DNA of 32,400 bases from Alphaproteobacteria bacterium (lineage in GTDB: Bacteria > Pseudomonadota > Alphaproteobacteria > Caulobacterales > Aquidulcibacteraceae): positions 1 to 32,400 of the forward strand of contig JAIYAO010000079.1 in the NCBI GenBank assembly GCA_027488965.1, given 5' to 3'. Below, piece by piece: positions 1 through 32,400 of this stretch (position 1 is the stretch's first letter; every line of letters begins with the position of its first letter). A model generated the notes under the pieces. That model saw only the letters and a program-made list of their open reading frames with translations, did no database searches and was not told the DNA's origin. A program made the translations under genes and the position numbers.

Positions 1-31
1 ATGGCGCAAGGCGGCCCCGCCGTCGAGGCGG

Positions 32-979
32 TCAGCGGGCCTGAGCGGCCTCCAGGCGGCGCACTTCGTCGAGCAGGCGCGCCTCGTTGGCAGTGCGCTT
101 GCCGTCGGCGCGCGCCAGCGCCACCACGCGGGTCACCTCGTCGAGGGTGAGGCGGGCGTCTTCGTCGGCTTCGGCGAGGCGCTTGGCGTAGTAGGCCTCG
201 AAGGCGTCGGCCTCTCCCGCCTCGGTGACGCGGGCGATGTAACCGGCGAGGCCGCCTTCGAAGGCGCGGCCGAGGAAGCCCAGCGGGGCGGGCTTCGCCG
301 GCGCCTCCAGCCAGTCGCGCCCTGCGCGCTGGCTGTCGCGGGAGAGCACGGCGGCGGGCCGCTGGCCCATCACGTGGTTGAGGATCGCCTTCACGAACAC
401 GTCCGGCCAGGCGGGATCGTTGGCGCGGCCGTCCGTGGCCGCATCGAGGGCGAACAGCCAGCGGGCCTCGGCCTCGCTCACGTGCGCGCCGCCATCGACG
501 GAGAGCGCGAAGAGACAGGTGCGGACCCATTCCACCTCGCGCGCGCCCAGCGGCGCATCGGCGACGGCGGCGGCCACCGCCTCGCGGGCGGCGACGGCGA
601 GGGCCTCAGGCACGCTTTCGGCGCGGTCGAGCACCTTGACCAGCAGCGGGGCGGCGAGCGTCCCGGCCTTGGCGGCGTGGGCCACGAGCCAGGCGGCGTG
701 CGCGTCGGTCACCAGCTTGTCGGCGCCCAGCACATGGTCGCCCACGGCTTCGATGAAGGCCTCCAGCCAGGCGGGGTCGTCGTTGGCCACGCGGCCCGCC
801 AGTGCGAAGAGGGCGGCGGCTTCCGTGCGATCCACGGCGCCGTCGGGAAACACCGCCCGGCGCACGTCCAGCGCCTCGTCGGCGGAGACGCGGCCGTCGG
901 CGGCGATGCGGTCCACCAGCGCCTGCAGCACCGGCCCCGCGGGCGGATCGTGGGGGACGGCGGCGGCGGACTGGCGCAT
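32..979 (-). CDS. TerB-like helical protein with internal duplication
   Basis: A 315-residue, Ala-rich, soluble protein with no signal peptide or membrane segment. Two parts are visibly related: residues ~50-85 contain ANDDPAWLEAFIEAVGDHVLG-like sequence and residues ~183-205 contain ANDPAWPDVFVKAILNHVMG. Both follow an acidic helix-loop with an Asp-Gly motif (ADGRVS near residue 27, SVDGGAHVS near 160). A shorter third Asp-Gly helix pair (LARADGKRTANEAR) lies near the C-terminus. This pattern recalls TerB/DjlA-like helical domains. The ATG at 977-979 is preceded by CGGAG. The 87-residue gene ends 56 bases upstream on the same strand, so the two may be co-transcribed. The function is unknown, and the TerB resemblance is inferred from pattern only. 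Confidence 0.75.
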   Translation of the reverse strand: MRQSAAAVPHDPPAGPVLQALVDRIAADGRVSADEALDVRRAVFPDGAVDRTEAAALFALAGRVANDDPAWLEAFIEAVGDHVLGADKLVTDAHAAWLVAHAAKAGTLAAPLLVKVLDRAESVPEALAVAAREAVAAAVADAPLGAREVEWVRTCLFALSVDGGAHVSEAEARWLFALDAATDGRANDPAWPDVFVKAILNHVMGQRPAAVLSRDSQRAGRDWLEAPAKPAPLGFLGRAFEGGLAGYIARVTEAGEADAFEAYYAKRLAEADEDARLTLDEVTRVVALARADGKRTANEARLLDEVRRLEAAQAR

Positions 980-1035
980 GGCGGGGCTCCGGGCAGAACG
1001 GACGATCAGCCTAGCAAAACGGGATTAGGGGCCGG

Positions 1036-1299
1036 TTAAGCCGCACCCTCGCCGCCGCTGTCTTCCCCGCGGCCCTCCCGGCGCAGACGCTTGCGCTCGG
1101 CGATGCTCCAGGCCTTGGCCGTGAGCATGTCGTCCTCGGCGGCGGCGAGGGTGAACAGGCGCAGGGCCAGCCGCTCGTGGCGTTCGGCGATCTTCAGCCA
1201 TCGGTCGGCGGCGACGAGATCGCCGCGGCGGCCGGCGCGGGCGGCGGCCTTGTGGGCGCGGGTGAAGGCGTGGGCGAGGGGGAAATGGCGGATGTGCAT
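1036..1299 (-). CDS. Small hypothetical basic protein (87 aa)
   Basis: The start is well supported: on the minus strand AAAGGAGCCCCC directly precedes the ATG at 1297-1299. The product is rich in Arg, Ala and His. A probable amphipathic helical core (AADRWLKIAERHERLALRLF) covers residues ~30-50, and the C-terminal tail is charged. There is no signal peptide or membrane segment. I do not recognise a family. A longer frame (1025-1510, minus) overlaps it, but that frame is Pro/Arg-rich low-complexity sequence without a comparable ribosome binding site. The gene points toward the TerB-like gene, and its upstream side is the hairpin-rich stretch at 1375-1617. Confidence 0.6.
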   Translation of the reverse strand: MHIRHFPLAHAFTRAHKAAARAGRRGDLVAADRWLKIAERHERLALRLFTLAAAEDDMLTAKAWSIAERKRLRREGRGEDSGGEGAA

Positions 1300-1374
1300 G
1301 GGGGCTCCTTTGCGTTGTGGATCGCGGACACGGGGGTGCGGCCGCGCGGGAGGGGGCTCCCCGCGGTGGCGGCG

Positions 1375-1472
1375 GCCCTCCGCAAGACGGAGGGCGGGGA
1401 CGCGAGGCGCGGCCTCGCGGACGGTGCTCCCTTGCGGGAGCGGAGAGTGCGAGATCGGCCTCGCGTCCCCGC
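1375..1472. repeat. Nested palindrome cluster
   Basis: Four perfect inverted repeats lie within 98 bases. The stem 1375-1382/1388-1395 has 8 bp and a CAAGA loop. The stem 1401-1408/1412-1419 has 8 bp and a 3-base loop. The stem 1426-1431/1436-1441 is GCTCCC/GGGAGC with a TTGC loop. A longer 15-bp pair, 1394-1408 with 1458-1472, encloses the inner two and competes with the second. The cluster is 75-170 bases upstream of the 87-residue gene, so it could lie in its leader, or it could be a repeat element. The pairing is seen directly; any role is inference. Confidence 0.6.
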
Positions 1473-1574
1473 GATCGTTGGACGCCGGCTCCGGCAGGGC
1501 GGTTTTTCACACCCGAAACACGGAGCGCCGGCGGCGTGCGGGACCGCGCTGTTACACGGCGCCCCGGACTGACC

Positions 1575-1617
1575 CCCGCGGCTTGTTCACGCCATCTGCT
1601 TCAGGCGTGGCCGCGGG
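1575..1617. repeat. Bulged 14-bp hairpin
   Basis: CCCGCGGC (1575-1582) pairs with GCCGCGGG (1610-1617), and CACGCC (1588-1593) pairs with GGCGTG (1604-1609). A five-base bulge sits on the left arm and the loop is ten bases. No T-run follows on either strand, so a simple intrinsic terminator is unlikely. Confidence 0.45.
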
Positions 1618-1846
1618 CTCTGCGCTTGATACGCAGCACGCTCGATCGCATCGCGCCCGCACCGGCCAACAGCAGTGCACGGCTGCCCTCCAGCGGACGC
1701 GACGGGGCCAGTGTGCACGGCAGTTTTCACCCCCCGGATTGGCGGGCGTGATTTTTGTTCGTGGGCGTTGGCGCGCATGGGCTGGTGGGCGCGGAAAGCG
1801 TGGAGAAGGCGGGGCGTTATCCCCCTAATTCCGGACGGAGCACCTT

Positions 1847-1976
1847 ACCTCTCCCCCGCGAGGGGGAGAGGTCGAGCGCAGCGAGGGTGAGGGGGCGTCC
1901 CGCAGAACGCGCACGCGCGCCGCGACGCCCCCTCATCCGGCCTTCGGCCACCTTCTCCCCCTCGCGGGGGAGAAGG
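1847..1976. repeat. Dispersed palindromic intergenic repeat, copy 1
   Basis: The element begins and ends with perfect 11-bp hairpins: 1847-1857/1862-1872 (ACCTCTCCCCC arm) and 1951-1961/1966-1976 (CCTTCTCCCCC arm). A 12-bp inverted pair (1888-1899 with 1924-1935) joins the halves. Bases 1872-1909 match 2405-2442 of copy 2 at 36 of 38 positions. This architecture resembles palindromic repeats scattered through intergenic DNA of many alphaproteobacteria (from memory). The right-hand hairpin lies 10-35 bases after the stop of the SnoaL-like gene and could end its transcript. Confidence 0.75.
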
Positions 1977-1985
1977 GTGCACACG

Positions 1986-2366
1986 TCACGCCGTCAGCTT
2001 CGCCACGTGCGCGCTGTCGAAATATTCGTCGAGCCGCGTGATACGCCCGCCCGCCACCGTGCAGATGATGCATGCCGGCAGTTCGAACGCCGCGCCCGTC
2101 TTCGCAATGGTCCCGCGCAGCACGTGCTGCTGCACGAAACCCGTGGGCGTCTCGGACCGCGCGACGATGTCGTAGCGCTTGGCCGTGAGCGCCGTCTGCA
2201 TCCACGCCAGCACGGCCAGGTTCTCGTCCACCGTCTGGCCGGGAAAATCGAGGCCGTCGGTGTTGTGCCAGATGCGCGCGTCGGGCGCGTAGATGGCGCG
2301 GATGGCGGGGATGTCGCCGGCCTCGACGGCGGCGACGAAGCGGGCGGCGAGGTCGAGGTGTGTCAT
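1986..2366 (-). CDS. SnoaL/NTF2-like protein
   Basis: This 126-residue protein has the length and order of a SnoaL-like (NTF2 fold) domain. It has an N-terminal helix (LAARFVAAVEAGD), an acidic-aromatic strand (YAPDARIWHNTDG), and a C-terminal strand GGRITRLDEYFDS typical of the family. Members range from enzymes acting on polyketides or steroids to non-catalytic ligand-binding proteins; nothing here identifies a substrate. The protein is soluble with no signal peptide. The gene stands alone between two same-orientation copies of one palindromic repeat (1847-1976 and 2380-2473), whose nearest edges are 10 bases from the stop and 14 bases from the start. Its promoter would have to lie in or beyond copy 2. 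Confidence 0.85.
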   Translation of the reverse strand: MTHLDLAARFVAAVEAGDIPAIRAIYAPDARIWHNTDGLDFPGQTVDENLAVLAWMQTALTAKRYDIVARSETPTGFVQQHVLRGTIAKTGAAFELPACIICTVAGGRITRLDEYFDSAHVAKLTA

Positions 2367-2379
2367 GGCGCCATCCTAC

Positions 2380-2473
2380 ACCTCTCCCCTGCGAAGGGGA
2401 GAGGTCGAGCGAAGCGAGGGTGAGGGGACGTCCCGCAGAACGAGACCCATCCTGCCCGCCGCCCCCTCATCCG
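2380..2473. repeat. Dispersed palindromic intergenic repeat, copy 2 (shorter)
   Basis: The left hairpin CCTCTCCCCT/AGGGGAGAGG (2381-2390/2395-2404, GCGA loop) and the following 38 bases match copy 1 at 36 of 38 positions in the same orientation. The right half is eroded: only CCCCCTCATCCG near 2463-2473 is recognisable, and the terminal hairpin of copy 1 is missing. Confidence 0.7.
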
Positions 2474-2506
2474 TCTCGCGCTGCCGCGCGATAATGACCG
2501 GCGCCC

Positions 2507-2570
2507 GTACCGCCGGCTTCAGCCGGCCCGGTCGTGCAGAAAAAAAACTGCCGGCTGAAGCCGGCGGTAC
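2507..2570. repeat. Perfect 21-bp inverted repeat
   Basis: Bases 2507-2527 and 2550-2570 are exact inverted copies around a core of GCCGGCTTCAGCCGGC type, with a 22-base loop that contains a run of eight A. Each arm is itself nearly palindromic. This is a different sequence family from the 1847/2380 element. It could form a strong hairpin on either strand. Confidence 0.75.
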
Positions 2571-2573
2571 GGT

Positions 2574-2654
2574 AGGGCGGATGGAGCGGAGCGCAATCCG
2601 CCATCCCCGCGTCACGCACCCTCACGGCGGATTACGCTCCGCTCCATCCGCCCT
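2574..2654. repeat. 29-bp inverted repeat (one mismatch)
   Basis: Bases 2574-2602 and 2626-2654 pair with 28 of 29 positions complementary, core GGATGGAGCGGAGCG, with a 23-base loop. The element starts three bases after the previous inverted repeat and ends 29 bases before the stop of the low-GC membrane gene. From its position it may act as a bidirectional terminator for the minus-strand pccB/membrane-gene transcript. Confidence 0.75.
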
Positions 2655-2683
2655 AAGCGCGAAGCACGCTCTGCGCAACTTGA

Positions 2684-3403
2684 TCATGTGAGCGACCCTG
2701 GGGCTGTTGGAGCCGCTAGCGTGGACGCCATAAAGAAGGCTGCAGCGAAGACGGACGCTAGTGCTACGATCCCTACTGTGCGCGTAACCCAGTCAGGCAG
2801 GTCAACATCCTTATCAAAGAAGCTCAACCAAACGAAAGACAAACTGAGGAAAGCCCAAACACCTCCCAAAAGCAAAGCGTCCGCATCCATCGTTGAATAG
2901 TTGCCGAGCGTAACGGCCGAAAGGTTGACGGCCTTCACCCTGAAATCGAAATCTATATCTGCGGCCGATCCAAGAGCGGAATAATTCAAGTAAAAGCCGG
3001 AGCCTGGGGTCAATTTTAGGTCAGTAACTGTCGTAAGGTTCTTGTTGTGTCCCACACTGTCTTCGTTAACCTTGAAGTTTGCGGACCACCCCTCGAAGCG
3101 CGGAGCAACTCGGCCGTCGAATACCACCTGTACCGGTGCGGCAAACCGTGAAATGTCGATATCCGTGGTACCGCAGTTCCAAATCTTAATGGTTCCTTCC
3201 GAGACGCCCTTAGGAGCGCTTTCGTTATCGAAAGTCACCCCAATCCGAACATTAGAGACTATGTTGCCTTTTTCAACGGTAACCACATCGGAGAACAACG
3301 AAGCACTGCAGAGTCGTGTGGTAGGGGCGTTGATCGCGGTTTGAGCAAAAGGCACAATTAGCGCGAGAACAGCCGCGATGGCTGCGATCCACTGTGGACT
3401 CAC
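2684..3403 (-). CDS. Low-GC membrane protein of unknown family
   Basis: The 239-residue product has an N-terminal membrane segment (residues ~4-24), a ~150-residue polar domain with beta-strand character and two cysteines (C32, C77), and two C-terminal membrane segments (~180-200 and ~213-230) joined by the acidic loop FDKDVDLPDW. The middle domain is probably periplasmic. The start is GTG at 3401-3403, with GAGGGGG upstream and only 19 bases from the pccB stop, so it may read through from pccB. The DNA is strikingly poorer in G+C: bases 2821-2880 have 28 G/C of 60, against 42 of 60 at 3481-3540 in pccB. Codon use also differs. I recognise no family; horizontal acquisition is inferred. Confidence 0.7.
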   Translation of the reverse strand: MSPQWIAAIAAVLALIVPFAQTAINAPTTRLCSASLFSDVVTVEKGNIVSNVRIGVTFDNESAPKGVSEGTIKIWNCGTTDIDISRFAAPVQVVFDGRVAPRFEGWSANFKVNEDSVGHNKNLTTVTDLKLTPGSGFYLNYSALGSAADIDFDFRVKAVNLSAVTLGNYSTMDADALLLGGVWAFLSLSFVWLSFFDKDVDLPDWVTRTVGIVALASVFAAAFFMASTLAAPTAPGSLT

Positions 3404-3422
3404 CTGTGCCCCCTCGATCTAC

Positions 3423-4955
3423 TCACAGCGGAATATTATCGTGCTTCTTCCACGGGTTTTCCAGCTTCTTGCCCTTCAGCGCGCGCAGTGACCGGATGAT
3501 CCGCCGGCGCGTTTCGCGCGGCATGATCACGTCGTCGAGGTAGCCCAAGCTCGCCGCCACGAACGGGTTGGCGAAGCGGTCCTGGTATTCCTTGGTGCGT
3601 GCGGCGATCTTTTCGGGATCGCCCAGATCGCCGCGGAAGATGATCTCCACGGCGCCCTTCGCGCCCATCACGGCGATTTCAGCGGTGGGCCACGCGTAGT
3701 TCACGTCGCCGCGGAGGTGCTTGCTGCTCATCACGTCATAGGCGCCGCCGTAGGCCTTGCGCGTGATGACGGTGACCTTCGGCACCGTGGCCTCGCCGTA
3801 GGCGAACAAAAGCTTCGCGCCGTGCTTGATGAGGCCGCCGTACTCCTGCTTCGTGCCGGGCAGGAATCCGGGCACGTCCACGAAGGTGACGATGGGGATG
3901 TTGAACGCGTCGCAGAAGCGCACGAAACGGGCGGCCTTGCGCGAGGCGTCGATGTCGAGCACGCCCGCCAGCGTCATCGGCTGGTTGGCCACGAAGCCCA
4001 CGGTGGAGCCCTCAAGCCGGCCGAAGGCGGTGATGATGTTCCGGCCGAAGTCGCGCCCGATCTCGAACAGGTCGCCCTCGTCGGCCACCTTCTCCAGCAG
4101 CTCCTTCATGTCGTAGGGCTTGTTGGGATTGTCGGGGATCAGCGTGTCGAGGGAGGGATCGTCGCGGTCGGCGTCGTCGAAGGAGGGCCGCACCGGCGGC
4201 TTTTCGCGGTTGGACGACGGCAGGAAATCGATCAGCCGGCGCATTTCGGAAAGCGTCTCGAAATCGTTTTCGAACGCGCCGTCCACCACGCCGGACTTCG
4301 CCGAATGCACGCGCGCGCCGCCCAGTTCTTCCGCCGTGACGGTCTCGTTCGTCACCGTCTTCACCACGTCGGGCCCGGTGACGAACATGTAGCTCGTGTC
4401 GCGGACCATGAAGACGAAGTCGGTCATCGCGGGGGAATACACATCGCCGCCCGCGCAGGGGCCCATGATCACGCTGATCTGCGGGATGACGCCGGAGCCG
4501 AGGATGTTGTTCATGAAGATGTCGGCGTAGCCCGCCAGCGACTGCACGCCCTCCTGGATGCGCGCGCCGCCCGCATCGAAGATGCCGATGCACGGCGCCC
4601 CGTTCTGGATGGCCATGGCCTGCACCTTCACGATCTTCTCGGCGTGCGCCATCGACAGCGAGCCGCCGAACACCGTGAAGTCCTTGGAGAATACGTACAC
4701 CAGCCGCCCGTTCACCGTGCCGAAGCCCGTGACGACGCCGTCGCCGGGGATCTTGTTGTCGGCCATGCCGAAGTCGGCGTTGCGGTGCTCCACGAACATG
4801 TCGAACTCCTCGAAGGAGCCCGGGTCGAGCAGCAGCTCCACCCGCTCGCGCGCGGTGAGCTTGCCCTTGGCGTGCTGGGAGGCCATGCGCTTCTCGCCGC
4901 CGCCCGCGCGCGCGGCCTGACGCTTGGCTTCCAGCGCTTCGATGATGTGCTTCAT
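3423..4955 (-). CDS. pccB: Acyl-CoA carboxylase carboxyltransferase (propionyl-CoA carboxylase beta type)
   Basis: At 510 residues it has the usual PccB length. It would transfer carboxyl from biotin to propionyl-CoA, giving methylmalonyl-CoA, in a complex with a biotinylated alpha subunit that is not encoded here. Both crotonase-fold halves are present. The first has the biotin/acyl-CoA motifs [12 protein letters not shown] (127-137) and [16 protein letters not shown] (165-180). The second has VDVPGFLPG, a [13 protein letters not shown] segment and the C-terminal EIIFRGD region. The C-terminus ([12 protein letters not shown]) is typical of PccB. Acetyl- or mixed acyl-CoA specificity cannot be excluded from sequence alone. 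The gene stands apart from the usual pccA/mutase partners and is followed by the low-GC membrane gene. Confidence 0.93.
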
Positions 4956-5131
4956 GGTCTGGCCCCGGCATGGCGTGGAAAATCGTGCCCCCGGTGCTAG
5001 CGAGCGCGCGGGGGACTGGCAAGAACGGACCCCGCAAGGGCGGGGCGCTCTCGTTACGCCGCCGTTTACCGCGCCCGTTAGCGGGGGCTTCAGGGCGTGC
5101 GTGCTACGGCTTTTCCCCTGACGGAGGCCCC

Positions 5132-5272
5132 ATGCAGCGCGCGCTAGACACTCTCGACGCCCTTGGCTTCCGCCTCGCCAGCCTCCTGCACACGGCGCTC
5201 TACCTGCTGTTCGTCACGCCGCTGGTGCTGCTGGGCGCGGGCGAGCGCTACGCCTTCAGCGCTGCGAAGTAG
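5132..5272 (+). CDS. 46-residue single-pass membrane peptide
   Basis: The ATG at 5132 follows ACGGAGG by six bases, a good ribosome binding site, and is favoured over in-frame upstream starts. The peptide has an amphipathic N-terminus ([20 protein letters not shown]), one hydrophobic segment ([15 protein letters not shown]) and a short polar tail. Its last 25 bases overlap the 3' end of the ATP12 gene on the opposite strand. It is transcribed divergently from pccB across a 176-base gap (4956-5131). I recognise no family. The evidence for coding is the ribosome binding site plus the clean hydrophobic pattern. Confidence 0.5.
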
Positions 5273-5970
5273 GCGCCCAGCAGGTCGAACTCCGCCTTCA
5301 GCGCATCGAGGCGCTGGCGGGCGATGAAGTCCTCGCCCCATTGCTCCAGCTGCCAGAAGTCGTCGAGGCACGAGGTGCGCCAGGCGGCCTCTGAATCCAG
5401 GTGCCCGCGCGCCAGCGCGATGCCGATGACGCCCGATCCCGCCATGCCCACGGCGCGGGCGAGGGCGGTGAGCGCAAAGTCGTCGCACGCGTCGGCGCTG
5501 GCGGCGAAGGCTTCGCGCGCCTCATCGGGTTGGTCGATGGCGATCACGCCGGTGACCACGTTCAGCGGCGCGCCGAGCGCCTCGCGCGCCCAGGCCACCA
5601 ACGGGTCCCACGCCTGCGCCTGCTTCTCCACGAGGGCGGCGGGCTTGTCGGCGCGGTGGCAGACGAGATCGGTGGCGGCGTAGCCGGCGATGCTTTCCAC
5701 GATGCGCGGCCGCGTGCGCGGGGTGTGGTCGAGCGCGACGTTGACGAGCTTGGTGAGCGGCATGGTCTCCGGCTTCACCGCAGCCCCCTGCGCGCGCCAC
5801 TCCGCCGCGCACGCCTCCGCGAGCGCCGCGGTGGGGGCGAGGAACGGCTGTTTCGCCGGGGTGCGGAGCTGGCGGCCGTCGATCAGCACGGCGTGGCCGC
5901 CGGGCTGGGGGGCGGCGGCGGCCTCCTTGTAGAAGCGGGTGTGCGGCGGGGGGGCGTCGGCGTCGCTCAT
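5248..5970 (-). CDS. ATP12-family F1-ATPase assembly chaperone
   Basis: A 240-residue protein matching the ATP12 family throughout. It has RFYKEA near the N-terminus, LIDGRQLRTPAKQPFLAPT (residues ~29-47), EWRAQG followed by ETMPLTKLVNVALD (~68-85), and the acidic C-terminal DFWQLEQWGEDF. In mitochondria ATP12 binds the F1 alpha subunit before assembly, and the alphaproteobacterial homologues are presumed to do the same in the cytoplasm. It starts inside the stop of the upstream HAD gene (TCAT at 5967-5970, read as ATGA), so translation is probably coupled. Its 3' end overlaps a small convergent gene. Confidence 0.92.
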   Translation of the reverse strand: MSDADAPPPHTRFYKEAAAAPQPGGHAVLIDGRQLRTPAKQPFLAPTAALAEACAAEWRAQGAAVKPETMPLTKLVNVALDHTPRTRPRIVESIAGYAATDLVCHRADKPAALVEKQAQAWDPLVAWAREALGAPLNVVTGVIAIDQPDEAREAFAASADACDDFALTALARAVGMAGSGVIGIALARGHLDSEAAWRTSCLDDFWQLEQWGEDFIARQRLDALKAEFDLLGAYFAALKA

Positions 5971-6641
5971 GGCGCCGCTTTGGCCCAGCCGAGGAGGGAC
6001 ACGTCAAGGGCGGGCATGTCGTCGGCGATGTGGTGGGCGCCGCCGGCGGCGATTTCATCGACGGTGTGGAAACCCCACGCCACGCCCTGCGCGCGCACGC
6101 CCGCCGCGCGCGCCATCGCCATGTCGAAGCTTGTGTCGCCGATCATCACCACGTCGGCGGGGTCGGCCCCGACCGCGTCGATGACGAGCTGCAGCATGTG
6201 CGGATCGGGTTTGCCGGGGCCGTCATCGGCGCAGAAGGCGGCGTCGAACCAGCCGGTGAAATCGTGGTTGGCGAGAAACGCATCGACGCCGCGCCGCGCC
6301 TTGCCGGTGGCCACGCCGAGGCGCCAGCCCGCCGCCCGCAGCCGCGCCACGAGATCGCGTGCGCCGTCGTAGAGCGGCTCCACGAGGCCCGCCGCGCGGT
6401 TGGCGATGAACGCGTCCTTGTAGGCGTCGGCCAGGCGGCCGTAGTCCCGCTCCGGCAGGCCCGGCGCCAGTTCGGCGATGGCGGGCCGCAGCGAGAGGCC
6501 CACGATCCGGCGCGTCGCGTCGTAGGAGGGTGGGGGCAGCGACAGCGCGGTGAACGCCATGGCCATGGCTTCCGCGATGGACCGGCGGCTGTCGACGAGG
6601 GTGCCGTCCACGTCGAACACGGCGAGTTTGGGTGTCATCAT
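5967..6641 (-). CDS. HAD-family hydrolase, phosphoglycolate-phosphatase-like
   Basis: At 224 residues it is a typical HAD-IA phosphatase with a helical cap. Motif I is FDVDGTLVDS (residues 9-18; nucleophile D10, acid/base D12). Motif II is VATGK (~110-114). The motif III lysine is in DGPGKPDPHM. Motif IV is IGDTSFDMAMARAAG. Substrates of this subfamily include phosphoglycolate and other small phosphoesters; the sequence does not say which. It is cotranscribed with ATP12 through a 4-base overlap. HAD-ATP12 pairing near an rluC is common in alphaproteobacteria (from memory); here rluC lies close by but is separated by a convergent DUF805 gene. Confidence 0.9.
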   Translation of the reverse strand: MMTPKLAVFDVDGTLVDSRRSIAEAMAMAFTALSLPPPSYDATRRIVGLSLRPAIAELAPGLPERDYGRLADAYKDAFIANRAAGLVEPLYDGARDLVARLRAAGWRLGVATGKARRGVDAFLANHDFTGWFDAAFCADDGPGKPDPHMLQLVIDAVGADPADVVMIGDTSFDMAMARAAGVRAQGVAWGFHTVDEIAAGGAHHIADDMPALDVSLLGWAKAAP

Positions 6642-6777
6642 CCGGGTGTAATCGATTGGGGCCTGCGCCGGGGAGGGGCTAACTGCCCCGCGATGTGCGG
6701 CCGAGTCGATGGCGCATTTCGGGCAGGGGGTTAATACTGGCGCGCTCCGCCCGGGCGGCCGTGCAAGGGGTCAGGCC

Positions 6778-7266
6778 ATGCTTTTCCTGCTGTCGCCGTT
6801 CGGACGGGTGAGCCGCCGCGGCTTCTGGCTGGGCTACGTGCTGGTGTTCGCCGTGCTCTTCACGGGCGCCTATTTCGCCGACGCGGCGCTGACAAAGGAT
6901 GGCCCGCTGACCCTGCCGTCATGGGCGGAGCCCTTCCAGTGGGCGTTCGAGATGATCGGCGGCCCGGTGCAGACGGCGGTGCTCGTCTTCCTGCCGTGGG
7001 CCACCGCCATGATGATCCTCAAACGCCTGCACGACCGCGGCTTCGGCGGACTCATCCTCGTGTGGAAGATCGTGCTGCTGGCGGGCCTGCTGTGGCTCAC
7101 GGCGAACGCGCACACGCTGGCGCCCGCGCCGTGGTCTGACGTGGTGTCCATCGGCGCCCTGGTGCTGGGCGGCCTCATGCTGCTGCGGGTGGCGATCATC
7201 GTGCCGTTCCTCGCAGGCCAGGACGGCGAGAACCGCTTCGGCCCCGATCCGCTGGCGAAGCGGTAG
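6778..7266 (+). CDS. DUF805 membrane protein
   Basis: A 162-residue integral membrane protein with the DUF805 signatures: GRVSRRGFW at residues ~9-17, KRLHDRGFGG (~83-92), and the C-terminal GENRFGPDP. About four hydrophobic segments are visible. The ATG at 6778 follows AAGGGG by nine bases; a longer in-frame extension from 6709 has no ribosome binding site and is not hydrophobic. DUF805 proteins are small inner-membrane proteins without a settled function. The gene is divergent from the HAD gene (136-base gap) and convergent with rluC (33-base gap). Confidence 0.9.
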   Translation: MLFLLSPFGRVSRRGFWLGYVLVFAVLFTGAYFADAALTKDGPLTLPSWAEPFQWAFEMIGGPVQTAVLVFLPWATAMMILKRLHDRGFGGLILVWKIVLLAGLLWLTANAHTLAPAPWSDVVSIGALVLGGLMLLRVAIIVPFLAGQDGENRFGPDPLAKR

Positions 7267-7299
7267 GCGAAGCCGGTCGATGCGCGCGCTAAAGCGCCC

Positions 7300-8286
7300 T
7301 CACTTGAACGCCTTGAACGGGTCCTTCGCGTCGCTCTCGTCGAAGCCGAGGGACTCAAACGTCTTCTTCATGTGCGGCGGCAGCGGCGCCACCACGCGCA
7401 CATTGCCCTTCACCGGGTGCGGGATGTCGATGGCGCGGGCGTGCAGGTGCAGCCGTTCGCTCAGCGCACCGGGCGTCGGCAGCTCGCACTTGTACTTCAT
7501 GTCGCCGAGAATGGCGTGGCCGATGCCGGCCATGTGGAAGCGCAGCTGGTGCGTGCGGCCGGTGACGGGCTTCAGCGCCATCCACGCGGCTTTCGGATAC
7601 GCTTCCGAAAGCGCCACGTAGTCGGTGATGGCGAACAGCGCGTCCTGCTCGCCGTGGCGGGCCTGGCGCACCATCTCGCGGTCGCTCTCGAGCGGACCGG
7701 TGGACTTCTTCAGCCAGCCGCGGATCTCGCCTTCCGGCGGGCGCGGGCAGCCCAGCACCACGGCCCAGTACACCTTCGTCGTCTCGCGCGCCTTGAAGGA
7801 TTTCGCCATCGCCGCCGCCGCGCGCGGCGTGCGCGCCAGCACAAGGCAGCCGGTGGTGTCGCGATCGAGCCGGTGCACCAGTTTCGGGCGCGCGTCGTAC
7901 TCGAACTTCAGGCCGTCGAGCAAAAGATCGAGATGTCGGCCCGTCTTGGCGCCGCCCTGCACGGCGAGGCCGTGCGGCTTGTTGAGCACCAGCACGTCGT
8001 CGTCGCGGTGGATGACGAGGCTTTGCACGAAGACCGTTTCCTCGGGCGTGATGGCGTGCACATCGACGCTCTTGGACTCCTCCGGCACCGGCGGGATGCG
8101 CACGCTCTGGCCGGGCCGCACGCGGTCGTTCTCCTTGGCGCGCGCACCGTCCACCCGCACCTGACCGGTGCGGATCATCCGGCCCAGCTGGCCTTGCGTG
8201 AGGTGCGGATAGCGCCGGCGCAGCCAGCGATCGAGCCGCACCTCGCCGTCTTCAGGCAGCACCGCCACGGTCTCCACGGGCTTCAT
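7300..8286 (-). CDS. rluC: RluA-family pseudouridine synthase with S4 domain (RluC-like)
   Basis: A 328-residue cytoplasmic enzyme that would isomerise specific uridines in 23S rRNA. Residues ~15-66 form an S4 RNA-binding domain (VRLDRWLRRRYP...GQLGRMIRTGQVRVDG). The catalytic domain carries HRLDRDTTG at 138-146, with D141 as the expected nucleophile, and the late motif GRTHQLRFH. The ATG at 8284-8286 overlaps the crcB stop (ATGA); a longer frame to 8547 only shadows crcB. RluC in E. coli modifies U955, U2504 and U2580; which positions apply here is inferred. It is the last gene of a four-gene minus-strand run. Confidence 0.9.
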   Translation of the reverse strand: MKPVETVAVLPEDGEVRLDRWLRRRYPHLTQGQLGRMIRTGQVRVDGARAKENDRVRPGQSVRIPPVPEESKSVDVHAITPEETVFVQSLVIHRDDDVLVLNKPHGLAVQGGAKTGRHLDLLLDGLKFEYDARPKLVHRLDRDTTGCLVLARTPRAAAAMAKSFKARETTKVYWAVVLGCPRPPEGEIRGWLKKSTGPLESDREMVRQARHGEQDALFAITDYVALSEAYPKAAWMALKPVTGRTHQLRFHMAGIGHAILGDMKYKCELPTPGALSERLHLHARAIDIPHPVKGNVRVVAPLPPHMKKTFESLGFDESDAKDPFKAFK

Positions 8287-8648
8287 GCGATCCCCCGTGC
8301 AAGCAGCAGGCCCGCAAACGCCGCACCGACGCTCAGCGCCACCGACGCCACGGCGTACAGCGCCGCCGGCGCCGCCTCGCCGCGCTCCAGCATGCGCACC
8401 AATTCGATGGAGAACGCCGAGAATGTCGTGAAGCCGCCAAGGACGCCGACGCCTAGTAGCAGCATGAGTCCACGGCGGTCGCCGGCCAGCCCCGCCAGCA
8501 AGCCCATGGCGAAGCCGCCCACCACGTTGACGATCAACGTGCCCCACGGCGCGCCGGCGCCCCAGTGGCGCAACGCCAGCAGGGACACGCCGTAACGCCC
8601 GCCGGCGCCAAGTGCGCCGCCTGCGGCGACGAGGAGAAATTCACGCAT
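8283..8648 (-). CDS. crcB: Fluoride channel CrcB (Fluc)
   Basis: A 121-residue, four-helix membrane protein with the Fluc signatures: GGALGAGGRYG (residues 10-20), GTLIVNVVGGFAMG (~36-49), and the broken-helix motif GGFTTFSAFS (~71-80) with its phenylalanines. The family forms dual-topology dimers that export fluoride. It sits between a lipoprotein gene (15 bases upstream) and rluC (4-base overlap). The 15-base spacer leaves no room for a fluoride riboswitch, so here it seems to be expressed as part of the operon. Confidence 0.95.
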   Translation of the reverse strand: MREFLLVAAGGALGAGGRYGVSLLALRHWGAGAPWGTLIVNVVGGFAMGLLAGLAGDRRGLMLLLGVGVLGGFTTFSAFSIELVRMLERGEAAPAALYAVASVALSVGAAFAGLLLARGIA

Positions 8649-8663
8649 GCCTTCAGTCGTCTT

Positions 8664-9140
8664 TCACAGTCGCTGCCGCACGGAGCCCTGCACCTGGCGG
8701 GCGTCGTAGGCGTTGGCGTCGGCGGGGCGCGCGCCGCGACCAAGCCGGATCTCCAGCGAGACGGACGATTTCGCGCCCCCGCCGAGGTTGAAGCCCACGC
8801 CCGCGCCCACGCCCACCGAGGAGCGCCCGCCATAGCTGGAGGTGCCGCCGCCGATGCTGATGCGCGGACCGCCGGTCTGGCCTTCGCGGTTGGTGGCGCG
8901 GTTGTCGACGATGAACCAGTCGTACCCCTGCGCGAGCGTGATCTCGGCGGCGCGCAGCAACGCGTAGTCGGCGGCGGCGGCCTCATTGGGCGCGTCGGCG
9001 TAGGACACACGGTAGCGGTCCGCCTCGATCTTCAGCTCCGAGTATCCGGGCGCGCCGGGGCGGGCGGCAGGCGCGTAGACCGCCGGCGTCGCGCAGGCGG
9101 CGAGGGCAAGGGCTGCGAGGACAACAAGGGCGCGGGTCAT
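8664..9140 (-). CDS. Lipoprotein resembling the CC0125/CC1285 family
   Basis: The 158-residue product opens with a lipoprotein signal, MTRALVVLAALALAAC, with Cys16 as the lipidation site. The motif GYSELKIEADRYRVSYADAPNEA and the segment AAEITLAQGYDWFIVDNR (residues ~74-91) match the Caulobacter CC0125/CC1285-type lipoproteins as I remember them. A Gly/Ser-rich stretch (ISIGGGTSSYGGRSSVGVGAGVG) follows, probably beta-structured. The start overlaps the stop of the upstream pseudouridine synthase (9137-9140, ATGA). Envelope location is predicted; the molecular role is unknown. Confidence 0.8.
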   Translation of the reverse strand: MTRALVVLAALALAACATPAVYAPAARPGAPGYSELKIEADRYRVSYADAPNEAAAADYALLRAAEITLAQGYDWFIVDNRATNREGQTGGPRISIGGGTSSYGGRSSVGVGAGVGFNLGGGAKSSVSLEIRLGRGARPADANAYDARQVQGSVRQRL

Positions 9141-9931
9141 GGCCGTTCTCCGTCGATGTGGTCGCCGCCGCGCCGCACGTCGGGCACGGCCTGGGCGAGG
9201 CCGAGCGCTGTCGCCACGGCCATGAAGGCCGGCGGCGGCGGCGCGGTGAGGCGCAGTCTTCCCCCGTCCGGGTGGGGGGCGTCCAGCGCCAGTGCATGCA
9301 ACAGCAGATGCGGCGCCGCCGACCCGCCCAGCGAGAAGAGGCCGCCGTACTTGCCGTCGCCCGCGATGGGCCGGCCGATCTGGGCGAGGTGAGCGCGGAT
9401 CTGGTGCATCCGCCCGGTGCGCGGCCGCGCCTCCACAAGCGCCGCGCCCGGCGTTGCGGCCAGCGTGCGGTAGGCGGTTTCGGCGTCCTGCGCGCCGGGT
9501 TCTCCGGGACGCGCCGCGCGCACCACGTCGATGCCCCGCACCTTGGTTTTCACCAGCGGCGTGGAGACGACGCCCTCCGCAGGCTCCGGCGCGCCGCCGC
9601 AGACGATGGCGAGGTAGGTCTTTTCGGTTCGCCGCTCCGCGAAGGCGCGGTTGAGGAACACCAGCGCCGCATGGGTGCGCCCGGCGAGGATCACGCCGCT
9701 CGTCTCGCGGTCCAGACGGTGCGCCAGGCGCGGCTGCTTGCCGGCGCCGCGCGCGAAGGCCGCCAGCATGTCGTCGAGATTGGCCTCCACGCCGGAGCCG
9801 CCCTGCACGGAGAGCCCTGCGGGTTTGTCGAAGCCGAGGACGCGGGCGTCTTCGTGGATGAGGAAAGCCCTGGCGCCGACGCCGTCGCGGGCGAAGGTCG
9901 GCAGCCGGGGCGCGGCGTGCGCGGGGGACAT
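9137..9931 (-). CDS. RluA-family pseudouridine synthase without S4 domain
   Basis: A 264-residue catalytic-domain-only member of the RluA family. HRLDRETSG (71-79) carries the catalytic D74, the GRMHQIRAHLAQIGRPI motif follows, and DGKYGG is the usual late motif. Unlike the rluC gene further along the same strand, it starts directly with the catalytic fold, so RNA recognition must differ. Target RNA (tRNA or rRNA) cannot be assigned. It heads the run synthase, lipoprotein, crcB, rluC, and its stop overlaps the lipoprotein start. It is divergent from the membrane gene at 10087 across about 155 bases. Confidence 0.88.
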   Translation of the reverse strand: MSPAHAAPRLPTFARDGVGARAFLIHEDARVLGFDKPAGLSVQGGSGVEANLDDMLAAFARGAGKQPRLAHRLDRETSGVILAGRTHAALVFLNRAFAERRTEKTYLAIVCGGAPEPAEGVVSTPLVKTKVRGIDVVRAARPGEPGAQDAETAYRTLAATPGAALVEARPRTGRMHQIRAHLAQIGRPIAGDGKYGGLFSLGGSAAPHLLLHALALDAPHPDGGRLRLTAPPPPAFMAVATALGLAQAVPDVRRGGDHIDGERP

Positions 9932-10086
9932 GAGGGCTTATGGCACAACCGGCGCGCCGTGTCCGGTCCCCCGTCACCGCAGGCGAAACCGGCCGTCGCG
10001 CGTCGCGCGTCGTGCATGGACAGATCACGCGGCCGGGTTCAGCCTCCCCTTCCAGGCGACGGGCGGTCGCCACAGGGGAGGAACGG

Positions 10087-10515
10087 ATGCGGTTCGCCGG
10101 TCACAACGTCCTGGCCATTCTGGCGGCGGCCATCGCCATGTATTTCGTCGAGTTCCTGATCTACGGCGTCCTCGTGCCGCCGGCCACCTACCAGGCCATG
10201 GCCCATCTCGACGATGTGGACATGACCGGAAACGCCTGGAAGATGCCGTTCGGCATCATCGGCCCCCTGATCTGGGCGGTCGGGTTGTCCATCGCCATCG
10301 GCTGGCGCGGCGGGGGCGGCTGGCGGCTGGGCGTCTCCACCGGGCTCGTCACGGCCGCGACCCTGATGATCGCGGCGCGCTTCTTCCAGTGGGGCTACGG
10401 CGCCACTGGGCTCCACTTCTTCGCGCTCGACGCGGTGCACTTTCTCGTGGTGGGCGCGCTCGGCGGCGCGATCATCGGCGGCTGGCCCGCGGCCAAGGGC
10501 GCCAAGGCGGGCTGA
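10087..10515 (+). CDS. Four-helix membrane protein, unknown function
   Basis: The ATG at 10087 is preceded by ACAGGGGAGGAACGG, a strong ribosome binding site; an in-frame extension from 9940 is Arg/Ser-rich and discarded. The 142-residue product has four predicted membrane segments (residues ~5-28, ~54-74, ~80-102, ~108-130) and a short extramembrane loop with HLDDVDMTGNAWKMPFG. The layout loosely recalls small DUF1761-like proteins, but I cannot assign it. It lies 75 bases upstream of surE on the same strand. Confidence 0.7.
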   Translation: MRFAGHNVLAILAAAIAMYFVEFLIYGVLVPPATYQAMAHLDDVDMTGNAWKMPFGIIGPLIWAVGLSIAIGWRGGGGWRLGVSTGLVTAATLMIAARFFQWGYGATGLHFFALDAVHFLVVGALGGAIIGGWPAAKGAKAG

Positions 10516-10590
10516 GCCGCCCCTCGAAAGCGTCTGCGACCGGTGCTAAGCCCCGCCCCGCGCGGGCGCCCGCGCACGAAGCGAGGCCGC

Positions 10591-11382
10591 ATGCGCATTC
10601 TCTGCACCAACGACGACGGCATCCACGCCACGGGCCTCGCCGTGCTGGAGAAGATCGCCCACGACTTCACCGACGATGTATGGGTGATCGCGCCGGAGGT
10701 GGAGCAGTCGGGCGCCTCGCGCGCGCTGACGCTCACCGCGCCGATCCGCGTGCGCGATGTGGGGCCCAAGCGCTTCGCCGTCAGCGGTACGCCCACGGAC
10801 TGCGTGCTGCTGGGCGTGCAGCACCTGATGGACGCCCCGCCGGATTATGTGCTGTCGGGCGTCAACCGCGGACAGAACATCGCCGAGGACGTGACGCTGT
10901 CCGGTACCATCGCCGGCGCCGTGCAGGGCATGCAGCTGGGCATTCCGTCCATCGCGCTCTCGCAGGCGCGCGGCTTCCGCAGCGCCGAGGAGCCGATCCC
11001 GTGGGAGACGGCGGCGACTTACGGGCCCGGCGTGGTGGGCAAGCTCATCGAGGTGGGCTGGCCCGCGGACGTGGTGATGAACGTGAACTTCCCCGATCTG
11101 GCGCCGGAGGACGTGAAGGCCGTGGAAGTGACCACCCAGGGCCGGCGCGACCATCACATCGTGTTCGCCGACCGGCGCACGGACCTGCGCGGCGAGCAGT
11201 ACTACTGGCTGGGCTTCCGCGGCACGCTGTCGGATCCGCCCGAAGGCGTGGATCTGCGCGCCATCTATGACGGGCGCATCTCGGTGACGCCGCTGCACAT
11301 CGATCTCACCCACGCGCCCACGCACCACGCTTTGCGGAGCGTGCTGGGCGGGGCGATCCCGAAGAAGGCCCCGCGGTCCTGA
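10591..11382 (+). CDS. surE: 5'/3'-nucleotidase SurE
   Basis: The 263-residue protein starts with the SurE metal motif CTNDDG (D8, D9), followed by S40 in [10 protein letters not shown] and N92 in [12 protein letters not shown]. These are the four expected metal ligands. SurE hydrolyses nucleoside monophosphates and short polyphosphate. The ATG at 10591 gives the canonical N-terminus; in-frame codons upstream encode a basic, unconserved extension. Its stop shares one base with the pcm start (TGATG at 11380-11384). The surE-pcm-nlpD order is conserved between alpha- and gammaproteobacteria. Confidence 0.96.
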
Positions 11383-12011
11383 TGGAGGATGTGAGCATCG
11401 ACCGGCTGATGCGGTTCGTGCTCGAACTGCGCCAGAGCGGCGTCACCGATGCGCGCGTCCTGGGCGCCATGGAGCGCACGCCGCGCACGCACTTTGCGCC
11501 GCCGCAGTTTGCAGCGTTCGCGCTGGAGGACCGCGCGCTGCCGCTGGGCGACGGCCAGCAGATGACGCGTCCTTCGGTGGTGGGCCGGGTGCTCTCGGCG
11601 CTCGACCTGCGTGGCGGGGAAACGGTGCTGGAGGTGGGGACAGGCTCCGGCTACCAGGCCGCGGTGATCGGGTCCGTGGCGCGTCGCGTCATCGCTCTGG
11701 AGCGGCGCCAGGCGCTGGCCGCGGAGGCGCGGGGCCGCATCGGCCAGCTGCGCGCCATGCACATCTATGTTCACTGGGCCGATGGCGCCTTGGGCTGGCC
11801 CGATGAGCCCGGCTTCGAGCGCATCGTCGTCAACGCCGCCGTCGAGGCGCCGCCGCCGGCGCTCGTGGCGCAGTTGCGGGCGGGCGGCGTGCTGGTGGCG
11901 GCCAGCGGCGGGCGGCTGATGCAGTACCGCAAGAGCGTCGACGGATCGCTGGAGGCGCGCGACGCCGGCCCCATCGAGTTCGCGGCGCTGGAGGCCGGCG
12001 TCACGCCCTGA
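11382..12011 (+). CDS. pcm: Protein-L-isoaspartate O-methyltransferase
   Basis: A 209-residue Rossmann methyltransferase with AdoMet motif I VLEVGTGSGYQAAV (82-95). The substrate-side motif PLGDGQQMTRPSVV (54-67) stands where the common family form reads IGxGQTISQP. It repairs isoaspartyl residues in damaged proteins. The start overlaps the surE stop, implying coupled translation. The QQMTRP variant differs from the textbook enzyme; I recall similar variants in other alphaproteobacteria, so I do not treat it as loss of function. Confidence 0.92.
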   Translation: MEDVSIDRLMRFVLELRQSGVTDARVLGAMERTPRTHFAPPQFAAFALEDRALPLGDGQQMTRPSVVGRVLSALDLRGGETVLEVGTGSGYQAAVIGSVARRVIALERRQALAAEARGRIGQLRAMHIYVHWADGALGWPDEPGFERIVVNAAVEAPPPALVAQLRAGGVLVAASGGRLMQYRKSVDGSLEARDAGPIEFAALEAGVTP

Positions 12012-12037
12012 GTTTGCGGCGGCGCCGATTCGGACCG

Positions 12038-13066
12038 ATGAAGCGCCTCATGCGGCGTGTGGCGTCCTTCTCGCTTGTCCTGCTGGTCGGGTGCGCGGCG
12101 ACGACGCCGGCGCCGGTGACCTATGGGCGCGGTGCGCTCGCAGGGGTTGGGACCTCCCAACAACCGCCGCGGGCCGGGCCTGCGCCCATCGAGATGGCGT
12201 CCACACGCGCGCCGCGTCCCGCACCCGCCAAGCCCGCACCCGCCCAGCCTGCACCGCCCGCGCCGCGCAGCTGGGCCGCAGGTCCCGGCACGCCGCTGTC
12301 GGTGTGGGCGCTGCAGCCGGAAGCGGCGGCCCCGTTCGATCCCCGCGCCCAGCCGCGCCGCCACGTGGTGGCGCCGGGCGATACGCTGTTCTCGATTGCC
12401 GTCCGCTACCAGATCCCGCTGCGGCCGCTGATCGAGGCCAACCGCATCGATGCGCCGTTCACGCTGATGCCTGGCCAGCCGCTGGCGTTGCCGCCGCCGC
12501 GCACGCACCGCGTGCGCCGGGGCGAGACGCTGACGGGCGTGGCCCGCCGCTACAACATCGACGCCCGCTCGCTCGCGCTGCTCAACCGGCTGGAGAAGCC
12601 CTTCGCGGTGGCCGTGGGCGATACGCTGGTGCTGCCCGCGCTGGCGCGCGGCGTGGCGCCGCAAGAGACGCCCGCGCCGCCGGCGCAGACGGCGCCGGCC
12701 GGGACCACACGGTTCGCCTGGCCGCTGCGCGGCAGGATCCTCACCCCGTTCGGCCCGCAGCCGGGCGGGCGGCGCTCCGACGGCGTCGACATCCAGGCCG
12801 CGGCAGGGACCGACGTGGCGGCGGCGGCGGATGGCGAAGTGGTCTATGCCGGCGACGATCTCGACGGGTACGGCCGGCTCATGCTCGTGCAGCACGCGGG
12901 CGGGTGGATCACGGCGTACGCGCATTGCGCGGCCTTCGGCGCGAAGGAGGGCGAACGGGTGCGGCAGGGCCAGAAGATCGCCGCGGCGGCGGGCGACCGG
13001 GTGCATTTCCAGGTGCGCCGGGGCGCGGCGCCCACCGATCCGCTGCCGCTGCTGCCGCCGGTCTAG
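12038..13066 (+). CDS. NlpD-like LysM/LytM lipoprotein, degenerate active site
   Basis: A 342-residue lipoprotein with signal MKRLMRRVASFSLVLLVGC (lipid site Cys19). A Pro/Ala-rich linker is followed by LysM domains at ~108-151 and ~156-200 and an M23/LytM domain at ~228-340. The zinc site is incomplete. The HxxxD position reads RRSDGVDI (no His) and the HxH motif reads RVH; the central AYAH is kept. E. coli NlpD has the same losses, so this is probably an amidase activator rather than a peptidase. I chose ATG 12038; TTG 12014 and ATG 12050 are alternatives. It follows surE-pcm, as nlpD does in E. coli. The stop lies in a CTAG shared with the convergent gene. Confidence 0.9.
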   Translation: MKRLMRRVASFSLVLLVGCAATTPAPVTYGRGALAGVGTSQQPPRAGPAPIEMASTRAPRPAPAKPAPAQPAPPAPRSWAAGPGTPLSVWALQPEAAAPFDPRAQPRRHVVAPGDTLFSIAVRYQIPLRPLIEANRIDAPFTLMPGQPLALPPPRTHRVRRGETLTGVARRYNIDARSLALLNRLEKPFAVAVGDTLVLPALARGVAPQETPAPPAQTAPAGTTRFAWPLRGRILTPFGPQPGGRRSDGVDIQAAAGTDVAAAADGEVVYAGDDLDGYGRLMLVQHAGGWITAYAHCAAFGAKEGERVRQGQKIAAAAGDRVHFQVRRGAAPTDPLPLLPPV

Positions 13067-13908
13067 ATGCGGGCGTCGACGCCCAGTTCGCCCGCCAGCG
13101 CCACGATGCACTGCCAGGCGGTGCGCCCCGAGCGCGCGCCCCGCGCCATGGACCACTGCAGCGCTCGGGTGCGGAGGTCGTCCGGCGCCAGCGGCAGCTT
13201 GAGGGCGGCGCCATAGGCCGCCACGATGCGCAGGTAGCCCGTCTGGTCGAGGGCGTGGAAACCGAGCCAGAGCCCGAAGCGGTCCGACAGCGCCAGCCGC
13301 TCCTCCGCCGTGTCGGACCAGTGCAGGTCGTGGCCGGCGTTCTCCCGCGCGTCGCGGCCCATGAGGTGGCGGCGGTTCGACGTGGCGTAGACGATCACGT
13401 TGCCCGCCCGTCCGCCGAGGCCGCCATCGAGGGCGGGCTTGAGGGCCTTGGCGGTATCGTCCTCGCCGTCGAAGGACAGGTCGTCGATGTAGAGGATGGC
13501 GCGCACGGCGGCGCCGGACAGCGCATCCAGCAGCGCGGGCAGGGCGCCCAGCGCATCCCGGGGGACCTCGATCAGCTTCAGCGCGGGCGCCTCGGCGGCT
13601 GCGGCGGCGTGGACGGCGCGCACCAGCGCGCTCTTGCCAGCCCCCCGCACGCCCCAGAGCAACGCGTTGTTGGCGGCCCCGCCGGACGCGAAGCGCCGGG
13701 TGTTGTCCACCAGCGCCGCCTTCTGGGCGTCCACCTCCAACAGCAGGTCCAGCGGCGCGCCTCCGCCGGGGACGGAACGCAGGCCCCCGGCCGCCGGCCG
13801 CCAGACGAAAGTGGTCCCTGCGGCGAGGGTCGCGGGGTCCGGCGGCGGCGGCGCGAGCCGCTCCAGCGCACCCGCGATGCGCGAAAGCAGGGCGTGGGTT
13901 TCATCCAT
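13063..13908 (-). CDS. DUF815-family ATPase
   Basis: A 281-residue AAA-like P-loop protein: Walker A GVRGAGKS (86-93), Walker B ILYIDDLSF (138-146), sensor ATSNRRH (175-181), and the SDRFGLWL segment (208-215) typical of DUF815. The family sits next to yajC-secD-secF in many alphaproteobacteria (from memory), but its job is not established. ATG 13906-13908 gives the usual N-terminus; an in-frame extension to 13992 is low-complexity. It is divergent from yajC (92 bases) and convergent with the NlpD-like gene. The two share CTAG at 13063-13066, each using TAG on its own strand. Confidence 0.9.
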   Translation of the reverse strand: MDETHALLSRIAGALERLAPPPPDPATLAAGTTFVWRPAAGGLRSVPGGGAPLDLLLEVDAQKAALVDNTRRFASGGAANNALLWGVRGAGKSALVRAVHAAAAAEAPALKLIEVPRDALGALPALLDALSGAAVRAILYIDDLSFDGEDDTAKALKPALDGGLGGRAGNVIVYATSNRRHLMGRDARENAGHDLHWSDTAEERLALSDRFGLWLGFHALDQTGYLRIVAAYGAALKLPLAPDDLRTRALQWSMARGARSGRTAWQCIVALAGELGVDARI

Positions 13909-14000
13909 GGGGTGAGGGTGCGGCCCGATTGCAATGGCAGGGAAGGGCCGTATAGTCCGCGCCGCCGCAGCCGGGAAGGCGTGCGCATCCAAGGGTTCCC

Positions 14001-14363
14001 ATGCTTTTTTCAGACGCTTTCGCGCAGACCGGCGCCCCCGCCGGCGCCGATCCGACTACCGCGCTGCTGCTGCAGCTGTTCCCATTCGCGATCATTTTCG
14101 TCGTTTTCTACTTCCTGATGATCCGGCCCCAGCAGAAGCGGCTCAAGGCCCACCAGGAAATGATCGCCAACCTGAAGCGCGGCGACGTGGTCGTCACCTC
14201 CGGCGGCCTGATCTGCAAGGTGCGCTCCGTGGCCGACGACGAGGCCCGGGTGGAGATCGCCACCAACGTGGAAGTCCGGGTGATCAAGCACACCATCACC
14301 GAGGTCCGCACCCGCGGCGAACCGGCTCCGGCCAACGATTCCAAGCCCGCAAAGGCGGACTGA
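14001..14363 (+). CDS. yajC: Preprotein translocase subunit YajC
   Basis: At 120 residues it is a standard YajC: a short periplasmic N-terminus, one membrane helix (~23-43, LLLQLFPFAIIFVVFYFLMI), then the hallmark RPQQKRLKAHQEM and a cytoplasmic domain GDVVVTSGGLICKV. YajC associates with SecDF at the SecYEG channel. secD starts four bases after the stop, so the three genes form one operon. The promoter must lie within the 92 bases shared with the divergent DUF815 gene; no confident -35/-10 was picked out. Confidence 0.96.
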   Translation: MLFSDAFAQTGAPAGADPTTALLLQLFPFAIIFVVFYFLMIRPQQKRLKAHQEMIANLKRGDVVVTSGGLICKVRSVADDEARVEIATNVEVRVIKHTITEVRTRGEPAPANDSKPAKAD

Positions 14364-14367
14364 TCCC

Positions 14368-15987
14368 ATGCTGAACGTCGCCCCGTGGCGGGTGTGGCTC
14401 GTGATCGTCGTAACGGTCCTCGGGCTGGTCCTCGCTGCGCCGAACTTCATCCCGGAAGGGGTCCGCAGCCGGATCCCCGTCCTCCAGAACCTCCAGCCGG
14501 TGAACCTGGGGCTCGACCTGCAGGGCGGGGCGTACCTGCTCTACCAGGTGGACGTGGACGCCCTGCAGAAGCAGCAGCTCGAGGCGGTGGTGGACGACAT
14601 GGTCCGCGTGCTGCGCGAGGCCGAGCCGCGCATCCTGCAGACCGGGCGCGGGGTGGCGGGCGACGCCGCGCGGCTGCGGCTGGTCAATCCCGCCGACGCC
14701 GAGCGGGCGCTTGCGCTGCTCGACAAGGAGCTGGCCACGCCCGTCGACGCGGGCGGCCTCGGCCGCACGGAAAAACGCCTCACCTTCACCACCCAGCCGG
14801 ACGGGGTCATCGAGGCGCGGTTTTCGCGGGCGACGCTGGAGCAGTCCGTGCGCCGGGCGGTGGACCAGTCGCGCGAAGTGATCATGCGCCGGATCGATCC
14901 GGGCGGCGTCAGCGAAACGTCGGTCACGCGCCAGGGCGCGGACCGCATCGTGGTGCAGGCCCCTGGCGAACAGGACCCTGAAGCGCTCAAGCGGCGGATC
15001 GGCCAGACGGCGCGCCTCACGTTCCACCTGCTCGACGAGACGGTGTCGCAGGAGGACGTGGTCGCCGGCCGCGCACCGCCAGGCTCGCAGGCGCTGCCGC
15101 AGGACAACCCCAACGAGCCCATCGTCATCGTCCGCTCGCGGGCGCTGCTCTCGGGCGATGACCTGCAGTCCGCCAACCCGGGGTTCGACGCGCAGACGGG
15201 CGAGCCCATCGTCAGCTTCCGCTTCGACCAGCGCGGCACGCGCATCTTCGGGCGCACCACGCAGGAGAACGTCAACAAGCGCTTCGCCGTCGTGCTCGAC
15301 GGCCGGGTGATCACGGCGCCCAACATCAACGAGCCGATCCTCGGCGGCTCCGGCCAGATCAGCGGCAACTTCACGCCCGACAGCGCCAAGGAGCTGGCCG
15401 ACCTGCTCAACGCCGGCGCGCTGCCGGCGCCGCTGTCCATCGTCGAACAACGCAGCGTGGGTCCGGGCCTCGGCCAGGACGCCATCGAGGCGGGCCAGCT
15501 CTCCACCATGATCGCCGGCGTGCTGGTGCTCGTGTTCATGGTGCTGGCCTACGGCTTCCTGTTCGGCGGCATCTCCGTGGCGGCGCTGGTCATCAACGGC
15601 GTCCTGATCCTCGCGGCGATGTCAGTGACGGGCGCGGCGCTGACGCTGCCGGGCGTCGCCGGCCTCATCCTCACGCTCGCGGTGGCGCTTGACGCCAACG
15701 TGCTGATCTACGAGCGCATGCGCGACGAGGTGAAGGCGGGCCGCGTGCCGGCGCTCGCCATCGACGCCGGCTTCAACCGCGCGCTCGTGACCATCCTCGA
15801 CGCCAACGCCACCCACCTGGGCGCGGCCCTCATCATGATGTCGCTCGCCCCCCCCGGGCCCGTGAAGGGCTTTGCGTGGACGCTCACTATCGGCGTGTTC
15901 ACGTCGGTGTTCACGGCGGTGTTGGTCACCCAGATCCTCGTGGCCTGGTGGTTCCGCAGCACGCGTCCCAAAAAGCTCCCGATCTGA
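14368..15987 (+). CDS. secD: Protein translocase subunit SecD
   Basis: A 539-residue SecD with an N-terminal membrane helix (~8-25) and the LGLDLQGG motif (47-54). A large periplasmic region contains P1-type repeats, with the DPGGVSET and DRIVVQAPG segments. Five C-terminal membrane helices follow, with the conserved LTLPGVAGLILTLAVALDANVLIYERMRDE block. SecDF uses the proton gradient to pull exported proteins from the SecYEG channel. It is the central gene of yajC-secD-secF, with 11 bases to secF. Confidence 0.96.
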   Translation: MLNVAPWRVWLVIVVTVLGLVLAAPNFIPEGVRSRIPVLQNLQPVNLGLDLQGGAYLLYQVDVDALQKQQLEAVVDDMVRVLREAEPRILQTGRGVAGDAARLRLVNPADAERALALLDKELATPVDAGGLGRTEKRLTFTTQPDGVIEARFSRATLEQSVRRAVDQSREVIMRRIDPGGVSETSVTRQGADRIVVQAPGEQDPEALKRRIGQTARLTFHLLDETVSQEDVVAGRAPPGSQALPQDNPNEPIVIVRSRALLSGDDLQSANPGFDAQTGEPIVSFRFDQRGTRIFGRTTQENVNKRFAVVLDGRVITAPNINEPILGGSGQISGNFTPDSAKELADLLNAGALPAPLSIVEQRSVGPGLGQDAIEAGQLSTMIAGVLVLVFMVLAYGFLFGGISVAALVINGVLILAAMSVTGAALTLPGVAGLILTLAVALDANVLIYERMRDEVKAGRVPALAIDAGFNRALVTILDANATHLGAALIMMSLAPPGPVKGFAWTLTIGVFTSVFTAVLVTQILVAWWFRSTRPKKLPI

Positions 15988-15998
15988 GGCAGACACCC

Positions 15999-16973
15999 AT
16001 GTGGCCGCTCATCAAGTTCCTGCCCGAGAAGATGAATCTCCGGTACGTGGTCCTGGCGCCGGTGCTGTGCACGCTGTCGGCGCTGGCCTGCGTCCTCTCG
16101 CTTTATCTCACGGTGATGCCGTTCCAGCCGCCGTGCGGGGGGCTGAACTGCGGCGTCGATTTCCAGGGCGGCACGCTGATCGAACTCTCCACGCCGGACC
16201 GCGACATCGACCTCGCCAGCCTGCGCAGCCTGCTTGCCGATGAGGGCGTGGGCGAAGTGCAGGTGCAGGCGTTCAGCGACGCCACGAAGGCCATGGTGAA
16301 GTTCGAGACGCCGGAAGGCGAGAACGCCGCCGCCATCGCAGACCGCGTGAAGGGCGCCATCTCCGGCCTCATCACCGGCGTGTCTTTCGACCGCACGGAG
16401 GTCGTCGGGCCGCAGGTGTCGAACGAGCTGCTGTTCAAGGGCGTGCTGGCGCTGCTGTGCGGCATTGCGCTGATGCTGTGCTACATCTGGTTCCGCTTCG
16501 GACTCGTGTTCGGGCTCGGCGCGGTGATCGCGCTCGCGCACGACGTGATCCTGACCTTCGGCCTGTTTGCGATCACGCGGATGGAGTTTTCGCTCGTGGC
16601 GGTGGGCTCGATCCTCACCATCATCGGCTACTCCATCAACGACAAGATCGTGGTCCTCGACCGGGTGCGGGAGAACCTGCGCAAGTACAAGCGCATGCCC
16701 ATGGGCGAGCTGATCGACCTTTCGGTGAACGAGACGCTCTCGCGCACCATCATCACCGGCGTCACCGGTCTGATGGCGCTGGGCGTTATGGCGTTCTTTG
16801 GCGGCGAGGCGCTGTTCGCCTTCTCGGTGGCCATGGCGTTCGGCATCGTGATCGGGACGTATTCCTCGATCTACGTGGCGGCGCCGATCCTGATCGTGCT
16901 GGGCATCGGCCGGCGCGACGGGGAGGCGGCCAAGCGGGCCGAAAGCGACGCGGCGGCCCAGCAGCTCCCCTAG
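15999..16973 (+). CDS. secF: Protein translocase subunit SecF
   Basis: A 324-residue SecF: membrane helix ~18-40, a CGVDFQGGTLIEL motif (~54-66), a periplasmic domain, then five membrane helices with SFDRTEVVGPQVSNEL, GSILTIIGYSINDKIVVLDRVREN and the C-terminal AYxSIYVAAP-type segment. The ATG at 15999 is chosen because MWPLIKFLPEK is the expected N-terminus; the frame stays open upstream inside secD but without homology. It forms the SecDF heterodimer with the preceding gene. Confidence 0.96.
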   Translation: MWPLIKFLPEKMNLRYVVLAPVLCTLSALACVLSLYLTVMPFQPPCGGLNCGVDFQGGTLIELSTPDRDIDLASLRSLLADEGVGEVQVQAFSDATKAMVKFETPEGENAAAIADRVKGAISGLITGVSFDRTEVVGPQVSNELLFKGVLALLCGIALMLCYIWFRFGLVFGLGAVIALAHDVILTFGLFAITRMEFSLVAVGSILTIIGYSINDKIVVLDRVRENLRKYKRMPMGELIDLSVNETLSRTIITGVTGLMALGVMAFFGGEALFAFSVAMAFGIVIGTYSSIYVAAPILIVLGIGRRDGEAAKRAESDAAAQQLP

Positions 16974-16996
16974 GGAATCCGCCCCGCCCGCCACCG

Positions 16997-17025
16997 GTGA
17001 CCTTCCCCGCGAAACGCCCTATAGG
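16997..17025 (+). promoter_or_regulatory. Possible sigma70-type promoter for the PuuD-like gene
   Basis: GTGACC (16997-17002) and TATAGG (17020-17025) are spaced by 17 bases, each matching the consensus at four of six positions. The -10 lies within a perfect 10-bp palindrome CCCTATAGGG (17017-17026). The coding start is 36 bases downstream. Support is from pattern only. Confidence 0.3.
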
Positions 17026-17060
17026 GGAGGGGACGGACCTCGATAGGGGAAGCGGGCAAG

Positions 17061-17687
17061 ATGGCGAATTTTCTCGGCAACATCCGGGCGGTGGCGTGGG
17101 CCTCGCTCGGTCTCGGCGCGCTGTTTCTGGCCATCTACGCCATCGGCGTGCAGCAGCGCGGGCTCGACGACGCCGCGCTGCTTTCGGGCCTGCTGCGGTG
17201 GACGCACGTCGCCGCCGGCATCATGTGGATCGGCCACCTCTACTATTTCAATTTCACCCAGATCCCGAACGTGACGAAGATCCCGGAGGAGCACCGCGGC
17301 CCCGCGATCTCCAAGGTGATCGCGCCCGCGGCGCTCTACTGGTTCCGCCACGGCGCGGCGGTGACGCTGGTCACCGGCCTCCTGCTCGCCTGGAACCAGG
17401 GCTACCTGCTGGAAGCCTACACGCTGGGCGCGTCGGAGGGCTTCGCCGTGCCCAAGCACGTGTTCATCGGCATCGGCATGTGGCTGGCCACGATCATGTT
17501 CCTCAACGTCTGGGTGGTGATCTGGCCCAACCAGCAGCGTGCGTTGAACATCAACGACCGCTTCCCCGACATCGCCAAGGAAAAGCGCGCCGCCCACGCC
17601 AAGACCGCCATGCTGTTTTCCCGCACCAACACGCTGCTGTCGTTGCCGATGCTGGTGGCCATGACGGGCGCGCAGTCGCTGGGGTGA
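17061..17687 (+). CDS. PuuD-like (urate oxidase N-terminal, Urate_ox_N) membrane protein
   Basis: A 208-residue integral membrane protein with the features of the PuuD membrane domain: RWTHVAAGIMWIGHLYYFNFTQ (residues ~46-67), WFRHGAAVTLVTG, KHVFIGIGMWLATIMFLNVWVVIWPNQQ, and a C-terminal hydrophobic segment. Several membrane-side histidines could bind heme. PuuD proper oxidises urate and carries a C-terminal cytochrome c domain. That domain is absent here and no purine genes are nearby, so urate activity is doubtful. Databases sometimes label such proteins antitermination protein NusG, which the sequence does not support. It is 87 bases downstream of secF, with a possible own promoter. Confidence 0.8.
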   Translation: MANFLGNIRAVAWASLGLGALFLAIYAIGVQQRGLDDAALLSGLLRWTHVAAGIMWIGHLYYFNFTQIPNVTKIPEEHRGPAISKVIAPAALYWFRHGAAVTLVTGLLLAWNQGYLLEAYTLGASEGFAVPKHVFIGIGMWLATIMFLNVWVVIWPNQQRALNINDRFPDIAKEKRAAHAKTAMLFSRTNTLLSLPMLVAMTGAQSLG

Positions 17688-17710
17688 GGGGCGCCCGGGC
17701 TATTGCCGAT

Positions 17711-17738
17711 ACCCGCATGCAACCACGTGCCTGCGGGT
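17711..17738 (+). terminator. Weak terminator-like hairpin after the PuuD-like gene
   Basis: ACCCGCA (17711-17717) pairs with TGCGGGT (17732-17738) around a 14-base loop, 24 bases after the stop codon. No T-run follows, so it may only mark the end of the transcript with Rho or may have no role. An 8-bp inverted pair (17752-17759/17794-17801) follows in the same gap. The rest of 17688-17823 shows nothing recognisable. Confidence 0.25.
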
Positions 17739-17823
17739 TCACCGTTACCTTGAACCGATCGAGTGATTTCCATGGCGGCCACATGCGACTGTCATCGGTT
17801 CGCATGAATCGTGCAGTGCTCCC

Positions 17824-18708
17824 CTAGCATTTCCGGCGGTATTCGGAGGGTGTCATGCCAACGGCCGAACTGAAGACTTTCGCGAAATGCGCCGGACTGC
17901 CAAAGCCGGTCAACCTGCCGATCTCCGACAGGGGCAATTGAGACGTCTCAAGAAGGTGACGAGCCCTCGCCACTCGTCGTTCCATAACGAACTGATGGGG
18001 AGTCAGTCCGGTCTTCTTCTTGAATGCCCGCAGAAAGTGAAATCTGCTCAGTCCTGCAACATCCGCTAGTGATTGCAGCGCGAGGGGCGACCGGATGTCC
18101 GCCTCAATGACCTCAACGACCTGGTTGAACTGACGGTCCGAAAGACCCCCGTCGTGCTTGATCACGCCAGTGTCGGCTGCTGCAGCACGAAACAGTTCGA
18201 TGCCCAGAACCACCCCAAGTGCGTCGATGTAAAGCTGATCTGTGCTCGAAGGGTGTGCAAAGCAAAGTCGCAGCTTTTCCAGCGTCCGGAGCAGCACGGG
18301 ATTGCGAAAGTAGAGCTTCGGTTGCAGATCAAGAGATGCAGGTGTGTGGCCAAAACATTGAGCCGGAAGGTCTGGGTCGAGGTAGACGCCTACAAATGAG
18401 TTGCGGCGTCGCTCATTGAGTGACCATCCCCACACCTTGTGACCAGCGGGAACGAACGTCATCGTATTGATCAGATCGGCGCCGCCTTCCGAGCGTAGGT
18501 CACCCAGTCGCGTTTCTCCGTCGACAATCCGGATGTCATGCAGCGCGAGAAAATGCTGTTGACCGACCCAAGAGTAGTCGAACGCGGCGCCGACGCCTGT
18601 GTCGACCTGCTCAACGACCACTGAGGCGCCGTTGACGACGCTGCGCACTGGCGACTCAGCGCCATTCGCCCTGGCCTGTAGAAGAATTTGCGCTGCGGGT
18701 TGCGACAA
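17824..18708 (-). CDS. AraC-family transcriptional regulator
   Basis: A 294-residue protein with an N-terminal ligand-type domain (~1-180) and a C-terminal AraC/XylS DNA-binding domain (~190-294). Two helix-turn-helix units are visible, LQSLADVAGLSRFHFLRAFKK and LSEIGRLTGFGSPAHFAKVFS, ending in the family signature GMTPSEYRRK. The start is TTG at 18706-18708 with GAGGA six bases upstream; no better start exists. The DNA is poorer in G+C than the surroundings (36/60 and 37/60 in sampled lines against about 42/60), suggesting acquisition. The inducer is unknown. The only divergent signals are a promoter and a 13-codon frame (18805-18898), which may mark a lost target gene. Confidence 0.9.
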   Translation of the reverse strand: MSQPAAQILLQARANGAESPVRSVVNGASVVVEQVDTGVGAAFDYSWVGQQHFLALHDIRIVDGETRLGDLRSEGGADLINTMTFVPAGHKVWGWSLNERRRNSFVGVYLDPDLPAQCFGHTPASLDLQPKLYFRNPVLLRTLEKLRLCFAHPSSTDQLYIDALGVVLGIELFRAAAADTGVIKHDGGLSDRQFNQVVEVIEADIRSPLALQSLADVAGLSRFHFLRAFKKKTGLTPHQFVMERRVARARHLLETSQLPLSEIGRLTGFGSPAHFAKVFSSAVGMTPSEYRRKC

Positions 18709-18804
18709 AGCGTTCCTCGAGCTGGTCCCGATCCGGCCCCCGCATGCGACAGGAAATCATGGTGCGCAAGCCGTCAGCCCGGGCGTGGGCGCCAAATATT
18801 GCTG

Positions 18805-18833
18805 TTTCTGTCTCAAAAATGCGCGTATATGAT
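18805..18833 (+). promoter_or_regulatory. Promoter-like site divergent from the AraC gene
   Basis: TTTCTG (18805-18810) and TATGAT (18828-18833) are separated by exactly 17 bases. The -10 matches consensus at five of six positions and the -35 is weak, as expected for an activator-dependent promoter. AGGAGG and an ATG follow at 18846 and 18857. Control by the adjacent AraC protein is inferred from the divergent arrangement. Confidence 0.4.
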
Positions 18834-18856
18834 TCCGTGCATATCAGGAGGCACCG

Positions 18857-18898
18857 ATGGGCGGGTTACCCCAACCCGTAGTGCCGAGACGTTCCTGA
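18857..18898 (+). CDS. 13-codon frame with perfect ribosome binding site (leader peptide or gene stub)
   Basis: AGGAGG (18846-18851) lies five bases before ATG 18857, in an ideal arrangement behind a plausible promoter. The frame reads MGGLPQPVVPRRS and stops at 18896-18898. It is either a leader peptide or, more likely, the surviving 5' end of a target gene of the AraC regulator cut by rearrangement. No in-frame continuation of coding quality is seen after the stop. Confidence 0.3.
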   Translation: MGGLPQPVVPRRS

Positions 18899-19054
18899 AG
18901 TGCTGGAGCTATCGAGGCGGGCGCGATGGATGTGGCTGAGAATGAACGGCTCGGTCTTGAAGCCATAACGCTGTTCATAGAGATCCTTCTGGATCACGCA
19001 GCACATCTCGCCGATGACGATGAACTGGATCCAGTTTGCGCGGTAGAGGCGCAC
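18866..19054 (-). pseudogene. Coding remnant, 62 codons, unidentified
   Basis: From 19054 down to about 18925 the minus strand has clean codon use, third positions mostly G or C, reading RLYRANWIQFIVIGEMCC and then VIQKDLYEQRYGFKTEPF. After that the tail (SSSTSGTSRHYGLG) loses this bias, as if a junction had been crossed. There is no ribosome binding site at the GTG, and a TGA lies in frame just upstream. I read it as an internal fragment of a gene broken on both sides. The family is not recognised. Confidence 0.35.
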
Positions 19055-19350
19055 ATCACCGCGGCTTCAGGGGCCCATCCTCCAGATGCGATAGCGTCCC
19101 GACTTCGCTTGCTCGCGGGCGTCGCCAGAGACTCTGGATTGAGCTGATCATCGACCGATCATTTTGCGGGCGCGCAGGGAGTGGATTCACCTACAGGCCA
19201 CTTGGCCTGCTTGGTGTCGGATCTGCTTTCTTTCCGCCGATCATGCCATCTCCCATCGTCCGCAGGTGGGGACGAATGCGTGAAGTGCGCATCGGCCGGC
19301 CGGCCGGCGACTTCCCAAGTGGAGCCGCCTGGCCCCACGCGTCGCGCCTC

Positions 19351-19378
19351 TTGCCTCCCGCCGCGGAGCCGATTATAC
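19351..19378 (+). promoter_or_regulatory. Probable promoter of tRNA-Glu
   Basis: TTGCCT (19351-19356) and TTATAC (19373-19378) are separated by 16 bases. The -10 ends 16 bases before the first base of the mature tRNA, a normal distance for a tRNA promoter. Confidence 0.5.
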
Positions 19379-19394
19379 GGCCCGTTCCGCGCGC

Positions 19395-19469
19395 GGGCCC
19401 TTCGTCTATCGGTTAGGACGTCAGGTTTTCATCCTGAAAAGAGCGGTTCGACTCCGCTAGGGCCTGCCA
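19395..19469 (+). tRNA. tRNA-Glu(UUC)
   Basis: A 75-base cloverleaf. The acceptor GGGCCCT pairs with AGGGCCT (19395-19401/19459-19465, one G-U at the end). The D arm is GTC/GAC. The anticodon stem TCAGG/CCTGA has loop TTTTCAT and anticodon TTC at 19428-19430. The T arm is AGCGG TTCGACT CCGCT. The discriminator is G, and CCA is encoded (19467-19469). No protein gene overlaps it credibly. Confidence 0.95.
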
Positions 19470-19629
19470 GCGCGGAAATCCTTCCCTGCCGCCCCACCAT
19501 GGCCATGTCCGCGCCTTCATGCGGCGCCGGGCCCACGCGAAAAGCTGTCCCCGAAAGCCGTCCCCGGTGGACATCCGGGCCCCGTTCGGCTCCAAACCAG
19601 CCGCGTCCGCCGCTCGCAGGAGTTGCCCC

Positions 19630-20595
19630 TTGTCGTACACCCCCGATCGTCGCGCCGTCCTGCTCGGCCTGCCGCTGGCGGCCGCGTTCGCCGCGCCCGG
19701 CGTCGCACATGCGCAGCTGGCCGGTCAGGTAGAGGTGGTGGAGAGCGAGTACTCCACCATCTACGTGACCCGGAACGGCGGCATCTACTCCATGGTCTTC
19801 GGCGTGAACCAGAAGCTGTTCACCGAGAGCCTCTACAACCCCGCCCAGCCGCGCGAACTGCCGGTGGAGTACACCCGCTACATGACTGCGGGCCTCGCCT
19901 ATCCGCCGGCGGTGACGAACGTGCTGGAGATAGGGCTCGGCGGCGGCACCACCGCCCAGTACCTGCATCTGCACATGCCGCAAGCCAACATCACCTGTGT
20001 GGAGCTGGACAAGCAGGTGATCGCGCTGGCGACGAAGTACTTCGGCTTCCGTCCCGATGCGCGCCTGCGCGCCGTGGAGGCCGACGGGCGGCGCTTCTTC
20101 GCGCGCGACCGCAGGCGCTACGACCTCATCATGGTGGACGCCTACCGCGGCACCTTCGTGCCGTTCCACCTGCTGACGAAGGAGTTCTTCACCATCGTGA
20201 AGTCCCGCCTGACGCCCGGCGGCGCCATGGTGCAGAACATCGAGCCGTGCACCATGCTCTACCCCGCCGCGATCAACACGCTGCGCGCGGTGTTCGCCAA
20301 CATCGACATCTACGAGGCGGGCGGCAACGTGGTCGCCATCGCCTATGACGGGCCGGAACGCACGGCCGCCTCCCTGCAGGCGCGGGCGGTCGCGCTGCAG
20401 CGCGCGCATGCGTTCCGCCACCCGCTGCCGCAGCTGCTGGCGGGGCGCGCCGTGCAGCGCACGGCGGAACCCAACGGCCGCGTCCTCGTGGACGATTTCG
20501 CGCCCGCGGAGTCCCTCGCCGGCACCGCCCGCGGCAATGACAGGACCGTGCAGGGCGCGCGCGGCCAGATCCGGTCGGCCCGATGCCCAGTCTGA
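19630..20595 (+). CDS. Exported spermidine-synthase-like methyltransferase-fold protein
   Basis: The best start is TTG 19630, seven bases after AGGAG; this 321-residue form begins with a signal peptide, DRRAVLLGLPLAAAFAAPGVAHA, cut near residue 28. The twin arginines suggest Tat export. The rest is a SpeE-type Rossmann domain: VLEIGLGGGTTAQYL (98-112), CVELDKQVI (123-131), EADGRRFF (150-157) and VDAYRG (169-174). The classic GGGDG is GGGTT, so true aminopropyltransferase activity is doubtful. It overlaps the next gene, a membrane protein, by 13 bases. Together they resemble the two halves of fused MFS/spermidine synthase proteins. Substrate unknown. Confidence 0.82.
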   Translation: MSYTPDRRAVLLGLPLAAAFAAPGVAHAQLAGQVEVVESEYSTIYVTRNGGIYSMVFGVNQKLFTESLYNPAQPRELPVEYTRYMTAGLAYPPAVTNVLEIGLGGGTTAQYLHLHMPQANITCVELDKQVIALATKYFGFRPDARLRAVEADGRRFFARDRRRYDLIMVDAYRGTFVPFHLLTKEFFTIVKSRLTPGGAMVQNIEPCTMLYPAAINTLRAVFANIDIYEAGGNVVAIAYDGPERTAASLQARAVALQRAHAFRHPLPQLLAGRAVQRTAEPNGRVLVDDFAPAESLAGTARGNDRTVQGARGQIRSARCPV

Positions 20596-21206
20596 CTCAG
20601 GCCGCAATCCTCGCGTTCGGGTTCTTCCTCGGCGTGGCGATGATGGGCTTCCAGATGGCGGCGAGCCGCTTCCTGACGCCGTACTTCGGCAGCGGCATCC
20701 AGGTGTGGGCGTCGCTGATCTCCACCACCATGCTGGCGCTCATGGCGGGCTACTACATCGGCGGCACCCTGGCCGACCGGCGCCCGCGCAGCGGCGTGCT
20801 GGGTGCAGCGCTCATCGTGGCGGCCATCTTCCTCGCGGCCGCCCCGTTCATCAAGGATCCCGTGCTCGGCTGGGCGTCCGGCGCGTTCGAGAACATCGTC
20901 ATCGGCGCGCTGATTTCCTCGGTCGCGATCATGGTGGCGCCGCTCACGCTGATGAGCTTCTTCTCGCCCTACGCGGTGCGCCTGCTCCTGTCGGACGCCC
21001 AGCACGGCGGGCGCGTGGCGGGGCTCGTCTATTCGATCACCACCGTCGGCAACATTGTCGGCACGCTGGGCACCAGCTTCGTGCTGATGCCGCTCATGGG
21101 CAGCCGCATGATCACGTTCACGTTCGCCGCGGTGGTGGCGCTGTGCGGGGCGGGGCTCATGGCCCTGCGCGCGGGCGCGGCCGCGGACGGCGGCGATGCG
21201 CGTTAG
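20583..21206 (+). CDS. Membrane half of a fused-MFS/spermidine-synthase-type pair
   Basis: A 207-residue protein with about six membrane helices, matching the membrane domain of fused MFS/spermidine synthase proteins. It has GFQMAASRFLTPYFGSGIQVWASLISTTMLALMAGYYIGG (residues ~22-61), SPYAVRLLLSD, and GRVAGLVYSITTVGNIVGTLGTSFVL (~142-167). In the fused form this domain precedes a SpeE domain on one chain; here the SpeE-like partner is encoded separately just upstream and overlaps by 13 bases. Its own 3' end overlaps the SMP-30-like gene by 11 bases. Anchoring or transport roles are inferred; the function is unknown. Confidence 0.85.
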   Translation: MPSLTQAAILAFGFFLGVAMMGFQMAASRFLTPYFGSGIQVWASLISTTMLALMAGYYIGGTLADRRPRSGVLGAALIVAAIFLAAAPFIKDPVLGWASGAFENIVIGALISSVAIMVAPLTLMSFFSPYAVRLLLSDAQHGGRVAGLVYSITTVGNIVGTLGTSFVLMPLMGSRMITFTFAAVVALCGAGLMALRAGAAADGGDAR

Positions 21207-22095
21207 CGTCCTGATCGCTGCGCTGTGCGCGGTAGGCGCCGCGCACGCCGAGGTGATCGACGCTGCCGCGCTCTATCCGGAAGGCCCGCTGTGGCGCGAG
21301 GGACGCGTCCTCTACACCGAGATGGGCGCCGACCAGGTGGCCGCCGTCGCTGGCGGTGGCAAGACGGTGCTCTGGAAGGAACCGGGCTGCGGCCCCACCG
21401 CGCTCGCGCCGTGGGGCGAGGGGCTGCTGGTGTTGTGCCATCGCGCCGCTGCGCTGGTGGCGCTGGACGGGAACTTCGCCGTGACGCGGCGCTGGCTGCG
21501 CGACGACGCTGGCACGCGCCTGCAGGATCCCAACGATGCGTCTGCGGACGGCCGCGGCGGCGTCTATTTCAGCGATCCCGGCATCTTCTCCGCCGATGCG
21601 CCGGCCACGGGCGCGGTGCTGCACCTCGGCGCGGACGGCGCCCTGCGGCGCGTGGCGGCGGGGCTCCGCTATCCCAACGGCGTGTTCGTCGATCGCGCGG
21701 AGAATGCGCTCTACGTCGATGAGCACCTGACGCGGCGTGTGCTGCGCTACCCGATCCTGCCCGACGGCGCACTCGGCGCCATGCGCGTCTTCGCCGATCT
21801 CAACGCGCTGACGCGCCGCGTGGGCGCCTATGCGGAAGCGGGCCCGGACGGGCTGGAGCGGGGGCCGGACGGCGATCTCTATGTCTGCCTGTACGGGGAA
21901 GGGCGCATCCTGCGGCTGTCGCGCACGGGGCGCGTGGTGGCGTCGATCCCGGTGGCCACGCCGTACCTCACCAACATCGCCTTCGGCCCCGATGGCGCGG
22001 CCTACGTCACCGGCGCGTTCGAGAACGTGCGCCCGCCGCTGCGCGGGCAGGTGGCGCGCCTTGCGCCCGACGCGCTTGCGCCCCCGCCGCGCTGA
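21196..22095 (+). CDS. Exported SMP-30/gluconolactonase-like beta-propeller
   Basis: A 299-residue protein with a short signal peptide (MRVSVLIAALCAVGAAHA, cut before EV) and SMP-30/gluconolactonase repeats: YPEGPLWREGRVLYTEMG (~27-44), DPNDASADGRGGVYFSD (~110-126) containing the Asn-Asp metal site, YPNGVFVD (~157-164), and GPDGLERGPDGDLYV. The family hydrolyses lactones or esters using one divalent metal; the substrate is not predictable. The start overlaps the preceding membrane gene by 11 bases, so it is the third gene of a tightly coupled unit. It ends 45 bases before tRNA-Pro. Confidence 0.87.
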   Translation: MRVSVLIAALCAVGAAHAEVIDAAALYPEGPLWREGRVLYTEMGADQVAAVAGGGKTVLWKEPGCGPTALAPWGEGLLVLCHRAAALVALDGNFAVTRRWLRDDAGTRLQDPNDASADGRGGVYFSDPGIFSADAPATGAVLHLGADGALRRVAAGLRYPNGVFVDRAENALYVDEHLTRRVLRYPILPDGALGAMRVFADLNALTRRVGAYAEAGPDGLERGPDGDLYVCLYGEGRILRLSRTGRVVASIPVATPYLTNIAFGPDGAAYVTGAFENVRPPLRGQVARLAPDALAPPPR

Positions 22096-22140
22096 AGGCC
22101 GCTTCATTTCATGGCCCGAACCGGCTAGACCGGAGGCAGT

Positions 22141-22217
22141 CGGGGCGTAGCTCAGCCTGGTAGAGCACCTGCTTTGGGAGCAGGGGGTCGGGAGTTCGAG
22201 TCCCCCCGCCCCGACCA
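22141..22217 (+). tRNA. tRNA-Pro(UGG)
   Basis: A 77-base tRNA. The acceptor CGGGGCG pairs with CGCCCCG (22141-22147/22207-22213). The anticodon stem CCTGC/GCAGG has loop TTTGGGA and anticodon TGG at 22175-22177. The T loop is TTCGAGT. The discriminator is A and CCA is encoded (22215-22217). It lies 45 bases after the SMP-30-like gene and 30 before the ThDP enzyme, with no clear promoter or terminator between, so it may be processed from a longer transcript. Confidence 0.97.
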
Positions 22218-22247
22218 ATCATTGTCCGAACGATCCCGGAGGGCCCC

Positions 22248-23897
22248 ATGCGACGCACCGGCGCACGCCGACTTGTGGATGCGCTCGTGGCGCACGGTGT
22301 GGACCGCGTGTTCTGCGTGCCGGGCGAGAGCTATCTGCCCGTGCTCGACGCGCTCACCGACGTGGCCGACAAGATCCAGGTGATCGCCTGCCGCATGGAA
22401 GCGGGAGCGGCGAACATGGCGGAGGCGCACGGCAAACTCACGGGCCGTCCCGGCGTGTGCATGGTCACCCGCGGCCCCGGCGCCACGCATGCGAGCGTGG
22501 GTGTGCACACCGCACGCCAGGACTCCACGCCCATGCTGCTGTTCATCGGGCAGGTCTCCACCGCCGACCGCGGCCGCGAGGCGTTCCAGGAAGTGGATTA
22601 CGCGCAGTTCTTCGGGCCGCTGGCGAAATGGGCGGTGGAACTCGACGACGCCGCGCGCGTGCACGAGATCGTGGGGCGCGCCTTCGCCACCGCGCTGCAG
22701 GGCCGGCAGGGACCCGTGGCCATTGCGCTGCCGGAGGACATGCTCGCCGCGGAAACTGAGGATGCGCCGCCAGTCGTGCAGGCGCCGGCGCGATCCGGCT
22801 TGTCGCCCGCGTGCGTCGATGCGGTGCGCGATGCGCTGCAAGCCAGCGCGCGTCCGCTCCTGCTGCTGGGCGGCGGCGGCTGGGATCCGGCGGCGCTGGC
22901 CGATGTGCGCGCCTTCGTGGAGGCCAACGATCTTCCCGTGATCCTGTCGTTCCGCCGCAAGGACCTGTTCGACAACGACGCCCCGCATTTCGTGGGCGAT
23001 CTGGGCCTCGGCCCCAACCCGAAGCTGCTGCAGCGCGTGCACGACTGCGACCTGCTTATCGCCCTCGGCGCGCGGCTCGGGGAGAACGCCACGCAGGGCT
23101 ACACGTTGTTTACGCCCGCAGAAACAGCGCAGAAGCTGATCCACATCCATGCGGGCGCCGAGGAGCTTGGCCGCGTGTGGCCGGCGCGCCATGCGGCGGT
23201 GGCGGATGTGGGCTCAGCGGCGGCGGCGCTGCGGGCGCTGCGCGTGACGCCCCAATGGGCGGCCTGGCGCGCCGACGCGCGCGCCGATTACGAAGCATGG
23301 ACCAAGCCCGTGGCGGTGACGGGTGCGGTGAACATGAGCGATATCGTCGCCCACATCGCCGAGACGGCGCCTGCGGACGCCATCGTCGCCAACGGCGCGG
23401 GCAACTATGCGGCGTGGCTGCACCGGTTCTATCGCCACCGCGCCTTCCGCACGCAACTGGCGCCCACCAGCGGCGCGATGGGCTACGGGGTGCCCGCCGC
23501 CATCGCCGCCAAGCTCGCGCACCCGTCGCGCGAGGTGTACGCCTTCGCCGGCGACGGCTGCTTTCTCATGACGGGGCAGGAACTCGCCACCGCCGTGCAG
23601 TACGGCGTCCACATCGTCGTCATCGTCGTCGACAATGGCAGCTACGGCACGATCCGCATGCACCAGGAGCGCCACTTCCCCGGCCGCGTCAGCGCCACGG
23701 ACCTGCGCAACCCCGATTTCGCCGCCTACGCCCGCGCCTTCGGCGCGTGGGGCGCCACGGTGGAGCGCACGGCGGATTTCGCGCCTGCTTTCGCCGCTGC
23801 CCGCACCGCCGGCGCACCGGCGCTCATCCATGTGAAGACCGCCGTGGAGGACATCTCACCCGGCCGCACGCTCTCGGCGTTGCGCGCAGGCCGCTAG
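22248..23897 (+). CDS. Thiamine-diphosphate-dependent enzyme, acetolactate-synthase-like
   Basis: A 549-residue protein with the three domains of the POX/AHAS group. The N-terminal pyrimidine-binding domain has the proton-relay E51 (CRMEAGAANMAEAHG). A central domain follows. The C-terminal diphosphate-binding domain has AGDGCFLM (434-441) and VDNGSYGTI (461-469), the GDG...N magnesium motif. The start follows GGAGGGCCCC. No regulatory IlvN partner is adjacent and the overall sequence is not a close biosynthetic IlvB, so a decarboxylase or carboligase of unknown substrate is the safest call. The stop lies in a CTAG shared with the convergent GST gene. Confidence 0.88.
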   Translation: MRRTGARRLVDALVAHGVDRVFCVPGESYLPVLDALTDVADKIQVIACRMEAGAANMAEAHGKLTGRPGVCMVTRGPGATHASVGVHTARQDSTPMLLFIGQVSTADRGREAFQEVDYAQFFGPLAKWAVELDDAARVHEIVGRAFATALQGRQGPVAIALPEDMLAAETEDAPPVVQAPARSGLSPACVDAVRDALQASARPLLLLGGGGWDPAALADVRAFVEANDLPVILSFRRKDLFDNDAPHFVGDLGLGPNPKLLQRVHDCDLLIALGARLGENATQGYTLFTPAETAQKLIHIHAGAEELGRVWPARHAAVADVGSAAAALRALRVTPQWAAWRADARADYEAWTKPVAVTGAVNMSDIVAHIAETAPADAIVANGAGNYAAWLHRFYRHRAFRTQLAPTSGAMGYGVPAAIAAKLAHPSREVYAFAGDGCFLMTGQELATAVQYGVHIVVIVVDNGSYGTIRMHQERHFPGRVSATDLRNPDFAAYARAFGAWGATVERTADFAPAFAAARTAGAPALIHVKTAVEDISPGRTLSALRAGR

Positions 23898-24472
23898 GCC
23901 ATGGCGCGGCGCACGGCGTCGCGCCGGCCGATGCGGTCGCGGTAGCGCACCAGGTTGGGAAAGCCGTCCAGGCCGCCGTCGAGCGCGGTCGCAGCGCCGG
24001 CGAGGTGGGGATAGAGCAGCGCGTCGATGGCGGTGAAGCGCTCGCCCACCATGAAGTGGCGTGTGGCCATGTGCTCCTCGAACACATGCAGCGACTTGCG
24101 CACCGCCGCATCGAACACCGCCAGCGGGACTGCGGCTCCCGCATGGGCGCGGAAGTGGGCGTGCATCGCAAACAGCGGGGCCAACGTCGACGAGATGGCG
24201 TGGGCCCAGTAGTCGAACGCCGCCGCCTCGCGCGGCCCCTCCGGCCCGAGCCGTCCCGCCTTGCGGGCAAGATAGAGCGCGATGGCGGCGCTTTCCCCGA
24301 TCTGGATGGGCGGCCCATCGGGACCCTTCGGATCGTTGAGGGACGGCGGGCGGTCCAGCAGCGTGTCCTGGGGCGGCGGCGTGACGGTGTGCACATACGC
24401 CAGCCCAGTTTCCTCCAGCATGATGCGGACCTTCTGGGCGGACACGCCGGGCGACGCGAAGAGTTCGATCAT
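23894..24472 (-). CDS. Glutathione S-transferase family protein
   Basis: A 192-residue protein with a thioredoxin-like N-terminal half (MIELFASPGVSAQKVRIMLEETGLAY) including the ESAAIALYLA glutathione-binding segment (~59-68), and an all-helical C-terminal half with MVGERFTAIDALLYPHL (~141-157), the N-capping box of GSTs. Ser at position ~7 or 11 may be the catalytic residue, as in nu/beta-like bacterial classes. It lies 18 bases downstream of the CoA-transferase gene, so the two are probably cotranscribed. The substrate is unknown. Its TAG stop shares CTAG (23894-23897) with the ThDP enzyme gene on the other strand. Confidence 0.9.
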   Translation of the reverse strand: MIELFASPGVSAQKVRIMLEETGLAYVHTVTPPPQDTLLDRPPSLNDPKGPDGPPIQIGESAAIALYLARKAGRLGPEGPREAAAFDYWAHAISSTLAPLFAMHAHFRAHAGAAVPLAVFDAAVRKSLHVFEEHMATRHFMVGERFTAIDALLYPHLAGAATALDGGLDGFPNLVRYRDRIGRRDAVRRAMA

Positions 24473-24490
24473 GGCGGGCCAGCCTTTCCT

Positions 24491-25720
24491 TCAGATCGCG
24501 CCGGCGGCGCGCAACCGTGCGAGGGCGATATCGTCCAGGCCCGCCAGATCGCGCAGCACCGCCTCCGTATCGGCGCCGAGCAGGGGCGGTGCGTGGTCGG
24601 TGCGTGGCGGCGTGCGCGCTAGACGCAGGGGGCTCGCCACCAGCGTGACCTCGCCGCCGTCGCTGCGGTGCATGGTGTGGGCGAGGCCGCGGGCCTGTAC
24701 ATGCGGATCGGCGAACACCTGGTCCACGGTGTTGATGGGCCCGCATGGCACGCCCACGGCGTCGAGTGCCGCGATCCACTGCGCCGAGGTGCGCGCGGCC
24801 ATCGCCGTGGCGATCGCCGCCGTCAGCGCCTCCCGGTGGGCGACGCGCGCGGGATTGGCGGCGAAGCGCGGATCGTCGGCCATCGCATCGAGGCTTGCCG
24901 CCTTGCAGAAGGCGCGGAACTGGCCGTCGTTGCCGACGGCGAGCACGATGTGGCCGTCCAGCGTCTGGAACACCTGGTAGGGCGCGATGTTGGGGTGTGC
25001 GTTGCCGAGACGCGTAGGCGCGGTCCCGCTCGCGAACCAGTTCATCGCCTGGTTAGCCAGCATCGCGGCCTGGCAATCGAGCAGCGCGATGTCGATGTGC
25101 TGGCCTTCGCCGGTGCGTTCAGCGTGGCGCAGCGCGGCGAGGATGCCGGTCACGGCGTACATGCCGGTGAAGAGGTCGGCCACCGCCACGCCCACCTTCA
25201 TCGGCTCGCCCCCCGGCGCGCCTTCCGGCTGGCCGGTGATGCTCATCAGCCCGCCCATGGCCTGCACGAGGTAATCGTAGCCGGCGCGCTGGGCGTAGGG
25301 GCCGTCCTGCCCGAAGCCGGTGATGGAGCAGTACACGAGCGCGGGATTGATCGCGCTGAGGCTGCCGTAGTCGAGCCCGTACTTCGCGAGGCCGCCGGTG
25401 CGGAAGTTCTCCACGAACACGTGGCTTTGCGCGGCCAGCGTGCGGACCAGGGCTGCGCCCTCGGGATGCGTGAAATCGACGGTGATCGCGCGCTTGTTGC
25501 GGTTGGCGGCGAGATAGTAGGCGGCGTCGCCCTGTGCGCCGTCCGCGCCGGGCAGGAAGGGCGGGCCCCAGCCGCGCGTGTCGTCGCCCGCACCGGGCTT
25601 CTCCACCTTGATCACCTCGGCGCCCATGTCTGCGAGCGTCTGTGTCGCCCATGGGCCCGAAAGGATGCGCGACAGGTCGAGCACGCGGACGCCGTCGAGG
25701 GCGCAGGGTGGTGCAGCCAT
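24491..25720 (-). CDS. CaiB/BaiF-family CoA-transferase
   Basis: A 409-residue class III CoA-transferase with typical landmarks: LDGVRVLDLSRILSGPWATQTLADMGAEVIKVE (8-40), NRNKRAITVDF (~73-83), VFVENFRTGGLAKYGLDY (~101-118), YCSITGFGQDGP, and GVAVADLFTG (177-186) with D182 as the expected catalytic aspartate. The enzyme moves CoA between carboxylic acids, such as formate/oxalate, carnitine or succinate-linked acids; the sequence is closest in style to the general acyl-CoA transferase group. ATG 25718-25720 is chosen; frame upstream to 25828 has no homology. It is divergent from the GFA gene with 79 bases between them. Confidence 0.92.
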   Translation of the reverse strand: MAAPPCALDGVRVLDLSRILSGPWATQTLADMGAEVIKVEKPGAGDDTRGWGPPFLPGADGAQGDAAYYLAANRNKRAITVDFTHPEGAALVRTLAAQSHVFVENFRTGGLAKYGLDYGSLSAINPALVYCSITGFGQDGPYAQRAGYDYLVQAMGGLMSITGQPEGAPGGEPMKVGVAVADLFTGMYAVTGILAALRHAERTGEGQHIDIALLDCQAAMLANQAMNWFASGTAPTRLGNAHPNIAPYQVFQTLDGHIVLAVGNDGQFRAFCKAASLDAMADDPRFAANPARVAHREALTAAIATAMAARTSAQWIAALDAVGVPCGPINTVDQVFADPHVQARGLAHTMHRSDGGEVTLVASPLRLARTPPRTDHAPPLLGADTEAVLRDLAGLDDIALARLRAAGAI

Positions 25721-25799
25721 GGCGGCGGGGCCTTCAGTGACGACGCTTGGCGCCGGGTGCGCCCTGTTCCTATCATGCGCCGCAGCCTGGAGAGAACGC

Positions 25800-26258
25800 A
25801 TGGACGATGCCCGCACCCCGAAGGCCACCGGCGGCTGCCAGTGCGGCGCGGTGCGCTACGCGCTCTATGCGCCCCCGGAGAACAGCCACGTCTGCCATTG
25901 CCGCATGTGCCAGCGCGCCACGGGCGGGCTCTTTGCGGCGCTCGCCGGGGCGAAGAAGGCCGACTTCGCCTGGACGAAGGGCGCGCCCGCTTTCTTCGCC
26001 AGCTCCAGCCTCGCCCAGCGCGGCTTCTGCGCGGCGTGCGGCACGCCGCTGTCGTTCGCCTACGACACGCCGGAGGCGCGCTTCTATGTGACCATCGGCT
26101 CGCTCGATGCGCCGGATGCGGTCCCCATCGTCATCCAGTACGGGATCGAGAGCCGGGTGCCGTGGGTGAAGTTTTGCGAGGATGTTCCGGGCGAGGAGAC
26201 GGGCGCATCGGCGGACGCGCAGGCCTTCTTCGCGGCCATGCGCACGCACCAGGCGTGA
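25800..26258 (+). CDS. GFA-family zinc protein
   Basis: A 152-residue protein with the zinc cysteines of the GFA (glutathione-dependent formaldehyde-activating) fold: CQCG (13-16), CHCRMC (32-37) and CAACG (77-81). LFAALAGAKKADFAW and FYVTIGSLD are the usual core strands. Family members bind glutathione adducts in a few cases, but most are uncharacterised. The ATG at 25800 follows GGAGAGAAC. It ends 4 bases before the stop of the convergent 80-residue gene. Confidence 0.92.
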   Translation: MDDARTPKATGGCQCGAVRYALYAPPENSHVCHCRMCQRATGGLFAALAGAKKADFAWTKGAPAFFASSSLAQRGFCAACGTPLSFAYDTPEARFYVTIGSLDAPDAVPIVIQYGIESRVPWVKFCEDVPGEETGASADAQAFFAAMRTHQA

Positions 26259-26262
26259 GCGC

Positions 26263-26505
26263 CTACGTCCCGGCGTTCAGCGAGAATTCGCCGTTGCGAA
26301 GGCGGGCCGGCAGGCCGGCGCAGAACTGCGCCACTGCCTCCTCGCCGTGCAGGTCCACCATGTCGGCGAGGGCGGCGAAGATGGCGGTGGAGGCCAACAC
26401 TTCGGCGCCCACCCCGCGCGCCAGCGCGGTCTCCCAGGCATCGAGCAGGAGATCGAGGGCGAGCTGCTTCTGTTCGGCATCGCTGAGCGGGGCGGCGGGA
26501 TCCAT
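26263..26505 (-). CDS. 80-residue hypothetical protein, TIGR02301 gene partner
   Basis: A small acidic, largely helical protein. Leu/Ala-rich helix LALDLLLDAWETALARGVG (~14-32) leads into EVLASTAIFAALADMVDLHGEEAVAQF (~35-61), followed by a short basic turn. No signal peptide or membrane segment. The ATG (26503-26505) is two bases beyond the TAA of the upstream TIGR02301-like gene, so translation is probably coupled. Family not recognised. Confidence 0.75.
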   Translation of the reverse strand: MDPAAPLSDAEQKQLALDLLLDAWETALARGVGAEVLASTAIFAALADMVDLHGEEAVAQFCAGLPARLRNGEFSLNAGT

Positions 26506-26507
26506 GG

Positions 26508-26915
26508 TTAGTCCGAGTGGCGAGCGGCGAGCGTGTCGGCCAGGCGCATGCCCTGGTTCTTCAGTTCGGTTTCGTAGGACTGCGCGGCGGGCGAGCAGTT
26601 GGGAAAGCGCAGTTCGATGTCCCGGTAGCCGGCGTTGAAGCCGTCCACCAGATCGGTGCGGCGCGCGCCGCCCTCGCGGTCGAGCATGGCGGTCATGAAC
26701 TGGCGCCAGGACTGGTCGCCGCGGCCCACGCAGAGCACGCGCAGGTAGTGCGCCCCGCCCAGCACTTGCGCCAGTTGCCGCAACTCGTCGCCGTACTGCG
26801 CGCGCCGGGCCTGCGCGGTTTCGCTCAGCGGCGGCGGTTGCGTCTGCGCCTGTGCGACGCCCACCAGGCAGGCAAGCACCAGACAGACGAGGGCGGGGGC
26901 GGAGCGGACGGCCAT
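26508..26915 (-). CDS. TIGR02301-family secreted protein
   Basis: A 135-residue protein with a signal peptide (APALVCLVLACLVGVAQAQ) and the family pattern as I recall it: LRQLAQVLGGAHYLRVLC (~45-62), SWRQFMTAMLDRE (~69-81), LVDGFNAGYRDIELRFPNCSPAA (~89-111). Two cysteines (about C62 and C107) could form a disulfide in the periplasm. The family is known mainly from alphaproteobacteria and has no defined function. It is followed two bases later by the 80-residue gene. Confidence 0.85.
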   Translation of the reverse strand: MAVRSAPALVCLVLACLVGVAQAQTQPPPLSETAQARRAQYGDELRQLAQVLGGAHYLRVLCVGRGDQSWRQFMTAMLDREGGARRTDLVDGFNAGYRDIELRFPNCSPAAQSYETELKNQGMRLADTLAARHSD

Positions 26916-26968
26916 GATCCGCTATACTCCGCACCCGCCGTGACCGGAATTGGGCGCCATGGCGCGGC

Positions 26969-27613
26969 TCAGCGGCGGCGGGCGCAGTAGGGCTTGGCGT
27001 TCAGCGCGGCTTGCAGGTCCACCAGCTTGTTGCGGTCGCGCAGGGGCGACCAGTAGCGCGAGGCCCCGCGCCATGCGCCGCCGCTGTAGCCCGCGATGAG
27101 CTGGTCGCGCTCCACCCAGCGGCCCAGGATGCGCACGGCGCACTGCAGGTTGGTGGTGGGGTCGTGCAGCTGCTGGGCGTTGGTGATGGCGCAACCGTAG
27201 CCGTTGGCGCTCTCCTGGGAGAGTTGCAGCAGCCCGCGGCTGACCACGCGCTGGCCCGTGCGGTCCGTGAACGTTTCCTGAAACCGGGTCGCGGGATCGA
27301 AATTGCTTTCGTAGCGGGCCAGCTCGCTCAGCAGCGCCACGTAGAACGCGCGCCGGCTGGCGGGCGGGGCGGTGCGGTAGCCGGGGCAGAAGGCGTCGAT
27401 GTCGGCGGGCAGGGTGGTGAGCAGCTGCGGGGCGAGGGCGTCGATGGCGGCGTGCGTGGTCGCCGTCCACGCGGCGCCTTCGATGCGCACGTCCCAGGGG
27501 TTCGGCGGATAGCCGGCGGGCGCCGTGACGCCGCCGGGACCGGGGCCGGTGGCCGTGGCGCACGCCGACACCAGCAGGACGGCGGCGATGGCGAGATGTC
27601 TCAGCGGGGCCAT
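26969..27613 (-). CDS. Lytic transglycosylase-like lipoprotein (SLT fold)
   Basis: A 214-residue lipoprotein (lipobox LVSAC, Cys18). Its SLT-type domain has ELARYESNFDP (97-107) with the likely catalytic E102, SRGLLQLSQESANGYGC (125-141) in place of the usual GLMQL motif, NLQCAVRILGRWV, and the AGYSGGAWRG aromatic/glycine segment. Such enzymes cut peptidoglycan, forming anhydro-muramic ends, at the outer membrane. The start is five bases from the stop of the NMO-type gene, so they share a transcript. Cys residues around the active site are more frequent than usual, suggesting a disulfide. Confidence 0.85.
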   Translation of the reverse strand: MAPLRHLAIAAVLLVSACATATGPGPGGVTAPAGYPPNPWDVRIEGAAWTATTHAAIDALAPQLLTTLPADIDAFCPGYRTAPPASRRAFYVALLSELARYESNFDPATRFQETFTDRTGQRVVSRGLLQLSQESANGYGCAITNAQQLHDPTTNLQCAVRILGRWVERDQLIAGYSGGAWRGASRYWSPLRDRNKLVDLQAALNAKPYCARRR

Positions 27614-27618
27614 GGCGG

Positions 27619-28611
27619 TCAGGCCGCCGCGCCGGCGGCCGGGGAGCGCGCGTTGAGCGCCGCCATCCGTGCGATGGCCGCATGCGCCTCGGCCATGATG
27701 TCGGCGACGATGTCGGCGGCGGGCTTCACGGTGCGCACGCCGCCGGCGGACTGGCCCATGGCGAAGCAGGAACGGTCCGCATCTAGACCCTCCAGTTGGC
27801 CGCCGATGCCGCCGATGACGCCCGTCTGCACGCTCAGCGCGGCCTGCATCGGGAAGGGCTGGATGTCCTGCGGGCGGCGCTCCCAGTCATCGACGTAGCC
27901 GTTCTTCTTCACGCGCATGGGCTTGCCGGAGTAGCAGCGCGTGCGGATCGTGTCCTCGTCGGTCGCGCCGGTGATGGCGTCTCGGTACATCGGCGCGGCG
28001 TGGGATTCCGTGGCGGCGATGAAGCGCGTGCCCATCCACACGCCCTGCGCGCCTAGCGCCAGCGCCGCGGCGAGGCCGCGCCCGTCGTAGAGGCCGCCCG
28101 CAGCGATCACGGGGATCTTCACGGCTTCCACCGCCTGCGCCACGAGCGGGGCGGTGCCCACAAGCCCCGTGTGGCCGCCGCCTTCGCCGCCCTGGCATAT
28201 CACCGCATCGCAGCCCGCCTGCTCGGCCTTGATGGCGTGCTTCACCGCCCCGCACACCACCATCACCTTGAGGCCCGCCTTCTTGAGCTTCTCCATGATC
28301 GGCATCGGCACGCCGAGGCCGGCCACGAAGCTGGAGGCGCCTTCGCCGATGATCACGTCCACCGATTCCACCAGCGACTCGGGCGAGGCCGCCAGCAGGT
28401 CGACGCCGAAGGGCCGCGAGGTGAGTTCCCGCGTGCGGATCATCTGTTCGCGGATGAACCGGGCGGATGTGCCCGCCATGCCCAGCACGCCGTAGCCGCC
28501 GGCGTTGGACACCGCGGCGGCGAGTTCCGCGTAGGACACCCCGCCCATGCCGGCGAGCAGGATCGGGTGCTCGATCTCGAGCATGTCGCAGATGGGCGTG
28601 CGCAGGGACAT
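27619..28611 (-). CDS. NMO-type flavoprotein (nitronate monooxygenase / FabK-like)
   Basis: A 330-residue TIM-barrel flavoprotein with the family motifs PILLAGMGGVSYAELAAAVSNAGGYGVLG (16-44), CQGGEGGGHTG (139-149) with the catalytic H147 position, and AAGGLYDGRGLAAALALGAQGVWMGTRF (170-197) binding FMN phosphate. Homologues oxidise nitroalkanes or act as enoyl-ACP reductases; I cannot choose between them. The ribosome binding site AGGAGG overlaps the upstream cytochrome stop (TAGGAGG), a clear sign of translational coupling. The transglycosylase gene follows five bases later. Confidence 0.92.
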   Translation of the reverse strand: MSLRTPICDMLEIEHPILLAGMGGVSYAELAAAVSNAGGYGVLGMAGTSARFIREQMIRTRELTSRPFGVDLLAASPESLVESVDVIIGEGASSFVAGLGVPMPIMEKLKKAGLKVMVVCGAVKHAIKAEQAGCDAVICQGGEGGGHTGLVGTAPLVAQAVEAVKIPVIAAGGLYDGRGLAAALALGAQGVWMGTRFIAATESHAAPMYRDAITGATDEDTIRTRCYSGKPMRVKKNGYVDDWERRPQDIQPFPMQAALSVQTGVIGGIGGQLEGLDADRSCFAMGQSAGGVRTVKPAADIVADIMAEAHAAIARMAALNARSPAAGAAA

Positions 28612-28622
28612 GGGGCTTCCTC

Positions 28623-29687
28623 CTAGGGGGTGTTGTCGGGGACGGCGCCGTCGGCGTCCATCGCCGCAATCCAGCGGGCGATGAGATCGACGCCTTCGCG
28701 GTGCGCCAGCGTGCGGCCCAGTTCGGGCATCATCACGCCGGGATCGGTGCTCCGCATGCGGTGGAGCAGGATGGAGCTGTCGGGACGGCCGGGGTCGATG
28801 GCGAAGAGGAACCCGCCGGCGGCGCGGCCCGCCGCCACGGGGCGCTTGCGCACGCCCCAGAGCGCGGGATCCGTTTGCGCGGCGCGCAGGTCCAGCCCGG
28901 AATTGGCTGCCGGCCCCTGCGGGTTGTGGCAGTGGGCGCAGTTTACATCGAGGTAGGCGCGCGCCCGTGCGTCGAGCGTTGACGGCGCGGACACGGATGG
29001 GGGTGCGGCGTCGAGCAGCCCTGTCGCCACCCAGTGGGCAAGCTGGCTGCGCCGACCGTCGGCATAGACCATCTCGCGATCAAGGTGGCGCGGGGCGGGG
29101 CCGATAGGCGTGACCGCGTTGTCGGAGGCGTGGCAGCCCTTGCACTGGTTTTTGTTGGGCACGGCGTAGGCGATCTCACGCAGCGCACCCTCGGCATCGC
29201 GGAATTGCACCGGCACTGTGGCGCCGGCCACCTGCAGGCGCGCTTCGCGCCCATCGGCGTCCCATACATAGGTCATCGCCGCCCAACCCGCCCGCTGGCG
29301 CACCAGCAAACGCGTTTCGATCGGGCGCACCTCCACATCGGGCGCGCGCAGGTCGGCGGGGTAGGCGAAGGTCTTCACCAGCACGGCGCCGACGGGAAAG
29401 GCGAACACGTCGTCGCCGTTCAACCGCGCCGGCGCGCCGGGCGGCGCGACCACGAAGCGCTGCTTCAGCGCGTAGTCCGAGAAGAGCGGCGTGACGAGGT
29501 CGTACGGCGTGACGCCGGGGTTGGGGATGCGTGCGCCCGCGTCGCGGAACAACCGGTACGCGGACAGCGTCGGCGACGGACGCTCGGCCAGCAGCGCCGC
29601 CATGTTCGGCCCGTCTGCAGCCGCGCGCACAGGCGCCGCTGCTCCCACCAGGAGGGCGAGCGCGCCCGCGAGGAAGATCCCGCGCAT
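28623..29687 (-). CDS. SO2930-type diheme cytochrome c
   Basis: A 354-residue exported protein: signal peptide MRGIFLAGALALLVGAAAPVRA, a unique N-terminal domain (~25-175) beginning SAYRLFRDAGARIPNPGVTPYDLVTPLFSDYALKQ-like, then two c-type heme sites CKGCH (182-186) and CAHCH (250-254). The segment MRSTDPGVMMPELG (311-324) offers methionine ligands. It matches the SO2930 family as I remember it, usually encoded beside a beta-helix protein, as here. The start overlaps the stop of that gene (ATGA at 29687). It probably works in the periplasm in electron transfer, partner unknown. Confidence 0.9.
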   Translation of the reverse strand: MRGIFLAGALALLVGAAAPVRAAADGPNMAALLAERPSPTLSAYRLFRDAGARIPNPGVTPYDLVTPLFSDYALKQRFVVAPPGAPARLNGDDVFAFPVGAVLVKTFAYPADLRAPDVEVRPIETRLLVRQRAGWAAMTYVWDADGREARLQVAGATVPVQFRDAEGALREIAYAVPNKNQCKGCHASDNAVTPIGPAPRHLDREMVYADGRRSQLAHWVATGLLDAAPPSVSAPSTLDARARAYLDVNCAHCHNPQGPAANSGLDLRAAQTDPALWGVRKRPVAAGRAAGGFLFAIDPGRPDSSILLHRMRSTDPGVMMPELGRTLAHREGVDLIARWIAAMDADGAVPDNTP

Positions 29688-30913
29688 CAGTCCTGCGGCA
29701 GCCGCACGGGGGGAGGCTCCGCAATTAGCAGAACGCCCGGCATGGACGCGTCGGGCGCTGCATCCGTGACGGGGCTGGTGGCCACCGGCAGGCCCAGCGA
29801 CAGGAAGCTCACCGGCGTGTTGCGGTTCGTGCGGTTGTCCTTGAGGCTGATGCGCACCGGTTCGTTGCGGGGCGCGCCGCCCGCCACGTAGGTGGTGACG
29901 CCGTCCCACAGCACGTCGGGCAGCGGCACCCCTGCGCTCTTGAGCGCCGCGAGGTCTCCAGCAGGCGCAAAACCCGTGCGGCCGAACACGTTGTTCCGGA
30001 TCATAATGTCGCGCGGCAGGGCGTTGTAGCCGGCGTCGCCGATGTCGTTGCGATAGGCGCTGACGATGACGTTGGCGGTGCCGTTCTCGCCGATCGCATT
30101 GTCGAACACGTGCACGTTGCGGTTGGCCATGATGAGGACACCGGTGCCCGTGGGCACGCTGGCGACGATGTTGCCGGGCGGGGCGAAGTTGGGCGTGTCG
30201 TTGCGCTCCACCAGGTTCTTGAACACGCGGATCGAATGGCCGCCCTGCTGCGGCAGGCCGGGGAGGTCGAACACGAGGATCCCGCCGGTATTGCGCGTGA
30301 CGGCGTTGTCGTGGACGTCGGCGTTGAAGCTGTTTTCGATCTCGATGCCGGCGACGTTGAACTCGGCCACCGACCGCCGCACGATGATGTTGCGCGACTG
30401 GCCCACGTAGATGCCCGCATCGGATGCGCCGCGCACGGTGACGCGGTCGATCAGCACGTCCTGCGAACTGACGGGGTAAACGCCGTAGGCGCCGTTGGTG
30501 GACTTCGGCGGCCCCGCCCAGCTCACTTGAAGGTTCAAATAGCGGATGCGGTCGGCGCCGCGGGACTTGATCCCGTCGCCCTTGGAGTTCTCCACGGCGA
30601 AATCGCGCAGCGTCACATCGTCGGACGTCACAAGCAGGCCTTCGGCGCCGGACGTCTGGTTGGTGAAGGAGAGGATGGACTCGTCCTGGCCTTCGCCGCG
30701 CACCGTAACCCGGTCCACGTCCAGCGACAGTCCGCTAGTGAGTTCGAACCGCCCCTCCGCCAGGCTCACCGTATCGCCGGGGCGCGCCTCGATGAGGGCG
30801 GTCTGGAGCTGGGTCTGCGCGTCCGGGCCGGGCCGGATGCGGAATGTCTTGGCGTGTGCGGGCGCGGCGGCCAGCATCGCCAGGCATACGCCCATGGTCA
30901 GGATGCGCAGCAT
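29687..30913 (-). CDS. Exported parallel beta-helix protein
   Basis: A 408-residue protein with a signal peptide (cut near AHA, residue 21) and a right-handed parallel beta-helix. Repeating strands include DDVTLRDFAVENSKGDGIKSRGADRIRYLNLQVSW, DVLIDRVTVRGASDAGIYVGQSRNIIVRRSVAEFNVAGIEIENSFNADVHDNAVTRNTGGILVF in outline, giving evenly spaced N/G/V turns over residues ~75-290. The fold is shared by pectin lyases and carbohydrate epimerases, but here it is of the class coupled to SO2930-type cytochromes and its ligand is unknown. Start ATG with GGGGAGAAGAGA upstream. A GGGACC/GGTCCC hairpin (30934-30939/30954-30959) lies in the 94-base gap to the SDR gene. Confidence 0.88.
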   Translation of the reverse strand: MLRILTMGVCLAMLAAAPAHAKTFRIRPGPDAQTQLQTALIEARPGDTVSLAEGRFELTSGLSLDVDRVTVRGEGQDESILSFTNQTSGAEGLLVTSDDVTLRDFAVENSKGDGIKSRGADRIRYLNLQVSWAGPPKSTNGAYGVYPVSSQDVLIDRVTVRGASDAGIYVGQSRNIIVRRSVAEFNVAGIEIENSFNADVHDNAVTRNTGGILVFDLPGLPQQGGHSIRVFKNLVERNDTPNFAPPGNIVASVPTGTGVLIMANRNVHVFDNAIGENGTANVIVSAYRNDIGDAGYNALPRDIMIRNNVFGRTGFAPAGDLAALKSAGVPLPDVLWDGVTTYVAGGAPRNEPVRISLKDNRTNRNTPVSFLSLGLPVATSPVTDAAPDASMPGVLLIAEPPPVRLPQD

Positions 30914-31007
30914 TCTCTTCTCCCCGATGTGGCGGGACCTTCACCGCAGGGGCGGTCCCTGTAAAGCCTCGCGGACCGATGCGCCGGGCCGGGGTCGGAA
31001 GCCGGGG

Positions 31008-31787
31008 TCAGAAGATCGTGTAACCGCCGTCAAGGACCAGCATGTCGCCCGTGTGGAAGGCGGAGGCGTCGGAGGCGAGGTACACGGCGATGCCGCCGAA
31101 GTCCTCCTTGGCGCCCCACCGGCGCATGGGCACGCGGGGCAGCACCTTTTCCTGGAAGCCCTTCGAGTCGAGCGCCGGCCCCGCCAGGTCCGTGTGGACC
31201 CAGCCCGGCAGCACCGCATTGGCGCGCACCCCGTAGCGTGCATACTCCACTGCGATGCCGCGGATCATGGCGGTGAGTGCGCCCTTGGCGGCGGCGTAGG
31301 CCTGGTTGCGCGGTGCGCCGTGGATGGCGGAGGTGGACGAGATGGCCACGAGCGAGCCGCCCGGATCGCCCGCGCGGGCGCGCGCCTCCATGTGCTTGCA
31401 GGCTTCGCGCAGCGTCCAGAACACACCGTCGAGATCGACGGCGAGCACGCGGCGCCACTGCTCGGTGGAGAATTCCGCGAAGGAGCGTGCGCCGCCGCCG
31501 ATGCCGGCGTTGGCGATCACCGTGTCGACACGGCCGAAGTCCGCGACGGTCTGCGCCATCGCTGCGATCACGGCGGCCTCGTCGGCCACATCAACCGCAT
31601 AGGCCTTGCAGGTGGTGACCGCCGACAGCGCTGTCTCCGCTGCATGGTTCTTGTCCGCATTGCGTCCCCAGATGGCCACGGATGCGCCGGCGGCGGCGAG
31701 CCCCTCCGCCATGCCCAGGCCGATGCCGCCGTTGCCGCCGGTGACGACGGCGACCTTGCCGGTGAGGTCGAAGGGTTTGAAGGCCAT
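31008..31787 (-). CDS. Short-chain dehydrogenase/reductase (SDR)
   Basis: A 259-residue classical SDR: cofactor motif TGGNGGIG (16-23), DVAD (66-69), NAGIGG (93-98), catalytic S151, Y164 and K168 in ISSTSAIHGAPRNQAYAAAKGA, and the C-terminal PGWVHTDL and LDGGYTIF. No acidic residue clearly follows the second strand (WGRNADK), which fits NADP(H) preference, though this is tentative. The ATG at 31785-31787 gives the normal N-terminus MAFKPFDLTGK; upstream frame is low-complexity. It lies 28 bases after the S9 peptidase stop. Substrate unknown. Confidence 0.92.
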   Translation of the reverse strand: MAFKPFDLTGKVAVVTGGNGGIGLGMAEGLAAAGASVAIWGRNADKNHAAETALSAVTTCKAYAVDVADEAAVIAAMAQTVADFGRVDTVIANAGIGGGARSFAEFSTEQWRRVLAVDLDGVFWTLREACKHMEARARAGDPGGSLVAISSTSAIHGAPRNQAYAAAKGALTAMIRGIAVEYARYGVRANAVLPGWVHTDLAGPALDSKGFQEKVLPRVPMRRWGAKEDFGGIAVYLASDASAFHTGDMLVLDGGYTIF

Positions 31788-31815
31788 GGGCGTCTCTCTC
31801 TTTACTTTTGTGGCG

Positions 31816-32400
31816 TCACTTCTGTTGCGCGGGCGCCGCCGCCACCGGCGCGCCGCCGATGGGCGAAGGACCGGGCGGTGCATACAAGGCCAGCCACTCA
31901 CGCACCTGCGCGTACCAGAACACGGAGTTCTGCGGCTTCAGGATCCAGTGGTTCTCGTCGGGGTAGTAGATGAAGCGCGAGGGCACGCCGCGTTTCTGCA
32001 GCGTGTGGAACAGCTCCACGCCATGGTTCACCGGCACACGCAGGTCCTGCTGGCCGTGGATCACCAGCGTGGGCGTCGTGAAGCTGGCGGCGTTGGTGTG
32101 CGGCGAGACAGCCGCAAACGCCTGCGGGTTGTCCCAGAACTCGTAATGCCGCGCCCGTTCGCCCCCGCCATCGGCGCCGACCTGGGTGAACATGTTGTAG
32201 ACCGCCGCGTGCGCCACCAGCGTCTTGAACGGGTGCGGCCGACCCAGCAGCACCGACGCCAGATACCCGCCGTAGGAGCCGCCCGCCGCCGCCATGCGCT
32301 GGTCGTCGATCCACGGCTTCGCCTTGAACCAGTCCGCGGCCTTGATGGTGTCCTCGTAGGGCAGGGTCACCCAGTCGGGATTGATGGAATCGGTGAAGGC
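31816..32400 (-). CDS. S9-family (prolyl oligopeptidase-like) peptidase, C-terminal part
   Basis: Only the C-terminal ~194 residues are in the window; the frame stays open through the edge at 32400 (reading AFTDSINPDWVTLPYED). The alpha/beta-hydrolase triad is visible: Ser in GGSYGGY, Asp in GQQDLRVPVNHG, and His in PDENHWILKPQN. The C-terminal tail is Pro/Ala-rich. Such enzymes are oligopeptidases or acylaminoacyl-peptidases; the missing N-terminal beta-propeller is expected beyond the edge. The SDR gene follows 28 bases downstream on the same strand. Confidence 0.92.
   Translation of the reverse strand, partial: AFTDSINPDWVTLPYEDTIKAADWFKAKPWIDDQRMAAAGGSYGGYLASVLLGRPHPFKTLVAHAAVYNMFTQVGADGGGERARHYEFWDNPQAFAAVSPHTNAASFTTPTLVIHGQQDLRVPVNHGVELFHTLQKRGVPSRFIYYPDENHWILKPQNSVFWYAQVREWLALYAPPGPSPIGGAPVAAAPAQQK

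What the first reader, a model, noticed from the sequence alone, without database searches (positions are those of the whole stretch)
2684..3403. Foreign-looking membrane protein gene tucked behind pccB
G+C falls to about half in this gene against about 70% in pccB. It begins 19 bases after the pccB stop, in the same direction, and ends next to three palindromic repeats. The protein has one N-terminal and two C-terminal membrane helices around a probable periplasmic domain with two cysteines and matches no family I know. It is the best single candidate here for an undescribed accessory function.
Basis: partly seen in the sequence, partly recalled or inferred. Interest (0 to 1): 0.6.

Follow-up and report, generated by a model that had tools for sequence, protein, structure and literature searches.

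The report
One-gene turnover hotspot behind pccB
The odd low-G+C membrane-protein gene behind pccB is one of many unrelated single genes that different species of this bacterial group carry at the same spot, so the spot itself, which seems to take in foreign genes and have them read together with pccB, is the interesting thing.

Summary
The gene is real: minus strand, 3403 to 2684, 239 codons, G+C 52.5% against 65.5% in pccB, starting 19 bases after the pccB stop. Its protein has one N-terminal and two C-terminal hydrophobic segments, two cysteines, and no convincing relative in anything searched.

In six genera of this Caulobacterales family, 21 of 34 loci have, within 100 bp of the pccB stop and on its strand, a gene that at most two other loci share. 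One is the window's own next gene; the other 20 form 17 families (TIR, leucine-rich repeat, R2K ATP-grasp, Imm63-like and mostly unknowns). The same rule gives 4 of 78 behind three control genes and 6 of 132 inside the locus, but also 0 of 17 among the family's remaining loci. All 21 have lower G+C than the next 1.5 kb. Thirteen of 20 start between an ATGA overlap and base 11 after the stop, often behind a GAGG made by pccB's own stop. No repeated end was found at the site.

Best reading: imported cargo of a one-gene-wide hotspot, probably expressed with pccB. What the protein does is unknown.

The parts
2684..3403 (-). The gene of the finding: 239 aa, GTG start, one N-terminal and two C-terminal hydrophobic segments; cargo of the hotspot
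3404..3422 (-). 19-base junction between the pccB stop and the GTG start, with GAGGGGG as probable ribosome-binding sequence
2573..2655 (.). Inverted repeat, 30-nt arms 97% complementary; also follows the (different) cargo in G001 and in similar form in G002
2505..2572 (.). Inverted repeat, 23-nt arms 100% complementary, containing a terminator-like site (2565-2550, minus strand) that is not above chance
1986..2366 (-). Right flank: SnoaL-like gene (name recalled); its homologue follows pccB directly in G009 (L103), the unoccupied arrangement
32..979 (-). Second right-hand neighbour (315 aa), shared with congener G002, where different cargo lies between it and pccB

Best explanation
The gene is imported cargo of a one-gene-wide chromosomal turnover hotspot whose left edge is the pccB stop codon. 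Shown: in six genera of the family the place behind pccB is filled, species by species, with mostly unrelated, lower-G+C, same-strand single genes. Inferred: these genes arrive without a promoter and are transcribed with pccB; many are translated by ribosomes finishing pccB, because the pccB stop plus two G (TGAGG) provides a GAGG ribosome-binding sequence just before the new start codon, or because stop and start overlap (ATGA). Inferred, not shown: replacement happens by recombination in the conserved flanking genes, without an integrase at the site. The window's copy carries its own GAGGGGG and makes an inner-membrane protein with a probable periplasmic beta-rich domain, most likely an accessory envelope protein of the conflict or stress kind (about 25% for that last step; the hotspot reading itself about 85%).
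For: 21 of 34 loci meet a fixed rule behind pccB; 20 after setting aside L103, in 17 families. Controls by the same rule: secF 0 of 29, NMO-like gene 2 of 19, ATP12 2 of 30, pooled 4 of 78, Fisher p 2e-10; conserved genes inside the loci 6 of 132 (p 7e-13). 21 of 21 have lower G+C than the next 1.5 kb, mean 0.569 against 0.655. Loci with 94.8% identical pccB ends carry unrelated cargo (L124/L125). TGAGG at 14 of 20 cargo junctions, 13 of 20 starts between ATGA overlap and base 11 (counted). Families c9 and c21 recur at this place in separated lineages and c9 is found nowhere else in 60 genomes. Two of two cargo proteins tried have distant relatives on plasmids of several phyla.
Against: 0 of 17 in the family's remaining loci, so it is not a family-wide property. 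The six genera were grouped after the pattern had been seen; over all 51 usable loci it is 21 of 51. In other proteobacteria 15 of 74 loci meet the rule but several have no G+C deficit. Genes were called by my own simple scoring. The ATP12-pccB side is also variable. GG after the stop is also found in 8 of 13 loci without cargo. No expression data; the exchange mechanism is not shown; the window is one draft genome.
Confidence: 0.8

Rival explanations
1. One ancestral gene behind pccB that evolves so fast that its orthologues are no longer recognisable.
For: Same position and direction in many species.
Against: Lengths from 155 to 666 aa and different folds: TIR, leucine-rich repeats, R2K ATP-grasp, membrane proteins, soluble proteins; phmmer links only c9 and c21.
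Confidence: 0.03
2. A mobile element with site preference for the pccB end (integrase, integron-like, or repeat-borne) carries the genes in.
For: Fixed left edge at the stop; palindromic repeats behind the cargo in window, G001 and G002.
Against: The last 24 nt of pccB are not repeated behind the cargo in 16 of 16 loci tested beyond what 10 shuffles give; the right ends are not alike; no tRNA or Rfam element at the site; I noticed no integrase among the ORFs listed (60 aa up, to base 9000; 250 aa up, the rest), by eye only.
Confidence: 0.1
3. A native accessory subunit or regulator of propionyl-CoA carboxylase.
For: Directly behind pccB on the same strand.
Against: Absent from the family's other genomes, which keep pccB; foreign composition.
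Confidence: 0.03
4. The window protein belongs to an unnamed family of small membrane proteins (found here in one alphaproteobacterium, L226, and on a Scytonema plasmid, L227) with an N-terminal helix, a beta domain and C-terminal helix. This would say what the cargo is, not how it got there.
For: Similar order of hydrophobic and beta segments; a three-way alignment can be drawn.
Against: BLASTP nothing (E 34); profile comparison probability 0.1%; the two-sequence profile does not find it in G000.
Confidence: 0.1

Closest known systems
Chromosomal hotspots of horizontal gene transfer without recognisable mobile elements (Oliveira et al. 2017, PMC5635113; abstract and passages seen)
   Same: Rapid gene turnover at one place between conserved genes; no mobile element noticed; flanks fit for homologous recombination.
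   Different: One gene wide, same direction in each counted case by the rule used, directly behind a stop codon, and the place is shared across several genera rather than within one species; apparent translational coupling.
Integron gene cassettes (recalled)
   Same: Single genes without own promoters placed behind a fixed site.
   Different: No repeated end of the target behind the cargo, no array, no integrase noticed by eye in the ORF lists.
Defence islands and core defence hotspots (PMC10250203, PMC10121019; seen in search listings only)
   Same: Some cargo is of conflict type: TIR, Imm63-like, R2K.
   Different: Most cargo has no defence model: four PADLOC families, each in one of 21 members; one gene at a time.

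Membership tests
Mobile-element-free gene-turnover hotspot (sensu Oliveira et al. 2017) | Accessory genes concentrated at one place between conserved genes, above other places | tested here: met
   21 of 34 against 4 of 78 and 6 of 132; met in six genera only, 0 of 17 elsewhere in the family
Mobile-element-free gene-turnover hotspot (sensu Oliveira et al. 2017) | Diversity by turnover (different genes), not by loss of one set | tested here: met
   17 families among 20 cargo genes
Mobile-element-free gene-turnover hotspot (sensu Oliveira et al. 2017) | Within-species definition with strain sets | not testable with these tools
   One genome per species is held
Mobile-element-free gene-turnover hotspot (sensu Oliveira et al. 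2017) | Raised homologous recombination in flanking core genes | not tested
   Only indirect: near-identical pccB ends with unrelated cargo
Integron cassette array / site-specific integration | Recombination site repeated at the far end of the insert | tested here: not met
   0 of 16 loci above 10 shuffles
Known anti-phage defence protein (PADLOC 2.0.0) | Match of the window protein to a model | tested here: not met
   0 families up to E 10
Unnamed family of L226 and L227 | Significant sequence or profile similarity of the window protein | tested here: not met
   the profile has only two sequences, so it is weak
Unnamed family of L226 and L227 | N-terminal helix, beta domain, C-terminal helix | tested here: inconclusive
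   Hydropathy agrees (alignment); the structure model has mean pLDDT 44.6

The most novel reading that the evidence does not exclude
The pccB stop codon is a capture site maintained by selection: it gives any incoming promoterless gene a promoter, a ribosome-binding sequence (TGAGG) and an expression level tied to propionyl-CoA carboxylase, and this bacterial group uses it to swap single accessory genes, many of them conflict genes of undescribed type. The window protein would be a new envelope-located effector of that kind.
Probability: 0.2. Interest if true: 0.75.

Novelty: new variant of a known kind. Interest (0 to 1): 0.5.

Why it matters
Gene-turnover hotspots often hold several genes at once, which makes it hard to say which gene is selected and how it is expressed. 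A place that takes one gene at a time, in one direction, directly behind a housekeeping stop codon, is a clean natural experiment in how foreign genes become expressed. It also gives a short list of single-gene accessory functions, most of them without any described family, that can be tested one by one. If the place is generally rich in conflict genes, its coordinates can be used to find more in other genomes of the group.

Tried and rejected
Relatives of the window protein: 61 relatives, 385 genomes of the class, the family's 60 (only G005 at E 0.07 besides itself), 388 of the phylum (eight genomes besides G000 at E 0.003-0.09), GTDB contigs and viral contigs by exact peptide patterns, plasmids (none), phages (one at E 6). 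I looked at three of these weak hits (L252, L256, L251): short stretches in frames that do not resemble the protein. PDB by sequence: five entries, best E 3e-4 over 25 residues of a protein named Ika8 and of F-box/WD repeats, taken as chance. The structure model (mean pLDDT 44.6) is too poor for a fold search; none was run.

A recalled family was tested and not supported: a probe composed from memory found nothing on plasmids and one of 398 phylum genomes; that protein found one Scytonema plasmid protein, nothing in phages or viral contigs, and no significant Pfam family; kinship with the window protein was not borne out (the 20 weak genome hits were not followed).

Rejected: site-specific integration into the pccB end and an Rfam element in 2400-3500. 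Literature: five answered searches, listings only, showed no paper on a hotspot behind pccB; Oliveira et al. 2017 was read as abstract and passages.

Rows left out before counts: 57 of 60 family genomes have a pccB match. The main count uses 34 loci of genera g1, g8, g9, g10, g11 and g14, a grouping made. The remaining 19 loci (other genera, the second pccB copy of G445, and two too short, L131 of g11 and L140) give 0 of 17. Five genomes (G035, G441, G448, G461, G463) were not fetched because the contig ends inside pccB. The control sets are the best 30 of 58 matches for secF and for ATP12, and all 20 for the NMO-like gene, of which 29, 30 and 19 were usable; they are not the same genomes as the 34. 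One search also compared hand counts (NMO 1 of 19, ATP12 3 of 30), which one search replaced. The 80 loci were counted apart, less two genomes already counted and four too short: 15 of 74.

Full report
What is there. The gene lies on the minus strand, 3403 to 2684, 239 codons from a GTG preceded by GAGGGGG, 19 bases after the stop of pccB. Its G+C is 52.5% (third positions 0.57) against 65.5% (0.93) in pccB, and the lowest 720-base stretches of the window all overlap it. An open frame this long arises in 2 of 20,000 shuffles. The protein has three hydrophobic segments (6-24, 177-195, 212-230) and cysteines at 32 and 77. A single-sequence AlphaFold2 run gives helix, strands, helix, helix, at a confidence too low to say more (mean pLDDT 44.6). 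Charged residues between the last two segments suggest that the middle domain is periplasmic (inference from the sequence). Two strong palindromes follow, not three; the terminator-like site in one of them is not above chance.

Who has it. No convincing match came from 61 relatives, 385 genomes of the class, the family's 60, 388 of the phylum, plasmids, phages, or viral and GTDB contigs by exact peptide patterns. Pfam, NCBIfam and PADLOC give nothing, PHROGs one hit at E 0.24.

What lies there in relatives. In both congeners held the same place has other genes: a lipoprotein-like gene in G001 and a coiled-coil membrane protein in G002, the latter probably starting at an ATGA overlap with the pccB stop. 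I fetched the stretch behind pccB from the family and compared first genes. By a fixed rule (first called gene, on the pccB strand, start within 100 bp, at least 100 aa, tblastn hits in at most two other loci) 21 of 34 loci from six genera qualify; with no hit allowed it is 15 of 34. In G009 (L103) the qualifying gene is a homologue of the window's SnoaL-like gene at 1986-2366, so L103 shows the unoccupied arrangement and 20 cargo genes remain. By phmmer they form 17 families: 15 singletons, c9 (L104, L106, L122) and c21 (L115, L129). In G002 the gene beyond the cargo is the homologue of the window's 32-979 gene, so the wider neighbourhood is shared.

Controls. The same rule gives 0 of 29 behind secF, 2 of 19 behind a nitronate-monooxygenase-like gene (one of them the window genome itself) and 2 of 30 behind ATP12: 4 of 78, Fisher p 2e-10. 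Inside the same loci, 6 of 132 conserved genes have such a neighbour (p 7e-13). Against a family-wide rule, the remaining loci give 0 of 17. The six genera were grouped after I had seen the pattern, so the p-values are descriptive; over all usable family loci it is 21 of 51. In other proteobacteria 15 of 74 loci qualify. Some look alike, such as low-G+C single genes between pccB and pccA in Parvibaculum and Kordiimonas (L058, L100); several show no G+C deficit. The control sets are not the same genomes as the 34 (see Tried and rejected).

Cargo. All 21 have lower G+C than the next 1.5 kb. Of the 20 cargo proteins, 18 were scanned with Pfam and the window's; four pass a curated cut-off: R2K_3 ATP-grasp (L108), Imm63 (L109), TIR_2 (L117), leucine-rich repeats (L125). 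Over all 21 proteins PADLOC gives four families, each in one member, three of them TIR-type by name, and PHROGs five, each in one member. Both proteins that I tried on plasmids have distant, mostly partial relatives there: L124 in 7 records, L109 in 14.

Junctions. The 5' sides agree up to the stop and often two bases further. TGAGG is read at 14 of 20 cargo junctions, and 13 of 20 starts lie between the ATGA overlap and base 11 after the stop (my count). In 11 of these 20 the GAGG is close enough to a start codon (0-9 nt, 4-9 nt if alternative starts are chosen) to serve as a ribosome-binding sequence. GG also follows the stop in 8 of 13 loci without cargo, so it belongs to the site rather than to the cargo. 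The last 24 nt of pccB are not repeated behind the cargo in any of 16 loci tested, beyond what 10 shuffles give. L124 and L125, 94.8% identical over 500 nt of pccB, carry unrelated cargo. On a tree of 540-nt pccB ends, c9 and c21 sit in separated lineages (short, single gene), and c9 occurs in 3 of 60 genomes, each time at this place, as if genes were exchanged there.

Reading. The simplest account is a gene-turnover hotspot of the mobile-element-free kind described by Oliveira et al. 2017 (PMC5635113; abstract and passages), here one gene wide, one-directional and shared across genera. Expression with pccB is inferred from spacing. How genes come and go is inferred from the lack of integration marks and from that paper, not shown. 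The function of the window's protein is open; an envelope-located accessory protein of the conflict or stress kind is a lean from its layout and from a few other cargoes. A recalled resemblance to an unnamed family (L226, L227) did not hold up.

Noticed in passing
window 17700-18700: Second low-G+C stretch (about 0.565 per 720 bases) over an AraC-type regulator at 17824-18708 (minus; name by eye): another possible import.
   Followed up: no
L196-L225 (ATP12 to pccB): The side before pccB is variable too: several genomes have one or more genes between ATP12 and pccB, seven or eight of them apparently sharing a long one, and L201 and L219 have orphans.
   Followed up: partly
L226:1279-1950 and L227:4001-4681: Two 38% identical membrane proteins, from an alphaproteobacterium and a Scytonema plasmid, with no significant Pfam family: a small uncatalogued family.
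   Followed up: partly
L058, L099, L100: Parvibaculum, a Kordiimonadales bacterium and Kordiimonas have low-G+C orphans of 257, 112 and 249 aa between pccB and pccA, so the place may be a hotspot beyond this family.
   Followed up: partly
L141: In the A+T-rich genus g13 a 301-aa gene, TIR-like by eye, starts 171 bases behind pccB on its strand; it fails the 100-bp rule and was not counted.
   Followed up: no
window 1847-1909 and 2380-2442: A 63-nt direct repeat, 94% identical, brackets the SnoaL-like gene.
   Followed up: no
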